Positions 1 to 64,000 of a DNA stretch of 64,000 nucleotides are shown piece by piece (positions within the stretch are counted from its first letter, which is position 1; every line of letters begins with the position of its first letter). This DNA comes from Planctomycetota bacterium. Its GTDB lineage: Bacteria > Planctomycetota > UBA1135 > GCA-002686595. Both the position numbers and the translations under genes were made by a program. The stretch spans positions 1 through 64,000 of the forward strand of contig DUCM01000006.1 of the NCBI GenBank assembly GCA_012959785.1, in the 5' to 3' direction. Under the pieces are notes generated by a model, which was given only the letters and a program-made list of their open reading frames with translations, did not search any database and was not told the origin of the DNA.

Positions 1-98
1 AGGCTGCCGGGGTTCCGGCCGTCGGCCATGGCTTCAGAAGCCATGCCCACAGCCGCGATGGCCGTAAGGCCGGTCAGAATACATTTTGTAAAAGTCAT
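1..98 (-). CDS. Exported protein of unknown function, N-terminal part only
   Basis: An open frame begins with ATG at 98 and runs off the left edge. A purine-rich Shine-Dalgarno stretch (GAGGGAGAA) sits just upstream of the start. The visible 32 residues form a classic signal peptide: Lys near the N-terminus, a hydrophobic core (ILTGLTAIAAVG) and an Ala-x-Ala type cleavage site (EAMA), followed by DGRNPGS. The rest lies outside the window, so no function can be given. The mature start with an Arg and a Gly-Ser-Leu motif weakly resembles the start of the C-terminal domain of the protein at 5305-7890 (RTAGSLLLFPEF), which would be a testable relation. Confidence 0.7.
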   Translation of the reverse strand, partial: MTFTKCILTGLTAIAAVGMASEAMADGRNPGS

Positions 99-628
99 AA
101 TTCTCCCTCTCTAGGAGATGAGTGACGAAGCACTAATTAGTTAAGAGATGAACCGTCGGGAATGACAGGCTCAAGGAACAAGCTTCCAAGACGCGTGCGG
201 TTCAAAGGACGCACAGCGTGCGACTCTCTCTCCGTGCGAACATGGCTTCTTCAAAGAAAACCCTGAAGCTGTGGGTTTCTAAAGATTCCCAACCGGGAAG
301 GACCAAGTCTCCCTTGACTCCTTCTCAACAGGAAGACGCATTGCAACCCAGATCCGCCTTGGGCGCAAGTGCAATTTCGTTCAAATGCCCCGGGTTTCCA
401 CCTTTTCTTCAACTATATGCAGCCCAGGCGTACTTCTCCCGGTGGAACCAACCTCCTCCGGTCGAAACCTGGCCCTCACAGGCGCGCCTGGTTCCCCTCG
501 GCGCCTGGTCCATTTCTGGCAGCTGCGGGCCGTAGGGAGACAGGAAAACGGGGCAGGAGCCATTCCCGCCCGTGCTACGCTCCCCTCGGTCCCGCCGCTG
601 CCCACGCACCCATCGCCTAGACTCCACC
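99..628. other. 530-base intergenic region between divergent genes
   Basis: This stretch separates the leftward exported-protein gene from the rightward FG-GAP lipoprotein gene, so it must hold two divergent promoters. The first 150 bases are less GC-rich than the rest. Short open frames here overlap each other on both strands, lack ribosome binding sites and have low-complexity Arg/Pro-rich translations. I see no convincing gene, RNA or terminator. Confidence 0.5.
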
Positions 629-2023
629 ATGAAGACCTCCTCCAAGGCCCGCCTGACCCCCTGTATCCTGGGCCTGGGGCTTTTGCTCCCCGCCTGCTCC
701 CGCACTCCTGTGGAGCCTCCTGGAGGCCCTTCCGCCGACTCAGGGCAGCCGAAGCAAGACGAGGTTACCGGCATCGGGAACCCCCTCACCCAGCGAACCC
801 TCAAGGAGCTGTTCGGGAGCCCGGGCGATGTGGCCCCCGAACGGTCCACCGGGCATCCCGACCTCGACTTCGAGGAGATCTCCGGCGTCCTGCCCGCCAC
901 AGGCACCTGGCGCGAGCACCCGCTCCTGACGGACCTCAACGGCGACGGCCTGGACGATTTGGTGGCCTCCAATCGAGAAGAAGAAGGCCTCCATGTCTGG
1001 CTGCGAACCGCCGCAGGCAGCTGGGAGCCCAGCCTCGATGGCCTGCCTCGCGACCTGATGTACGGCGGCAGCGAAGCCGCCGACCTCGACGGCGATGGGC
1101 GCCGCGACCTGATCTTCGCCGCCCACAAGCTGCACGCCCGGGTCTTTCTCAACAAACCCCTGGATGGCAATCCGGACGGCATTCGGTGGGAAGAGGTGCC
1201 CGGCGCTCTTGAGTGCACCTTCCTGGGGCTGGATGTGGCCCTCGGCAATCTGAACGGCGACGGATTCAGCGACGCTGTGATCATCTCCCAGTTCGCCATG
1301 GACCGCGCCACCGGCGGCCTGGCCGTGTACTTTGGCCGCGGGGACGGGACCTTCGAGCGCCAGACCGAACACTCCACCCTGCTCGGCCGTAGTCGCTGCG
1401 GTCACCAGGTCGAGTGTACCGATCTCGATGGCGATGGCCTCGATGACATACTCGTGGCCGCCGAGTGGGGCCTACAGGTGTTCTTCGCGCGCCGCGACAC
1501 GCCCACAGGCGCGGTGCGCTTCGAGGAACGCTCCCAGGGCCTCAAGGTTCCCGAGAACATCGGCAACAGCCTGTACTCTTTCGTGGCCTGCGAGTTGACT
1601 GGCACAGCTCCCCTGGAAGTGGCCTTCTGCGGCTTGGCGGACCCCGCCATCCCCGAGGGAGAGCACAACAATGCCGGCGCCTACCGTTGGACGGGCGAGG
1701 GTTGGGAACAGTTCGACCAGGGTCTTCCCAGCCAGAGGGCCTTCCGCGACATCCTCTCGGCCGACTTTAACGCCGACGGCCACGGCGACCTGGTGCTCTC
1801 GGGGCCCGGGCAAGGTGTGGTCCTGTTCCTCGGCGACGGAGCGGGCATGTTCAAGGCCCAGGGACAGTTCCAGAACACCGGAGCTGGCGGTAACTGTTCC
1901 ATCGGCGATGTGGACCAAGATGGCCGCCCGGACATCGCCATCTCGAACGGTGCCACCAAGCGCCGCCCCGATGCCGGCGGGATCAAGGTTTTCTTGAACA
2001 GAGCCGTCGCTTTCGAAGAGTAA
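629..2023 (+). CDS. FG-GAP/VCBS repeat lipoprotein
   Basis: A 464-aa surface or periplasmic lipoprotein of unknown role. The start at 629 is preferred to an upstream in-frame ATG at 572 because it places a lipoprotein signal (hydrophobic GLGLLLPAC, lipid Cys about residue 23) at the N-terminus. The mature part carries at least six Ca-binding loops of the FG-GAP/VCBS type: DLNGDGLDD, DLDGDGRRD, NLNGDGFSD, DLDGDGLDD, DFNADGHGD and DVDQDGRPD. They are spaced as expected for the blades of an integrin-alpha-like beta-propeller. Such proteins are usually extracellular ligand- or matrix-binding. A terminator follows at 2071-2104. No enzyme motif was seen. Confidence 0.85.
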   Translation: MKTSSKARLTPCILGLGLLLPACSRTPVEPPGGPSADSGQPKQDEVTGIGNPLTQRTLKELFGSPGDVAPERSTGHPDLDFEEISGVLPATGTWREHPLLTDLNGDGLDDLVASNREEEGLHVWLRTAAGSWEPSLDGLPRDLMYGGSEAADLDGDGRRDLIFAAHKLHARVFLNKPLDGNPDGIRWEEVPGALECTFLGLDVALGNLNGDGFSDAVIISQFAMDRATGGLAVYFGRGDGTFERQTEHSTLLGRSRCGHQVECTDLDGDGLDDILVAAEWGLQVFFARRDTPTGAVRFEERSQGLKVPENIGNSLYSFVACELTGTAPLEVAFCGLADPAIPEGEHNNAGAYRWTGEGWEQFDQGLPSQRAFRDILSADFNADGHGDLVLSGPGQGVVLFLGDGAGMFKAQGQFQNTGAGGNCSIGDVDQDGRPDIAISNGATKRRPDAGGIKVFLNRAVAFEE

Positions 2024-2070
2024 GCAGACAACCCTCCCGCAACGCAGAGGGCTTCCGCCAACAACGCACA

Positions 2071-2104
2071 GAGGGCCCGGGACGCTTGCGCGCCCCGGGC
2101 CCTC
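2071..2104. terminator. Rho-independent terminator between convergent genes
   Basis: Perfect 11-bp stem GAGGGCCCGGG / CCCGGGCCCTC with a 12-nt loop, followed on the + strand by TTGTTG. It lies 47 bases after the stop of the rightward FG-GAP gene and 20 bases from the stop of the leftward one, so it could serve both. The T-tract is short, so efficiency is uncertain. Confidence 0.7.
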
Positions 2105-2123
2105 TTGTTGAGGCTAGCGGAGT

Positions 2124-3701
2124 CTAGTTCCCGCGAGAGATAGAGAAACCGAAGTTCCCACCCTCGCTCTCGCCAGTAAGCGTAAAGTCGTCGTCGGCGG
2201 CTGCAGTATCGCTGAGTACCGGAGAGCCACGGAAGAGGTAGACGCGGCCTACTTTCTCGGAGACATCGGCGCTGAGCGGAGCCGCAGGGGCAGAGGACAT
2301 GAGGTCCGCAATCCCGTCTCCGTCGCAGTCGAGGACTTCGATGGCACTGCCGAAGCGCCCGTAGTCGTAGGGTTCGCCGGTGTAGATGATGTCACTGTAG
2401 GAGGCCAACTCGTCGCTGAGCGCATCACCTCCGTAGAAGACAAACACGCGGCCGTTCTTCTGGGCACCGAAGGAGCTGCGCGGCGAACCGATGAGGACAT
2501 CATCAAAGCCGTCACCGTTGAGGTCCGCCACGGCCGACTCCACACCAAAACCAGACTTGCTGGTGTAGCCTGAGTAGATGGCATCGGCCAGGGAGGCGTC
2601 GCCGCCGCCGAAACCGCTGGAACCAAAGAACACATAGACTCGGCCGGTTTCTGTTCCCAGGGTATCCGTCTTGGGTGCGCCAATGACCAGGTCCGGGATT
2701 CCATCGCTGTTGATCAGGCCACAGGCGATCGAGGTACCGAATTCATCCGTCCCCTCCTCGCTGTCAAGACGCAGGTCGGCGCTCGAGCGCAAACCAGAGG
2801 CGAGGCCCTGGCCCCGAAAGATGTGCACGAATCCGCCAATGTAGAGCAGCGGCGAGTCCACCTCGCCGGCGATGGCCAGATCAGCCTTGCCGTCACCGTC
2901 GATGTCGGCAGCGCAGACCGCCGAACCGAATTTCTCGGAGTCGACTTCGCCCCAGAGGATCGTGTTTGCGTCGGCAGCACCGCGATCGGCGAGGGAGTTG
3001 CCGCCAAGGAAAACATAGACGCAGCCCGCATCCTCAATCTCGTCGGGAGTGCCGGGGTCGAAGTCGGCGCCAGGCGCACCAACGAGCAGGTCCAGCGCGC
3101 CGTCACCGTTGATGTCGCCGAGGTCCATGGAATCACCGAAGTGATCGCCCATGCTGCCGTATGGGCTGCCCGCCACGGTACCTGCTCCAGTGAGGGTGAT
3201 GTCCGCTTCGCTGGAAACCAGGACTGCATTATCGCTCAGGGGGCCGAGGAAAATAAGGACCGCCCCCGCGTCAGCAACCGGCAAATCCCAACGCGGCGAA
3301 CTGACGAGCAAGTCGTCCACGCCGTCACCGTTTACATCACCGGTGGCCACAGCTGAACCAAATTGCTCGTCGTCACCACTGCCCATAAGTTTGACGCTGG
3401 CAGCAGCAGCCGAGACAGTCGGGCCCGGCATGGACTCGTTTCCGAAGAAGACATAGACCGACCCGGAGTAGTCGCCGTTGCTGTCGTCGTAGGCTGCCGA
3501 GACAACGATGTCGGGGATGCCGTCGTCGTTCAGGTCACTGGTGATATTCTGCGTGGATCCGGTTCCAGAGCCGCCGCCGGAACTCGTGTCAGTTCCACCG
3601 CCGCAGCTGAACCCGAAGGTCAGGCAAGCCGTTGAACAAATAATGGCGAGGTGCCGCTGACTCCGTCGCGATCCTCGCTGGTAGCGCATCGAGGTTCTCA
3701 T
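2124..3701 (-). CDS. FG-GAP repeat (integrin-alpha-like) exported protein
   Basis: A protein of about 525 aa. I chose the ATG at 3701, which gives a basic N-terminus, a hydrophobic stretch and a possible lipid Cys (FGFSC, about residue 33). The frame is open upstream to 3824, but that extension is charged and looks non-coding. After a Gly/Ser linker come seven FG-GAP loops: DLNDDGIPD, DVNGDGVDD, DINGDGALD, DIDGDGKAD, LINSDGIPD, DLNGDGFDD and DCDGDGIAD. Most are followed by G.VYVF-type strands, as in integrin beta-propellers. The likely location is the cell surface or periplasm, and the partner is unknown. It is convergent with the other FG-GAP gene but the two are not close paralogues. Confidence 0.85.
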   Translation of the reverse strand: MRTSMRYQRGSRRSQRHLAIICSTACLTFGFSCGGGTDTSSGGGSGTGSTQNITSDLNDDGIPDIVVSAAYDDSNGDYSGSVYVFFGNESMPGPTVSAAAASVKLMGSGDDEQFGSAVATGDVNGDGVDDLLVSSPRWDLPVADAGAVLIFLGPLSDNAVLVSSEADITLTGAGTVAGSPYGSMGDHFGDSMDLGDINGDGALDLLVGAPGADFDPGTPDEIEDAGCVYVFLGGNSLADRGAADANTILWGEVDSEKFGSAVCAADIDGDGKADLAIAGEVDSPLLYIGGFVHIFRGQGLASGLRSSADLRLDSEEGTDEFGTSIACGLINSDGIPDLVIGAPKTDTLGTETGRVYVFFGSSGFGGGDASLADAIYSGYTSKSGFGVESAVADLNGDGFDDVLIGSPRSSFGAQKNGRVFVFYGGDALSDELASYSDIIYTGEPYDYGRFGSAIEVLDCDGDGIADLMSSAPAAPLSADVSEKVGRVYLFRGSPVLSDTAAADDDFTLTGESEGGNFGFSISRGN

Positions 3702-4111
3702 CTGAATAGTTTTGGGGTTGTCGTCCCGGGCACCGTGGAGACCTTGAAGGTCATGTTGAAGGCCACGCAGCTCTGAACTTGGAGAGGGGCTCCTAGAGCC
3801 CACCGAATCTTCTTGAATTGGCACCGGATGGCGCCTTGAAGGAGCGAGAGACGGTGCTTCTGCCGGTTTTTGCCCCCAGTCGGGATCTCAACCTTCAGTC
3901 GAACACAGTCGAACACGGGCTGAAAGTAGCATGATCCGGCCCAACTGTGGGCACCTAATGTACGATGTTTTATTATTTCTCACAGGAGCCCTCACCGGCC
4001 TGGAGGGCCCGGCTAGCCCCCTCCTGGGCCCAACGAGCCCTCTTTCCAAGGCCCCTGCATGGGTTTTCTAAGGCGGACCGCAAGGGTGCCTGGTGCGGAT
4101 AGCAGCCGGGG
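3702..4111. other. 410-base region upstream of the leftward FG-GAP gene
   Basis: No gene is supported here. An AT-rich patch (TTTTATTATTT, about 3968-3978) stands out against the GC-rich background and could be part of the promoter of the leftward FG-GAP gene. Clear -35/-10 boxes cannot be assigned. The region also holds the 3' untranslated part of the TPR lipoprotein gene. Confidence 0.35.
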
Positions 4112-5134
4112 CTAGGGGGAATCAGCTTGCTTTTTTGCTGCTTCCTTCCGGGCGGCCTTGGCCCGCTCTCTCACCGATGCCGGAATCGGGGGGCCCCCCC
4201 GGCGGCGGGAGCCCTGGTCGGGATCCAAGATTCCCTCGGATTCGAGCTGCTTCTTGGCTGCCCTGGCCGCCTGTACATAGAGGGCCTCGACGGTCGCTTC
4301 GTTGCCGCTGAATTCGAGGGCCCGGGTGGCGTACATCTGCGCAGCCACGGGATCGCCCAGGAGCAGGAGGAGCTCTGCGCCCAGGCGCCAAGCACGCCAG
4401 TCCTGCGGGGCGACTTCGAGGACCTCTTCCACCATGGGCAGCAGGCCTGCATCAAGTTCCTCGCCCGGCACCGTCAAGCGCAAGAGGGTGTGGGCTTTTT
4501 CGCGCTTGGCGTGGATGTTGCTCAGGTCGTAGGAAAGGGCCGCTTCGAAGTTTCCAAGGGCCCCTTCGTGGTCTCCGCCAGCGGCGCGGATCAAGCCCAG
4601 GTTGTATTCCACATCGCCGAGGTCCGCACCCAGGTCGGCGGCCCTCTGAAAAGCCAGGGTCGCATCCTTGAGCCGATTCTGGCGGCCCAAGGCCACGCCG
4701 AGCGAGAGCTGGTACGCGGAGCTTTCGGCACCTTCAGCCGCGGCATCGTCCAGGATCTCCAACGCCTTCGAGACGAGATTCAGGCGCTGATAGACGTCCG
4801 AGAGCACAAGCGACTGCTCGAGATCAGCGGGGAAGGCCTCGAGCCCTTTGCGCAGGACGCTGACTGCCTTGGGGACCTCGTTCTGGCCGAGACGCGCCTT
4901 GGCGAGCCACAGCCAGTCTTCGGCGTCGAGATCCATGACCTCGGCCCGGGGCCCGAGCTCCGCCACGATCTGGTCAAACTGTCCGCCGGCCATGAAGCGC
5001 GCCATGCGCTCCGCGGTTTCCCGCTGGCCGGCGTTGGCGGCATCCGCGTCAACCACAGCGCCGCCCTCGGCGCCGCTGCCGCAGCCACCGAGCAGGACCA
5101 ACAACAAAAGGAGAGGGAGCAGGCTGATCTTCAT
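4112..5134 (-). CDS. Tetratricopeptide-repeat lipoprotein
   Basis: A 340-aa protein starting at ATG 5134. The frame stays open to 5308 but only this start gives a lipoprotein signal (hydrophobic run ending LLGGC, lipid Cys 18). The rest is alpha-helical with TPR-like pairs such as LSLGVALGRQNRLKDATLAF and VEYNLGLIRAAGGDHEGALG. The C-terminus is Lys/Arg-rich (RERAKAARKEAAKK). TPR lipoproteins commonly scaffold envelope complexes, but no partner is evident here. The upstream neighbour on the same strand (NHL protein) ends at 5305, leaving a 170-base gap, so the two may or may not be co-transcribed. Confidence 0.8.
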   Translation of the reverse strand: MKISLLPLLLLLVLLGGCGSGAEGGAVVDADAANAGQRETAERMARFMAGGQFDQIVAELGPRAEVMDLDAEDWLWLAKARLGQNEVPKAVSVLRKGLEAFPADLEQSLVLSDVYQRLNLVSKALEILDDAAAEGAESSAYQLSLGVALGRQNRLKDATLAFQRAADLGADLGDVEYNLGLIRAAGGDHEGALGNFEAALSYDLSNIHAKREKAHTLLRLTVPGEELDAGLLPMVEEVLEVAPQDWRAWRLGAELLLLLGDPVAAQMYATRALEFSGNEATVEALYVQAARAAKKQLESEGILDPDQGSRRRGGPPIPASVRERAKAARKEAAKKQADSP

Positions 5135-5304
5135 CGAATACGAGGGGGTTGAGGGCGAGGGGCCGGGCCGGGCTGCGAGGCCTTCACACGCGGCCCCGCC
5201 AAACCGTTGGGTGGCAAGAGTCCTACGGGACACAGATTCGGCGCGGGAGTCAATTCCCGGGGAGAATATGAAGATGTACGGCCCAGGGCCCCTCGCGCCC
5301 TGGC

Positions 5305-7890
5305 TCACTGACCGCTCAAGCTGTGCGGGAGCAGTACGCCACCGGACTGCGAGCAGAGTTCAAAGGGCAAATCGGCCGCGGCGTAGGCCCCCACCCGCTC
5401 GATCAGAACGGCGTAGAAGGCCGGATTCTCGATGCTGGTGGTCTGCGAGTGCGCCACGGCGCCGTCGATTTGAAACCAGCCCGACTCGCGCGCCGGGGCT
5501 CCGAGGATCTCGTTCTGACTGTGATTCGTGAGGCCCGCTAGGAACGAGTTGCCAAAAGCGCCCGAGATGTCCAACAGGGAGCACTTCTCCCAACAGTGGA
5601 AGCTGTGCTCGGCCGAAAAGCGTTCCTCATTGTCGTTGTAGATGGCGAAGTCAAGGGTGGTGATGAATTGTGACCCGCCCGAGAGCGCGATCATCACCAA
5701 CTCGCCGGCGACGCCAGAGGCTGCGCCGTCCTGCCCCAAGAAACGCGGCACGAGCAACGACTCGGGAGCCTGAGAATACTCCAGGCCATTCAGGTCGAGC
5801 AACCCGTCGCCGTCCAAGTCGGTCCCGCTCGTTCCGCCCAGACCCTCGAAGGCCACGGCGTTCGTCGAGTACTCGAAAGCCTCCAACCCGTCCAATTGCA
5901 AGGCAGCTCCAATCAGCGCGTTGTGCGCCACGGGCTCCCCAGTAGTGGCGTCTTTCGCGAAGGCGTAAACAAAGCCGCGGTCGCCGTTCGGATTGTGAGC
6001 GCAGGTCAACAGGGCCAGGGTATCGCAGGCGCTCAGGACTTCGGTGCGGTTGAACTCCTGGCAATTGTTGCCGTCAATGTAGACGAACTCCACGGCGATA
6101 TCGCCAGCGGAGTCGCAATCCACATGGGTCACGGTCAGGAGCGTCAGGATGCCAGGCGCATTGTCGAATTCCGGGAAGAGCAGCAAGCTGCCAGCCGTCC
6201 GGCGGTCGATGGGGTTGCAGGCATTGGGCTCGCTGCCGCTGTCGCCCTCCACCGTCAAGTCGAACAGCGCCGGCGACTCGCAACTCGTGGAGGAACCCTG
6301 GAAGGTCACGCGTACCTCCAGGAAACGGCCCCCAATGGCCACTCCGCTGCCATTACCCGTACCAGCGAAGGACTCGGAGGCGAGCCCCACTTCAGTCTCG
6401 GAAGCGCGCACTTCCACGACCAAAGCAGTACCCGTGGGAGCGCCCGCATTCCAGGAAACTCGGTTCCACTGCACGCCGGCCTCGCCACCATCGGTGACCA
6501 CGCTCCAGTTGCCGCCATCGGCGATGCCCTGGTAGCTGCCACTGCCGGTCATGTCGCTGGGGTTGAAGGGTTGCGATCCGCCGCCCAGAGCAACGCTAAA
6601 GTCGACGCTGTTGGTCAGCGGGTTGATGCGACTGACATCGTCACTGCCCTGGTTCGAAACCCATATCTTCCCTTGGCCGTCCACGGCCACACCATTGGGC
6701 TTGACCCCCACGCTGATGACCGCGATCAACGCGCCGCTGTTGTCGAGGCGGTAGACGGTGTTGCTGGCAAAACCGGCCACCCAAATCGACTGGTCCGAAG
6801 GCAGAATGGTGAGACCGTGCAGGTTGCTGGCGCCGGCGACCGGAAATTGGCCGGTCTCGCTGCCCGAAGCATTCAAGCGCCGCACTTCGCCCCCACCGGC
6901 GACCCACACGGTGCCGCCCGCATCCACGGCCACCCCTCGCGGTGTAAAGCTCGTGGGACTGAAGTTGATGCATGTGCCAGGAGGAGTGGCCGCCCCGTCG
7001 AAGCGCAGCAAGGAGCGCTGGTTGGGCGACACCGACCACAGCACGCCGGAGTCGATCACGCTGCCGTAGCCGCCGCAGGGTTCACAGACCAGCGCACCGC
7101 GACAGGCGCCATCATTGCCGTTGAGCTTGCGCAGACAGACCGGGGTGATCGAATAGCCCGCCGCCCACACATCCCCCGCGGCGTCGATGGCGATCCCGCG
7201 CACATTCGGCACGCTGGGGGTCTTCTGGAAGACGAGCAGGCACTCGTCCAGGGCGTCCTGCACCAGGGCAGAGCCGCAAGCCCCGCCTGCGCCATCGCTG
7301 CCAGGAGGCCAGGACAGGACATCTCCCAGGCCCCTTGAGGTGCGAATCAAGCCGTCGCCGTCACGGTCCACGGCTGTGCTGTAACAGTAAGGGGGCGCCA
7401 GGAATTGGCCCTGGGAATCGGGTGAGCCCGAGGCATCCACCCGCGTGCCGCCCACTACCAGGCCGACCTTCACCAGAGAGCCCTCTATGCCCGCGATGTC
7501 CTCGGACCGGTTGCCCATCCAGGTGTTGCCATCGGGGGCCACCGTGGCCCGAGAGGGGTCCTGGGCCTCACCCTCGGGGGCCGAGCGGTACTCACCCACG
7601 ATCTGCCCAGTGAGACTGTCGATGCGCACCAGGGTGCCGTTGCCGGCGTTGGCCACGCTGACGAAGGGCAGGGGACGATCCTTTGAGACGAGTTCCAGTT
7701 GGCCCGGGGACGCGTTGGGGTGCTCGATCTCGAGGTAGGTGCCGAGGTCAAAATCCGCATCGGTGGTGTAAGTCCTGTCCTGGGCCGTCGCCGCGAGGAT
7801 CAGACCACAGCAGGTGCCTACGACAAGCAGCGGGCGGGAAACGGATGTGGCGGCGCGCCAGCCAAGCTGGCGGATCGTGGTGCGGTTCAT
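5305..7890 (-). CDS. Exported NHL/Vgb-like beta-propeller protein
   Basis: An 861-aa protein. The ATG at 7890 is chosen because it is preceded by a GGAGAGAG ribosome site and begins a signal peptide ending AATAQ. Residues of about 50-450 carry repeated blades with VAVDxxGxxWVAG or VAVDGQGKIWVSN motifs, typical of NHL or virginiamycin-B-lyase-like six-bladed propellers. One blade reads DRDGDGLIRTSRGLGDVLSW, a form I associate with planctomycete exported propellers. A C-terminal part of about 270 aa, starting near GSLLLFPEFD and rich in Cys, looks like a separate beta-domain. No catalytic residues of Vgb were identified, so the call is structural only. Transcribed away from the tandem-repeat-bearing region at 7891-8541. 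Confidence 0.75.
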   Translation of the reverse strand: MNRTTIRQLGWRAATSVSRPLLVVGTCCGLILAATAQDRTYTTDADFDLGTYLEIEHPNASPGQLELVSKDRPLPFVSVANAGNGTLVRIDSLTGQIVGEYRSAPEGEAQDPSRATVAPDGNTWMGNRSEDIAGIEGSLVKVGLVVGGTRVDASGSPDSQGQFLAPPYCYSTAVDRDGDGLIRTSRGLGDVLSWPPGSDGAGGACGSALVQDALDECLLVFQKTPSVPNVRGIAIDAAGDVWAAGYSITPVCLRKLNGNDGACRGALVCEPCGGYGSVIDSGVLWSVSPNQRSLLRFDGAATPPGTCINFSPTSFTPRGVAVDAGGTVWVAGGGEVRRLNASGSETGQFPVAGASNLHGLTILPSDQSIWVAGFASNTVYRLDNSGALIAVISVGVKPNGVAVDGQGKIWVSNQGSDDVSRINPLTNSVDFSVALGGGSQPFNPSDMTGSGSYQGIADGGNWSVVTDGGEAGVQWNRVSWNAGAPTGTALVVEVRASETEVGLASESFAGTGNGSGVAIGGRFLEVRVTFQGSSTSCESPALFDLTVEGDSGSEPNACNPIDRRTAGSLLLFPEFDNAPGILTLLTVTHVDCDSAGDIAVEFVYIDGNNCQEFNRTEVLSACDTLALLTCAHNPNGDRGFVYAFAKDATTGEPVAHNALIGAALQLDGLEAFEYSTNAVAFEGLGGTSGTDLDGDGLLDLNGLEYSQAPESLLVPRFLGQDGAASGVAGELVMIALSGGSQFITTLDFAIYNDNEERFSAEHSFHCWEKCSLLDISGAFGNSFLAGLTNHSQNEILGAPARESGWFQIDGAVAHSQTTSIENPAFYAVLIERVGAYAAADLPFELCSQSGGVLLPHSLSGQ

Positions 7891-8541
7891 GGTGTCTCTC
7901 TCCAGAGTCTCTCTCCAGCTACATTGGCCCCTGGCGGGCCGAGGAATGCGAGGCGCCGCCAGCGGGGAACGGGCTCGGAGAGGGCCCCGAGGTGTGAGAG
8001 TTGAGAACCGTGACTGACGCGCTAACCACGCCAGATACACCTTCCTGCCCCACGGGCAGCGGGCCGGGCAAGCCCCGCAAGGCCCGCACTACCCCTCCTC
8101 CTCTCGACGGGCCTTCAAGGGCAGCGCGGCGAAAGGGCCGCGACCCTGACCAGGCCACCGGGGCGCCAGCCGGGCCGACGCTCACTCCAATAGGACTTTT
8201 CAATCCATAGGATATTTCAATCTGTAGGATACTTCAATCCAGAGAGCGCGAACTGTCAAGGGGGCTCGTACGCAATCTGCGCAGAATCCGTCAGGGCACG
8301 CGAACCCGCGCCCCAAGCAGGGGCTCCCGGGCTGAAGAGCTGATGTTTTCCAAGCCAAGCGCCTCATCTGAAGCGCCCCATCCCGGGCAATTCAGGCTAG
8401 ACTTTGAGGAGTTCCGCCTGCCGTCCAGGAGCACCTCCCCGAAGTGCCCTCTTCCCCAATCCCCTAGAACCACGGTATTCCCGTCGTGGGGGCGGCTGGT
8501 TTCGTCTTATCCCCATGGATCCAGCAATCGAACCCCGCGTT
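7891..8541. other. 650-base divergent intergenic region
   Basis: The region lies between two divergent exported-protein genes and must hold both promoters. It includes three tandem 17-base units (8191-8241, listed separately), which are notably AT-rich in a GC-rich surrounding. Small open frames on both strands here have no ribosome sites and no recognisable products. I see no RNA gene. Confidence 0.45.
8191..8241. repeat. Three tandem copies of a 17-base unit
   Basis: Units at 8191-8207, 8208-8224 and 8225-8241 follow the consensus TAGGAYAYTTCAATCYR. Only four positions vary. Copies follow one another without spacers, which places the same face of the site about every 1.6 helical turns. Their position in a divergent promoter region suggests an operator or iteron-like protein binding array. 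No regulator gene is adjacent. Confidence 0.75.
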
Positions 8542-11034
8542 ATGAAGCAAGCGACCCAGACCCCTCTGCTTACGGCCACCCTGTTCGGCCTCTGCGCCCT
8601 CGCGGCCACAGCCTTCGCCCAGGACAGCACATCTCTCGTCTCCCAGTACCCCGGTGACTCCCTCGACCCCCACGATACGGCCGAGCAAGTCAACGACTTC
8701 GTCGTAGATGTGGCCGTCCTGCAATCGAGCTCCGGCCGCGTCTGGGGCCTGGCCCCCATCGCCAAGACTTCGATGGACCACGCTCCGACATCCTTCTTCT
8801 ACGGCGCTGCCATGAGCGCCCACTCGATCAGCAACAGCACCCGCTTCGGCGTGCCCTTTGCCCGCAACAGCTACTCCTCCTGGAACGGAGCGGGCTTTGG
8901 CATCAACGGTGATATCGCGGTCAACACCCCCGGCGCGAGCATCGACACCTCGGCAATGGCTGGCAACCAGTTTGGCTTCGTCTTTTCGGAGTTCTCGGTG
9001 GACGACCCCGTCACCGCCTTCAACAACTACAACCAGGTCGTTGGCGGCACGATCAACTACGACTCGTCGAGCCCCTCACGCCTGTTCGTCTCGCGCGTCG
9101 TGGGCGCGACGAACTCGCCCGATTGGTTCTGCAACTTGTCCCAGTTTGGTCTTGGCGGCGTGACCAACGACGGCGTCACGATCATTCGTGCGGACAACTT
9201 CCAGACCCTCGATTGCTTGCCGCTGCTCGGGCAGACGGGCAACAACTACTACCGCGTGGATCTGCTCGCCCGTAATGCCAGCCTGGTGAATACCCTGCAT
9301 GGTTTGGGCTCGGATGACCCGGTCGCCACGATCCAGCCCCTGGCGAACAGTCTTACGACCCACTCGCCGGCCTCCATCCTCTCTGGCGACATCACCGGCG
9401 GAGCGCCCATCTTCATGGGCAGCAACTTCAACGGCCAATATGTCTACGGCACCACGACCCCCATCAGCACCACCGCGCATGCGGGTGGCGCCTCGACTCG
9501 CGGAACGGTCTCGAACTCCCAGCACAACTTCCCCGGCTTCCTGACGGGCTCCGTCCTGGGCACTGGAGCGCAGTTGATGAAGGCCGGTGGAACCGCGACC
9601 GACACCGCGGTCATCTTCGGCCTGGCAGCGAATGGCGGCCCCCAAAGCGCCATCCAATTCACCCTGCCCGCGGTCCTGACCGATTCGACCGACGGCTTCT
9701 CGTCTGACTTCGGCGGCGCCCCCGGCACCCTGCAGTTCGGCAACTACTTCTCCGCCACGGCTTTCCGCGGCGGCAACGGTCCGGTGGCCATCGGCAAGGA
9801 CCAGCAGGGTCGCCTGCTTGTTTCGGCACAAGTCCACCACCCCGGTTTCATCTCTACCACGAGCGCCGACAACCTGATCGCGGTCGCCCGCTACAACGGC
9901 ACCACCACCGAGTGGACGGTCGCCGCCCACACCAGTGGCAACAGTGGCAAGGCCGTCTACGGCGCCTTCGGCTCGAGCGTGATTGGCAACCTGGTGGGCA
10001 CCGACGCCTCGGGCCTCCTGGGCGGCCCGGCGCTCTCCTCACCCATGCTCGATTCGGTGGGCAACATCTACTTCAATGGTCGCGTGCAGATGACCGGAGC
10101 CGGTTTCTTCCGCAATGCCCTGGTGCGTGCGGTTTACGACGCCGCCAGCTTCAGCTACAAGCTCGAACTCGTTGTGACCGAGGGTGATGTGGTCAAGGGC
10201 GGCAACAGCGGCCTCGACTACCAGGTCACCTTCCTGACCGTATCCGGCACCAGCGGCTCCAGCCCCACGGCTCCCTGGTCGCACTCGATGAACCAGAGCG
10301 CCTACAACACGGCCAACGCCGCCACCCTCGCTGCAGGTAGCACCGAGGCAGTGGGCGGAATCGTGATCTCGGCTGGCATCATCTACGATGTCAATGGCGA
10401 TGGTTCCTTCGACCTCTTGAGTTCCAACCCGGCCTCGCTGGACCAGGACTACAATGTGCTGCTCTACATCACTTCGGCCATGGACTGCAACGGCAACGGC
10501 GTCCCCGACGATCTCGATATCCTCGACGGCACATCCAGCGATGGAGACACCGACGGCATCCCGGATGAGTGCGGGTCGGGCACGGCCTACTGCTTCGGCG
10601 ATGGCAGCGGCACCGCTTGCCCCTGCCTTAACGCTGGTGGCCCCGGCGAGGGCTGCGCCAACTCCACCGGGACTGGCGGTCAACTCTTCGCTTCTGGCAC
10701 CACCAGCGTGGGCAGCGACGACCTGCAGCTCAACGCAGCGAACCTCCTACCTGGCCAGCCCGCCCTGCTTTTCAGCGGTATCAACCAGGTCAACGCTGGC
10801 AACGGCAACACCTTCGGCGACGGCCTGCGCTGCGCCGGTGGCGGCCTCAAGCGCCTGGGCGTCCGAGTTCCCAGCGCCCTCGGCCAGGCCTCCTGGGGCC
10901 CGGCCCTCTCGGTGCCCGGTGCCTACGGAGCCGGCGACACACGCCACTTCCAGGGCTGGTATCGCGATCCCGGTGGCCCCTGCGGCTCGGCGTTTAGCCT
11001 GACCAACGGCGTCAGCGTGACGTTCGTGCCCTAG
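8542..11034 (+). CDS. Large exported protein with shared planctomycete C-terminal domain
   Basis: An 830-aa protein starting at ATG 8542 with a signal peptide ending AATAFA. The first 650 residues are Ser/Thr/Gly/Asn-rich beta-type sequence without a recognised family. A linker resembling planctomycete calcium-binding motifs follows (DCNGNGVPDDLDILDG, then DGDTDGIPDEC). The last 150 residues begin TAYCFGDGSGTACPC and contain NSTGTGG, FGDGLRCAGGG and HFQGWYRDPGG. The same pattern closes the unrelated protein at 35020-37551, so this is a mobile C-terminal module, perhaps for sorting or surface attachment (inference). A strong terminator follows at 11055-11086. Confidence 0.8.
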   Translation: MKQATQTPLLTATLFGLCALAATAFAQDSTSLVSQYPGDSLDPHDTAEQVNDFVVDVAVLQSSSGRVWGLAPIAKTSMDHAPTSFFYGAAMSAHSISNSTRFGVPFARNSYSSWNGAGFGINGDIAVNTPGASIDTSAMAGNQFGFVFSEFSVDDPVTAFNNYNQVVGGTINYDSSSPSRLFVSRVVGATNSPDWFCNLSQFGLGGVTNDGVTIIRADNFQTLDCLPLLGQTGNNYYRVDLLARNASLVNTLHGLGSDDPVATIQPLANSLTTHSPASILSGDITGGAPIFMGSNFNGQYVYGTTTPISTTAHAGGASTRGTVSNSQHNFPGFLTGSVLGTGAQLMKAGGTATDTAVIFGLAANGGPQSAIQFTLPAVLTDSTDGFSSDFGGAPGTLQFGNYFSATAFRGGNGPVAIGKDQQGRLLVSAQVHHPGFISTTSADNLIAVARYNGTTTEWTVAAHTSGNSGKAVYGAFGSSVIGNLVGTDASGLLGGPALSSPMLDSVGNIYFNGRVQMTGAGFFRNALVRAVYDAASFSYKLELVVTEGDVVKGGNSGLDYQVTFLTVSGTSGSSPTAPWSHSMNQSAYNTANAATLAAGSTEAVGGIVISAGIIYDVNGDGSFDLLSSNPASLDQDYNVLLYITSAMDCNGNGVPDDLDILDGTSSDGDTDGIPDECGSGTAYCFGDGSGTACPCLNAGGPGEGCANSTGTGGQLFASGTTSVGSDDLQLNAANLLPGQPALLFSGINQVNAGNGNTFGDGLRCAGGGLKRLGVRVPSALGQASWGPALSVPGAYGAGDTRHFQGWYRDPGGPCGSAFSLTNGVSVTFVP

Positions 11035-11054
11035 ACCGGCCCGAAATTCTTGAA

Positions 11055-11086
11055 GGCGGGGTGCGCTTGGCGCGTCCCGCCTTTTT
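11055..11086 (+). terminator. Rho-independent terminator
   Basis: A 12-bp stem (GGCGGG pairs with CCCGCC, extended inward by GTGCGC with GCGCGT through wobble pairs) closes a TTG loop and is followed directly by TTTTT. It starts 20 bases after the stop of the 830-aa exported protein, which it clearly serves. Confidence 0.9.
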
Positions 11087-11116
11087 CGTGCTGCGGCTTG
11101 CGGAACGCCCCCCGGA

Positions 11117-11155
11117 CTGGATTCAAAAGCTAGCCTCTGGATTCAAAAACTAGCC
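11117..11155. repeat. Two direct copies of a 19-base sequence
   Basis: CTGGATTCAAAARCTAGCC occurs at 11117-11135 and again at 11137-11155, differing at one base and separated by a single T (period 20). It lies in the short spacer after a terminator and before the convergent small gene. It may be a local slippage duplication or a tandem protein site. Nothing else in the window resembles it. Confidence 0.7.
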
Positions 11156-11195
11156 GGCCCATGCATGTGCCTGGTCAGGAATGGGCCGCGGACCT

Positions 11196-11516
11196 CTAGC
11201 GCCGCGTCACATCGACATAGCGTAGCTCGTCGTCGCTGACGCCCCGAACTCCTGCCTGCCAGGGGTGCAGGGGGCGGCTGTAGGCCCTGGCAGGCGCTAC
11301 GCCAGGGGGCGCTCCAAGGTCCAGGTACGCGTCCTCGGGCACCGAGATCGGCAACTCCTCGGGCGTCAGCTTCGTTGGCGCCAGAATACTCGAGGCCGCT
11401 GCCAGAGCGACCCCGCAAGCGCATGTCAGAGGCACCAGGTACCGGGCCGCCTTGGCAATGCGTGAGATCCCCGCGGCATCGGCTGCGGGCTGATTCGTGC
11501 TACTTCTGTTCTTCAA
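11196..11516 (-). CDS. Small membrane-anchored protein of unknown function
   Basis: A 106-aa frame with a TTG start at 11516 that overlaps the stop codon of the CARDB lipoprotein gene in the sequence TTGA, so translation is probably coupled. One hydrophobic segment (about residues 26-45, YLVPLTCACGVALAAASS) would anchor it in the membrane. The remainder is Pro-rich with no recognised domain. Coupling to the CARDB gene is the only hint of function. The existence of the gene rests on that overlap and on codon use like that of its neighbours. Confidence 0.55.
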   Translation of the reverse strand: MKNRSSTNQPAADAAGISRIAKAARYLVPLTCACGVALAAASSILAPTKLTPEELPISVPEDAYLDLGAPPGVAPARAYSRPLHPWQAGVRGVSDDELRYVDVTRR

Positions 11517-13846
11517 GGCGTCACCTCCAGAGTAGAGCTCGCCATCAGGGAATTGTTGGTCGTGTCCGACTCAGCCACGCCGGCGTCGAGGGTCACCGCC
11601 GCGCCCACATGCCAAGTGCCCGGCGCGAGGCTCGCGGGCAGGTCGAACTGCAACGACCCCGGTGCCTCGGCTCCGGCGGCAAGGGAGGGCACCGTGAGCC
11701 CTTCGCCCAACATGGTGTCGGTACTGTTCAGCTCCGAATCTTGCGACAACCAGTAGGTCACATGAAAACTCGAGGCGTCCAGGTTGCCGCTGTTCTTGAC
11801 CACATCATCGATGTGCAAGTTGTCGCCGGGTGCGGCGCTGGAAAGGTCGAAAATCAGACTGGTCAATATCAAATCGGGCGCCGGCGGGGGCGGGATGTAG
11901 ATCTCAAGGATGCCCAGGGCGAGGCTCGCGTTGTTGTCTTCGTCGGACTCGAGAATGGCATCGGTGTAGTCAGCGATGGCGCCAAAGTAGTAGTCGCCCA
12001 GGGGTAGCGAGGCGTCGAGGGTGTAGGGGAAGCTCGAAGCCGATCCCTGGTCGATGCCCAGATTGAAAATCGTGCGCAGACCCACAAAATGGTCCGTGAC
12101 TTCGATCAAATCATCGTCCGAAAGGTAGAAGCCCATCTGAAATTGAGTTGCCGAGAGGTCGCCCACATTGCGAACGGTGCTCTGCACGGTGAGTTGGCCG
12201 CCGGCCAGCACCAAGTTGGGGCTGAAGGAGATGTTCTGCACCTCGAGATCGGGATGGGGGTCGGCGGAAGCCGTGATATCGAGGCCCCCCGCGGCGATCA
12301 GGAGATTGTCCCCCTCGTCGGGTTCGAGGAGCGCATCCTGGTCGTCGGCGATCACCGCCAGGGTATAGGAGCCCGCCGCGAGCCCCGCGGGCAGACTGTA
12401 CTGATTGACCGATTCGTCCTCGGATCCCGGCTCCAGATTAGCGACCAGACGGGAACCGAGCAGCAGGTCACTGGTGGAGACGACAGGGTTGGGCGAGAGG
12501 TAGACCCCCACGCGAAAACCACTCGCCGTCACCACCCCCTGGTTGACCACGCGCTCCACCACGGTCAGGACTTCCCCCCCGAGTACCACCGTGGGACCGA
12601 AGCTGACGGCCACGGGCTTCAAATCGGGCATGGGCGGCACGAATACTTCGACGAGCCCCAAGGCCAGGACAGCGTTGTTCTCTTCGCTCTCTTCCACGAT
12701 ATCCCCTTCGTCGTCGGCAATGGCGCCCACATGGAAGAGCCCCCCACCCACATCGCCGGGCACCGTGAGCGGCGCCGCCGCCAGGGAACTCGCCCCGACT
12801 TCGAGGCCGGCCAGGGAACGAAAGCCGATGCGTCGGTCCGCGCTGGTGATATCGCTGTCCTCCGACAGGTAGATTCCCACACGGAAGGGCCCGGCGGCCA
12901 CGAGGCCCTGGTTGAGTGCGCGCTCGGAGACATGGATGGCCTGGCCCGCATCCACCTGGCTCGGAGAAAACTCCAGCTCAGCCACGATCAAGTCGGGCCG
13001 CGGAGGGTGGCTCACCTGGAGGTCTCCGGCGGCCACCAGGGCGTTGTTGAACTCGTCGCTCTCGAGCAGCGTGCCGCCGCTGTCGGCCAGGACACCCAGG
13101 TACCAGGAACCCGCCACTAGACTCGCTGGCACGGTCAAGGGCGCGCTCAGGAACGACAGCTCGCCGGGGCCCAACGAGGCCACGCTACGCAGGCCGACGA
13201 GGATGTCGCCGCTGGTGATGTTGGGGTCGCTCGAGAGGTAGATGGCCACCTGAAATGAAGCGGCCTGGCCGAGCCCAAGGTTGCTTGCCGTATCGCTCAC
13301 CTCGATGGTCTGGCCCGCCTCGACGGCGGCCGGACTGAAGCTCACCGAGCTCGGCACGATGTCGGGCAGAGGCGTCTCGCTCACGGCGAGCAGCGCCGCA
13401 GCCAGCAGGGCGTTGTTGGTCTCCGTGACTTCCGCCACGGTCCCGGCACTGTCCACGATAGCGCCCACGAACCAGTCGCCATCGGCCACGCTGGCGGGCA
13501 CGGTCAAGAAGCCTCCGCCACTGGAGGTGCTGGCACCGGCCAGCACGCCGATGTTGCGCACGCCGATCAGGATGTCAGCGCTGTTCACAAAAGCGTCGGC
13601 CGAGAGGTAGATGGACACCTGGAAACCCATGGCGCTCTCATCGCCACCGTTGCGCACCACATCCACCACATGGATCGTGTCACCGGTGCTGGCCGTGAGC
13701 GGGCTGAAGTCGAGGGACTGCAAGAACAGGTCGGCGCCCGGCGAATCTGCGGCGACCTGGGAGCCAGAGCCACCAGCTCCTCCGCAGCCTGCCAGAGTTA
13801 GGCCAAGGGCCAGGTAAAGGGTCAGAGGAAGGGCCAGGGTCCTCAT
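11513..13846 (-). CDS. CARDB six-repeat lipoprotein
   Basis: A 777-aa protein from ATG 13846, chosen because it begins a lipoprotein signal (LTLAGC, lipid Cys about residue 21). The frame is open to 13906. The mature protein consists of six tandem CARDB-type Ig-like repeats of about 125 aa. Each starts with a PDL or ADL strand (ADLFLQSLDFSP, PDIVPSSVSFSP, PDLIVAELEFSP, PDLKPVAVSFGP, PDLEVQNISFSP, PDLILTSLIFDL) and contains NxG, Y.S.D..I...D and a V.E..E.NN segment. CARDB domains are cell-adhesion-related bacterial domains. The protein probably projects from the cell surface. The small gene at 11196-11516 follows with a stop/start overlap. Confidence 0.88.
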   Translation of the reverse strand: MRTLALPLTLYLALGLTLAGCGGAGGSGSQVAADSPGADLFLQSLDFSPLTASTGDTIHVVDVVRNGGDESAMGFQVSIYLSADAFVNSADILIGVRNIGVLAGASTSSGGGFLTVPASVADGDWFVGAIVDSAGTVAEVTETNNALLAAALLAVSETPLPDIVPSSVSFSPAAVEAGQTIEVSDTASNLGLGQAASFQVAIYLSSDPNITSGDILVGLRSVASLGPGELSFLSAPLTVPASLVAGSWYLGVLADSGGTLLESDEFNNALVAAGDLQVSHPPRPDLIVAELEFSPSQVDAGQAIHVSERALNQGLVAAGPFRVGIYLSEDSDITSADRRIGFRSLAGLEVGASSLAAAPLTVPGDVGGGLFHVGAIADDEGDIVEESEENNAVLALGLVEVFVPPMPDLKPVAVSFGPTVVLGGEVLTVVERVVNQGVVTASGFRVGVYLSPNPVVSTSDLLLGSRLVANLEPGSEDESVNQYSLPAGLAAGSYTLAVIADDQDALLEPDEGDNLLIAAGGLDITASADPHPDLEVQNISFSPNLVLAGGQLTVQSTVRNVGDLSATQFQMGFYLSDDDLIEVTDHFVGLRTIFNLGIDQGSASSFPYTLDASLPLGDYYFGAIADYTDAILESDEDNNASLALGILEIYIPPPPAPDLILTSLIFDLSSAAPGDNLHIDDVVKNSGNLDASSFHVTYWLSQDSELNSTDTMLGEGLTVPSLAAGAEAPGSLQFDLPASLAPGTWHVGAAVTLDAGVAESDTTNNSLMASSTLEVTP

Positions 13847-14055
13847 GAGCTTTGAGAGACCCTTGGAGCGATGTTCTCGGGGGCGATGTTCTTGGGGGGT
13901 TTGCATGGGGTGCTGGGACTGTTCAGGCCCTTTGGCTGCCGGACCTTGTCATCCCGCCCCCATCCGCTCTCCGGGGCCTCTGCGGGGCAAAAAATCCCGC
14001 CTGGCGGAGGAGAAAGCCCGCCGCTGAGCCCTATTCCGGGGTCCCCCGGCCCGAT

Positions 14056-15867
14056 TCAGCCCCCGACGCTCTTCGGCTCGGGCTCGGGCTCGGGCTGCTC
14101 CTCGTCTGCGCGATCCCGATTGGCACGCTCCTTTTCCATGGGATCGTCGGAGTAGTCGAGGACGGTCTCGACCCGTTCGCCAGCGCGCTCGAGGGAGATC
14201 TCCTTGCGCGGCCCCGCGAGTTGCAACTCGGCCACGATTTCACGTCGATTCGAGACCTCGACACCATCGATGGCCAGGATCAAGTCCCCCGCTTGCCAGC
14301 CTGCGCTTTCGGCCAGAGTGCCGGAGATCACGCGCTCCACGAGACGCCCATCGTCCTGGTCGAGATAGACGCCCATGCGCCGCGGCTCGGGCAGACGCAT
14401 GCGAGTGCGATCGACGGATTCGTCGAGGTTCGCAAACCCCCAGGCAGCCAGAGCGATCACTAGCGAACTGTGGCGTTGGTCGTCGGCGTCGACCTCGGCC
14501 AGGGTGTCGTGCTGGGTGTGGTGCAAGCGCCTGTAGCCCGCGCTCGACTGGTTCCAGTGAAAGGCCGGCACGCCTTTGGTGATGAAGGGTGAGTGGTCGC
14601 TGGGACCCGGGCCGAGACCTGGGCTCGTGCGAATCTCGAAGAGGCGCTCGGGGTCCAGAGTCAAGATCGAAGCAAAGACTTCCTCGAAGGCCGGCAGCAT
14701 GGCTTCGGTGGGCCGGAGGCCGCGCAGGAAGTTCGTGCCGTTGTCATGGTTGAGCACGATGCTGATGCGCTCGAGTTCGTCCTCATGACTGGAGACAAAA
14801 CCCCGCGAACCCAAGAGCCCCTGTTCCTCGCCGCTGTACAGAACAAAGCGCAGGGTGCGTCGCGGCGTGATTCCCAGGGAGGCCAGGAGACGCGCGGCTT
14901 CGAGGGTTGTCGCCACACCTGTGCCGTTGTCGCAGGCCCCCTGGGCTCCGTCCCAAGCGTCGATGTGCCCCTGCACGATGACAAACTCGTCGGAGAGCTC
15001 GGAACCGTGCAGGTCGGCCACGACATTGAACTGGGTGATGGGACCGTGCAGGAACTCCACCGCGATGTCGAACTCGAGTTCCACCTCCGAGCCGTCGACT
15101 TGGGCCTCCTCGAGGGCCCGAACCAACTCGATGTACTGGTCGTAGAGCAAAGTCGGCCGCACCAAGGTCGGCAGGTCGTCGTAGTCCACATCCCAATTGC
15201 CGCTCATCACGAGGCGACCGTCGCGGGTACCGGCTGCCACGATTCCCAGGGCGCCCTGTTCGCTGTAGTGGTCATGCAGAGCACTGCGCCCGCGGCCACG
15301 CAACTTGCGGTTGCGCACGATCCACTTGCCGCGCAACTCCTCGCCCAACTCCAGAGCCTCCTCGCGAGTAGCGGGCTCGAGCATGGCCGGGCCTCGCAGG
15401 GGGCCCTGTGTGCCCGGCGTCCAGGCCGGAGTGATAAAGGTCAGGGGCACCTCATCGGGGGCCAGCATGCGCCCCTTGAACGCGCCGCGGTCAAAGCCCA
15501 CGGGCACCTCGCCCCAGGCCTCAAGGCGCGCATCGAGGCCCATGTCCTCGAAGGTCTGGCGGGCCCAGTCCTGGGCCAGCTTGATGCCGGTCGAGCCCGT
15601 CAAGCGCCGGGGGAAGTGCCTGGTGATGACGCTAATGTACAGTTGCGACTTGCCGTTTGACTGGCTCTCGCGCACCAGGCTCTGGCCCTCGGCGGAGAGT
15701 CCCGGGGACAGGGACTCCGCGGCCTCTTTGGAAGCGTCTTGCCCGCTTGCTGGCGCTGCGGGTGCTGCGGCCTCAGGTTGCGAATCCTGCCGCGCGGCGA
15801 GGGGCGCCGCGGCGAGGGCCAAGGCCGTGAGGATCGCAAGGAAGCGCGCAAACTGAGGTATCTGCAT
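14056..15867 (-). CDS. Exported M28-family metallopeptidase with PDZ domain
   Basis: A 603-aa protein from ATG 15867, with a signal peptide ending AAPLAA. Residues of about 290-480 carry the di-zinc M28 aminopeptidase fold. Visible elements are GHIDAWDGAQGACDNGTG (His and Asp ligands), YSGEEQGLLGS (catalytic Glu and ligand Glu), LNHDNGT and HTQHDTL (final His ligand). A protease-associated-like region with the bulk of the N-terminal half precedes it. A PDZ domain follows (about 500-580: GDLILAIDGVEVSN), then a charged tail with EPEPEPE. M28/PDZ proteins are secreted exo- or carboxypeptidases, and the substrate is unknown. No close operon partner was seen. Confidence 0.9.
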   Translation of the reverse strand: MQIPQFARFLAILTALALAAAPLAARQDSQPEAAAPAAPASGQDASKEAAESLSPGLSAEGQSLVRESQSNGKSQLYISVITRHFPRRLTGSTGIKLAQDWARQTFEDMGLDARLEAWGEVPVGFDRGAFKGRMLAPDEVPLTFITPAWTPGTQGPLRGPAMLEPATREEALELGEELRGKWIVRNRKLRGRGRSALHDHYSEQGALGIVAAGTRDGRLVMSGNWDVDYDDLPTLVRPTLLYDQYIELVRALEEAQVDGSEVELEFDIAVEFLHGPITQFNVVADLHGSELSDEFVIVQGHIDAWDGAQGACDNGTGVATTLEAARLLASLGITPRRTLRFVLYSGEEQGLLGSRGFVSSHEDELERISIVLNHDNGTNFLRGLRPTEAMLPAFEEVFASILTLDPERLFEIRTSPGLGPGPSDHSPFITKGVPAFHWNQSSAGYRRLHHTQHDTLAEVDADDQRHSSLVIALAAWGFANLDESVDRTRMRLPEPRRMGVYLDQDDGRLVERVISGTLAESAGWQAGDLILAIDGVEVSNRREIVAELQLAGPRKEISLERAGERVETVLDYSDDPMEKERANRDRADEEQPEPEPEPKSVGG

Positions 15868-16047
15868 CGGGGAGGGGGCAGGCAAAACAAGCAGGGAGGG
15901 AAGATACGAAGGTTAGCAGATCGCCGCCAGCTGCTCGATCAAAACGGCACAACCCGCAGCCCTCTCTTACAGCAGTTCCACACGCCGTGTGAGCTTTCCT
16001 TGCAACGAGGCCCATGGGCCCCGAAACTCCCCGGCGGCACTTTCCTT

Positions 16048-16755
16048 ATGGCGATGACCCCACCAACGATGCCTGCCTCCAACGACTGCCCCACCCTGCT
16101 GCTCGTTCCCACCGAACTCGAACTGCGCCGCCTCGAGGACCAGGGCGGTTTCACGCGTGGGCCGGCCCGGGTTTGCCTGTGTGGCTTTGGCCCGATCGCC
16201 GCCGCGGCGCGCACGGCCCAGTTGTGTGCCGAGTGGCAACCCGAGCGCGTGCTCCTGGTGGGAATTGCGGGCACCTTCGACAGCTCTCGAGCCGCCCTTG
16301 AGAGCGCCCACGAATTCGGCACCGTGGCCTTGACCGGGGTGGGCGCCGGCGAGGGCATGCACTTTCAGGGACCGCCGGCCCTGGGTTTTGCTCAGTGGCC
16401 CGGCTCGCCCTCGACCACCCCCCATCCCGTGGTGGAGAGCCTCACTCTCGCCGCCCCGGAGAAGATCGGCCTCTTGCTCACGAGTTGTGCGGCCACGGCC
16501 AACGAGGCCGTGTTGGCCAGGCGCCGGGCAGCCTTCGACGGCGATTCCAAACAGGGGCCTTTTTGCGAGGACATGGAAGGCTTCGGCGTGGCCCTCGCCT
16601 GCGCCCTCGCCTGCGTTCCTCTGCGCATCGTGCGCGGCGTCTCGAACGAAGTTGGCGACCGCGACCCGGCTCACTGGCGCATTCCGGCGGCCCTCGACGC
16701 GGCTCGCTGCCTGGCCAATACCCTCATTGAACAGGACTGGCGGGACGGATCGTGA
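16048..16755 (+). CDS. mqnB: Futalosine hydrolase (MqnB)
   Basis: A 235-aa nucleosidase that removes the base from futalosine in the futalosine pathway to menaquinone. It has the purine-nucleoside-phosphorylase/MTAN fold: LLVGIAGTFD near residue 70 and the ribose-binding EDMEGFGVALA segment near residue 170, followed by RIVRGVSNEVGDRD. Three in-frame ATGs (16048, 16054, 16069) are possible starts and none has a clear ribosome site. The frame is open farther upstream, but that part does not resemble the family. The gene overlaps mqnD by GTGA, and the partner clinches the assignment over a methylthioadenosine nucleosidase. Confidence 0.9.
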   Translation: MAMTPPTMPASNDCPTLLLVPTELELRRLEDQGGFTRGPARVCLCGFGPIAAAARTAQLCAEWQPERVLLVGIAGTFDSSRAALESAHEFGTVALTGVGAGEGMHFQGPPALGFAQWPGSPSTTPHPVVESLTLAAPEKIGLLLTSCAATANEAVLARRRAAFDGDSKQGPFCEDMEGFGVALACALACVPLRIVRGVSNEVGDRDPAHWRIPAALDAARCLANTLIEQDWRDGS

Positions 16756-17615
16756 GTGCGCGGCTGCAACTGGGCATCTCGACCTGCCCCAACGATACCT
16801 TTGCCTTCCACGGGCTCCTGACTGGAAAGGTGCGAGCGCGGGGCATCGAGCTCGAGATCCGGCTGGCCGATGTGCAGGAACTCAACGAGAGCCTGGCGCG
16901 CGGTGAATACGACGCGGCCAAGGCGAGCTTCCTCGCGGCGCTGCAATTGGGCCACGAGGTGTACCTCCTGCGCAGCGGTGCAGCCCTCGGTTTTTCAGCG
17001 GGACCCCTGCTCCTCGCTCGCGAGGCGCGCGCCGACTTGAAGGCTGCGAGGGTCCTGGGACCCGGCGCTCAAACCACCGCCGCCCTGCTCTACGCGCTCT
17101 ACCACGGTGACGATCCCGAGCCCGAGCATGTGATCTTCTCCGAGATCATGCCGGCTTTGGAGGAGCGCCGGGCCGATGTGGGTCTGTGCATTCACGAAGG
17201 GCGCTTCACCCACGCCGAGCGCGGGCTCGTGTGCCTCGAAGACCTCGGCCAGACGTGGGAAGCCGACACCGGCGCGCCACTACCCCTGGGCGGCATTTTT
17301 GGCCGCAAGCGCCTGGGCAGCGAGGTCCTGCTCGCCTTGGAGGATGCCATCTTGGAGTCCATTGACTACGCCCACGCCCACCCCGAAGAGGCCCTCGTCA
17401 CCATGCGCCGCCACGCCACCGAGCTCTCCGACGAGGTCCTCATGGGCCATGTCGAGCTGTATGTGAACGACGACACCCGGCGCCTCGGGCTCCGCGCGCA
17501 AGCCGCCTGTCGCACCCTGGAACAGCGCGCCCGAGCCGCGGGACTCGTGGCCCCGGGCTCAAGGTCCCTGGAGATCTTTGGCCTGGAGGGCTCCGCAGCG
17601 GGCAACGGCAATTGA
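16752..17615 (+). CDS. mqnD: 1,4-dihydroxy-6-naphthoate synthase (MqnD)
   Basis: A 287-aa enzyme that converts cyclic dehypoxanthinyl futalosine to 1,4-dihydroxy-6-naphthoate, a menaquinone precursor. It is diagnosed by the N-terminal STCPNDTFAFHGL motif, the KASFLAAL segment, GPGAQTTAALL, the LCIHEGRFTH region with its conserved His, and PLPLGGIFGRK. The length is normal for the family. Start is GTG 16752, overlapping the mqnB stop (GTGA), so translation is coupled. MqnA, MqnC and MqnE are not in this window. A periplasmic-binding-protein-like fold is expected and the enzyme is cytoplasmic. Confidence 0.95.
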   Translation: MSARLQLGISTCPNDTFAFHGLLTGKVRARGIELEIRLADVQELNESLARGEYDAAKASFLAALQLGHEVYLLRSGAALGFSAGPLLLAREARADLKAARVLGPGAQTTAALLYALYHGDDPEPEHVIFSEIMPALEERRADVGLCIHEGRFTHAERGLVCLEDLGQTWEADTGAPLPLGGIFGRKRLGSEVLLALEDAILESIDYAHAHPEEALVTMRRHATELSDEVLMGHVELYVNDDTRRLGLRAQAACRTLEQRARAAGLVAPGSRSLEIFGLEGSAAGNGN

Positions 17616-17636
17616 AGCAGCCTCGCAGCAACAAAA

Positions 17637-17668
17637 CAGCCCCCCCGGCTGGCTAGCCGGGGGGGCTG
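17637..17668 (-). terminator. Rho-independent terminator, mainly for the leftward gene
   Basis: Perfect 14-bp stem (CAGCCCCCCCGGCT / AGCCGGGGGGGCTG) with the 4-base loop GGCT. On the minus strand it is followed by TTTTGTT, giving a proper terminator for the histone-like gene ending at 17743. It also lies 21 bases after the mqnD stop. On the + strand there is no T-tract, so any action on mqnBD would be weaker. Confidence 0.85.
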
Positions 17669-17742
17669 CTGCATTGGATTCTCAGGGGTACCGGCGCGGG
17701 CTAGCTCGGTCTATTCATGCAAAAGCACAGGAATAGTCCAGG

Positions 17743-17925
17743 CTAGTTGCCAGCCGAGTCGCGCAGCTCAAGCATCTCCTTGCGGATGTCCTGCGCCACG
17801 GCCTTGATCGCTTGCATGGCCTTGCGGACGCGCGAGGTGGCCGCCTTGTTGCCAGATTCGGCCTTCTCCACATCGTCGCGGGTGCTCTCAAGGATGGTGT
17901 TGAGCTTGTCGAAGTTTTCGCTCAT
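17743..17925 (-). CDS. Histone H1-like (Hc1-type) small DNA-associated protein
   Basis: A 60-aa protein starting MSENFDKLN at 17925. The heart of the sequence, DDVEKAESGNKAATSRVRK followed by a helix with AQDIRKEML, matches the N-terminal domain of chlamydial histone-like Hc1 (KxExGNKAAxxRVR). Members of this family bind DNA or act in nucleoid compaction. This copy lacks the long Lys/Ala-rich tail and consists of the helical domain alone. The frame is open upstream to 18066, but the upstream part is unlike the family and overlaps the likely promoter. It is a single gene with its own terminator at 17637-17668. Confidence 0.75.
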   Translation of the reverse strand: MSENFDKLNTILESTRDDVEKAESGNKAATSRVRKAMQAIKAVAQDIRKEMLELRDSAGN

Positions 17926-18147
17926 GGCAGTAAAGTCTCTAGCCTTCTGGTTGGGGGGTGAGTGGGTGTCTTGCGTGGCCGGAGAGCCTCCTCTGGGCTC
18001 CCTGACGGCCTCCATAGGCCACATTATGGCCCTCCGATCAAGACAGCCCCCGGCAGGAACGGCCAAAAAATGCGGGTGGACTGTATTTGTGGGACCGGGT
18101 CAGGATACCCTTAATTGCTGCAAGTGACTACCACAAAGCCACTTAGG

Positions 18148-18642
18148 TTATTTTTTCGCCTTCGGTTGAGCCTTTCCCATGTCGAGCACTTGGGCCCATT
18201 CCGTGGAGGTCACGGGTTGGATGGAGAGCCTCTGGCCCCGCTGAACCACCGCCATGGAGGCCAGAGCAGGAGCTTGCTTGAGGTCTTCGAGGCTGACGAA
18301 GTTCGCCAGGGCGCGCCTGGCACCCAGGTCGAACATGAGCCAGCGGGGCGCTGCGGGATCGCTCTTGGCATCGTAGTGCCCGTCCTCGGGGTCGAACTGA
18401 GTCGGATCGGGGTAGGCCTCGCGCAGCACCTCGGCCAGCCCCACGATGCCCGCTGGCTTGGCGTTCGAGTGGTAGAAGAGGATCTGGTCTCCGCGCTTGA
18501 TGTCATCGCGGATGAAGTTGCGCGCCTGGTAATTGCGGATGCCGTCCCAGTGGGTGCGACGGCCAGGGCACGCGCACAGGTCATCCCACGAGAAGGCTCC
18601 GGGTTCGGACTTGACGAGCCAATAGTGGGGTTGCTTGGACAT
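18148..18642 (-). CDS. EVE domain protein
   Basis: A 164-aa protein consisting essentially of one EVE domain: YWLVKSEP at the N-terminus, WDGIRNYQARNFIRDD, GDQILFYHSNA, GIVGLAEV and a YDAKSDPAAPRWLMFDL segment. EVE proteins have a PUA-like fold related to YTH domains and are thought to bind modified bases in DNA or RNA. The length is typical (about 150-160 aa). Start ATG 18642. The C-terminus is Lys-rich. It is probably a single gene or is co-transcribed with the upstream acetyltransferases, whose last stop is at 18700, 57 bases before its start. Confidence 0.92.
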   Translation of the reverse strand: MSKQPHYWLVKSEPGAFSWDDLCACPGRRTHWDGIRNYQARNFIRDDIKRGDQILFYHSNAKPAGIVGLAEVLREAYPDPTQFDPEDGHYDAKSDPAAPRWLMFDLGARRALANFVSLEDLKQAPALASMAVVQRGQRLSIQPVTSTEWAQVLDMGKAQPKAKK

Positions 18643-18699
18643 GGCAAGGCTTGAAAAGGTGTTCTGGGCCAGAGCCCCCGGGCGACCGGAACAAAAAAC

Positions 18700-19674
18700 T
18701 CAGGCCAAGTCGGAGTCCGCCAGGGTAGTCCACCACCGCTGACGCAACCAGGCGAGATCGAACCTTTTGTCGAAGCTGCGCGCCACGCAGCGATAGGGGC
18801 TGGGCTGCACGCGCCAACCGCAGGCCTGGAAACGGGCGAAGGCGTCGCTCCAGCAAGGTACGAGGATCACCAGGCGCTCGGCACCCTGCTCCCGGGCGTG
18901 GGCACAGGCTGCGGCCTCGAGGGCGCTGAAGACCTCGGGCTCTGTATCGGGCACCAGCCAATCGCAGACCGCCGCTGCTCCGGGCCAGGCCCAGGCCCCC
19001 TCGCGCATGACGCACATGCCGCGCAAGTGACCGTCATCATCTCTCAGGCCGAGGGGAGTGTAGATGTTGGTGGGATGGTCGAGGAAGCGCCAGCGCGCCC
19101 AAGCCGCATCGCGCACGGCAGCGGCGCCAAAGCTCGTGGCGCAGCGATCCCAGAGCCACTTGAGGTCGGGGCCAAACTCCTCCAGGCGCTCGACTCCAGG
19201 CGGCCTCGAAACGCTCGCCCCCACCTCGCGCACAAGCACCAACTCCTCGCGCAGGAGCCGGTACTCCAGGAAACGCTCGCCGATGCGCCAGGCCTTTTCC
19301 AGGGGCCAGCCGTAATGCACGAGATCCTCGCCGCGCACTCCGTATTCGTCAAAATAGGCCCGGGCCAGGTTGACGAAGAGCCCGGGGCGCTTGAGCCCGG
19401 CGCGGTATTCGGGGTCGATCATGGAATCCACCGACTGCACCATGGCGCGCAACTCGCCGCCGATCCAGGTGGCCTGGGCCCGGCCCAGGTAGGCCCCCAC
19501 GATGCGCCCGTCGGCCTGGGCCACAAAGGCCCGCGGCCCCGCCGGCACGGCGCAGGTCCCCCAGGCGAGGGTCTCCTCGGCATGGGCTTCGGCCGCCCCG
19601 AAGACGCGTTCGTGGCAGCGCGCCAGGGCGGGCAAGTCCTCCTGAACGAGGGGCCGGATTTCGATGGAAGTCAT
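18700..19674 (-). CDS. GNAT-type acetyltransferase-like protein (second of pair)
   Basis: A 324-aa protein, N-terminus IEIRPLVQEDLPAL followed by HERVFGA as in GNAT folds. It is about twice the length of a simple GNAT enzyme, and the two halves suggest a double GNAT domain. It shares with its upstream neighbour the segments RDAAWARWRF/RDAAYLTWRY, CDWL and the terminal (T/Y)TL(A/G)DSDL motif, so the two genes are paralogues. Its ATG overlaps the neighbour's stop (ATGA), giving a coupled pair. Substrate unknown. Proteins ending in this motif often sit near polysaccharide genes, but none is adjacent here. Confidence 0.75.
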   Translation of the reverse strand: MTSIEIRPLVQEDLPALARCHERVFGAAEAHAEETLAWGTCAVPAGPRAFVAQADGRIVGAYLGRAQATWIGGELRAMVQSVDSMIDPEYRAGLKRPGLFVNLARAYFDEYGVRGEDLVHYGWPLEKAWRIGERFLEYRLLREELVLVREVGASVSRPPGVERLEEFGPDLKWLWDRCATSFGAAAVRDAAWARWRFLDHPTNIYTPLGLRDDDGHLRGMCVMREGAWAWPGAAAVCDWLVPDTEPEVFSALEAAACAHAREQGAERLVILVPCWSDAFARFQACGWRVQPSPYRCVARSFDKRFDLAWLRQRWWTTLADSDLA

Positions 19675-20636
19675 ACGAGGTCGCTGTCACCCAGGGTGTA
19701 GTACCAGCGCCTCGACCAAAAGGCATGCTCGAAGTTGGAATCGTAGGAGCGACCCACCATGAGCAGTCCCGTGGGCCGCACTCGCATTCCCAGGGTCTGC
19801 AAGCCCACAAAGTCAGGGCACCAGGGCGCCAGCACCAACACGATCGGCAAGTCCCGCGCCGCGGCCCTGGCGGCGCGCATGAGCCCGGTCCAGGCCTCCT
19901 GGCGAGCCAGCCAGTCGCACAGGATGAAGGACTCGACACCCTCGAAGAGAGCGCGTCGCCCCACGCAATAGCCCGACAATTCGCCGGCGCGATCGCGGGC
20001 TGCGAAAATGTGGTAATCCGCTTCGGGATGCTCGCAGTAACGCCAGGTGAGATAGGCCGCATCGCGCACACCCAGGGCCCCCAGACCCTCGGCATAGGCC
20101 TCACTGAAGGCCGTGAACTCGGGGCCGACTTCCCGGAGCTCCTGGACTTCCTGGGCGTCATCGCTCACCTCAACAGGGCCTTCCAGCTGAAGCGCCACCT
20201 GCGCACGCAGCGTCCTGTAGCCGAGCGAACGCTCGCCGATGCGCTGGGCCGTGGCCACGGGAAAGCCCCACATCCAACGATCGCTGTCTGCGTCGCTGCC
20301 GCCAAAGTCGCGGGCGAACTCGATGCCCGTGCGCACAAAGAGCCCGGCCTTGGCGAGCCCACGCTCGCGGCTTTGGATGAATGAATCGGCGCAGTGCGAG
20401 GTGCGCAGGCGTTCGCCACCCGCGAGCACGAAGCGCGACTGTCCGGCGTAGTGAGCCAGAACCCTGCCCTCATCATCGAGAGCCAACTTGATGCGCGCCC
20501 CCCCTGGGTTTTGAAGGTACTGCCAACGCCAGAGGGCCAGGCTGCGCGGCGCGAGACCCGCGTTCACTTCCCCAAAGGCAGCGTTGTGAGCCGCCAGGAT
20601 GGCCCTTTCGTCCCCGGGCCTGTAGTCACGAATCAT
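19671..20636 (-). CDS. GNAT-type acetyltransferase-like protein (first of pair)
   Basis: A 321-aa protein from ATG 20636. The open frame extends to 20717 and would run into the tRNA-Sec gene, so the internal start beginning MIRDYRPGDERAIL is chosen. It has a GNAT-like N-terminal helix-strand, a GRVLAHYAGQSRFV strand pair, a central TWRYCEHPEADY segment, ILCDWLARQEAW and the terminal YYTLGDSDLV. It is paralogous to the next gene and overlaps it by four bases. It starts 52 bases downstream of the tRNA-Sec 3' end on the same strand, so co-transcription with selC is possible. Confidence 0.75.
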   Translation of the reverse strand: MIRDYRPGDERAILAAHNAAFGEVNAGLAPRSLALWRWQYLQNPGGARIKLALDDEGRVLAHYAGQSRFVLAGGERLRTSHCADSFIQSRERGLAKAGLFVRTGIEFARDFGGSDADSDRWMWGFPVATAQRIGERSLGYRTLRAQVALQLEGPVEVSDDAQEVQELREVGPEFTAFSEAYAEGLGALGVRDAAYLTWRYCEHPEADYHIFAARDRAGELSGYCVGRRALFEGVESFILCDWLARQEAWTGLMRAARAAARDLPIVLVLAPWCPDFVGLQTLGMRVRPTGLLMVGRSYDSNFEHAFWSRRWYYTLGDSDLV

Positions 20637-20688
20637 CGTCACGCGGGTCGTTGTCACGGATGGGTACAAGGATCTCGCCCCTCGGATG

Positions 20689-20786
20689 TGGCGGGAGTGC
20701 ATGGGAATCGAACCCACCGGCCCCGCTGTTCACGGAGCCCAACCGGCTTTGAAGACCGGGCCGCACACCAGCACGGATCCACTCCC
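20689..20786 (-). tRNA. selC: Selenocysteine tRNA, anticodon TCA
   Basis: A 98-nt cloverleaf on the minus strand, with encoded CCA at 20691-20689. It has all the hallmarks of bacterial tRNA-Sec: a 6-bp D stem (CCGTGC / GTGCGG) closing a 4-base TGGT loop, a 5-bp anticodon stem with loop CTTCAAA (anticodon TCA), a long variable arm (7-bp GGCTCCG / CGGGGCC), a T loop TTCGATT and a G discriminator. The acceptor has seven canonical pairs (GGGAGTG / CACTCCC). The eighth position, paired in most bacterial tRNA-Sec, is G opposite G. It reads UGA as selenocysteine, so the genome should also encode SelA, SelB and at least one selenoprotein. Confidence 0.93.
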
Positions 20787-20860
20787 ATTCGGAGGCGAAC
20801 AGAGTACCCTTCTGGAAGTGCCCTGTCTGGGTTCTGCAGGGCACGGACTCGAATTTCCGG

Positions 20861-22342
20861 TCAGGGCGTGATCAAGACCACCGTCGGCTGCCCATCCGCC
20901 GAGGGTCGCACGGTGAGTTCCTGCAAGCTCGCCTCGAAGCTCCAGTGATCCGCTGGCTGGCCGTTCACGGTGACGGTCTTGGGCGAGGTCGCGTAGCCGC
21001 TAAAAACCAGGATGTCGGCGGTGGAGTCGGCGCTGGAATGCAGGCACTCGAGAGCCTGGTTCGGATCCAGGCCGAGGAACTCGAGGTTGAACAGAACGCG
21101 CTCCATTTCGTGGGTCGCGCGCAGGGCGAAGCTGTTGGTGATCGAGGCCGCAGCCGGATGAAGTTCCAGTTCGTAGCGCGCAAAAGCCTCCGGCGACTGC
21201 TCGATCACATCCACATGGGGCCAGCGGGTGGCGCGGTCGCTAAAAACCTCAACCAGGGGCGGTTCGAGGGCTGGCAACTGGTACTGAGCCACGAAATCCA
21301 GGGCAGAGCCCACCGGCAGGGTGCTCCACGAGTGGCCGGCCACGGGATCAAAGACCAGATGCTCCTGCACCAGAGCACCGCGCGATGTGAGAAAGCTCGC
21401 CAACTCGCTCATGCCCGCCACGAGCAGGGTGTCGGAATCGGCCAGGTTGGCGTGCAAGTAGACCGGACGATGGGCGAGGTTGATTACCGGAGCCTGCGTG
21501 CTGTCCACCAGGCCATCGGGGGCGAAGCGCACAGGTGAAACGCGCTCATACTCAAAGGGAACCGTGGCATAGTCGGCACCAAAGTGCTCCCAACCCGAGA
21601 GCAGAAGCTGGCTGATGATGGGCGAATTCTGAACCTCGCGGCGCATATCCAAGGGTGCCGTGTGAGCCACCACGCCGGCGAACTGCAACTGCCAGGGATC
21701 GAGGTGGCGCATGGCGTAGGACAGGGCCGAGAGCCCGCCCATGGAAAAGCCCACGCCGTACACCCGGCGATAGTTGAAGGGGATCAGCGAGTACAGGATC
21801 TGGCCGATGGCGGCGATCGAGGCCTGACTCCTGGGATTGGCGAAGTTCGTGTCGGTCAAGCCGTAGGGTGCCACCAAAAGCCACTTGCGCTGAGAACACT
21901 CCCAGGGCAGCGAACTGTGGATGAAGATGTCCTTCTCGCTGACGCTGAAGGAGTGAAAGCCCACCACCATCGCGCGGTTGGACCAGGGCTGATCGTAAAA
22001 GCCCACGGGAATCTGAATCAGGATGCGCTCGGGCAGGGCCCGGTTGCCCGAGTAGGGCGGACTGATCACGACCTCGAAGGTCGGATCGCCGGTGTAGCTC
22101 GGCACCGAGCGGTAGCGCGTTCCAAGGGGGCCCTGGAACCAGCCACCGCTCCTGGCGTGGGTGGCCAGGCTTTCAAGGGCGGGCACCTCCACACTCCCCA
22201 GATCGCTCACGCGCTGGGTCCAGGTGAATCCTTGCGCGCCGGATGGCCCGGGCTGTTGCGGAACAGCAACGAGTGCCGAGGCCAGAGTTGCCCCCAGGAG
22301 GGCTGTGGTGAGGAAGCGCCGGAGCGCGGTGGAGTGAGCCAT
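20861..22342 (-). CDS. Exported alpha/beta-hydrolase (esterase-like)
   Basis: A 493-aa protein from ATG 22342 with a signal peptide ending SALVAV. Features are a nucleophile elbow GVGFSMGGLSAL (Ser in G-x-S-x-G), a preceding VAPYGLTDTNF segment and a candidate catalytic His in AGHSWSTL. The core after the catalytic domain carries a beta-rich C-terminal segment of about 130 aa that I do not recognise. It is larger than a simple esterase, resembling secreted PHB-depolymerase-like or S9-like hydrolases. The substrate cannot be assigned. It lies divergent from the tRNA-Sec/GNAT transcription unit in function, although on the same strand, with a gap of 74 bases before the tRNA. Confidence 0.75.
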   Translation of the reverse strand: MAHSTALRRFLTTALLGATLASALVAVPQQPGPSGAQGFTWTQRVSDLGSVEVPALESLATHARSGGWFQGPLGTRYRSVPSYTGDPTFEVVISPPYSGNRALPERILIQIPVGFYDQPWSNRAMVVGFHSFSVSEKDIFIHSSLPWECSQRKWLLVAPYGLTDTNFANPRSQASIAAIGQILYSLIPFNYRRVYGVGFSMGGLSALSYAMRHLDPWQLQFAGVVAHTAPLDMRREVQNSPIISQLLLSGWEHFGADYATVPFEYERVSPVRFAPDGLVDSTQAPVINLAHRPVYLHANLADSDTLLVAGMSELASFLTSRGALVQEHLVFDPVAGHSWSTLPVGSALDFVAQYQLPALEPPLVEVFSDRATRWPHVDVIEQSPEAFARYELELHPAAASITNSFALRATHEMERVLFNLEFLGLDPNQALECLHSSADSTADILVFSGYATSPKTVTVNGQPADHWSFEASLQELTVRPSADGQPTVVLITP

Positions 22343-22470
22343 GGTGCGGGGACGCTAGAAGTGGACCGGACGGGGGATCTATCGACCCCCTCCGGGGCCC
22401 AGGTTGAGTCCCTGACCGGGCTGGGGCCCCATGGACGGAGTCTCTTCCGAAGATCAGGATCCCCAGGCGC

Positions 22471-23370
22471 TCAAGAGCCGCCAGGCGGGTCCGCCAGCCA
22501 GGCTCCCCGGCCTGGAAAGGTGCCCCAGCAGTCCCCGGCGAGGTTGAAGACCTGCATACGCAGGCCGTCTCGATCGATGACGAGGATCCGGGTGTGGCGG
22601 TCATCCTGGCCCGCTTCGAGGACCACATCGCCGGGGTCCTGCACCCGCCCTTCGCCCTCGCCGCCCTGGGCCAGGACCCGCAAGAGGCGCCCATCCGGCC
22701 CGCACAAGAGCAGCCCGGACCGCTCGCCTCCCTGGGCGATCACCAGGCGCCCATCCTCGCAGACCGCCAGGGCGTTGGGCTCGAAGACGGCTCGGCCGGG
22801 TTGGACTTCGATCGCGCGGTGATAGTCCCAGTTGCGAAAGACCTGCAAGCGAGCCCGGCCAGCCTCGCAAACCAGGACATCACCGTTGTCTACGCCCAGG
22901 GCCAGGCCGCGCAGGTCGTGAAACTTGCCGTCCTGTTCGCCCAGGGGTCGCAGGGAGAGCGCACGCCGCTCTGCAACGCAAGGCAGCACATGCAGGCCGT
23001 GGCGGCGTTGGCCCCCCGAAGCCACGATCAAGACCTGCTCGTCGTCTTCGCCCAGGCTCTGCACGCCCACCGGGCGCCCCAGGACTCCCGCGCCGTCGTG
23101 ACTGCCGCTCTGTTGACCGGGAACTTCGACGAGGGGCGTGCCCACGAGAGAAAACCCGAGCACCCGCCCGCCCACACCGTCGGCGACCCAGATGCGGTGG
23201 TCGTTGTCCACGGCCAGTCCATCCACGGCAGCCGCGCCGTCCTTTGCGCCGCGGAATTTAAAGCCGGCTTCGAGGGGCGCGCCGTCGAGGTCGTAGGCGC
23301 GCACATGAGCCGTGCGTTCCTCAGCGCCGACATAAACGACTCCCTCGTGAATGGCGAGTGACCCCCTCAT
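22471..23370 (-). CDS. NHL-repeat beta-propeller protein
   Basis: A 299-aa protein of NHL-type blades: LAVDNDHRIWVADGVGGRVLGF, LGVDNGDVLVCEAGRARLQVF, LAVCEDGRLVIAQGG and a final VIDRDGLRMQVFN. It has no signal peptide, so a cytoplasmic location is possible, though the upstream part of the gene could have been lost (the first blade starts at residue 1). NHL propellers bind proteins or ligands and no catalytic residues were seen. The next gene on the strand is the esterase at 20861-22342, 128 bases away, and the upstream neighbour is the zinc-finger anti-sigma-like gene, 174 bases away. Confidence 0.7.
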   Translation of the reverse strand: MRGSLAIHEGVVYVGAEERTAHVRAYDLDGAPLEAGFKFRGAKDGAAAVDGLAVDNDHRIWVADGVGGRVLGFSLVGTPLVEVPGQQSGSHDGAGVLGRPVGVQSLGEDDEQVLIVASGGQRRHGLHVLPCVAERRALSLRPLGEQDGKFHDLRGLALGVDNGDVLVCEAGRARLQVFRNWDYHRAIEVQPGRAVFEPNALAVCEDGRLVIAQGGERSGLLLCGPDGRLLRVLAQGGEGEGRVQDPGDVVLEAGQDDRHTRILVIDRDGLRMQVFNLAGDCWGTFPGRGAWLADPPGGS

Positions 23371-23544
23371 GGCGAACCCTGCGCGTCGAGGAGCGCCCTG
23401 GTGGGTTCTTCGCCAAGGAATTCCCCGAAGAAGCTATGGGCGCCGATCCTCATGCAGCACAGCCTATCCTGCGGCGCAGCCCACGCTACAGGTTACTCCT
23501 CCAAGCTGGCTCCTCCACCACGCAGCCCCCCCTCCAACTCGTCG

Positions 23545-24342
23545 TCAGAGTTCCATGGTGAAGGACTGGGCGCGGCCGAGGTCGAGCTCGGAGCTGCCGT
23601 CCTTGTCGATCAAGCGCCAACTGCCCGACTCGGGTTCGACCTCCAGGCCGTGGTCCGTGAGCCGCAGCGTGCCGCGGCCCTCTTCCACCTCGACGATGCC
23701 CAGCACGGTGACGAAGAGCGCCGAGCCCACGAGGCTCAGGCTGCCAGCGCGCAGACGCAAGCGTAGGGGGCGCGCAGACTCCACCAGGAGATCGGTGCCA
23801 CTGCCCACGCGCAATTCGCAGAAGCGGGCGTCAACGCAGGCCTTGGCGAAGCGATCGGTGAGGATCCAGCGCCCGGGCAGTACCAGGGCTGGGCCGAGCT
23901 CGAGATTCACCTCGCGGGCGTCGATATGCACAGTTCCCGAAGCCTCGGTGATCTGCACGCGACCCGCTTCGGGGGGCAGGTTGCAGAGACCGATAACGGC
24001 GTAGATGACTACAGCAGGGATCAGCACCATACGCAGGCGGAAGTTGCGCCGCCTGGGTTCGGGCTTGGGCTCTTCGCCGTGCTCAAAAGCCTTTGCGTGA
24101 CGCGCGTTGCGTTGGCGTTCGAGCATGCGCTTATCGCGCTCGGCGGTGGTCATGCGCGAGAGGGCGGCCATCGTACCCACGGACTCGCGGTAGGCTCGTG
24201 AGCAGTCCAAGCAACCAGCTAGGTGCTCGCGCAGGCGGGCGGCGAGATCGTGCTCGAGGCAGCACGAAATGTACTCGGGCATCTGCTCCCGGGTTTCCTC
24301 GCAAGTGAGAGGCTCGGGCGTCTTGGGATGCTGGCAGGCCAT
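23545..24342 (-). CDS. Anti-sigma-factor-like zinc-finger membrane protein with FecR-like domain
   Basis: A 265-aa protein from ATG 24342. Residues 1-60 hold a zf-HC2 finger: Cys and His residues in ISCCLEHDLAARLREHLAGC followed by LDCS (H-x3-C-x2-C). A charged linker leads to one membrane helix (about 105-125, MVLIPAVVIYAVIGL). The extracytoplasmic part (about 130-265) is beta-rich with a FecR-like VQITEASGTVHIDAR and RLRLRAGSLSLVG. Proteins of this shape hold an ECF sigma factor inactive at the membrane. No ECF sigma gene is adjacent in the window, so the partner lies elsewhere or the role differs. It lies 106 bases after gltX. Confidence 0.75.
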   Translation of the reverse strand: MACQHPKTPEPLTCEETREQMPEYISCCLEHDLAARLREHLAGCLDCSRAYRESVGTMAALSRMTTAERDKRMLERQRNARHAKAFEHGEEPKPEPRRRNFRLRMVLIPAVVIYAVIGLCNLPPEAGRVQITEASGTVHIDAREVNLELGPALVLPGRWILTDRFAKACVDARFCELRVGSGTDLLVESARPLRLRLRAGSLSLVGSALFVTVLGIVEVEEGRGTLRLTDHGLEVEPESGSWRLIDKDGSSELDLGRAQSFTMEL

Positions 24343-24448
24343 GGCTGGAGAGCCGCAGCAGGCGGTCCCCTGCCCATGGATCGACGCTCCTGGGGAATGG
24401 CCTTGAGCGGGCAGGCCGCTCCTGTCTCGAAATGGGACAGGAGAGCCC

Positions 24449-25939
24449 TCAGGCCAGGCGCTCAATCCCCGCAGCCAAGCGAGCCAGGCTGGCCTCGGGG
24501 CCCAGAAGGGCCATGACGCTGAACAGATCGGGCCCCCCCGCCGCCCCGGTCAGGGCGCAGCGCAGGGGCTGGAAGAGTTGGGGAAATTTGAGATTACGCT
24601 CCGCGACCCAAGCCTTGGCGTCATCGCGCAGGACCTCTGCGTCCACACCCAACTCGATCATGGGGTGCAGGTGTTCGTGGTAGGCGCTGAGTTCGGCCAC
24701 CCGCTCGCTGTGCTTGCGAGCGTTCTTCTCAGCCTTGGCGTCGTATTCGAGGCTCGCGTCGGCGGCGAAGAGAAAACCCAGAACGCCCGGCATCTCCGAG
24801 TACAAGCGCACCCGCTCCTGCCCGAGGCAAAGCGCCTCGCGGTACCAATCGCCGCGCTGCACGAGCTCCTCGGCAGTCATCAAGCCAGCGGCTGTCATGT
24901 GCGGCGCGCAGTGCAAGGCTAACTCATCGGGAGATTCGGCGTGGATGTACTCCCCCGACATCCACCTGAGCTTGTCAAAGTCGAACACGGCGCCGGCGCG
25001 GGACACATCGCCGGGATCGAAGCTGGCGATGAACTGCTCCACCGAGAAGATCTCAGTCTCGCCATCGAGCGCCCAACCCTGGCGACAGAGAAAGTTAACT
25101 AAGGCGTCGCGGGAGTAGCCCTCGGCGATGTACTTGGAGAGCGAGACCGCGCCGTGGCGCTTCGAGAGCTTCCTGCCGTCCTGACCCAACATCAGGGGCA
25201 AGTGGCCGAAAGCGGGGGGCTCAAGGCCCAGGGCGCGGTAGACCAGGATCTGTTTGGGGGTATTGACTAGATGCTCTTCACCACGGAAGACATGGCTAAT
25301 CTCCATGGCCGCATCGTCGCAAACCACCACGAAGTTGTAGGTCGGCTGTCCACCCTGGCGCACCATGACCCAATCGTCGATCTCGGCATTTTGGAACTCG
25401 ACTCGTCCGCGCACCAGGTCGTCAACAGCCGTCTGCCCCTCGGGCACACGAAAGCGCAAGGTAAAAGGTTCATCGACAGCGCGCGCCGCGCTCTGGTCGG
25501 AAGCAAGCTGGGAACACAGGCGGTCGTAGCGCGGCGTTTCCTTTTTGGCCTCCTGCTCCTGGCGCAAATCGTCCAGACGCTCCTTGGTGCAAAAGCAACG
25601 GTAAGCGTCGCCGCTCTCGAGCAAGCGCCGAGCCACGGCGAGGTGTTCCTGCACCCGTTCGGATTGGTGGTAGGGAGCGTGGGGCCCACCCACCACGGGC
25701 CCTTCGTCCCAATCGGTCCCCAGCCAGTGCAGGCCCTCGAGGATAGCGTGCTCGGACTCGGCTGTGGAGCGCGCGCGGTCGGTGTCCTCCACACGCAGGA
25801 TCAGCTTGCCCCCGTGACGCTTGGCGAAGGCCCAGTTGTAGAGGGTGGTGCGCGCCAAGCCGAGGTGAATCGTGCCGGTGGGGCTGGGGGCGATGCGAAC
25901 GCGAATTGGCTCGGAGGGGATATGCTCGGGTGATTTCAT
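24449..25939 (-). CDS. gltX: Glutamyl-tRNA synthetase
   Basis: A 496-aa class I aminoacyl-tRNA synthetase that charges tRNA-Glu, required for translation and (via glutamyl-tRNA) tetrapyrrole synthesis. The HIGH-type signature PSPTGTIHLGLARTTL is near residue 17 and the KMSKS-type motif DGRKLSKRHG near residue 245. Also present are the Glu-binding VRIAPSPTG start and the insertion with EDTDRARS. The C-terminal anticodon-binding domain ends QPLRCALTGAAGGPDLF, which is typical. ATG 25939 begins close to the catalytic domain, and the open frame extends farther only into sequence unlike the family. Full length for a bacterial enzyme. Confidence 0.97.
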   Translation of the reverse strand: MKSPEHIPSEPIRVRIAPSPTGTIHLGLARTTLYNWAFAKRHGGKLILRVEDTDRARSTAESEHAILEGLHWLGTDWDEGPVVGGPHAPYHQSERVQEHLAVARRLLESGDAYRCFCTKERLDDLRQEQEAKKETPRYDRLCSQLASDQSAARAVDEPFTLRFRVPEGQTAVDDLVRGRVEFQNAEIDDWVMVRQGGQPTYNFVVVCDDAAMEISHVFRGEEHLVNTPKQILVYRALGLEPPAFGHLPLMLGQDGRKLSKRHGAVSLSKYIAEGYSRDALVNFLCRQGWALDGETEIFSVEQFIASFDPGDVSRAGAVFDFDKLRWMSGEYIHAESPDELALHCAPHMTAAGLMTAEELVQRGDWYREALCLGQERVRLYSEMPGVLGFLFAADASLEYDAKAEKNARKHSERVAELSAYHEHLHPMIELGVDAEVLRDDAKAWVAERNLKFPQLFQPLRCALTGAAGGPDLFSVMALLGPEASLARLAAGIERLA

Positions 25940-26136
25940 CGGTAAAAATGGGCCACGAAGCGCTGGCAGGAGATGCAGGATACGTAGACCATGGGGAGTC
26001 GGCAATCGCCGCGCGGCGAGACTTTCCCGCCCGCTTGGTGGACATGGGCGGTTTGGGTTCTAGATTTGCTCTCCAGTCCACAACTGATCCGCGTGAAGCA
26101 TGGGTCCTCCAAAGACAGGTTCTCTAAAGACAGACA

Positions 26137-27270
26137 ATGACAGCCAAAACCAATATCCCCCGCAGCCTGGTCCAAAAGGTGCCCAAGGTGCTGCTCCACG
26201 AACACCTCGACGGCGGCCTGCGGCCCGCAACCGTGCTGGAGTTGGCCCAGGAGTGTGGCTACGAGCAACTGCCCTGCACGGATCCCGAGGAGCTGGGCCG
26301 TTGGTTCTGCGCCGGCGCCGCCCGCGGGAGCCTGGCCGAATACCTCGAGGGTTTCCGCCACACCATCGCGATCATGCAGACCAGCGCCGCCCTCGAGCGT
26401 GTGGGCTATGAGTTCATCGAGGACATGGCCGCCGACAGCGTGGTCTACGCCGAGGTGCGCTTCGCGCCGCACTTTCACACAGCCGAAGGTCTCGGCCTCG
26501 ACGGAGTCATGACCGCCGTACTGCGCGGCTTGCGTCGCGCGGCAGCTGAATTTGAGGTGGGCTATGGCCTGATCGTCTGCGCCATGCGCAACGAAGACGC
26601 TGACCTCTCCTTGCGCCTGGCCGAGTTGGCCGTTTCCTATCGCAACCAGGGCTGCGTGGGCTTCGACCTCGCCGGCGAGGAGGCTGGCCACCCCGCCAAC
26701 CACCACCTGGCGGCTTTTCAATTCGCCAAGCGCAGCAACTTCAGTATCACCGTCCACGCCGGCGAGAGCTTCGGCCCCGAGAGCATCTGGCAGGCCCTGC
26801 AATACTGCGGCGCCCACCGCATCGGCCACGGCGTGCGTTTGGTGGAGGACATTGTTATTTATGACAAGAAGGTCGTGCGCGTGGGCGAGCTGGCCCAGTA
26901 CATGCTCGACCACCGCATCCCCATCGAGATTTGCCTCTCAAGCAATGTGCACACCGGCGCGACAGAGTCGCTCGAAAGTCACCCCTTCCCGTACTTCTGG
27001 GCCGCGGACTACCGCGTGACCCTCTCCACCGACAACCGGCTCATGAGTGGCACCACCATGACCGACGAGTACCAGATTGCGGTGGAGCACTACGGCCTGG
27101 AATTCAATGACCTCGAGAAGCTCTCGATTAATGCTGCCAAGTCATCCTTCGCTCCCTATGCAGAGCGCGTCTCGACGATCTTCGGTCGCATCAAGCCTCG
27201 TTTTGCCGAATTGCGTCGCGAGCACGACCTGCCCCAGCCGCGCAACAGCTACTGGGATGGGGAATCCTGA
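26137..27270 (+). CDS. add: Adenosine deaminase family protein
   Basis: A 377-aa zinc amidohydrolase. It shows the LLHEHLDGGLRP motif with two metal-ligand His residues (21 and 23), TVHAGESFG (ligand His, catalytic Glu), HRIGHGVRL and LSTDNRLMSGTTMTDEY (metal-ligand Asp). It most likely deaminates adenosine or deoxyadenosine to inosine. In organisms using the futalosine pathway, some family members instead deaminate aminodeoxyfutalosine before MqnB acts. Since mqnBD is 9 kb away, that alternative is possible but unproven. It overlaps nothing, and the esterase gene follows after 2 bases, so the two form an operon. Confidence 0.88.
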   Translation: MTAKTNIPRSLVQKVPKVLLHEHLDGGLRPATVLELAQECGYEQLPCTDPEELGRWFCAGAARGSLAEYLEGFRHTIAIMQTSAALERVGYEFIEDMAADSVVYAEVRFAPHFHTAEGLGLDGVMTAVLRGLRRAAAEFEVGYGLIVCAMRNEDADLSLRLAELAVSYRNQGCVGFDLAGEEAGHPANHHLAAFQFAKRSNFSITVHAGESFGPESIWQALQYCGAHRIGHGVRLVEDIVIYDKKVVRVGELAQYMLDHRIPIEICLSSNVHTGATESLESHPFPYFWAADYRVTLSTDNRLMSGTTMTDEYQIAVEHYGLEFNDLEKLSINAAKSSFAPYAERVSTIFGRIKPRFAELRREHDLPQPRNSYWDGES

Positions 27271-27272
27271 GC

Positions 27273-28301
27273 ATGGAAGGGACACGCTTCGTCCACGACC
27301 CCTTCTCCTACAAAGGGCGGGTGGAGATGCGGCCCCAAAAGAGCCGCGTCCTTGCGAGCAACCGGCTCGAGGACCCCACCGAGCGTGAGGTGCCGGTCTA
27401 CCTGCCGCCGGGCTGGGATGAGGTCGGCGCCCAGTTCCCGGTAATTTTCATGCTGGCGGGTTTCACCGGCCGTGGTCAGAATTTTCTTGGATCGCACCCC
27501 TGGAAGGGCAGCGTGGTGCAGACCTTCGACCGCGCCGTGGCCCGGGGTGCGTGCCCGCCGGCCATCCTGGTGATGCCCGACTGCTTCACGGCCATGGGTG
27601 GCGGGCAGTACATCAACAGCGCCTTCATGGGCCGCTACGAGGACTACATCATGGGCGAGTTGGTGAGCTTCGTGGACGAGACCTACCCCACCCTGCCCGG
27701 CCGGCGTGGGGTGATCGGCAAGTCCTCGGGAGGCTTCGGCGCCATGTCGCTCTCCATGCGCTACCCCGAGATTTTCTCGGCCGCGGCCTCGATCAGTGGC
27801 GACTGTCACTTCGAGTACGGCTATGCCTTGGAGTTCCTGGCCGCCCTGCGTTGTTTGCAGGCCAGCGGCGGAAGCCCGCAGGGCTTTCTCGACGGTTTCT
27901 ACAAGCGCCCCATTTTGAAGGGCGACGACCACGCGCTGCTGAACACCCTGGCCATGTCGGCCTGCTACTCGCCGGCCCTGGATCAGGACCTGGGCTTTGA
28001 GTTGCCCTTCGATTGCCACACGGGCAGACGCAACGAATCCGTCTGGCAACGCTGGCTCGAGTTCGACCCCGTCTATCTCGTGGAAAGTTGCGCCCCCGCC
28101 TGGCGCTCCCTCGACTTCCTGCACCTCGAAGCCGGCCAGTCCGACGAATTCCACCTGCAATTCGGCCTGCGCATCCTGGGCCAGGCCCTCGAACGCCTCG
28201 AAATCCCCCACCGCGGCGGGGAATTTGCAGGCGGCCACTTCGACATAAACCACCGCTACCAGCACATCCTACCGTCCATGATCGCTGCGCTTGCTGGCTA
28301 G
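27273..28301 (+). CDS. Esterase-D-like alpha/beta-hydrolase
   Basis: A 342-aa cytoplasmic hydrolase starting 2 bases after the adenosine deaminase stop, hence co-transcribed. Features are the PVIFMLAGFTG oxyanion region, a nucleophile GVIGKSSGGFGAM (Ser in G-K-S-S-G-G), an acid candidate in QSDEFHL and the catalytic His in GGHFD near the C-terminus. These are hallmarks of the esterase D / S-formylglutathione-hydrolase-like family, though the substrate is unknown. The TAG stop codon shares its last base with the start of the perfect palindrome at 28301-28417. Confidence 0.85.
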   Translation: MEGTRFVHDPFSYKGRVEMRPQKSRVLASNRLEDPTEREVPVYLPPGWDEVGAQFPVIFMLAGFTGRGQNFLGSHPWKGSVVQTFDRAVARGACPPAILVMPDCFTAMGGGQYINSAFMGRYEDYIMGELVSFVDETYPTLPGRRGVIGKSSGGFGAMSLSMRYPEIFSAAASISGDCHFEYGYALEFLAALRCLQASGGSPQGFLDGFYKRPILKGDDHALLNTLAMSACYSPALDQDLGFELPFDCHTGRRNESVWQRWLEFDPVYLVESCAPAWRSLDFLHLEAGQSDEFHLQFGLRILGQALERLEIPHRGGEFAGGHFDINHRYQHILPSMIAALAG

Positions 28302-28417
28302 TTGACGAGTACCAGGTACTTTGCCGCTGCCTTCGCCGAAAAATAGCGACGAAGTACCTGGTACTTCGTCGCTATTTTTCGGCGAAGGCAGCGGCAAAGT
28401 ACCTGGTACTCGTCAAC
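28301..28417. repeat. Perfect 117-nt palindromic hairpin element (GTACC[A/T]GGTAC family, copy A)
   Basis: 58-base arms, complementary without a single mismatch around a central T at 28359. The centre is GAAGTACCTGGTACTTC. The arms carry GAGTACCAGGTACT at the outer end and a CTGCCTTCGCCGAA block in the middle. As RNA or single-stranded DNA it would fold into one uninterrupted hairpin. It starts on the last base of the esterase stop codon. It belongs to the same repeat family as the elements at 34894-35027 and 59664-59789. It might serve as a terminator, an mRNA-stabilising REP-like element or a mobile MITE-like sequence. Confidence 0.95.
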
Positions 28418-28575
28418 TCTTTTCGGCCGCAGCACCCCTACCAGCGCACCCAAGACCCCGTTACCTCCCTGTTACCAAGTTCCCAGCGCACCCGTCGTAA
28501 GTTGACCTGGACCCGAAGAAACCAGGCACCGCATCGGACTCAGCCCCGACGCGGCAAGAACGGAGCGACAGGAAC

Positions 28576-30915
28576 ATGGTATCGACAGCACGGAAAGAGA
28601 CACACAGGAACGCGGCCCAAGAGTTCTTGCGGCGAGCCCGGCCTGGAGTGCTGGGGGCCCTGCTTATTGGGGCGCTCCAATTCGGAAGCCCCCGCGCCTG
28701 GAGCCAGGCACGGCCCTTCCAGGAGACCTTTTCCAGCATATCCTCCCATGTGATCGTGCCCCAGGCCCGGGCCTACTCCTTCGCTCGGGGTGGGGCTGCG
28801 GTGGAGCTGACCTCGATCGATGCGCGGGTTGTGATTCGTGAACGCACAGCGCGCACGACCCTCGACATCCACCTCCTGAACCCCGGCTCACAACAGGCCG
28901 AAGCCGTACTGCTCCTGCCCGTTCCTGGCCAGGCGGTGGTGAGCTCCTTCGCCTTCGATGGCGAGACCGCGGAGCCCACGGCGAGGCTTTTGCCGCGGGA
29001 TGAAGCACGACGCACCTACGACGACATTGTGCGGCGCTTGAAGGACCCGGCCCTGCTGGAGTTCGCGGGTTACAACCTGATTCGATCGAGCGTCTTCCCC
29101 ATTCCAGCCGGCGGCCAGCAACACCTACGGATCTCCTACGATCACATCCTAAAAGTCGATGGCGATCGGGTGGACTACATCCTGCCCCGCAGCGAAGCCC
29201 TGGCCAATATGGTGCCCTGGTCGCTGGATGTGCGCATCGAGGAGGCCCGTCCGATCTCGGTCGTCTACTCGCCAAGCCACAGCCTGGTCCAGACGCGCCT
29301 GGACACCGCAGGCAAGGTCATCAGGCTCCACTGCGCACGCTCCAGCGATCCCGGCGCGTTTCGACTCTCGTACCTGCTCGAGCGAGTAGGCATGAGCGCG
29401 TCGCTCCTCGCCTATCCCGACCCGAGCATCGGCGGCGGCTACTTTCTCTTGATGGCAGGCCTGCCCGTCAAGGCCGCCAGCGAGGAGCAGCGCGTGCCGC
29501 GGGCGGTCACCATCGTCATCGATCGTTCCGGCAGCATGGCCGGCGAGAAGCTGGAACAAACCCTCGCAGCGGCGGTCCAGGTGATCGAAGCCCTCGAGCC
29601 GAAAGAAAGCTTCAACATCATCGACTACGCCAGCGATGTCGCCTCCTTCGCGGCACAGCCCGTGCCCAAGACCCGCGAAAATGTACTCGCCGCCCGCCAC
29701 TACCTGGCGAGCATCCGGCCCACCGGTGGCACCAACATCCACGATGCCCTGCTGGCCAGCGTGCGGCAAAAGGAAACGCCCGGCCAACTCTCGATCATCC
29801 TGTTTCTTACCGATGGCCTGCCCACGGTGGGTCGCACAGGCGAGAGCGAAATCCGCGAGATGGTCAAGAAGGCCAACACGGGCGGCAAGCGCATCTTCAC
29901 CTTCGGCGTGGGCCACGATGTGAATGTGCCCCTACTCGATGCGATCTCCGACGAGACTCGAGCCATGGGCACCTATGTGCTGCCTGGAGAGGATGTGGAA
30001 GTCAAGGTCGCGGCGGTCTTCCGCAGGCTGGGCGGTCCGTTGTTGAGCGATCTGGCCCTCGAAGTGCGCGACGCAGCCGGTGTCCCAACTACGCGCGCCC
30101 TTCGCGAGCTCTTGCCCAGCCGACTACCCGACCTCTTCGAAGGCGATCAGTTGGTCCTCCTGGGTCAATACAAGACTGAAGAGAAGCTCAGTTTTCAGCT
30201 CACGGGCAACTACCTGGGCCACAAGCGCAGCTTCCGATTCAGCTTTGACCTGGCCCAGGCCAGCTTCCAGAACGCCTTTGTGCCGCGCCTCTGGGCGGGA
30301 CGCAAGATCACTTTCCTGGTGGATCAGATCCGCCAAGGGAGCGCCGCGGACAACAGCGGCAGCCTGACCGGAGTGGACATCTTCAGCGACCCACGCTTCC
30401 GGGAGCTGGCCGATGAGATCCTGCGCCTCTCCACCCGTTTTGGGATTTTGAGCGAGTACACATCCTTCCTGGCCACCGAGGGCACACGCCTCGACGACTG
30501 GGAGATGCTCGCCACCTCGTGTCGCATGGAACTGAACAGGCGCGCTGTTCACGACCGTTCCGGCCCGAGCGCGGTCCACCAGGGACGCAACTTCAACGAG
30601 CGCAAGCAGCAAGTCAAGCTCGACTACTCCAACGGTTTCTGGACCGCAGCAGGCGAGCGGGCATCGTTCACCAATGTGCAACAGATCTGCGACCGGGCTT
30701 TCTTCAACCAGAACGGTCAGTGGGTGGACTCGAACCTCATCGCCAGCGGCGCGGAGCTCCTCCCTGCGGAGACTTACAGTTTCGGCAGCGCGGAGCACCA
30801 AGAGATCCTAAGCCACCTGGTGAGTCAAGGCCGCCAGGGACTGCTCTCACTCCCAGGGGACATCTTGCTACGCGTCCGAGGCAAGAACATCCTGATTCAG
30901 AACTCGGTTCACTAG
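28576..30915 (+). CDS. VIT and von Willebrand factor A domain exported protein
   Basis: A 779-aa protein. Residues of about 20-42 are a hydrophobic signal or anchor, 50-170 a VIT domain (VELTSIDARVVIRERTARTT, FPIPAGGQQHLRISY) and 308-480 a vWA domain with an intact MIDAS (VTIVIDRSGSMAGEK near residue 311, then TGGTN and FLTDG). The remaining 300 residues have no clear domain. This layout is that of inter-alpha-trypsin-inhibitor-heavy-chain-like bacterial proteins, thought to bind other surface proteins through a metal ion. A second vWA gene and a two-component system follow on the same strand, so regulated expression of this surface module is plausible. Confidence 0.9.
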   Translation: MVSTARKETHRNAAQEFLRRARPGVLGALLIGALQFGSPRAWSQARPFQETFSSISSHVIVPQARAYSFARGGAAVELTSIDARVVIRERTARTTLDIHLLNPGSQQAEAVLLLPVPGQAVVSSFAFDGETAEPTARLLPRDEARRTYDDIVRRLKDPALLEFAGYNLIRSSVFPIPAGGQQHLRISYDHILKVDGDRVDYILPRSEALANMVPWSLDVRIEEARPISVVYSPSHSLVQTRLDTAGKVIRLHCARSSDPGAFRLSYLLERVGMSASLLAYPDPSIGGGYFLLMAGLPVKAASEEQRVPRAVTIVIDRSGSMAGEKLEQTLAAAVQVIEALEPKESFNIIDYASDVASFAAQPVPKTRENVLAARHYLASIRPTGGTNIHDALLASVRQKETPGQLSIILFLTDGLPTVGRTGESEIREMVKKANTGGKRIFTFGVGHDVNVPLLDAISDETRAMGTYVLPGEDVEVKVAAVFRRLGGPLLSDLALEVRDAAGVPTTRALRELLPSRLPDLFEGDQLVLLGQYKTEEKLSFQLTGNYLGHKRSFRFSFDLAQASFQNAFVPRLWAGRKITFLVDQIRQGSAADNSGSLTGVDIFSDPRFRELADEILRLSTRFGILSEYTSFLATEGTRLDDWEMLATSCRMELNRRAVHDRSGPSAVHQGRNFNERKQQVKLDYSNGFWTAAGERASFTNVQQICDRAFFNQNGQWVDSNLIASGAELLPAETYSFGSAEHQEILSHLVSQGRQGLLSLPGDILLRVRGKNILIQNSVH

Positions 30916-31002
30916 CTCTTACGAGCCCGCGCCTCAACCTCACCCTGATCACACCAATCACTAAACCAACCAGCACCCCCTTGGGGGCCGAGAGAACTTC
31001 CA

Positions 31003-32301
31003 ATGAACCCAATCAAACAAAAAACAAAAAACTCCCTGTATCTCGTTCCGGCCCTGGCGCTGGCCTGCCTGCCGGCCACCCAGGCCTGCCACATGGAGCC
31101 CGAGTCCAACGACGCGCTTGAGGAAGTGCTCGACATGACCGAAGTACTCGTCGGTCCGACCGCCCCCCTGGGTTCGGCGACCCCCACGACTTTCCGGCCA
31201 CGGGGTGTGATCGACCTCGCGATCTGCCTGGACACGAGCGGAAGCATGGACGGCTTGATCGAGTCCGCGAAGCAAAAACTCTGGGCGGTGGTGAATGACT
31301 TCGCCCTGGTGGATCCCGTGCCCGTCCTGCGCGTGGCCTTGTTGACCTTCGGCAATGATGGTCACTCGGAAGAGAACGGCTGGGTGCGGGTGGACGCTCC
31401 GCTCACGGGGGACCTCGATCTGATCTCGCAGCGGTTATTCGCTCTGACCACGAACGGCGGAACGGAACTCGTCGGTCGCGTGGTGAACACGGCCACAAGC
31501 GAACTCGAGTGGAGCAACGACCCCAAAGCCCTCAAGCTCTTGATCGTGGCGGGCAACGAGTCTGCTGACCAGGACGCCCAATTCGGTTTCCGCGACGCAT
31601 CCCGCCGGGCCATCGCCCAGGGCATCATGGTCAACGCGATCTACTGCGGCGATCCCCTCGACGAATTTGCCCCCGACTGGCGCGAGGTCTCCAAACTCGC
31701 GGACGGCCAGTTCGCATCGATAGATGCCAACAACGGCACGGTGGTAATCAGCACGCCCTTTGATGCTGAGTTGCAGGCCCTGACCGCCAAGGTCAACCTG
31801 ACCTACATCCCCATGGGCGCGAGCGGCCGCGAGGGCTGGGCCAACCAGCGCACTCAGGACGCGAACAACGCCGCCCTGAGCGAAGCAGCGGGAGCCTCTC
31901 GAGCCATGACCAAGAATGGTCAACTGTATGTCTGCGGCTGGGACCTTGTGGATGCCTGCCGGATCGGCACGCTCAAGCTGGAAGATGTGAAACCCGAGGA
32001 CCTGCCCAACGAACTGCAAGCCCTCTCCTCACTAGAACTCACGGCCTTCGTGGAGTCCAAAGCCGCGGAGCGCATGAAGATCCAGGCCCACATCAGCGCC
32101 GTGGGTGTCAAGCGGGACGCCTGGCTCATGACTGAGCGAGAAAGGCTGCAAGTGGACGATTCCAAGGCCTTCGATAGGGTCCTGCGCGACTCGATTCGCA
32201 ATCAGGCAGCGAGCCGCGGATTCCTTTATAAGGGCGCCGATGCCCCCGCTACTCAGCCCGCACAGGGCTCGCAGTCGCTTGCACCCGGCTGCCAGGAGTA
32301 G
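31003..32301 (+). CDS. von Willebrand factor A domain exported protein
   Basis: A 432-aa protein starting 87 bases after the VIT-VWA gene. It has a signal peptide with a possible lipid Cys (LPATQAC). Residues of about 70-240 form a vWA domain with MIDAS DTSGSMDG near residue 78 and a downstream TNGGTELVG. The C-terminal 190 residues are unassigned and charged. The second vWA protein of the group is therefore different in domain content from the first. The response regulator gene follows after 44 bases, so all four genes may form one operon. The ligand is unknown. Confidence 0.85.
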   Translation: MNPIKQKTKNSLYLVPALALACLPATQACHMEPESNDALEEVLDMTEVLVGPTAPLGSATPTTFRPRGVIDLAICLDTSGSMDGLIESAKQKLWAVVNDFALVDPVPVLRVALLTFGNDGHSEENGWVRVDAPLTGDLDLISQRLFALTTNGGTELVGRVVNTATSELEWSNDPKALKLLIVAGNESADQDAQFGFRDASRRAIAQGIMVNAIYCGDPLDEFAPDWREVSKLADGQFASIDANNGTVVISTPFDAELQALTAKVNLTYIPMGASGREGWANQRTQDANNAALSEAAGASRAMTKNGQLYVCGWDLVDACRIGTLKLEDVKPEDLPNELQALSSLELTAFVESKAAERMKIQAHISAVGVKRDAWLMTERERLQVDDSKAFDRVLRDSIRNQAASRGFLYKGADAPATQPAQGSQSLAPGCQE

Positions 32302-32345
32302 CGTACTATGAGCATCGAGCGCTGGGACCCGCCCGGGGCCGAACC

Positions 32346-33059
32346 ATGAGCAAGCCCGTCATCCTGGTCGTCGAAGACGATCCTGCCATCCGCCGCGGTC
32401 TGACCGACAGCCTCGAGTTCTCGGGCTATCAGGTGATCGAGTGCTGTGATGGCCTTGAGGCTCAGCGCCTCCTGCGCGGCACACAGTTGGATCTGGTCCT
32501 GCTCGATGTTGTCCTGCCCGGCAAGAACGGTTTTGAAATCCTTCCCGAACTGCGTCGCAACCGACCGCGACTGCCGGTCATCATGGTTACAGCCCGCGGT
32601 ACGGAAGAAGACCGCGTCAAGGGCCTGCGCGATGGCGCTGATGACTATGTCGTCAAGCCCTTCAGCTCGAGCGAACTCCTGGCCCGGGTGGGAGCCGTGC
32701 TGCGTCGTTCCGCGGAGCGACCTACCGATGTGCAAGCTCTCACGGTCGGCACGCGCCGCATCGAGTTCGAGCGTCGCGAGGTCCGTGACTCAGCAGGCGC
32801 GACGCGCCAGCTCTCTGAAAAAGAAGTCGAGATCCTGCGCTACCTGGCGACCTCCAGCGGGCGCGCGATTTCCCGCGAGGAACTCCTGCAACGGGTTTGG
32901 GGCCTCGATATCCGCGGCATCGAAACGCGCACCGTGGACATGCACATCGCGCGCCTGCGTGAAAAGGTCGGTGACGCCGAAGCCCAGAGCAAGGTCATCG
33001 TGACCGTCCGCTCCAAGGGCTACATGCTCGGTGAGGATGTGGAGGTCGAACTCGCGTGA
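32346..33059 (+). CDS. OmpR/PhoB-family response regulator
   Basis: A 237-aa two-component response regulator. The receiver domain (1-120) has acidic DD at 11-12, phosphoacceptor Asp54 in VLLDVVLPG, Thr82 and Lys104 (VVKPF). A winged-helix DNA-binding domain (about 135-230) includes LSEKEVEILRYLA, ISREELLQRVWG and the recognition-helix region RTVDMHIARLREK, with the terminal SKGYML wing. It is coupled to the kinase gene by a GTGA overlap, so the two are partners. It probably controls the adjacent vWA genes or other unseen targets, since no operator could be identified. Confidence 0.95.
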   Translation: MSKPVILVVEDDPAIRRGLTDSLEFSGYQVIECCDGLEAQRLLRGTQLDLVLLDVVLPGKNGFEILPELRRNRPRLPVIMVTARGTEEDRVKGLRDGADDYVVKPFSSSELLARVGAVLRRSAERPTDVQALTVGTRRIEFERREVRDSAGATRQLSEKEVEILRYLATSSGRAISREELLQRVWGLDIRGIETRTVDMHIARLREKVGDAEAQSKVIVTVRSKGYMLGEDVEVELA

Positions 33060-34909
33060 GACGCTCGCGAAAGCTCTGGTGGACCCTCTACGCCGTGGGC
33101 GCGCTCCTGTCCCTGGCGGCCCTGGGTTGGATTTCGGGGGTCCTGCTCGGCCTCGAAGCCGAGAAACATGTCGCCCAACACGAGGCCGACCAGGCCAGCG
33201 CCGTGCGCCTGGCCCTTTGGCGCATGGACTCCTGGTTAGGACCCCAACTCGCCCGCGAAGCCGCCCGTCCCTACTTTGAATACCGCGCCTTCGTGCCCAA
33301 CGAGCGGGCCTACACGCGACTTCTCCATAGCATCGAAGCCGGCGAAGTGCTGCAACCCTCGCCACTCTTGACCTTTGAATCGGACCTGTTTCCCATCCAC
33401 TTCCAACTGGACGAGCAAGGAACCTGGAGCTCACCGCAAGTGCCCACCGGCAACCTGCTCGACCTGGCCCAGGCTGGCTTGGTGGATGACTTGGTGATCG
33501 CGAATAAGAGCGCGCTCTTCAGCAAAGTGCGCAAGGCGATTTCGCCCACAGAACTCCTGGGTGCCATGGACTGTCGCGTCGAGGGCCTCAACGATCTCAT
33601 TTTGCCGGCAGAGACCGCGGGCGAGGACTGGACAGCGGAGAGCGCGAAGGGCTGGCAAGCACAAGCCAAGGAGGAACTTTCCCAGCGCGTCGCCACGAAC
33701 ATCGCCACCCAGAACTTCCTCAACAACCCCAGACTGAAACTGGCCGGGAACAGTCCGCAAGCGCTGGCCGAGATCTCGCACGAGTTGAACACCTACTCAG
33801 TCGGTCGAGTTGCCGGCGCGCAGATCCTGGTGGGACCGCTCTTGCCAGTTTGGCTGGCGGAGGACGCCGGCACCGGGCCCCTTGAGATCTGCTTCGTGCG
33901 CCGGGTGGAGGTCGGCACTGGCTCTCTCTTACAGGGTTTTGCGTGCAACTGGGAGCTTCTGCGCGAGACGCTCCTCGGGCAAGTCACTGGGCTCTTCCCC
34001 GCGGCGCAGCTGCAACTCGCCCGTGCCACCCTCGCAAACCCCCAGAACATGTCCAGACTGTTGGCCACCCTACCAGCCGAGCTAGAAGTGAGCTTTCCAG
34101 CCCTGGCCCAAAGTGGCCGTTGGACGCCGGCGCGGGCCACTCTCGGGATCACCTGGCTGGCGGCCTTGCTGGGCCTCGCCGGCCTTGCCTTTTCTCTGCA
34201 CGCATCCATCACCTACGGGGAGAAGCGCAGCCGCTTCGCCAGTTCGGTGACCCACGAACTGCGCACGCCCCTGACCACCTTTCGGATGTACACCGAGATG
34301 TTGGCCCAGGGCATGGTGCCCGAGGAGAAGCGCCAGGAGTACTTCAAGACCTTGCACAGCGAGTCTAACCGGCTCTCCCATCTCGTGGAGAGCGTGCTCA
34401 CCTATGCGCGCCTGGAAGATGGCCGTGCGCAGCTCGCCCGGGAGCGGATGTTGGCGGCTGACTTGATCGAGCGCGCCAGCGAGACGCCTGGCAAGCGCGC
34501 CCAGGACTTCAGTGCCGAGCTAGGTGTGAACCTCTCAGCTCTCCCCGAGGCTTGGCTGGAAACCGACGCCGGTGCCGTGGAGCAGATCCTCTTCAACTTG
34601 GTGGATAACGCCTGCAAGTACGGCCGCGGCGCTGGCCTGCCGCTGGTGGAGCTCAGCGCGCGCGTGACGGACTCGGAGCTTGTGATCCTGGTCTCGGATA
34701 ATGGCCCCGGAGTTCCGGCGAACCTCGGGGGCGCGATCTTCAAGCCCTTCGATCGCGGCCGCGTGCAAGCGGCGGACCCGCGCCCCGGGATCGGCCTGGG
34801 CCTGGCCCTCTCGCGCGGCCTGGCCCGCGATCTGGGCGGAGAGCTAGAACTCCTCCCCGGCACCCAACCAGGCGCCTGCTTCCGCCTGCGCCTGCCCCTG
34901 AGTAGTTGA
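33056..34909 (+). CDS. Sensor histidine kinase
   Basis: A 617-aa membrane kinase starting at GTG 33056, overlapping the response regulator stop. A first membrane helix (about 8-30) precedes a large extracytoplasmic sensor region of about 330 residues with no recognised fold, then a second helix (about 365-385). The dimerisation domain has VTHELRTPLTTF with phospho-His about residue 400. The ATPase domain has N box NLVDNACKYG, G1 DNGPGVP and G2 GIGLGLALSRG. The last codons (LPLSS and stop) lie inside the left arm of the palindromic element at 34894-35027. The sensed signal is unknown, and the large sensor region is the part to watch. Confidence 0.95.
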   Translation: MRRSRKLWWTLYAVGALLSLAALGWISGVLLGLEAEKHVAQHEADQASAVRLALWRMDSWLGPQLAREAARPYFEYRAFVPNERAYTRLLHSIEAGEVLQPSPLLTFESDLFPIHFQLDEQGTWSSPQVPTGNLLDLAQAGLVDDLVIANKSALFSKVRKAISPTELLGAMDCRVEGLNDLILPAETAGEDWTAESAKGWQAQAKEELSQRVATNIATQNFLNNPRLKLAGNSPQALAEISHELNTYSVGRVAGAQILVGPLLPVWLAEDAGTGPLEICFVRRVEVGTGSLLQGFACNWELLRETLLGQVTGLFPAAQLQLARATLANPQNMSRLLATLPAELEVSFPALAQSGRWTPARATLGITWLAALLGLAGLAFSLHASITYGEKRSRFASSVTHELRTPLTTFRMYTEMLAQGMVPEEKRQEYFKTLHSESNRLSHLVESVLTYARLEDGRAQLARERMLAADLIERASETPGKRAQDFSAELGVNLSALPEAWLETDAGAVEQILFNLVDNACKYGRGAGLPLVELSARVTDSELVILVSDNGPGVPANLGGAIFKPFDRGRVQAADPRPGIGLGLALSRGLARDLGGELELLPGTQPGACFRLRLPLSS

Positions 34910-35027
34910 AGCGTACCAGGTACTCCGCCACTACTCTTCGGCGCATTGAAGCGTACCAGGTACTCCGGCACTGCCCTCGCCGAAGAGTAGTGGCGGAGTA
35001 CCTGGTACGCTTCAACTACTCAGGGGC
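34894..35027. repeat. Long inverted repeat element (GTACC[A/T]GGTAC family, copy B)
   Basis: Two perfect 50-base arms (34894-34943 and 34978-35027) around a 34-base centre. Each arm contains CGTACCAGGTACTCCGCCAC, and the centre holds a third copy as a direct repeat (TTGAAGCGTACCAGGTACTC) of the left arm. It lies between convergent genes and includes the last codons and stop of both: LPLSS-stop of the kinase in the left arm, and the final Pro and stop of the LVIVD protein in the right arm. It is therefore positioned to terminate or insulate both transcripts. Confidence 0.95.
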
Positions 35028-37551
35028 AAAACACGATGCTCAAACCGTCGGACAGGTTGAAGCCCGATGCTCCCGCTGACGGGTCGCGGTACCAGAACTG
35101 GAAGTTCCAGGTGTCGCCGGCGGAGATTTGACCGACGCCCGATGAAGCCGGCGGCAGGGTGAGGTCGATGGAGCGGCTGACCTGGCCACCAGCATCACTG
35201 ATCAACGCCGGGTTGAAACGCGAAATTCCGCCGCCCACGCAACGCACGCCGTCACCAAAGGGCGTTGAGATCTGGGTCGAGCCGTAGTAGAAAAGCCCCG
35301 GCTGGTTGACCGGCGCGCCGCCAATGGAAAGCACGAGATCGTTGGCCGCCAGACTGCTGCTGCCCAGCGCAGTAAGCAGCGCGCCGCCCCCGGCGGAGTT
35401 GGCCGTGGCAACGCAATAACTCGAGGCTCCGCAGCCCGTTCCGCAATCGATGTCGGAAATCTCGAGGTCGTCGATGGCCGCCTCGACGATCGAGCCCGCG
35501 CCCAGGTCGCCGGTGCGGAAACGCAACCGCACTTGACTCGAGAGGGCCACGAAGTCGCTCACGAGGAGCGAGTGTTCGAACCATCCCCCGGATGACTGGG
35601 CGCCCGTAGGCCCCACAGTCTCCACCAGGATCCAGTTCGCGCCGTCGCCTGTGATCTCGACCTCGAGTACATCCTCGGCAGACGAAGACCCCTGGTCGTT
35701 GGAGAACCAACGCCAGTAACTGACCCGCGGCGAAGAAGAACTGGAGAGGTCGAAGACCGGCGAGACCAGGGTCGTGTTGCCGCCATCCACATCGTTCTCA
35801 CCCAGCGAGCCGCCCACCGATCCCTGACCTGTGACAAAGCACTCGGAACCCGCGACCGTGTGATCGTCCTCGGGCTGGGCGGCGGTACCACGGGGATTGA
35901 CCCGCGTCCAGATGCCCGTGGAAGCCGAATCGCCGGCAGCCCCCACGGTCCAGCCGCTGGCGGCTTCAAAATCATGGCTAACCATCGTCGTCTGGCCCAG
36001 GGCCGCAGAGGCTGCATACAAGTCGAAGGGAGCGCCGGTGGGCAAGGACCAGGTGCTGCCGGAAGTGGCGTCGGCCGTCAGGTAGTACTGCAAGGCCGTG
36101 CCGCAGGCGAAGGCCGGGAAGTCGGCCTGAAAGTTGGCGCCGCCCAAAGCCGTGAGAGGCAGGGAGACCCAGCCCGCGCCGTCGTTGATGTGCAGCAGGG
36201 CCGAACCGGGGACCAGGTCGCCGGGAGTGGCCTCGGTGATGGTCACGGCCATGCTGTCGCCACCGGGATTCACCAAGCTCAGGGGACCGGCGGGCAGGTC
36301 GAGGACCAGAGGATTGGGGCCCGTCCACCACACGAACAAGCCGCGCTCCAAGTCGCTGCCCACCACCGTACCGCTTTGGAAATACGGATAGACACTCCAA
36401 AGGCCATTGAAGCCGTCGAGGTCATTGTCGGGGTAGGTGTCGAAGAAGGCCACTTCCACCGGAGATGTCGGGTTACTCGCATCAAAGATGCGCAATCCAC
36501 TGCGGTAGTTGGCCTCGTAGATCAAATTGCCCTCGGTATAGAGGTTGTGCCCCACGGCCTGGTTGCCGTTGGTGAAGCTCGTTAGTGACTGAGGGTTGGA
36601 GAGGTTTGAAACAGCGATCACATGAGTCGTGGTGGGCAGAGAACCATTCTCGTCGAGCTCATCGCCGAGATAGAAGTACTGCCGATCCGGCGACAGCCAG
36701 CCCTGGTGCGAGTAGGCTGGATTGTTGTAACTGGTGTTGCCCAGGACGCTGATGTTGTTCTTGTTGGTGACATCGATGATGTCCAGGCCGGTGTTGCTAA
36801 ACCCGCCATTGAGCCCCGAACAGGCGAAGACGATCTCCTTGCCCGCGTTCGGTCCACTGGTGTAGGAGACCACCTGTGCATCGTGGATGTAACGCGAGGA
36901 CCAGCTCCCCACCAGGGGCGGGTTGACAGGATCTGCGCCCAGGTCGTAGATGCGCATCCCGTTCGATGCGCCGCCCAGTCGATAGAGATAGCCCGAAGCT
37001 TCGTTGATGGCCACGTTGTGGGTCGAGGTCGAACCACCCGTGATCACCGAGCCCACCTGGGTCACCACGCCGCTGTCGATCTGCGCCAGGCTAAAAATAT
37101 GAATGCCGCCGCCGCCTTCGCTGACCACATAAGCGTGGTTGCCGTAGACCTTGATGTCGCGCCACAAGCTTGAGGGCCCGGACAGGTTGGCGATGACCTG
37201 GGCGTTTGTGGGCACGCTGATGTCCACCACCGCGAATCCCAGGGAGTGGCCCATGAGCACAAATTCCCGTCCGCTGGGCGAGGTGTAGCCCCAACAATCG
37301 GCGCCGGATTGGGGGCTGCCCATCTCGGCCAGGGTGACCCAGGAAAGCAGGCTCACGCCGCTCGACGAGAAGGGCGTGCCGCCCAGAGCGAGCTGCCCCG
37401 GTTGGTTCAAGTTGGCGCGCCGGAAACCGGGCCCGTTGTAGGGACCCATGCGGTCGAGGATCTTGGGATCGTCTTCGTGGGCCAGACCCAGGGCGCCGAG
37501 GGCCGAAAGGGTGAGGAAGAGCAGCAGAGCAGGGCGCAATCGATGCAGCAT
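35020..37551 (-). CDS. Choice-of-anchor B (LVIVD repeat) exported protein with shared C-terminal domain
   Basis: An 843-aa exported protein with a signal peptide ending GLAHED. Residues of about 55-410 are the LVIVD-repeat propeller of the choice-of-anchor B family: FVLMGHSLGFAVVDIS, SLWRDIKVYGNHAYVVSEG, IHDAQVVSYTSG, GLDIIDVTNKNNI. A beta-sandwich part of about 200 residues follows (about 490-700, SHDFEAASGW, LEVEITGDGANW). The last 135 residues, beginning SYCVATANSAGGG and containing FGDGVRCVGGG and FQFWYRDPS, match the C-terminus of the protein at 8542-11034. Its stop lies in the right arm of the inverted repeat at 34894-35027. The anchor type is what gives the family its name, and the actual target is unknown. 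Confidence 0.85.
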   Translation of the reverse strand: MLHRLRPALLLFLTLSALGALGLAHEDDPKILDRMGPYNGPGFRRANLNQPGQLALGGTPFSSSGVSLLSWVTLAEMGSPQSGADCWGYTSPSGREFVLMGHSLGFAVVDISVPTNAQVIANLSGPSSLWRDIKVYGNHAYVVSEGGGGIHIFSLAQIDSGVVTQVGSVITGGSTSTHNVAINEASGYLYRLGGASNGMRIYDLGADPVNPPLVGSWSSRYIHDAQVVSYTSGPNAGKEIVFACSGLNGGFSNTGLDIIDVTNKNNISVLGNTSYNNPAYSHQGWLSPDRQYFYLGDELDENGSLPTTTHVIAVSNLSNPQSLTSFTNGNQAVGHNLYTEGNLIYEANYRSGLRIFDASNPTSPVEVAFFDTYPDNDLDGFNGLWSVYPYFQSGTVVGSDLERGLFVWWTGPNPLVLDLPAGPLSLVNPGGDSMAVTITEATPGDLVPGSALLHINDGAGWVSLPLTALGGANFQADFPAFACGTALQYYLTADATSGSTWSLPTGAPFDLYAASAALGQTTMVSHDFEAASGWTVGAAGDSASTGIWTRVNPRGTAAQPEDDHTVAGSECFVTGQGSVGGSLGENDVDGGNTTLVSPVFDLSSSSSPRVSYWRWFSNDQGSSSAEDVLEVEITGDGANWILVETVGPTGAQSSGGWFEHSLLVSDFVALSSQVRLRFRTGDLGAGSIVEAAIDDLEISDIDCGTGCGASSYCVATANSAGGGALLTALGSSSLAANDLVLSIGGAPVNQPGLFYYGSTQISTPFGDGVRCVGGGISRFNPALISDAGGQVSRSIDLTLPPASSGVGQISAGDTWNFQFWYRDPSAGASGFNLSDGLSIVFCP

Positions 37552-37702
37552 GGGGCTTTTCTTGAAACAGGATCGGGGGATCGGGGGGCAGGCAGAGGAA
37601 CGCAGCGCACCACCCTTGGACCCATTCTACCACCTCTCAGGTTCCCCATTTCTCCAAGAGGCAGGCCTTACTTTGGGCGCCACGGCCCGCCCTCAGGCGC
37701 AC

Positions 37703-38974
37703 TCAGGGGGCCTTGAGCAGGGTTGCAGGCAGAGGAGCACCCTCGAGGCTCTCGAGAAAGGCCAGGAGATCGGCCCGTTCCCCGGCACTGAAGTTGCGCG
37801 GGGCCAGGATCTGCTCCTGGTGCTGGTGCAAGGCCGCGGCGCCCTCGAGGGTCGAATAGAACTCGAGCACGACCTCGAGGGTGGCAAACTGACCGGCGTG
37901 CATGAAGGGGCCGCGGCGGCTGACCTCGCGCAGGCTGGGGGTCTTGAACTCGCCCCAGTTGGAGGTGCTTCGGCGCAAGCCTTTTAGGATCCGGGCGCGG
38001 ACTCCGGCGGGTGCGTCACTGTAGGCGCCGCGGGCGTTGAAGGGATCGGCGAGCAGCGCGGGCAGGCCGTTGTAGCGACCCGCATCGGTGGGCATTCCGC
38101 CACCCGGCGGCGCGAGGCCCAAGCCGTGAAACTCGCCGTCGGAAAAATTCGGCCCGTTGTGGCACAGCCGACAGCGCCCCTTGCCGAGGAACAGTTTGAG
38201 TCCGCGTTGGGCGTCCACGGAAAGCGCCGCTTTTTTTTCGGCATCGTCCTCGCGCAAGCCCTCGGCGAATCGGTCGAAGGCCGAATCGCGACTCACAAGG
38301 AGGCGTTCGTAAGCGGCCAACATCTTGCCCAGATCGGCGAAGGCCCGGTTGACGGCCTCGCGATCTTCGGGAGCCATGGCGAGCCAGGCCACAGCCTCTG
38401 CGGAACCAGGAGCATCGGGCCGGGGCCGTGCGTGTTCGGGAAAGCGCTCGCTATCGGAGAGCTCGGGCAGGGCGCCGCGCAAAGCCTCGAACTCCGAGCG
38501 CAAAAGGGGCCGCGACTGCACCGCGCGCAGGATCGCCAAGCGGTCGCTGCCCATCTCGATCTCGTTCTCCATGGGTTGTAGAGCCTGGGCCCAGAGGCTG
38601 TCGGCACGCCCATCGTAAAAGTACCAGCGTGCGTAGGCCAGATTCCAAAGCGAAGGTGTGCGCCGCGGCCCCTCCGCCAGAGCCACGGCCCGGGGCAAGC
38701 CGTCGCCGAAACTCTGCTCGGGATCGTGGCATGTGGCGCAGGCCGTCTTGCCGTTGGCCGAGAGGCCCGGCTCAAAAAATAAGCGCTGGCCGAGAAGCGC
38801 CGCCCGCGGATCCAGGGCAAAGCGATTGGTTTCGTCCCCGGGAACGGGGCCGAGGGGCGAGAGGCTGGCGATCCGCTGCAGGTCGCGGGCACTGAACTCG
38901 GGGCCCGGCAAATCCCCCTGACCCAAGGCAGCGACGGCCAGGGTGCTCAGGAGAAGTGCGCCGAAGAACTTCAA
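37703..38974 (-). CDS. Di-haem cytochrome c peroxidase (MauG/CcpA family)
   Basis: A 423-aa periplasmic di-haem enzyme. I chose the TTG at 38974 because it begins a signal peptide (KFFGALLLSTLAVAALG) and overlaps the upstream stop as TTGA. Another TTG at 39007 is open in frame but gives a poorer signal. Haem sites are ACATCHDP near residue 80 and CRLCHNGPNFSDGEFHG near residue 250, with FKTPSLREV downstream, all typical of the MauG/CcpA family. These enzymes reduce hydrogen peroxide or oxidise a protein partner. It is the last gene of a coupled run NHL protein, YtkA-like protein, peroxidase, so the partner may be one of those. Confidence 0.9.
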   Translation of the reverse strand: MKFFGALLLSTLAVAALGQGDLPGPEFSARDLQRIASLSPLGPVPGDETNRFALDPRAALLGQRLFFEPGLSANGKTACATCHDPEQSFGDGLPRAVALAEGPRRTPSLWNLAYARWYFYDGRADSLWAQALQPMENEIEMGSDRLAILRAVQSRPLLRSEFEALRGALPELSDSERFPEHARPRPDAPGSAEAVAWLAMAPEDREAVNRAFADLGKMLAAYERLLVSRDSAFDRFAEGLREDDAEKKAALSVDAQRGLKLFLGKGRCRLCHNGPNFSDGEFHGLGLAPPGGGMPTDAGRYNGLPALLADPFNARGAYSDAPAGVRARILKGLRRSTSNWGEFKTPSLREVSRRGPFMHAGQFATLEVVLEFYSTLEGAAALHQHQEQILAPRNFSAGERADLLAFLESLEGAPLPATLLKAP

Positions 38975-39390
38975 TCGAGGTCGATGGAGAACTGGGCCCG
39001 CTCGCAAATGGCGCCCTCGGTGACATCGAAGTACAGCTCCCAGAGTCCCGGCATATGCAAGAGCAAGTTGCTCACAGCGAATGTGCCGCCGCCCTCGGAG
39101 CTGACTTCGGCCTCGCGATTCATGCCGTGGCCGTGTTCGGGCATGCGCGCATCGAAGGCGAGCTGCAAGTCAGCCTTCCCACCATCACTGCGCTCCATAC
39201 GCACGCCGACCTCGAACAGGTCGCGCACCACCAGCTCGGCCCCGCTGAACTCCAGGGTCAAGCGGTAGGTGCCGTCATTGCTCAGGAGCGTCTTCACGAG
39301 CGGATCCTCCCCACCGTTCGCCGCGTCGGGCCCCGCCCACACAAAGAGCGCGAGGCACACAACCGTCAAGCCGCCGAGGAAGGTCTTCAT
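38971..39390 (-). CDS. YtkA/FixH-like exported protein
   Basis: A 139-aa protein with a signal peptide ending VWAGPDA and a beta-sandwich domain. The key motif is DARMPEHGHGMNREAE, the conserved MPxHGHGM segment of YtkA/FixH-like domains, thought to bind copper or act in cytochrome oxidase maturation. Its ATG overlaps the stop of the NHL gene, and its stop overlaps the peroxidase start, so all three are translationally coupled. This suggests a periplasmic metal-delivery or redox partner of the di-haem peroxidase. The family assignment rests on one motif and the length, so it is moderate. Confidence 0.75.
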   Translation of the reverse strand: MKTFLGGLTVVCLALFVWAGPDAANGGEDPLVKTLLSNDGTYRLTLEFSGAELVVRDLFEVGVRMERSDGGKADLQLAFDARMPEHGHGMNREAEVSSEGGGTFAVSNLLLHMPGLWELYFDVTEGAICERAQFSIDLD

Positions 39391-41366
39391 TCGCCGTCAT
39401 CCATCTCAGGATGCGCAGGAAAGCGCGCCGGTTTGGTGTAGAGCCGCGAGCCGAATACGGACAGGTACTCGCCCTCGGCAGTAAAGACCTGGCCGCGGTG
39501 GTTGCCGTGGTCCATGACCACCACGCGACCTTCGTGGTCGATGGCGAGGCCGCGGGGTTCGAGGAACTCCCCGCGCCCCAGGCCGGATCGGCCCCAGCGC
39601 CTGAGCAACTCGCCATCCGCGGCAAAGCAGAGCACCTCGTGGCGTCCCGCGTCGCTGACAAACAGGCGCCCTCGAGAGTCGAAGACCACGCCATGGGGCT
39701 CGATAAGGTCCAGGTCTGCGCCAAAGCGTTGGGCTTTGCCCGGCGGGGCCCCGGCCCGGAACACGAGCACACAACCAGCGCCCGCGTCGCTCACGGCGTA
39801 GCGCTCCCCGGAGGGATCCACGGCGAGATCTCGGGGCTCGCCCAGAACTCCCTGGGAACACCACTCGCTACGCGCGCTGAAGTCGGGCTCTAAAACCAAC
39901 ACACCCCGGTTGCGGCGGTCGAGCAAGTAGATGCGTCCCAGAGGTCCGCGGTCCACGGCAATGGGCTCGGGCACGGCGCCCAGGTCGGCACCCGCGAGTT
40001 CCTCGTGCCAGGCCGACTTGAAGTCATAGGACTTTACGAAGCGCGCCATCAAGGGATCGAAGAGCACCTCTTCGCTATCCCCGCCGCGCAAGCGGTACGA
40101 GGAGAGCCGCCGCAGGACCGAATCCACCACCAACAGGCTGCGATCCGCGTGGGCGAGATCGACACCGGCCACAGAGGACAGCAAGCCGGTCTTGGTGCCC
40201 AGCCCCGCCACGCGGGTGATGCGCCGGGGCTCCTTCCAGGTGTTCTCGTGGATCAGTACGCTGTGGCTCTCGGGTTCGCCGATGGCTAGCAGCGGACCGG
40301 AGATGGATATTCGCGTGCCAAAGTGCGCGCTAGGCCGCGCCAATTGAGTCACGCGCTTGCGCAGCAGATCCTCCTCGGCGCCGCCTTCGCGGGCGAAGAT
40401 CTGCACGCGGTCGAGCAAGGGTTCGGTGAGGGCCGCCCGTTCGCCATCGGGGCTGAGACCCAGGGCTCGCGGGTAGTGCAACTTGCCAGCGCCCTCCCGG
40501 GGACGGATGGCGTGCAAGCCGAATTGGCCCTTTGGCTCTCCAAATAGGTCGAAGACCTGCACGCGGTGGTTGCGCTCGTCCACCACGAACACCTCCTCCC
40601 CGCGAATTTCTAGTCCGGCCGGTCCCATGAAGAGCCCCGGGTAAGGCCCCCAGCCGCCACCGAACCGCCAGCCCCAAGAGTCTTCTTCGTACACTTCAGG
40701 CTCGCCGTCGCGGTCGAAGACCTCGATGCGACTGTTGCCGTGGTCCGAAACGAAAATCCGCCCGGCGGCGGACACGGCCACATCACCGGGCGCGATCAAC
40801 TGCCCCAGCCCGCTGCCGTGTTCTCCCATGCGGAGGAGGTGTTCTCCGCCCGTACCGAACACCTGCACGCAGTGCGAGCCCGCGTCGGCCACGAAGACGC
40901 GGCCCGCAGTGCAAGCCAGGCCCATGGGGCGCACGAGCAACTCGGCCCCCAATGAGATCCCGAGACTTCCATCGAGCCCGATGCGGCGCACTCGGCGGCC
41001 GAACGACTCCACGACCCAGAGGTGAAGAACCGCTGCGCCCTCCTGGCTGGGAGCCTCGGCGCACAGGTCCCGCGGGCCGTCCAAACCCTCCACCAAGACT
41101 TCGCGGCTGCCATCCTCGGCGATGACCAGGATACTGCCTTCGAAGAGCTGCGACACGAGCAGCCGGCCGTCGGCGAGAAGCATGACCCCCGAAGGCTCGG
41201 CGATGTTCTCGTGCTGGGCCAGGGGACGGGTCAGGGGCGGCCGCTGATCCTCTTCTACGGCTTGTTCTCTTGCGGTAAGTGCTCTCTCGGCCATTGCAGA
41301 GTTGTTGCGCGAAACGCCCAGGCCGCCTCCCAAGATCAGGACCACAAAAATATCGGCGATACGCAT
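39387..41366 (-). CDS. NHL-repeat propeller protein, exported
   Basis: A 659-aa protein with an N-terminal hydrophobic signal (FVVLILGGGLGV). Its blades are of NHL type, for example VFVADAGSHCVQVFG, IFVSDHGNSRIEVFDRDG, VFVVDERNHRVQVFDLFGEP and LFVSDAGRHEVLCFAADG, with a final VVVMDHGNHRGQVFTAEGEY. At least ten blade-like units suggest two propellers. It is the first member of a coupled trio with the YtkA-like and peroxidase genes (ATGA overlap) and starts 20 bases after the queF stop. It may be a scaffold or recognition subunit for the peroxidase, which is inference from linkage. No enzyme motif was seen. Confidence 0.85.
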   Translation of the reverse strand: MRIADIFVVLILGGGLGVSRNNSAMAERALTAREQAVEEDQRPPLTRPLAQHENIAEPSGVMLLADGRLLVSQLFEGSILVIAEDGSREVLVEGLDGPRDLCAEAPSQEGAAVLHLWVVESFGRRVRRIGLDGSLGISLGAELLVRPMGLACTAGRVFVADAGSHCVQVFGTGGEHLLRMGEHGSGLGQLIAPGDVAVSAAGRIFVSDHGNSRIEVFDRDGEPEVYEEDSWGWRFGGGWGPYPGLFMGPAGLEIRGEEVFVVDERNHRVQVFDLFGEPKGQFGLHAIRPREGAGKLHYPRALGLSPDGERAALTEPLLDRVQIFAREGGAEEDLLRKRVTQLARPSAHFGTRISISGPLLAIGEPESHSVLIHENTWKEPRRITRVAGLGTKTGLLSSVAGVDLAHADRSLLVVDSVLRRLSSYRLRGGDSEEVLFDPLMARFVKSYDFKSAWHEELAGADLGAVPEPIAVDRGPLGRIYLLDRRNRGVLVLEPDFSARSEWCSQGVLGEPRDLAVDPSGERYAVSDAGAGCVLVFRAGAPPGKAQRFGADLDLIEPHGVVFDSRGRLFVSDAGRHEVLCFAADGELLRRWGRSGLGRGEFLEPRGLAIDHEGRVVVMDHGNHRGQVFTAEGEYLSVFGSRLYTKPARFPAHPEMDDGE

Positions 41367-41386
41367 ACGGCTCAGTGTGGCGGGGC

Positions 41387-41749
41387 TCAGCCCTCGTGGC
41401 TCATCTCCACCGTGGTGTGAATGCCACCGCGCACCATGAAGTCACCTTCGACCACAAGCTGCCGGGGTGCCATGGCGGCCACCAAGTCCTCAAGGATCGT
41501 GCCGGTCACCGCTTCGTGGAAGTGGCCTTCATCGCGGAAGGACCACAGGTAGAGCTTGAAACTCTTCAGCTCGACGCACAACTCGTCGGGCCTGTAACGG
41601 ATACGAAAGGTGGCGAAATCCGGCTGGCCCGTCTTGGGGCACAGGCAGGTGAACTCGGGGCACTCAAAGCGAATCTCAAAGTCGCGCTGCGGGTGCGGAT
41701 TGGGAAAGGTCTCAAGGCTGCGAGTGGGCTGTGTACTCATGATTGCCAT
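41387..41749 (-). CDS. queF: NADPH-dependent 7-cyano-7-deazaguanine reductase (QueF)
   Basis: A 120-aa single-domain (type I) QueF, the enzyme that reduces preQ0 to preQ1 in queuosine synthesis. It shows [14 protein letters not shown] (catalytic Cys), the hallmark [20 protein letters not shown] with the substrate-binding Glu and Phe, and a terminal GGIHTTVE. It is of normal length for the short form. The ATG at 41749 follows an AGGA ribosome site by 5 bases, better spaced than the internal ATG at 41740. The gene precedes the NHL-YtkA-peroxidase trio with 20 bases between, perhaps as an operon. No preQ1 riboswitch was seen upstream. Confidence 0.95.
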
Positions 41750-41831
41750 GGCATCCTACCCGATGCTCAGCGGGAGCAGCGCGGAACTTGTTTCGTGGGG
41801 ATTCTCTGCAAGGGGTCCGGGAAACCTCGCC

Positions 41832-44132
41832 TCAGAGCCGTCCCTTGCTGCGGGCCACGACGAGCCCTTCCACCCGCCGCTCCAGGGACCAGGCCAGGTG
41901 CCCGCGGCCACTCCAGACATGGCGCAAGAAATCCTCGACTTCGGGCGCCAGCACGCGCTCCTCAACGTCGACCTCGCAGGGAATTTCGAGGTAGCTCCAA
42001 TCGACGAGGTCGAAAAGGGTCACGACCCACTCGGAGGTGCCTTCGAACAAGAGCTCCTCATCGCTGATTCGGGGCAGAAAAGTCCAGTCCTCGCCGCGCA
42101 TGCCAAAGCCCACCACCCCCTGCACCCGCGGCGGCGTGGGCCAGACCTCGGCGTCCTGGGCTTCGGCCAGACTGCCGATCAAGAGCAGACTGTCCAGGCG
42201 CGGGCCGAGCAGCCACTCCAGGCGGCCGCCGGGATCAAAGACAGCCCGCCGACCCTCGCCCGAGCGCAACCAGACGCCGCGCAGATCGCCCCCCCCCATC
42301 AGGCCACCCCGCGCGCGCCAAAAAATCTGCGGCGGATCGTCGAATTCAGTGGGTTCGCTGCCAGCCACGGCGACGGTGATCTGTTCGATGGAGGAAGAGT
42401 CGGCGAAGTAGGGCACATCCCCCGCCACACCCACCCAGTGGCCGCGGCTGAAGACGCTCTGCTCATCCTCGGAATCGGGATCGGCGTTGCGCCAGGCCAG
42501 CACCGAGGGCGCCAGCCCCGCGATCTCAAGGGCCTGGCCGCGCCAACGCCCAAAACCCTGGGGCTCGGCTTCGTCGGGCTCTTCGGCGGCGCTCGCATTC
42601 TGCGCTGAAGAACTCGAACGGCGCAGCACGATCACCAACCCCTCGCGTCGCAGATGGTCGAACTCCCTCTCGCGGGCAAAGGCCACCAGCGCCGACGAGT
42701 CGATCAGCCGCAGCCAGTTCGGCGCGCCGTCCCGAAAGCCAAAAGGCCGGCTGAAGATCTCGTCAAGTGCCTCGGGCAGCGCTCGGTAGCCGCTGGTGAG
42801 CCCCGGCGCATCGACCACGAGGTAGCGCTGAGCCGCGCCGCCCTTTGCGATGACCTCGCCAACCTGCTCCTGAAAGTCGCGAGCCTCGTCGGCGCTCTTG
42901 CGCCAACTCACGGCATTCGAGCGGGCCAGCACGGCCAACATCAGCGCCACCACAAGGGGTATCCCATAGCGCCGCCTGCCGCTCACCGCGGTGGCGGCCA
43001 ACCCCATGCCGATGACCATGACCAGCACCGCCGGGAAGAGTCCCGCGGCCTGGCTGAACTCCGCCTGCACTACCGTGGTGAAAGCGCGCATGGAAGCCGT
43101 CAGAAGCACCACCACCAGCCAGGCCAGGAGCACCGTGGCCCAAAAACGCGGCGCCGACCGGCCGGCGTGCAGCGCCGGACGCAGAACGCCCACGAGCACC
43201 AAGACCGCCAAGATGTAGCCGATGCCGCCCGCACCGGCCTGGTTCACCGGCACCATCAGCACGCCCAGCTTTTCCAGGGCGTGAAAACCCGCCAACCACA
43301 TGTCGCCCAGGTCGAGGAACATCCACAACGAACGATTGAGGTCCGGGGGTGCGGCGGGCAGACCTTGGAAGGCGCGCAAGACAATGTCCGCGCTGGCGGC
43401 GGCGCTGAAAGCCAGCAAGGTGGAAAAGGCCGTGCGCATGCGCACCGCGCCGCGGCGATAACGACGGGACGAGTAGTACTCGATCAAGGCCAACCAAAAC
43501 GGCACGAGATAGCCGAGTTCAGAAGCCAGGCTGCAAGCGAGGGTGCAGACCGCCGCCAACACCACGAAGCGATAGCTGCCCTCTTGACGCCCGCGCAAGA
43601 AGGCCGTGCCGGCGGCCACGGCGCAGAGCCCGCCCAAGAGATCGCCGCGGGCTGCCGGCGAAGCCACCGCCGAAACCGAGAGGGGATGGATGCAGAGAAA
43701 GAGCCAGGCCGCGTGGCCCGCCGCCGCCGCTTCTTCGGGACCGGTCCAAGCAGCCACCAGGCGCCGCACAAAGCGCCCCAAGAGGTACGCGCAGACCAAG
43801 AGGAGAATCATGTTCTCCATGCGCAGTGCGCCCAGGGCCACCGGCGTCCAAACTCCTCCGGCGGTCCAAATCCAACTGGAAACCGCCAGGGACAGGGCAG
43901 CCAGGGGCCGGCCGGCACTGCCCCCCGAGTTGAGAAAAAAGTCAACCGGCTGCGCCCGCGCACCGTCCAGGGAGGGCTGCAGGAGCCGCGAGGCTTCCGC
44001 CAGGGAAAGGTAGTCTGCACCGACCGCCGTGCCGCCAAAAAGTGGTTGGAAGACCACCACCATGAGCAGCACGATCAAGAGCCACCATGCACGCAGCCGA
44101 CTCAGACTCTTCTGGCGCGCTTGGAGATCCAT
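41832..44132 (-). CDS. GT-C-like polytopic membrane protein (TMTC/PMT type)
   Basis: A 766-aa protein with some ten hydrophobic helices in residues 15-420 and a soluble C-terminal half of about 340 residues. The motif [21 protein letters not shown] matches the HPxxxxAVAxxxxRxDLL loop seen in TMTC- and PMT-like glycosyltransferases of the GT-C fold. The soluble half has a beta-rich character with a Trp-rich strand set and may sense or bind sugars. The donor and acceptor are unknown. It is divergent from another GT-C gene at 44244 and is followed on its own strand by queF after 82 bases. I chose ATG 44132 over the TTG at 44144. Confidence 0.7.
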
Positions 44133-44243
44133 AAAGGGAGCCAACCCCCCGCGGCGGTGTGGGTCAATCTAATTCTTCGGGGGCAAGCTGGTCACGAAGA
44201 AATTGACTGCACTACGCCGACGGGGTGGCTACCCTCGGCCGCC

Positions 44244-45815
44244 GTGCCCCCCACCTCCTCGACACGCGCCCTGGTCTACCTGCCCGCCCTGGTCATCTTC
44301 CTGCTACTCGCCTGGAAGCTCGAGTTTCTGTGCGACGACGCCTTCATCTCGTTCCGCTACGCGAAGAACTTCGCCGCCGGCGAGGGCCTCCGCTACAACC
44401 TCACCCTGGGTCCTCCGGTGGAGGGCTACTCGAACTTCTTGTGGGTCGTGGGCTTGGCCCTGGCCAACAAGTTGGGTTTCTCCAGCACCGCGGTCGCGCC
44501 CCTGGCATCGGCTCTCGCCGGCGCACTCTTGGTCTGGCTAGTGACGCGCCGCGCCGCGCTCCTGGCCGGCATCGGAACCCTGGGCGCCGTCACCAGCGGA
44601 CTCTTCTTCGCCAGCTTGCCGCCGGTTTGTCTGTGGGCCACGGGCGGACTGGCCACCCTGCCCACAGCGCTCTGCATCTTCGCCTGCTACGATCGGCTGC
44701 TCGGCGAAGAGAACAATCCCCGCGGCCTGCAAGCCGGTGTGTGGGCCGGTTTGGCGGCCCTGCTGCGCGCCGACGCGGCCGTCTGGATCGCCATGTTGCT
44801 CGTGGCCGGGGGCCTCTTGTGGCTCTTGAGCAACAGGCCGCGAAACTTGTGCCGCGCCCTTTGGCAGACGGCTCTGGTCTTGGCCGTGGTCGTGGTCCTG
44901 CACATCGCCTGGCGCCAGAGCTACTACGGTGACTGGTTGCCGAACACCGCGCGGGTCAAGGCGGGCTTTTCGCTCCATCGCCTGTTCCGAGGCTTCGACT
45001 ACATCGTGGCCTTCTTGTTGGGGTTGCCGGCCATCTTGGGCGTGCTGCTCTTTTCCTTGCGGCGCTGGCCCCGGAGGCTCGCGAACCTCTGGCTGCCCTC
45101 CGCTCTGGTCATCGTAGGCAGCCTTGCCTACGCCTGCTGGGTCGGCGGAGACTTCATGCCCATGGGGCGCTTTCTCATGCCCGCGGTGCCCTTCAGCGCG
45201 CTCCTCTTCGCTGGCTTGTGGGCCCAGTTTTCGGAATCAGGCAAGAGCACCAAGTTCCTCTGGCCAGCTATTCCCCTGCTGGCCCTCGCCAGCAACATCG
45301 GCGCCGCCTTCGACTACAACCTGCTGCCCGACTCGTGGCGCTCGCGCTTTCACTTTCGCCAGGACCGCCAGTGGGAGAGTGAACTCTCCATGCGCGCGGG
45401 CATGGCCCAACGGGCCCAGGAATGGTCCATCGAGGGCCGTGCCCTCGCGCGGGTGACTTCCCCCGGCGAAACCATGAGCGCCGGAGCCATCGGCGCCCTG
45501 GGCTACTATTCGCACCTGGAAATCTATGACCACTACGGCCTGGTGACGCCCATGGTGATCGCAGCGGCGATTCCCCGCGAAAGCGCCTCGCCGGGCCACG
45601 ATCTGCGCGTGGACACGACCTTCTTCACACCCCTCAAACCAACTTATGCCGGCAGTCTCCTGGCCCCCATGGATGCACCGACCGGATACGACCTATTCGC
45701 CAACTGGGATCAGCATCCCTTCAGCCGAATCGTGACCATGGAGCACTATCCACTGCTGCCCTCCGACGGCGGCCAACCGGGATGGGAACTGCGACTCCTG
45801 CGTTACAGGCGCTGA
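44244..45815 (+). CDS. GT-C family membrane glycosyltransferase-like protein
   Basis: A 523-aa membrane protein. The start is placed at GTG 44244, because the upstream open frame (back to 42654) is antisense to another gene. The first loop has [22 protein letters not shown] and [10 protein letters not shown], a DD motif in the first extracytoplasmic loop typical of lipid-phosphate-sugar GT-C enzymes. About nine further helices follow, then a soluble C-terminus with [11 protein letters not shown]. Such enzymes transfer a sugar from a polyprenyl-phosphate donor outside the membrane. The divergent neighbour at 41832-44132 is of the same general fold. Downstream lies the PnbB-like gene, 30 bases away, possibly an operon. 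Confidence 0.75.
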
Positions 45816-45845
45816 CGCCAGTCTCTTTCTTTTTCAAGGACAACC

Positions 45846-46295
45846 ATGCTCGACACTTTTCAGCCCCTGGTCGACGCCGTGCACGGCGTTGCCCTCGATG
45901 ACCCCCAAGCCGCCTGCGCCGAACTAACGCGCCGCCTGGATCCCGCGGGACCCGCAGGCCTGGCCCTCGCTGATGCACTCAAAGCCCTACTCGAAGAGGG
46001 CAAGATCTGCGACCGCGGCGAAGCCCCCGTGCGCTACAGCCGAGCGGCCAAGGCCAGCTTGGAGACCTCTCAGCTCTCGGTGGACACGGTGCTCATGTGC
46101 GGTCCCGGCCCGCGCCACCGCCACCCCACCGGCGAAGCCAGTTTTGCGATCGCCATAGACGGCGAGCCGCTCTTCGACGGCCAGGCGCCGGGCTGGGTGG
46201 TTCTGCCCCCCGACTCTGTTCATACCCCCACGGTAGAAGGCGGCACGATGCTGATCGTGTACCTCCTGCCCGATGGGAAGATGGAGTTTTTGTAG
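45846..46295 (+). CDS. PnbB/DUF4863-like cupin-type protein
   Basis: A 149-aa protein. The C-terminal part, PGPRHRHPTGEASFAIAIDG, then LFDGQAPGWVVLPPDSVHTP and a YLLPDGKMEF tail, resembles the family that includes 4-hydroxylaminobenzoate lyase. The two His-rich positions fit a cupin metal site. The N-terminal 60 residues are helical. Whether this copy is a lyase is not known, as the reaction is documented only for nitroaromatic-degrading bacteria. It lies 30 bases after the GT-C gene and faces the small Cys-containing gene with only two bases between the stops. Confidence 0.65.
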   Translation: MLDTFQPLVDAVHGVALDDPQAACAELTRRLDPAGPAGLALADALKALLEEGKICDRGEAPVRYSRAAKASLETSQLSVDTVLMCGPGPRHRHPTGEASFAIAIDGEPLFDGQAPGWVVLPPDSVHTPTVEGGTMLIVYLLPDGKMEFL

Positions 46296-46297
46296 GG

Positions 46298-46657
46298 TCA
46301 GGCGTCCTTCTTCGGAGCCAGCTTGCAGGCTTCGTCCCAGGTCCCGTCGAAGCGCTTGATGTAGGTCGCGATGTCGGCCTCGAGCTTGACGAAGTACTTG
46401 GCCGGGTCCTTCTTGATCTTTCTGATGCAACTCTTGCAGCACAGTCGGACCTCGCGGCCGCCCACGAGGTGTTTGATGGCAGCGCCCATGGAGCCCAGCT
46501 CTTCGCCGCTGACAGGACAGGTTGCAAGGGGGTACGGATCGCCGATGCGTTCCTCTGTGGGCGTGGGTGTGGACGGGTCGCGTGCGCCTTCCTGGGCGTC
46601 CCAGGCAAGAGCCAGGGCGGGTGCAGAAATAAGGAAAAGTAGGCTGGTGAGTTTCAC
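46298..46657 (-). CDS. TRASH/YHS-like metal-binding exported protein
   Basis: A 119-aa protein with a GTG start and a signal peptide ending ALALA. It carries CPVSGEELGSMG, then HLVGGREVRLCCKSCIRKI, a Cys-x3 pattern resembling the TRASH/YHS metallochaperone fold with at least four Cys. It follows the Cus-type RND gene on the same strand after 78 bases and is likely part of that operon, which suggests it binds or senses copper or silver in the periplasm. Function is inferred from the motif and neighbourhood, and the metal is not proven. Confidence 0.7.
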   Translation of the reverse strand: MKLTSLLFLISAPALALAWDAQEGARDPSTPTPTEERIGDPYPLATCPVSGEELGSMGAAIKHLVGGREVRLCCKSCIRKIKKDPAKYFVKLEADIATYIKRFDGTWDEACKLAPKKDA

Positions 46658-46735
46658 GGCTAGTCCTCGCGGAAAGGGCAGACGAAAGAAAATATTGGAA
46701 CAGAGACCGAAGTCGGCGGGACGGTCAGCCCCGCT

Positions 46736-49700
46736 CTACTCGGTACGGGAAGCCCTACGGGCGAGCTTCCATTCTTCGACCTGACAATAGAGGGTCGGCA
46801 CGACAAAGATTGTGATCAGGGCCACGGCCATGCCACCGATGGAGGGGATCGCCATGGGCACCATCACATCCGAACCGCGGCCCGTGGAGGAGAGCACCGG
46901 GAGCAGGGCCAGGCAGGTGGTGGCAGTGGTCATCAGGCAAGGCCGGATGCGTCGCCGGCCAGCCTGCACCACGGCGTCGCGCACCGCCTGACGGTCGGCG
47001 GGAGGTTTGGACTCGAAACTCTGCTTGAGGTAGGTCGCCATGATCACACCATCGTCGGTGGCGATGCCAAACAGCGCCAGGAAGCCGACCCAGACGGCCA
47101 CGCTCAGGTTGAGCGCCTTGATCTGGAAGAGCTCGCGCAAGTCCACGCCGCCGAAGCTGAAGTTGAGGAACCAGTCCTGGCCGTAGAGCCAGAGCATGAT
47201 GAGCCCCCCTGACCAGGCCACGAAGACCGCGCTGAAAACGATGCCCGTGGTGACGGTGGAGCGGAACTGCAAGTAGAGGATCATGAAGATCAGGAACAAC
47301 GCCAGGGGCAGGACGATTCGCAGACGAGAGGCAGCCCGCTGTTGGTTTTCGAAGTTCCCCGCAAAGCGGTACGAGACTCCGGCGGGCAGGGTGTAGTCAC
47401 CGGACTCGATGCGTTTGCTCAAGAAGCGCTGGGTTTCCTGCACCGCGTCGACTTCGGCCACTCCCGGGCGCTTGTCGAAGAGCACATAGGCCACCAGAAA
47501 AGTCTCCTCGCTCTTGATGACCTGCGGACCTCGGGTGTAACGCAGGTTGGCCAACTGGCCCAGGGGCACCTGCACGCCGACGTGGGCCGGCACCAGGATG
47601 TTGCCCAACTCCTCGACCTGATCGCGCAGGTCGCGGGGGTAACGCACACGCACGGGGTAACGCTCGCGGCCTTCCACCGTGTGGGTCAGGGTGCGCCCGC
47701 CGATGGCCACCTCGATCACATCCTGAACGGCGCGCACCGACAATCCGTAACGAGCGATGGCCGCCCGGTCGATGTCGATCTCGAGGTAGGGCTTACCGAT
47801 CACGCGGTCGGCCAGCACTGTGGCTGGATTCAGAGCCGGCACCTGGCGCAGGAGTTTTTCGAAATCCAACGCTACCTGCTCGATGGTCTCGAGGTCGGGG
47901 CCGTAGACCTTGATGCCCATGGGAGCGCGCATGCCGGTTTGCAGCATGATGCGCCGGGTCTCGATGGGTTGCAACATGGATGCAGTGGTCATGCCGGGCA
48001 CGCTGGCGGCCCGTTCGATCTCATCCCAGATGTCGCGCGGCGTCTCGATTTTGTCGCGCCACTGGCGGAAAACTCGGCCCTCCTCGTCGGGGATCAACTG
48101 GCCCTCGCTGTCGCGCAGGAACTCGTCCCGGGTCTCGTCGAAAGCGAAGAGCAGACGTTCTCCCGCAGCGTCGATCTTGTACTCGGGCTTGTAGTTGATG
48201 ACCGTTTCAACCATGGACACCGGTGCGGGATCGAGGGGGCTGTCCACGCGACCGATTTTGCCCACCACCTCGCTCACCTCGGGGATCTGCCCGATCAGCA
48301 TGTCCTGTTGTTGCAGGAGGTCGAAAGCCTCGCCGATGGACGCGTGGGCCATGGTCACTGGCATCAACAGGAATGAACCCTCGTCGAGGGCCGGCATGAA
48401 TTCCCTACCGAGCCCGGGGAACAGCCGCGAGGCTGCGCGCCAGGGTCCCCAGTGCTCCAAGTCGGTTTGGGTGAACTCATCCGAATCGAGAAGAGCGGCG
48501 GGCAAGACCGTGCGCACGGCGCCGACGGCACCCGTCAGGGGGCCGGCGAAGGGCCGCGCCAGTGATGCAAAGCCCACCCAGGAGAGGGCGCCAAAACAGA
48601 GCAGCCCCAGGGGAGCCGATAGGAACAGAAGCTTGTGCCGGAGGCACCAACGCAGGATCGATTCGTAGGACCAGATCACCACCTGGAAGAGAAACAGGAC
48701 CGACCCCAGAACCGCCACTGTGAAGAGGAAGTTGCCCACGGTTGCGCCGGGGCCCACGGGCTCCCAACGCTTTGCCAGGATAGCCCCCACCAAGAGCGCC
48801 AAGAGCGGCGCTGCGATGGGCATGCCGAACAATTTGGTGCGCCCGGCCAATCGTTCGCGGGTGCGCTTTGAGAGTCGCGGCTCGAGGATCTGCCAAACCC
48901 CCAGGGCCAGCATCACCGGCACCATCCACCAACGCCACCAAATCCCTGCCGCCAGGGCCAGGGCGAAACAAATCGCAGCCCAGGCCCTGCGCCGCGCCGT
49001 ACCGCGCTCCTCGCCACGGCCCAGGAGCAAGTGCGCCGCGGGCGGGATGATCACGAGAGCCACCACAATCGAAGCGAGCAGGGCGAAGGTCTTGGTGTAA
49101 GCGAGGGGCTTGAACAATTTGCCCTCGGCGCCCTCCATGGTGAACACCGGCAGGAAACTCACCACGGTAGTGAGCACCGCCGTCATGACTGCACCGCTGA
49201 CCTCAGACGCGCCACGGAAGACACTTTCCATGCGAGCACGGGCACCCTCGCCCGGCCTCGTGTGCACCAGGATGTTCTCGGTGAGCACGATGCCCATGTC
49301 CACCATGGTGCCGATGGCGATGGCGATTCCCGAGAGGGCCACGATGTTGGCGTCCACGCCGAATTGCTTCATGGCGATGAAGCACATCAAGACTGACAGG
49401 GGCAGCAGCCCCGAGATCAGGCCCGCGCTGCGCAGGTGCCCCACCATCATGAGCACCACGATGATGGTCACCAGAATCTCCTCTTCGAGAGCCGAGCGCA
49501 GGGTGCCAAGGGTCTCGTGGATCAGACCGGAGCGGTCGTAGAAGGGCACCACCGTGACCTGCGAGGTGCGCCCATCCGCAAGCTCGCGATTGGGGAGACC
49601 GGCGGAGAGTTCGGCAATCTTCTGCTTGACCCGTTCGATGACCTCCAGGGGGTTCGCGCCGTAGCGCACCACAACCACGCCCCCCACGGCCTCGGCGCCG

Positions 49701-50614
49701 CCCTTGTCCAGCGCACCCCGGCGCAGGGCCGGACCCAGGTTTACGTGGGCGATGTGTCCGATGGTGATGGGCACATCCTCGTTTACGGCCACCACCGTCT
49801 GCTCGATGTCTTCAATGGATTCGAGGAAGCCCAAGCCGCGCACCACATACTCCACGCGGTTGACCTCGATGGTGCGCGCGCCCACATCCACATTCGATGC
49901 GCTCACGGCCCGGAAGACATCGTCGAGGGTGACCGAGTGGGCGCGCATGGCGTCGGGGTCCACATCGATCTGGTACTCGCGCACAAAGCCGCCGATGGAG
50001 GCCACTTCGGCCACTCCCTCCACGCTCGCGAGGGCGTAGCGCACGAACCAGTCCTGCAAACTGCGCAGCTCGTGCAAGTCCCAGCCGCTGGCGGCCTGGC
50101 CGTCTTCATCGCGCCCTTCGAGGGTGTACCAGAAGACCTGGCCGAGGGGTGTGGCGTCGGGACCGAGGGCAGGCTGCACCCCGTCGGGCAGGGTGCCTGC
50201 GGGCAGGCTGCTCAGTTTTTCAAGCAGCCGACTGCGCGACCAGTAGAACTCCACATCCTCGTCGAAGATGACGAAGATCGACGAGAAGCCGAACATCGAA
50301 CTGGAGCGAATGCTCTTGACGCCAGGTACGCCCAGGAGCGCAACGGTCAAGGGATAGGTGACCTGGTCCTCGATGTCCTGAGGCGAACGGCCCGGCCAGG
50401 CGCTGAACAGGATTTGCTGGTTCTCGCCGGTGTCGGGAATCGCATCCACCGCCACCGGATCGCGCGGCAGACCGAGAAACTGCCAATCGAAGGGCGCCAC
50501 GAGGATGCCCCAGGAGATGCAGAAGAGCGTCAGCAGAGTGACCACCAGCTTGTTCTGCAAGCAGAACAGGAGCCCGCGGTCGAGCAGCGAGTGCTTGTCC
50601 GCCACGGGATCCAT
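46736..50614 (-). CDS. cusA: Heavy-metal RND efflux pump (CusA/CzcA type)
   Basis: A 1292-aa inner-membrane proton-driven pump, larger than the usual 1040-1060 aa. It has the usual opening (FCLQNKLVVTLLTLF) and HME-family segments DAIPDTGENQQIL, YPLTVALLGVPGVKSIRS and VDMGIVLTENI. The late part has ATDDGVIMATYLKQS in place of the canonical motif in helix 4. The central part carries extra hydrophobic and charged sequence (about residues 510-690), which accounts for the added length. The GTG/ATG start overlaps the cusB stop (GTGATG), so translation is coupled. Substrate copper or silver is inferred from the adaptor. Confidence 0.92.
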   Translation of the reverse strand: MDPVADKHSLLDRGLLFCLQNKLVVTLLTLFCISWGILVAPFDWQFLGLPRDPVAVDAIPDTGENQQILFSAWPGRSPQDIEDQVTYPLTVALLGVPGVKSIRSSSMFGFSSIFVIFDEDVEFYWSRSRLLEKLSSLPAGTLPDGVQPALGPDATPLGQVFWYTLEGRDEDGQAASGWDLHELRSLQDWFVRYALASVEGVAEVASIGGFVREYQIDVDPDAMRAHSVTLDDVFRAVSASNVDVGARTIEVNRVEYVVRGLGFLESIEDIEQTVVAVNEDVPITIGHIAHVNLGPALRRGALDKGGAEAVGGVVVVRYGANPLEVIERVKQKIAELSAGLPNRELADGRTSQVTVVPFYDRSGLIHETLGTLRSALEEEILVTIIVVLMMVGHLRSAGLISGLLPLSVLMCFIAMKQFGVDANIVALSGIAIAIGTMVDMGIVLTENILVHTRPGEGARARMESVFRGASEVSGAVMTAVLTTVVSFLPVFTMEGAEGKLFKPLAYTKTFALLASIVVALVIIPPAAHLLLGRGEERGTARRRAWAAICFALALAAGIWWRWWMVPVMLALGVWQILEPRLSKRTRERLAGRTKLFGMPIAAPLLALLVGAILAKRWEPVGPGATVGNFLFTVAVLGSVLFLFQVVIWSYESILRWCLRHKLLFLSAPLGLLCFGALSWVGFASLARPFAGPLTGAVGAVRTVLPAALLDSDEFTQTDLEHWGPWRAASRLFPGLGREFMPALDEGSFLLMPVTMAHASIGEAFDLLQQQDMLIGQIPEVSEVVGKIGRVDSPLDPAPVSMVETVINYKPEYKIDAAGERLLFAFDETRDEFLRDSEGQLIPDEEGRVFRQWRDKIETPRDIWDEIERAASVPGMTTASMLQPIETRRIMLQTGMRAPMGIKVYGPDLETIEQVALDFEKLLRQVPALNPATVLADRVIGKPYLEIDIDRAAIARYGLSVRAVQDVIEVAIGGRTLTHTVEGRERYPVRVRYPRDLRDQVEELGNILVPAHVGVQVPLGQLANLRYTRGPQVIKSEETFLVAYVLFDKRPGVAEVDAVQETQRFLSKRIESGDYTLPAGVSYRFAGNFENQQRAASRLRIVLPLALFLIFMILYLQFRSTVTTGIVFSAVFVAWSGGLIMLWLYGQDWFLNFSFGGVDLRELFQIKALNLSVAVWVGFLALFGIATDDGVIMATYLKQSFESKPPADRQAVRDAVVQAGRRRIRPCLMTTATTCLALLPVLSSTGRGSDVMVPMAIPSIGGMAVALITIFVVPTLYCQVEEWKLARRASRTE

Positions 50615-52635
50615 CACTGGTCGCCTCCCGAAGCGGCGTCGTGGTCGTGGCCGGCGTGCTCGTCTTCAGCGCCCTTGGAGGAGGGTTCTTCCGGGGCGGC
50701 CTCGGCGTCATCCCCTGACGGCGCGCTGGGTTGAAACTCCTCGCGTAACTCACCGCAGGTGAGCATCGAGCTGCCGAAGTAGGGGTTCAGAATGCCGTCT
50801 CCCACCTGCAACCAACTGGCTCCAGTGTCGTCGAAAGCCATGGGGCAATAGGCCTCGAAGCGTTGTTCGCTGCCTGTGTGACCGAACTCGCGTTCGAGGA
50901 CCAACATGCCCCGGGAAATGGCTTCGAAGGCCGCCCGCACAACTTCGATGTCCTCTGCCGCACGGGCTTCGCGCAAGCCGCTTTCGAGGTCCAGGCGCGC
51001 GGCTCGCCAAGTTTGCTTGGCCGCGTCGGGCAAGCCCTCGCCACGCACATGCGAAAGAGCGCCTGGAAACTCGCCCAGGGCCAGCAAGGCCACTTCCAAC
51101 CGATCTCCGCTGAGAGCCCTGTGCAAGTCGCCGTAAGTTGCGTAGAGATTCTCCAGCGACTTCAAAAACCAGCGCGCCACCGGCGCCGTCAGGCGCGGTG
51201 TCTCACCGGGAACTCCCATCATCGATGGTTTGGCGCGGATCTGCATCGAGCTGTCGATGCGGAAGGCGCCCTGCACCACGACTTCTTCGCCTTCTTCGAC
51301 GCCTTCGAGCACGATGTAGCGATCCCCGGCCCGGGGACCCAGACGCACTTCGCGGCCCTCGAAGGTGGGACGCTGAGCCCCGGGCACCTGGATGTAGACC
51401 ACGGCGCGCTTGCCGGTTAGCAGCACGGCGCTGGCGGGCAGCACCAGGGGCGCTGCGGAAGATTCCCCAACGCCCGCCACGAGTCCCAGCTCTTCAGCAG
51501 GTACGAGATCCATGCCGCACACATCGCAAGCTCCCGGTCCGTCCTTGACGATTTCGGGGTGCATGGGGCTGACCCACTTGCCGGCGAGGTAGGTGTCGAT
51601 CAAGCGACCCTCGGCGCCCACGCGGGCGGCAGCCACGGCCCGTACGAACATGCCAGGCTTGAGCTGGCCATCCCGGTTGTCCACATTGACGCGCACCATG
51701 GCCGTGCGCGTGTGCTCGTTGATGATGTCATCGATGAATGAGATGCGTCCCTCGATCAACTGGCCCGGCAGGGCCTCGGCTTCGATGGCGACCTCCTGGC
51801 CGTAGCGCAACCACGCGAGGTCCTTCTCGTAGGCGTCGAGTCGCACCCAGAGGTGATCGAGGTCGGCGATTTTGTAGATCACCGTGCCCGTCTGGACATA
51901 GGAGCCCTCCTCCACCAGTTTTTCGATCACCACTCCGGCGGCGGGCGAGGTCATGATCACATGGTCTTGAGCCGCGCCGCGTTTCAAGATGGCCTGCACC
52001 TGGTCCTCGGTCAAACCCATCAGGATCAGTTTTTCACGGGCGGCTGCAAAAGCGCGCCGATTGCTCGCGGCCAGAAACTCCGAGGCCTCCCCCGCCGTTT
52101 CGGTCAATCGGCCGCGGGCGGAAAGCAACTCTTCCTGGGCGCTGAAGAGCTCGGGGCTGTAGAGCTTGACCAGGTGATCGCCGAGGCGCACGCGCAGGCC
52201 TGTGAAGTCCACGAACAAACGGTCGAGACGGCCGGGTACCCAGGCCGAGATGGACTTCACCAGGGTCTCGTCAAAAGCCACCTTGCCCACCAGGCGCACG
52301 GGCCGTGTCAGGTGCGAACGCTCCACGGGGGCGGTGACCACACCGGCGAGCTCCACGGCCGCCGCTGACATGCTCAAGTGGCGGGGATCCTCGCCCGTGT
52401 CCTGGGCTTGGGGCACGAGGTCCATGCCGCACAGGGGGCAATCCCCTGCTTCGGGCAACTGGATCGTGGGATGCATCGGACAGATCCAGAGGCTCGGCTT
52501 CTCGGTCTGCGCCGTGGTTTCTTCGCTCGCGGTTCCGTTTTCGTGGGCACCAGGCGCGGGCGCCGTGCAGCGCCCCGCGAGAAAACAAAGCAGTCCCAGG
52601 GCCACGAGCCCGGCAGTTTTTGTGCTGAGAGTCAT
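50614..52635 (-). CDS. cusB: Copper/silver efflux adaptor (CusB-type) with two heavy-metal-binding modules
   Basis: A 673-aa periplasmic membrane-fusion protein joining the pump to the outer-membrane channel. After the signal (LLCFLAGRC, possible lipid Cys) come ICPMHPTIQLPEAGDCPLCG and later SPMHPEIVKDGPGACDVCG, two copies of the heavy-metal-binding module (x-CPMHP-x-C-x2-CGM). The core has lipoyl/beta-barrel segments (RVRLGDHLVKLYSPEL, DHLWVRLDAYEKDL) and the C-terminal part a DUF3347-like helix pair. The extreme C-terminus is His/Asp-rich (DEHAGHDHDAAS), another likely metal site. Overlaps both neighbours by ATGA, so all three core genes are coupled. Confidence 0.93.
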   Translation of the reverse strand: MTLSTKTAGLVALGLLCFLAGRCTAPAPGAHENGTASEETTAQTEKPSLWICPMHPTIQLPEAGDCPLCGMDLVPQAQDTGEDPRHLSMSAAAVELAGVVTAPVERSHLTRPVRLVGKVAFDETLVKSISAWVPGRLDRLFVDFTGLRVRLGDHLVKLYSPELFSAQEELLSARGRLTETAGEASEFLAASNRRAFAAAREKLILMGLTEDQVQAILKRGAAQDHVIMTSPAAGVVIEKLVEEGSYVQTGTVIYKIADLDHLWVRLDAYEKDLAWLRYGQEVAIEAEALPGQLIEGRISFIDDIINEHTRTAMVRVNVDNRDGQLKPGMFVRAVAAARVGAEGRLIDTYLAGKWVSPMHPEIVKDGPGACDVCGMDLVPAEELGLVAGVGESSAAPLVLPASAVLLTGKRAVVYIQVPGAQRPTFEGREVRLGPRAGDRYIVLEGVEEGEEVVVQGAFRIDSSMQIRAKPSMMGVPGETPRLTAPVARWFLKSLENLYATYGDLHRALSGDRLEVALLALGEFPGALSHVRGEGLPDAAKQTWRAARLDLESGLREARAAEDIEVVRAAFEAISRGMLVLEREFGHTGSEQRFEAYCPMAFDDTGASWLQVGDGILNPYFGSSMLTCGELREEFQPSAPSGDDAEAAPEEPSSKGAEDEHAGHDHDAASGGDQ

Positions 52636-53999
52636 CTTGAATTTCCTCCAACCAGTGCCTTGAGGCGCGCGCGCCCCTGGTAGTAATCGCGACAGGCGCG
52701 CCACATGGAAAGCTCGAGTTCAAACAGGGCGCGTTCGGCGTCGATCAGGTCGAGCACCCCGGCGCGGGCGGTGCGATAGCTTGAGAGAGTCAATTTGAAG
52801 GACTCGCGGGCGCGGGGCAGGAGCGAGTCGCGGAAGAGCACGATGCGCCGGGCTGCATCGTCCACGCGAAAAATCTCCTCGGCGAGGTCGGCTTCCAGCA
52901 CGCGGCGCCCGGCGTCCAACCGTTCGCGGGCGGCGCGGGCGCGCTGGCGCGCCTCGCGTTCAGCTGCGGCGTAGCTCGATGTCCACACGGGCAGGCTGAT
53001 AGATAGGCCCACGGCCAGGGGGTCTTCGCCGCTGCCGAGTGTCGAGGGCGAGCGCGCATCACCGGTCTGGATGTAGTCCAGGCTCACGCTGAAGCCGGGT
53101 TTCTTGTTGTAACTCGCGAGTTCCTCCGCTTGCCCTGCGGCTTGCAGTCGCGCCGCAAGTTCGCCGAGGGCCGGGCTCTCGTCGAGGGCGCGAGTCAAGA
53201 GCCGAGCGCTGTCCACGGGCAGGGTCTCTGGCACTTCGAGGACCGCCAGAGGCAGGAGGCCGCTCGTGGGCGGGAGGTGTGCAGCTTCAGCGAGTCGCGC
53301 CGAGAGGGCCCGGCGCCGATGCTGGTGACTGGCGAGGTCGTCTTCGAGGCGACCGATCTCGACTTGCATGCGCAGCAGATCCTCCTGCCCGGCACCGGTG
53401 CGCACGCGGCCCTGAATCACTGGTTCGAGGCCGCGCATGAGCTCGAGCAAGCCTTCGACGGTTTCGATTTCTCGGGCCAGGAAGGCGTAGCCGTAATAGG
53501 CCGACTCGATGCGTTGCGCAATCTCAAGGCGCGCGACGCCCACGCGCTCCTTCATTGCCAGGGCGCTACTCTCCTGCACACGCCCGGCCGCGGACAGTCG
53601 GCCGGGGAAGGGAATCGCCTGGGAGAGGGCGAAACGGCGCTCTTGGGGGCCGGTGCGGGTCTCCACCGACTCCAGGAACTCAGAGTAGCGCAGCTTTGGT
53701 TCGGGCCAGGCCGTGACCTGGGCAGCGCGCTCGTGGCTGGCCTGCCAGTCCGCCCGGGCGGCCAGGATGAGCGGGTGGTGTTCGAGACCCTGGGAGAGAT
53801 AGGAGTCGAGATCGGCGGGCGTGAAAGCATGCTGGGCCGGCGTCACCGGGGCGAACGCAGGGGCTACCGCTCTTTGGGAAAACTGAAGCGGCCTGCGTGT
53901 GCCTTGGCTCAGCTCTACCGCGGCGGGCGAGGAGGCGCAACTCGAAAGGGCCAGAGTGGCTGCCGCATAGAGGGCGGACAGCCGATGAGTGGTCTGCAT
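52632..53999 (-). CDS. cusC: TolC-type outer-membrane channel (CusC-like)
   Basis: A 455-aa outer-membrane efflux channel, a lipoprotein by the signal LALSSCASS. It shows two duplicated coiled-coil halves, with ALSQAIPFPGRLSAAGR and a LARALDESPALGELAARLQAA repeat-like helix, typical for the TolC/CusC family. It is the first structural gene of a coupled cusCBA operon (ATGA overlap with cusB) and is preceded by a small Cys-rich gene. Together with the adaptor it would export copper or silver directly from the periplasm across the outer membrane. Confidence 0.9.
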   Translation of the reverse strand: MQTTHRLSALYAAATLALSSCASSPAAVELSQGTRRPLQFSQRAVAPAFAPVTPAQHAFTPADLDSYLSQGLEHHPLILAARADWQASHERAAQVTAWPEPKLRYSEFLESVETRTGPQERRFALSQAIPFPGRLSAAGRVQESSALAMKERVGVARLEIAQRIESAYYGYAFLAREIETVEGLLELMRGLEPVIQGRVRTGAGQEDLLRMQVEIGRLEDDLASHQHRRRALSARLAEAAHLPPTSGLLPLAVLEVPETLPVDSARLLTRALDESPALGELAARLQAAGQAEELASYNKKPGFSVSLDYIQTGDARSPSTLGSGEDPLAVGLSISLPVWTSSYAAAEREARQRARAARERLDAGRRVLEADLAEEIFRVDDAARRIVLFRDSLLPRARESFKLTLSSYRTARAGVLDLIDAERALFELELSMWRACRDYYQGRARLKALVGGNSR

Positions 54000-54207
54000 G
54001 GAAGGGGCGAATGCGGGGGCCAGGAAATCGCCTGACCTGTGAGTGAACCAAGAGCTAAAGAATTCGCTGGCGCCACAGGGGCAGCCCGCAAAAACTCTGC
54101 ACGGAGGAACTCACTCGGAGCTACGCGTGGCTCGAGCTGCGCCGAAGAAAAGGGCGCGAAGTCACGAACCAAGAAGGGCGCGGCTCAAAGCGAGCGCACA
54201 CTCTCTC

Positions 54208-54630
54208 TCAGAGCCGAAAGACTTGCAGCAAGAGCCGCAAGGGTGGCCGTTGCCAGCCTGGCTCGCGACGCTCCAGGCGAAAGCCGCGTCCTGCATCAGC
54301 CTGGTCTTTCGATAAACGCAAAACCGCCCGAGGCCGTGGCGCGAGGGCCAGGAATTCGACCAGCCCAGGAGTTGTGGCGGGCAGGGGATCCCCGATGGGC
54401 GCGCAAGCGCAATCAGTGGGTGGGGAGAAGTCAAAGCTCGGTTCCGTGGGAGGAACCGAGGGCTCGCCCTCTTCTTCCTCGGCGCAGCAACCGCTGTCTC
54501 CCGCGACTTGCATCGCAGGGTCCATGCAGCAACAGTCCGAACCCGCCGCGGACTTCAGCGCACACCAGGCCAAGGCCCCCGCCGGTTGCAGCACGAGCTG
54601 CACCAGGGCGAAGAGGATGATCCACACCAT
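54208..54630 (-). CDS. Cys-rich exported protein at the head of the cus operon
   Basis: A 140-aa protein that starts at ATG 54630 (an in-frame GTG at 54696 is possible). A signal peptide (WIILFALVQLVLQPAGALA) is followed by clusters of Cys (DCCCMDP, DSGCCAEEEE, DCACAP) and Pro/Glu-rich sequence. No known domain, but the Cys pairs are suited to metal binding. It lies 208 bases upstream of cusC on the same strand. I infer a periplasmic metal-binding accessory or regulator. The C-terminal part is Arg-rich (RERREPG-like) and less sure. It could be two pieces joined by chance. Confidence 0.55.
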   Translation of the reverse strand: MVWIILFALVQLVLQPAGALAWCALKSAAGSDCCCMDPAMQVAGDSGCCAEEEEGEPSVPPTEPSFDFSPPTDCACAPIGDPLPATTPGLVEFLALAPRPRAVLRLSKDQADAGRGFRLERREPGWQRPPLRLLLQVFRL

Positions 54631-55036
54631 CCGCGCCCGGAGGGTCCGGGTTCGCAACGAGGCCGTCCTCTGGAGGCTGGGGCTGGGGTGTTGCACGGTG
54701 GCAGTTGAAGGGTGAAGTTGCAGCGTGATAGAGGCCGGGGCGTCAGGTAGCGCCTTGCAGGTGTCGCTCTGCAGCAGGGAGTAGGGCCCTTGGATCCGCT
54801 TGCTGGGGCCTGCTCGGCCCTGGAGTCCTCAGTGATACGGCCTATTCGTCGCCCGTAGAGGAACCAATGCAGGCTTTTTTCTGCGATCCCCGCCCCCCGT
54901 ACCGCCTCCAGGAATTCAAGTGTCGCCCGCAGAGATCCAAACGGGGCGAAAAAGCCCCTCGGGTCAGGCACTTCTTTTGTTTGCCGCCCGATTGGGGTGC
55001 CGACTCTTCGCGGCCGGTTTGGCATTCTCAGCGGCC
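54631..55036. other. 406-base divergent intergenic region
   Basis: The region lies between the leftward cus operon and the rightward TIKI-like lipoprotein gene and must contain both promoters. A metal-responsive operator would be expected here if the cus genes are regulated, but no convincing palindrome or -35/-10 pair was found by eye, and no regulator gene is adjacent. Confidence 0.35.
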
Positions 55037-55855
55037 ATGCGGACCCCCTCAGCCCCCACCGCCGCCCTCCGGCGGGCCCTGCCCTTGTTCCTGCTGACGG
55101 GTCCCTTGCTCCTCCTGACGGGACTGCCCGGCTGCAAGATCTTCGCCGGCAAGCCCGCCCACGCCACCATCAACGAGGTGCTCTTCCTGGGCAGCTTGCA
55201 CGAGGAACACAGCTCTTCGGCGGGTTATGACCTCGAGGCCCTCGAAGCCCTCTTGCGCGAGATCAACCCCGGCCTGGTCTTGTGCGAGGTGCCCCCCGGG
55301 CGCTACGAAAAAGCCTGGGGTGAGTTCGTGGCCACGGGCAAGGTCAGCCGGGAACCGACGGCGCTCTACCCAGAAGTCACCGAAGTGCTTTTTCCCCTGG
55401 CCCTCGAAGGGCGCGTGACAGTGAAGCCTGTTTCGGCCTGGACTGCTTCGGAGCTGCGGCGCCGCGAGGAACTCCTGGCCCAATGGGAGACTTCACGGCC
55501 GCGCGATTCGCGCACAGTCCAGGCCGCCGAGGAGCGCGGTCGACGCGAGCTCAAGCGCCTCGCCCTGACGGACTCGGCCGAGTCCGTGCACAGCGCGCGC
55601 TTCGACCAAATCGTCGCCGCGGCCATGGAACCTGGGGAGCGACTCTTTGGCGCCGATCTTGGCCAGGGAAGCTGGACCCAGATCAACCGCGCTCACGCCG
55701 AATTGATCGATGCCGCCCTCGACCGTTGCAGCGGCGACGGGCTGCGGGTGGTGGTACTTTTTGGAGCCTGGCACAAGCACCGTTTGCGGGAGCTCTTCCG
55801 TCGGCGCAGCGACATCCACCTGATCAGCCTGGCCGAGGCATTGAAGACTCCCTGA
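55037..55855 (+). CDS. TIKI/TraB-superfamily-like lipoprotein
   Basis: A 272-aa protein from ATG 55037 (open upstream, but only this start yields a lipoprotein signal, LTGLPGC). The body has the diagnostic pair of G-x2-H motifs of the TIKI/TraB superfamily, GSLHEEH near residue 53 and FGAWHKHRL near residue 245, with a conserved Glu in LVLCEVPPGRYEKAW. TIKI proteins are metal-dependent proteases, while other members are erythromycin-esterase-like or of unknown activity. The central 100 residues are charged and helical. The stop codon lies in the first of two tandem 22-base repeats. The assignment rests on these motifs only. Confidence 0.6.
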   Translation: MRTPSAPTAALRRALPLFLLTGPLLLLTGLPGCKIFAGKPAHATINEVLFLGSLHEEHSSSAGYDLEALEALLREINPGLVLCEVPPGRYEKAWGEFVATGKVSREPTALYPEVTEVLFPLALEGRVTVKPVSAWTASELRRREELLAQWETSRPRDSRTVQAAEERGRRELKRLALTDSAESVHSARFDQIVAAAMEPGERLFGADLGQGSWTQINRAHAELIDAALDRCSGDGLRVVVLFGAWHKHRLRELFRRRSDIHLISLAEALKTP

Positions 55856-55881
55856 CCTGGAATTGAAGATTCCCTGACCTG
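55840..55881. repeat. Tandem 22-base duplication spanning the TIKI-like gene stop
   Basis: ATTGAAGACTCCCTGACCTG occurs at 55840-55859 and again, with one C-to-T change, at 55862-55881 (period 22). The first copy holds the last codons and the TGA stop of the lipoprotein gene, and the second lies just beyond it. It probably arose by local duplication. Confidence 0.8.
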
Positions 55882-55931
55882 AAAGAAGAGGTCTCCAGGA
55901 GTGCCCCACCCTGGACGATAGAATCTACTCC

Positions 55932-59663
<3,732 letters not shown>

Positions 59664-59669
<6 letters not shown>

Positions 59670-59789
59670 CGGCAGAGTACCGACGGCAGAGTACCAGGTA
59701 CTCTGCCGCTGATTGGTGGCCGCATTGACAGCGGAGTACCAGGTACTCTGCCAGGTACTCTGCCACTGATTGGTGGCCGCCAATCAGCG
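59664..59789. repeat. GTACC[A/T]GGTAC-family element with internal duplications (copy C)
   Basis: Two direct units of about 59-67 bases, each beginning CATTGACRGC and containing GGAGTACCAGGTACTCTGCC or a close variant, then CTGATTGGTGGCCGC. The first unit has an extra GAGTACCGACGGCA segment and the second an extra AGGTACTCTGCC, both signs of slippage. GGCAGAGTACC-A-GGTACTCTGCC is a perfect 23-nt palindrome, and the 3' end forms CTGATTGG / CCAATCAG. It starts on the last sense codon (CAT) and TGA stop of metH and fills the gap to the convergent tryptophanase gene. Confidence 0.9.
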
Positions 59790-59816
59790 ATCAGGAGGCA
59801 CTCTGCCCCTCTGAGG

Positions 59817-61214
59817 CTAGGAAACTGCGGTGCGTGGGGCGGGCTGCCGGCGGCGGTACTTGCCGGTGAAGTGCCGCAGTACCGGGGGCGCGGAGGTGAT
59901 CTCCACCCCACCGATCTGCTCGCGCCGCAGCCAGACCGCCTCGATCACCTCGAGCAGGTAGTCCATGTGACTCTGGGTGTAAGTGCGCCGGGGAATCGCC
60001 AGGCGCACCAGCTCCCGCTCGGCCGGGATCTCCGCGCCGGTCTCGGGATCCACACCGGCCAGCATCAAGCTGCCTATCTCGCAAGAGCGCACACCACCCT
60101 CGATGTACAGCTCGATGGCCAGTGCCTGGCCGGGAAACTCGTTCCACGGAATCTGAGGCAGAAAGCGCGCCGCGTCGAGGAAAATCGCATGCCCGCCCGC
60201 AGGCTGGACCACCGGAATGCCAATTCCCGCCAGGCGCTCGACGACATATTGGATGGATGCGTGGCGGTACTCCTGGTACTCGGGCGAAAGGACTTCGCGA
60301 AGCCCCTGAGCCACCGCTTCGAGGTCCCGCCCGGCCATGCCGCCGTAGGTGGCAAAGCCCTCGGTCACCACCAGACGCTCGCGCAGGATGCGGGCCAGTT
60401 CGCCGTTGCGCACAGCGATGAATCCGCCGATGTTGGCCAGGCCGTCTTTCTTGGCGCTCATGGTGCAGCCGTCGGCGAGGCGAAACATATCGTGCACGAT
60501 GTCCTCAAGGGGTCGGCCCTTTTCGGAATCTTCGCGCTTGCTGATGAGAAATGCGTTCTCCGCAAAACGGCAGGCGTCGATGAAAAGCGGCACGCCGAAT
60601 TCATCGCACAAGGCACGTACAGCGCGCAAATTAGCCAGACTGACGGGTTGGCCGCCGCCGGCGTTATTGGTCACGGTGACGAGCACCAAGGGCACATTCT
60701 GGCCCTCGCGAGCGAGACAATCGCGTAGGCGACCGATGTCCATGTTGCCCTTGAAGGGCGAGTTGCTGGAAGTGTCCAACGATTCCGCGCAGCAATAGTC
60801 CACAGCCTTGGCCCCCGAAGCCTCGACATTGGCGCGGGTGGTGTCGAAATGTGTGTTGCCGGGCACCGTCTTGCCCGCTCCACCCACGGCTCCAAACAAG
60901 AGGTGCTCCGCTGCGCGCCCTTGATGGGTCGGTATCACATTTTTGATGCCGAAGACCTCACGCACAACTGCTTCGAAGCGCTGATAGCTGGGCGAACCCG
61001 CGTAGGATTCATCGCCACGCATGAGCGCTGCCCACTGCTCGCTCGACATGGCTCCGGTGCCGCTATCGGTGAGAAGGTCGATGATCACATCATCCGACTT
61101 GAGCGCGAACAGGTTCAGGTCAGCCTCTTGAATCAGGCGCTCCCGAGTTTCCCTCGAGGTCATGTGAATCGGTTCGACGCTCTTGATCCGAAAGGGTTCG
61201 ATGATGGTCTTCAT
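59817..61214 (-). CDS. tnaA: Tryptophanase (or tyrosine phenol-lyase)
   Basis: A 465-aa PLP enzyme of the beta-eliminating family, which cleaves tryptophan to indole, pyruvate and ammonia. ATG 61214 begins MKTIIEPFRIKSVEPI, the normal start. Motifs are LTDSGTGAMSSEQWAALMRG, PTHQGRAAEHLLF, DACRFAENAFLISKRE and the PLP-lysine SAKKDGLANIGG. GTHFDTTR-like PGNTHFDTTRANVEASGA is closer to tryptophanase than to tyrosine phenol-lyase, but both are possible. A tryptophanase in a planctomycete next to a cytochrome group is unusual. The neighbouring cytochrome genes lie 174 bases upstream on the same strand. Confidence 0.85.
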   Translation of the reverse strand: MKTIIEPFRIKSVEPIHMTSRETRERLIQEADLNLFALKSDDVIIDLLTDSGTGAMSSEQWAALMRGDESYAGSPSYQRFEAVVREVFGIKNVIPTHQGRAAEHLLFGAVGGAGKTVPGNTHFDTTRANVEASGAKAVDYCCAESLDTSSNSPFKGNMDIGRLRDCLAREGQNVPLVLVTVTNNAGGGQPVSLANLRAVRALCDEFGVPLFIDACRFAENAFLISKREDSEKGRPLEDIVHDMFRLADGCTMSAKKDGLANIGGFIAVRNGELARILRERLVVTEGFATYGGMAGRDLEAVAQGLREVLSPEYQEYRHASIQYVVERLAGIGIPVVQPAGGHAIFLDAARFLPQIPWNEFPGQALAIELYIEGGVRSCEIGSLMLAGVDPETGAEIPAERELVRLAIPRRTYTQSHMDYLLEVIEAVWLRREQIGGVEITSAPPVLRHFTGKYRRRQPAPRTAVS

Positions 61215-61387
61215 GCAGCAAGGTGAAACGAAAAAGGACGCGCTGGACAGGAACAGCAAGGATTTGCACCCCCACCTTCGCCCAGGTCCCTCCTGGCGTC
61301 TATAGGCAAAGGTCGTAGATCTCCAGGGAGAGCAGCGCTCCCAGGGGGCAAGAGGCAAGAGCCACCCCCCTCGCCCACCCCAATTTC

Positions 61388-62200
61388 TCAGAAGGGCGGC
61401 TTCAACCAAGCGGCGCCGTAAGAGAGCAGGGCGCCAGTGTGCCCGGTGGCGCTCACGAGGGCGGCCAGGCCGGCGAGCAACAAGAGTCGCCGGCCCGGCC
61501 AGCGGCGATCAGCGCCCCAAACGGCGAGGGCCAGGACCGCGGTGAGCGTGCCCAGGATGCGGTGGGTCAGAAGGTCGCTGCCGCGGTGGGAAAGGTCGGC
61601 CGCCAGGAGCCAGCCGAGGGCGGCAGTGGGTGGAGCGCAGAGGGCGCCCAGGGCCAGACAGAACGAGGCAGCAGCTTCGGTCTTCCAGGCGGGACGCAGA
61701 TGCACCAGAACCTGGGCCAGGAACGCCGCGCTCAAAAGAGCCAGGGGAAAGTGCACGAGCAGCGGATGGAAGTGACTGATCCAACTGATGATTGCACTCC
61801 TGCCGCCTGCTTCGGAGGACGCGGCGCCTGCATTCGGGTCCCCCGCCGGAGCGCCGCCTCGAATCCACTCAGCGATCAGTTCCTTCTCACTCGCAGCGAG
61901 GGGCGCCGAATCGGAATCCGGCGGCGGCATGTCATCAAAGTCCACGGCGAGGTAGAGCTCGGACTCTTCGGGATCGCCGGGGATGACAAGTTCGGGGTCG
62001 CCCGCGGTGGCGCCAAGGTCGCGGGCGTTGGGCCATTTTTTGCGCGCCTTGGGTTCGTCGCTCTCAGGGCTGTGGCAACTCGCGCAGCGTTCTTCGAGGA
62101 GCCGGGCAACAACTTCGGTGTTTCCGTCCTGAGCGCTGCCGGCGCCGGCAAGGGTAGGCACCAGCAAGGCGCCTGCGACGAGGGCTCGAAAGCATTTCAA
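61388..62200 (-). CDS. Cytochrome c (planctomycete type) with DUF2231-like membrane domain
   Basis: A 270-aa protein. The signal peptide ends AGAGSAQ. Residues of about 30-115 are a planctomycete-type cytochrome c with LLEERCASCHSPE as the only haem site and DDMPPPDSD near its end. From residue 140 on, four hydrophobic helices start HFHPLLVHFPLALLSAAF, the mark of DUF2231-like membrane domains. The last segment holds GHTGALLSYGAAWL with another His. Electron input from the upstream cytochromes (b562-like, P460) is plausible. The ATG overlaps the stop of the b562-like gene (ATGA). Confidence 0.85.
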   Translation of the reverse strand: MKCFRALVAGALLVPTLAGAGSAQDGNTEVVARLLEERCASCHSPESDEPKARKKWPNARDLGATAGDPELVIPGDPEESELYLAVDFDDMPPPDSDSAPLAASEKELIAEWIRGGAPAGDPNAGAASSEAGGRSAIISWISHFHPLLVHFPLALLSAAFLAQVLVHLRPAWKTEAAASFCLALGALCAPPTAALGWLLAADLSHRGSDLLTHRILGTLTAVLALAVWGADRRWPGRRLLLLAGLAALVSATGHTGALLSYGAAWLKPPF

Positions 62201-62649
62201 GATTCGCGATAGCCCTCGTGGCCCGACTTCTTGGCGGCTGTGAGGGCTTGGTAGCCCGCCTGCAAAGCCTCGGGGTCCTGTTCAATAGCAGCGCTCTCCA
62301 ACGCCAGAACGGCGACAAGGAGGCCGGCAATCTCGCGCTTGTAGCCCACCATGAAAAGCGCGCTTTGCTTGTCGTCGAGGCCTTCGGGAAGAGGCGGTCT
62401 TTCGCCCAAGGCCACAACGACTGCGGCTTCCAGCTTGGCGAGCAAGGCGGTCAGGGCGACTGCGTTGGCCTCGGGCTCGCGAATCAGCTTCTTCAAACTT
62501 CGCTGGCCCTTCTTCAAGACGCCCATGGCCTCTTCGAGGCGCGAGTCTCCAACCCGTTCCTCGCCAGCGCTAGTTGGCGCCCAAGCATCCACGCCGGAGT
62601 TGAGGAAGGGGACGCAGAGGAGAGGCAGAAGCAACAGCGACTTGCGCAT
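62197..62649 (-). CDS. Cytochrome b562-like exported protein
   Basis: A 150-aa protein with signal peptide and an all-helical mature part of about 125 residues. It resembles soluble cytochrome b562: RLEEAMGVLKKGQRSLKKL gives a Met at the position of the b562 haem ligand, and the terminal AAKKSGHEGYRES the His ligand (b562 ends with HQKYR). A central FMVGYKREIAGLLVAVLALE matches the family's third helix. There is no CxxCH, so haem would be non-covalent. This is my inference from the two ligands and length. Its stop overlaps the start of the next cytochrome gene. Confidence 0.65.
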   Translation of the reverse strand: MRKSLLLLPLLCVPFLNSGVDAWAPTSAGEERVGDSRLEEAMGVLKKGQRSLKKLIREPEANAVALTALLAKLEAAVVVALGERPPLPEGLDDKQSALFMVGYKREIAGLLVAVLALESAAIEQDPEALQAGYQALTAAKKSGHEGYRES

Positions 62650-62695
62650 GAGTTGGGGGCTGGGTGGTTGGGAATAGGGAATGCGCCGTTCAGGC

Positions 62696-63178
62696 TCAAT
62701 CGTTCAGAAAAACAAAATCATCCCCATCGGCATCAAAGTGGCAATCGAAGCACATGGCAACCTTGCCAGAGTGGGTCAGTTTGCCCGCCGGGGTGAAGCG
62801 AGCCCAGAACCAATCGCCATTCTCGGGATCGTAGCCTTCGATGCGTTGCATGACTGTGAAACTATCGAGGGCCGATGCGTCGTTCTTGGTGTAGTTCTCC
62901 TTGACCAGGATCGAGCCGAAGGGCGGCTTGGCCTGGTTGGCGTGGGCGCTGGCACTAAGGAAAGTCGCCACGAATTTGCCGTGGGGGCCGTGGCCATCCT
63001 CGATGCCCACATGGCTATCGAAGAAACCCCACTGGCGATGGCCGTCTATTTTTTGCCAGAGCAAGGACGCCGACTGCTGGTCCTTCGGGGATCCCAGAGA
63101 GGCGCAGGCGGCGAGAAGAGCCACGGTGGCGCAGGCGCCAACGAGGACAAGCAGAGGTCGATTGGAGGGGTTTTGCAT
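62696..63178 (-). CDS. Cytochrome P460-like lipoprotein
   Basis: A 160-aa protein with a lipoprotein signal (ALLAACASL). The mature part has HGPHGKFVATFLS, NYTKND and a C-terminal MCFDCHFDADGDDFVF with the haem-binding CxxCH of the P460 family. Cytochrome P460 oxidises hydroxylamine or nitric oxide in ammonia oxidisers. In heterotrophs the function of relatives is unclear. The Lys that crosslinks the haem in canonical P460 could not be assigned by eye. It is the first of three likely co-transcribed cytochrome genes (46-base gap, then ATGA overlap). No partner for the activity was recognised. Confidence 0.8.
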   Translation of the reverse strand: MQNPSNRPLLVLVGACATVALLAACASLGSPKDQQSASLLWQKIDGHRQWGFFDSHVGIEDGHGPHGKFVATFLSASAHANQAKPPFGSILVKENYTKNDASALDSFTVMQRIEGYDPENGDWFWARFTPAGKLTHSGKVAMCFDCHFDADGDDFVFLND

Positions 63179-63419
63179 GATTAGGCAGGGGTCGAGGGGA
63201 GGAGAGCCGAACGCTCTGGATTGGGTGCCAATGGAAGCTCCCTACGATGGGTGGCCCTGGCGGGGACGGGCAAACCAAAGAAAGAAGATTCATGGCGAGG
63301 AGCCCGTGGGAGCCTGGAACGAGGCTGCTGATTGTGCTGCTGGGCGCAGAGCGGCACCATGGTCCGCTTCGCGCCCAGCCATCACGCAGATTTCCAGAAC
63401 CCTTTTTCCCCTTACATTG

Positions 63420-64000
63420 ATGCAACTCCTTCAACCGATCCTCGTCGCCGCGCTCCTCGCGCCCCTCGCCTCCGCGCAGACCGAAACCCGGGCGGCGAAC
63501 AGCGTCGCGCCCTGGGCCCACGAGTCCTCGGACATCCCTGTGGATGAGCGCATTCACTTCGGCGCCTTCGAGAATGGTTTGCGCTACGCCTGGGCCAAGA
63601 ACTCCGAGCCAAGGGATCGTGTCTACATCAGGCTGCATGTCGATGTGGGCTCGCTCGCCGAGAGCGACAGCGAGGCGGGCATGGCACACTTTCTCGAGCA
63701 CATGGCTTTCAATGGTTCGGAGCACTTCGCGGCGGGCACCCTGGTCGAGTGGTTCCAGGAACACGGCATGGCCTTTGGTGCCGACACCAACGCCCACACC
63801 GGTTTTTCGGAGACGGTTTACAAGCTCGACCTGCCCCACAACGACGAAGTCACCTTGCGCGAGGGCTTGCTGGTGCTGCGCGACTTCGCCGACGGCCTGT
63901 TGATCGACAACGAGGAGGTCCAGGCAGAAAAAGGAGTTATCGATGGCGAACAACGCGAACGCGACTCGGTGGGCTACCGCACCTTCCTCAAGGTCCTCGA
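63420..64000 (+). CDS. M16-family zinc peptidase, N-terminal part
   Basis: The frame begins with ATG 63420 and continues off the right edge (193 codons visible). A signal peptide ending LASAQ is followed by an M16 fold: FGAFENGLRYAWAKN, then the inverted zinc motif HFLEHMAFNG (HxxEH, with a downstream Glu in EEVQAEKGVIDGE). The spacer upstream (63179-63419) separates it from the divergent cytochrome group and should hold the promoter, though none was pinned down. M16 peptidases in planctomycetes are usually tandem pairs of two-domain proteins, so the next gene may be a partner. Confidence 0.9.
   Translation, partial: MQLLQPILVAALLAPLASAQTETRAANSVAPWAHESSDIPVDERIHFGAFENGLRYAWAKNSEPRDRVYIRLHVDVGSLAESDSEAGMAHFLEHMAFNGSEHFAAGTLVEWFQEHGMAFGADTNAHTGFSETVYKLDLPHNDEVTLREGLLVLRDFADGLLIDNEEVQAEKGVIDGEQRERDSVGYRTFLKVL

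Follow-up and report, generated by a model that had tools for sequence, protein, structure and literature searches.

The window analysed here, a stretch of 64,000 nucleotides at the beginning of contig DUCM01000006.1 from a Planctomycetota bacterium, carries a selenocysteine tRNA gene in which G stands opposite G at the eighth acceptor position. The question raised by this locus is whether SelA and SelB tolerate such a tRNA or whether the RNA folds in a different way, the two options left by an earlier note on this DNA. ARAGORN identified the gene as tRNA-Sec(tca), the sole tRNA of the window, and the Rfam model of tRNA-Sec, RF01852, matched it over its full length with 72.7 bits (E 5.7e-13), well above the gathering cut-off of 47 bits. 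RF01852 was the single Rfam family above cut-off in the window, and in the whole genome this gene was the one tRNA-Sec above cut-off. The earlier note had recognized the tRNA by its hallmarks and proposed a covariance model run, and the two programs agreed with its assignment. From the 5′-end, the RNA consists of GGGAGUG, G7a, the AU linker, a 6-bp D stem with UGGU loop and a 5-bp anticodon stem with CUUCAAA, followed by an 8-bp variable arm, GUGGG-UUCGAUU-CCCAU, G66a, CACUCCC, G73, and CCA (Table 1). The hallmarks of bacterial tRNA-Sec, that is, the UCA anticodon, G73, the long variable arm, and the 6-bp D stem with a small loop, are all present. The acceptor has seven Watson–Crick pairs, then G7a·G66a at layer 8, just as the earlier note had read from the letters; under the strict 8/5 definition eight canonical acceptor pairs are expected, and the eighth is G·G here. 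The T stem (GUGGG/CCCAU) is closed by G49·U65. The same note had pointed to this wobble as a peculiarity; it is indeed there, but it is not unusual, since E. coli selC shares G49·U65. The minimum free energy fold (−49.1 kcal/mol) reproduces this cloverleaf and leaves the G·G unpaired, and the 8 nt from the T stem to G73 mean that the 13-layer acceptor/T branch is retained.

Table 1. Positions of the tRNA-Sec gene, its structural elements, and the adjoining GNAT-like genes in the window
Feature	Position	Strand	Evidence
tRNA-Sec gene (selC), anticodon UCA, CCA encoded	20689..20786	−	ARAGORN; Rfam RF01852, 72.7 bits
Acceptor 5′ strand, positions 1–7 (GGGAGUG)	20780..20786	−	Sequence, pairing
G7a, 5′ half of the G·G (acceptor layer 8)	20779	−	Sequence; NC mark in Rfam alignment
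Linker AU, positions 8–9	20777..20778	−	ARAGORN structure
D arm, 6-bp stem and 4-nt UGGU loop	20761..20776	−	ARAGORN structure
Anticodon arm, anticodon UCA at 20750–20752	20743..20759	−	ARAGORN
Long variable arm, 8-bp stem	20719..20739	−	ARAGORN structure
T arm (GUGGG/CCCAU), closing pair G49·U65 at 20717/20701	20701..20717	−	ARAGORN structure
G66a, 3′ half of the G·G mismatch	20700	−	Sequence; Rfam alignment; relatives
Acceptor 3′ strand, positions 66–72 (CACUCCC)	20693..20699	−	ARAGORN structure
Discriminator G73 and encoded CCA	20689..20692	−	Sequence
GNAT-like gene 1, 52 nt downstream of tRNA-Sec	19671..20636	−	Position, AlphaFold, Foldseek
GNAT-like gene 2, in tandem	18700..19674	−	Pfam Acetyltransf_9 match just under cut-off

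Compared with the known types of tRNA-Sec, the window tRNA is closest in layout to the 8/5-type E. coli selC, the sequence of which (T stem GCAGG/CCTGT) occurs in 5374 of the 5426 complete genomes of this species. They have in common the UCA anticodon, G73, the 6-bp D stem with a 4-nt loop, the long variable arm, 8 nt from the T stem to G73, a 5-bp T stem closed by G·U, and the presence of selA, selB, and selD in the genome, while they differ at layer 8 (G·G in the window, C-G in E. coli) and layer 10 (U-A vs. C-G). Reviews and surveys describe bacterial tRNA-Sec as 8/5, with 12-bp exceptions (PMC7609411; PMC5330540). The 7/5 tRNA-Sec of the Cloacimonetes type, which has a 12-bp AT stem and 7 residues from the T stem to G73 (PMC5330540, Santesmasses et al., 2017), also possesses seven canonical acceptor pairs, but the window tRNA has 8 residues instead of 7 in this interval and therefore differs in helix length. 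In epsilonproteobacterial tRNA-Sec, composed of 12 bp and a bulged nucleotide (PMC5330540), one acceptor/T layer is likewise not a normal pair, whereas layer 8 of the window tRNA has a base on both strands. The selC* tRNA-Cys and the allo-tRNAs have a tRNA-Sec-like shape with a 12-bp acceptor branch and identity elements of their own, and selC* tRNA-Cys also has U73 (PMC7609411), in contrast to the 13-layer branch, UCA, and G73 of the window tRNA. The reviews and surveys of tRNA-Sec consulted here do not describe a branch of 13 layers in which layer 8 is purine·purine.

The earlier note had predicted that the organism has selenoproteins, none of them encoded in the window, and had suggested a search for selA, selB, and selD. 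All three were found by profile search of the genome, each over its curated cut-off: selA at C21:341866-343233 (476.7 bits), selB on the minus strand at C20:3560-5452 (321.7 bits), and selD at C21:344791-345738 (316.6 bits), a match inside the stretch C21:344770-345837 (L051:8771-9838) and 1.5 kb downstream of selA. Three separate contigs carry the tRNA-Sec gene, selB, and the selA/selD pair, respectively. The nearest solved relatives by sequence were 3u0o for SelD, 3w1h for SelA, and 5lzb for SelB. The selD frame contains one in-frame TGA (C21:344821), which aligns to the Cys of the AGC motif in 3u0o and 2yye, that is, to the catalytic site. Downstream of this UGA, CGCGCAA-GUU-UUGCGCG forms a 7-bp hairpin with G as the first loop base at a spacing of approximately 33 nt, which falls within the limits given for bacterial SECIS elements (loop of 3–9 nt, 4–16 bp, G in the first two loop positions, 16–37 nt; PMC13188914). 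Since, over 45 kb of the genome, approximately 4% of the TGA triplets are accompanied by an equally stable hairpin, this SECIS-like element counts as support rather than proof. By gene content, the Sec system looks complete, and selD, with its in-frame UGA and the hairpin, provides at least one selenoprotein candidate outside the window, as predicted. Within the window, a crude GC3 scan, which is a weak test, detected no UGA-bridged reading frame, in agreement with the other half of the prediction.

The tRNA-Sec gene is followed by two tandem GNAT-like genes, the products of which are 34% identical and are the only clear members of their family in the genome. No terminator-like site was found between the tRNA-Sec gene and this pair. 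For the product of the first gene, AlphaFold predicted a confident two-domain fold (pLDDT 94.7), and the nearest folds found by Foldseek were Eis-type acetyltransferases and N-myristoyltransferases at 7–16% identity. In 36 of the 55 loci of the same bacterial family that had enough flanking sequence, a GNAT-like homologue on the strand of tRNA-Sec started 11–169 nt beyond it, while approximately 150 tRNA-Sec loci outside the family had none within 400 nt; judged from these loci, the arrangement is family-specific. Our literature search found no paper linking a GNAT gene to selC. The esterase-like gene upstream of tRNA-Sec had no match in the loci of the relatives. As to the other neighbours, an EVE-domain protein (Pfam EVE, E 7e-53) is encoded at 18148-18642 after the GNAT-like pair on the same, minus strand, and on the plus strand a PNP_UDP_1 phosphorylase-superfamily ORF adjoins a VitK2_biosynth (menaquinone biosynthesis) gene (15739-17615), which looks like the futalosine route.

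The distribution of the mismatch was followed in the relatives of the host. tRNA-Sec was present in 95 of the 101 genomes searched, and layer 8 was G·G in 55 of the 56 parsed tRNA-Sec of the same family (one further locus, L118, ends before layer 8 and was left out of this count). Pair 6:67 varied with compensation between U-A and C-G in these tRNAs (GGGAGUG/CACUCCC in 38, GGGAGCG/CGCUCCC in 17), while the G·G was constant. The single exception, U·C, came from a second, divergent tRNA-Sec copy of genome G044. This copy (L116, G044:C3:17984-18079) is nearly identical to L328 (G359:C9); in both, layer 8 is U·C and the gene ends in GUUU without encoding CCA, and such near-identity across genomes of two families points to transfer or contamination. 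G·G was also found among the members of all six other sampled families of the order, where it was the most frequent state besides C-G in nine tRNAs of f6, G-C in two of f7, and G·A in one of f5 (the ARAGORN register was off by one in a few f7 tRNAs, and G066 and G086 proved to be G-C after direct parsing). A phylum-wide Rfam search revealed tRNA-Sec in 185 of 294 Planctomycetota genomes; among the distinct tRNA-Sec sampled, 127 of 182 had G·G and 139 of 182 a purine·purine layer 8. Outside the order, G·G occurred in 31 and a purine·purine layer 8 in 36 of the 55 sampled families. One Planctomycetota locus, L302 (G238:C23), encodes a tRNA-Sec of the 7/5 type with 7 nt from the T stem to G73. 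The 24-contig state of the source assembly leaves room for a sequencing error, a pseudogene, or contamination, but this explanation is refuted by dozens of independent assemblies sharing the mismatch, including the complete chromosomes of Pla163 (CP036290), the strain of Rohdeia mirabilis, a species that NCBI assigns to Planctomycetota, Pla86 (CP036296), and Poly30 (CP036434). G·G is the usual state in the host lineage, neither an error nor a private change, and the window tRNA is an ordinary member of tRNA-Sec, typical for its own lineage.

Whether the RNA folds differently was judged from pair counts and energies. In a set of 201 distinct tRNAs, nearly all from Planctomycetota and including pattern-selected ones, layer 8 was standard in 38, and every other acceptor/T pair was standard in at least 198. 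Pair 49:65 was standard in all 201 with three pair types, thus the T stem stays 5 bp long. A slipped 8/4 acceptor, in which pairing of G7a with U65 would bulge out G66a and shorten the T stem to 4 bp as in some minor tRNA-Sec, appears highly improbable: 7a:65 could be standard in 177 of the 201 tRNAs, and 8/4 tRNA-Sec-like forms with a bulge have been described (PMC7609411), but 49:65 fits the same set better, the slipped fold is 5.5 kcal/mol worse with a pair probability of 0.0, and slipping is impossible for the C·A, A·A, and U·C types of layer 8. The 9/4 fold of archaea and eukaryotes, where an A8-U65 pair would enclose the G·G in a 9-layer acceptor and leave a 4-bp T stem, is a somewhat better candidate, still we consider it unlikely. 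A8-U65 can form in the window tRNA (pair probability of 0.31 vs. 0.58 for 49-65), the energy gap is merely 1.5 kcal/mol, and the Rfam model itself aligns the tRNA in this way; on the other hand, 8:65 is standard in 162 of 201 tRNAs compared with 201 of 201 for 49:65, and the A49-U65 and G49-C65 variants back the latter pair. On balance, tolerance by SelA and SelB is the better supported of the two options in the earlier note, ahead of a different fold.

The G·G-type DNA pattern matched at least 118 stretches, mostly from Planctomycetota, along with several from Gemmatimonadota and two Deltaproteobacteria records. Three other phyla were sampled through the best 30 loci by score and 5–10 others each, a non-random choice that makes the following fractions rough: in the phylum of G376 (a Gemmatimonadaceae record), a purine·purine layer 8 was seen in 21 of 27 distinct tRNA-Sec, all of them G·A; for the phylum of G380, whose record bears the title Tepidibacillus, the count was 30 of 33, with G·A prevailing; and for that of G375 (a Deltaproteobacteria record) it was 18 of 40, with G·G prevailing. 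Thus, the claim that the window tRNA departs from most bacterial tRNA-Sec was not supported, as a layer 8 without a Watson–Crick pair predominates, or nearly so, in the sampled phyla. In the pooled sets, layer 8 lacked a standard pair in 213 of 282 distinct tRNA-Sec, so eight canonical pairs are a poor defining feature; the standard pair in the other 69 indicates that the mismatch is not required. Each of the remaining 12 acceptor/T pairs was broken in 0–3 of the 282, and the 8 nt from the T stem to G73 were found in all sampled tRNAs but one, thus helix length is kept. The uniformity of layer 8 owes much to shared ancestry. Less probably, though with a fair chance, the constraint is relaxed: layer 8 would drift freely in lineages whose SelB or EF-Tu ignores it, and the mismatch would be put up with by the tRNA rather than be of use to it. 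The occurrence of standard and mismatched forms side by side in single families (f17, f27, f35, f39, and f47) speaks for such drift, but 208 of the 213 mismatches are purine·purine, a bias that free drift would not readily produce, G7a is held in 221 of the 282 tRNA-Sec, and base 65 covaries with 66a, with both resulting forms in several phyla (phylogeny being ignored in this comparison).

The covariation was evident from the counts in the mismatched tRNAs: U65 was accompanied by G66a in 145 and C65 by A66a in 54, while the crossed combinations U65-A66a and C65-G66a occurred in 4 and 7, respectively. Consequently, tRNAs with G·G typically close the T stem by G49·U65, and those with G·A by G49-C65 (Fisher 2.5e-37, a value that ignores shared ancestry and is no measure of independent events). 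Planctomycetota and the phylum of G380 each contain both forms, and so does Gemmatimonadota once its named G·G records are included. A stricter rule, that layers 8 and 9 are never both Watson–Crick, was rejected, since they are in 9 of 282 tRNAs; this amounts to a mild depletion (Fisher p 0.01, again ignoring shared ancestry). The scarcity of doubly Watson–Crick layers 8 and 9 is a weaker trend that would fit a helix defect being kept, without proving it. As a tentative proposal, for which we would not claim even odds, layers 8 and 9 might constitute one functional element with a local helix defect, kept so that SelB binds and EF-Tu rejects the tRNA. Its interchangeable forms might be Watson–Crick plus G·U in E. 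coli, G·G plus G·U in the window tRNA, and G·A plus G-C in the samples of Gemmatimonadota and the phylum of G380. If this is true, the requirement for eight acceptor pairs would describe a special case centred on E. coli.

Considering these results, we concluded, with a probability of roughly 80%, that the gene is a functional selC of this Planctomycetota bacterium, the product of which keeps the 13-layer length of the acceptor/T branch and has a purine·purine mismatch at layer 8. The long acceptor branch underlies the recognition of bacterial tRNA-Sec (PMC7609411), and SelA and SelB probably need the helix length, together with the D and variable arms, and not a Watson–Crick layer 8. G7a·G66a would stack as a non-canonical layer between the seven Watson–Crick acceptor pairs and the T stem closed by G49·U65; with all 13 layers presumably stacked, SelA and SelB would read the length of the helix, for which a Watson–Crick layer 8 would be dispensable. 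The window tRNA-Sec is presumably charged and used. In E. coli tRNA-Sec, C7-G66, G49·U65, and C50-G64 are the SelB identity elements that reject EF-Tu (PMC9976931), and C7-G66 corresponds to layer 8. The mismatch and the G·U wobble would then create a soft spot at the very layers reported to discriminate SelB from EF-Tu, and a part of layer 8 in EF-Tu rejection is plausible, because it is one of the three reported SelB elements.

Reviews and detection models, which describe bacterial tRNA-Sec as 8+5 pairs, count layer 8 among the features recognized by SelB and shunned by EF-Tu. Complementation of E. coli selC was reportedly achieved many years ago with tRNA-Sec genes from a clostridial bacterium and from a desulfo-bacterium; if these tRNAs carry such a layer 8, its tolerance has already been demonstrated. 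The textbook rule of eight acceptor pairs in bacterial tRNA-Sec is too strict, a point of relevance to covariance models and to anyone designing orthogonal tRNA-Sec. A layer 8 unpaired by the usual rules in a branch of kept length, as in most sampled tRNA-Sec of several phyla, separates length from pairing as the recognized feature, and these tRNA-Sec may serve as natural test variants.
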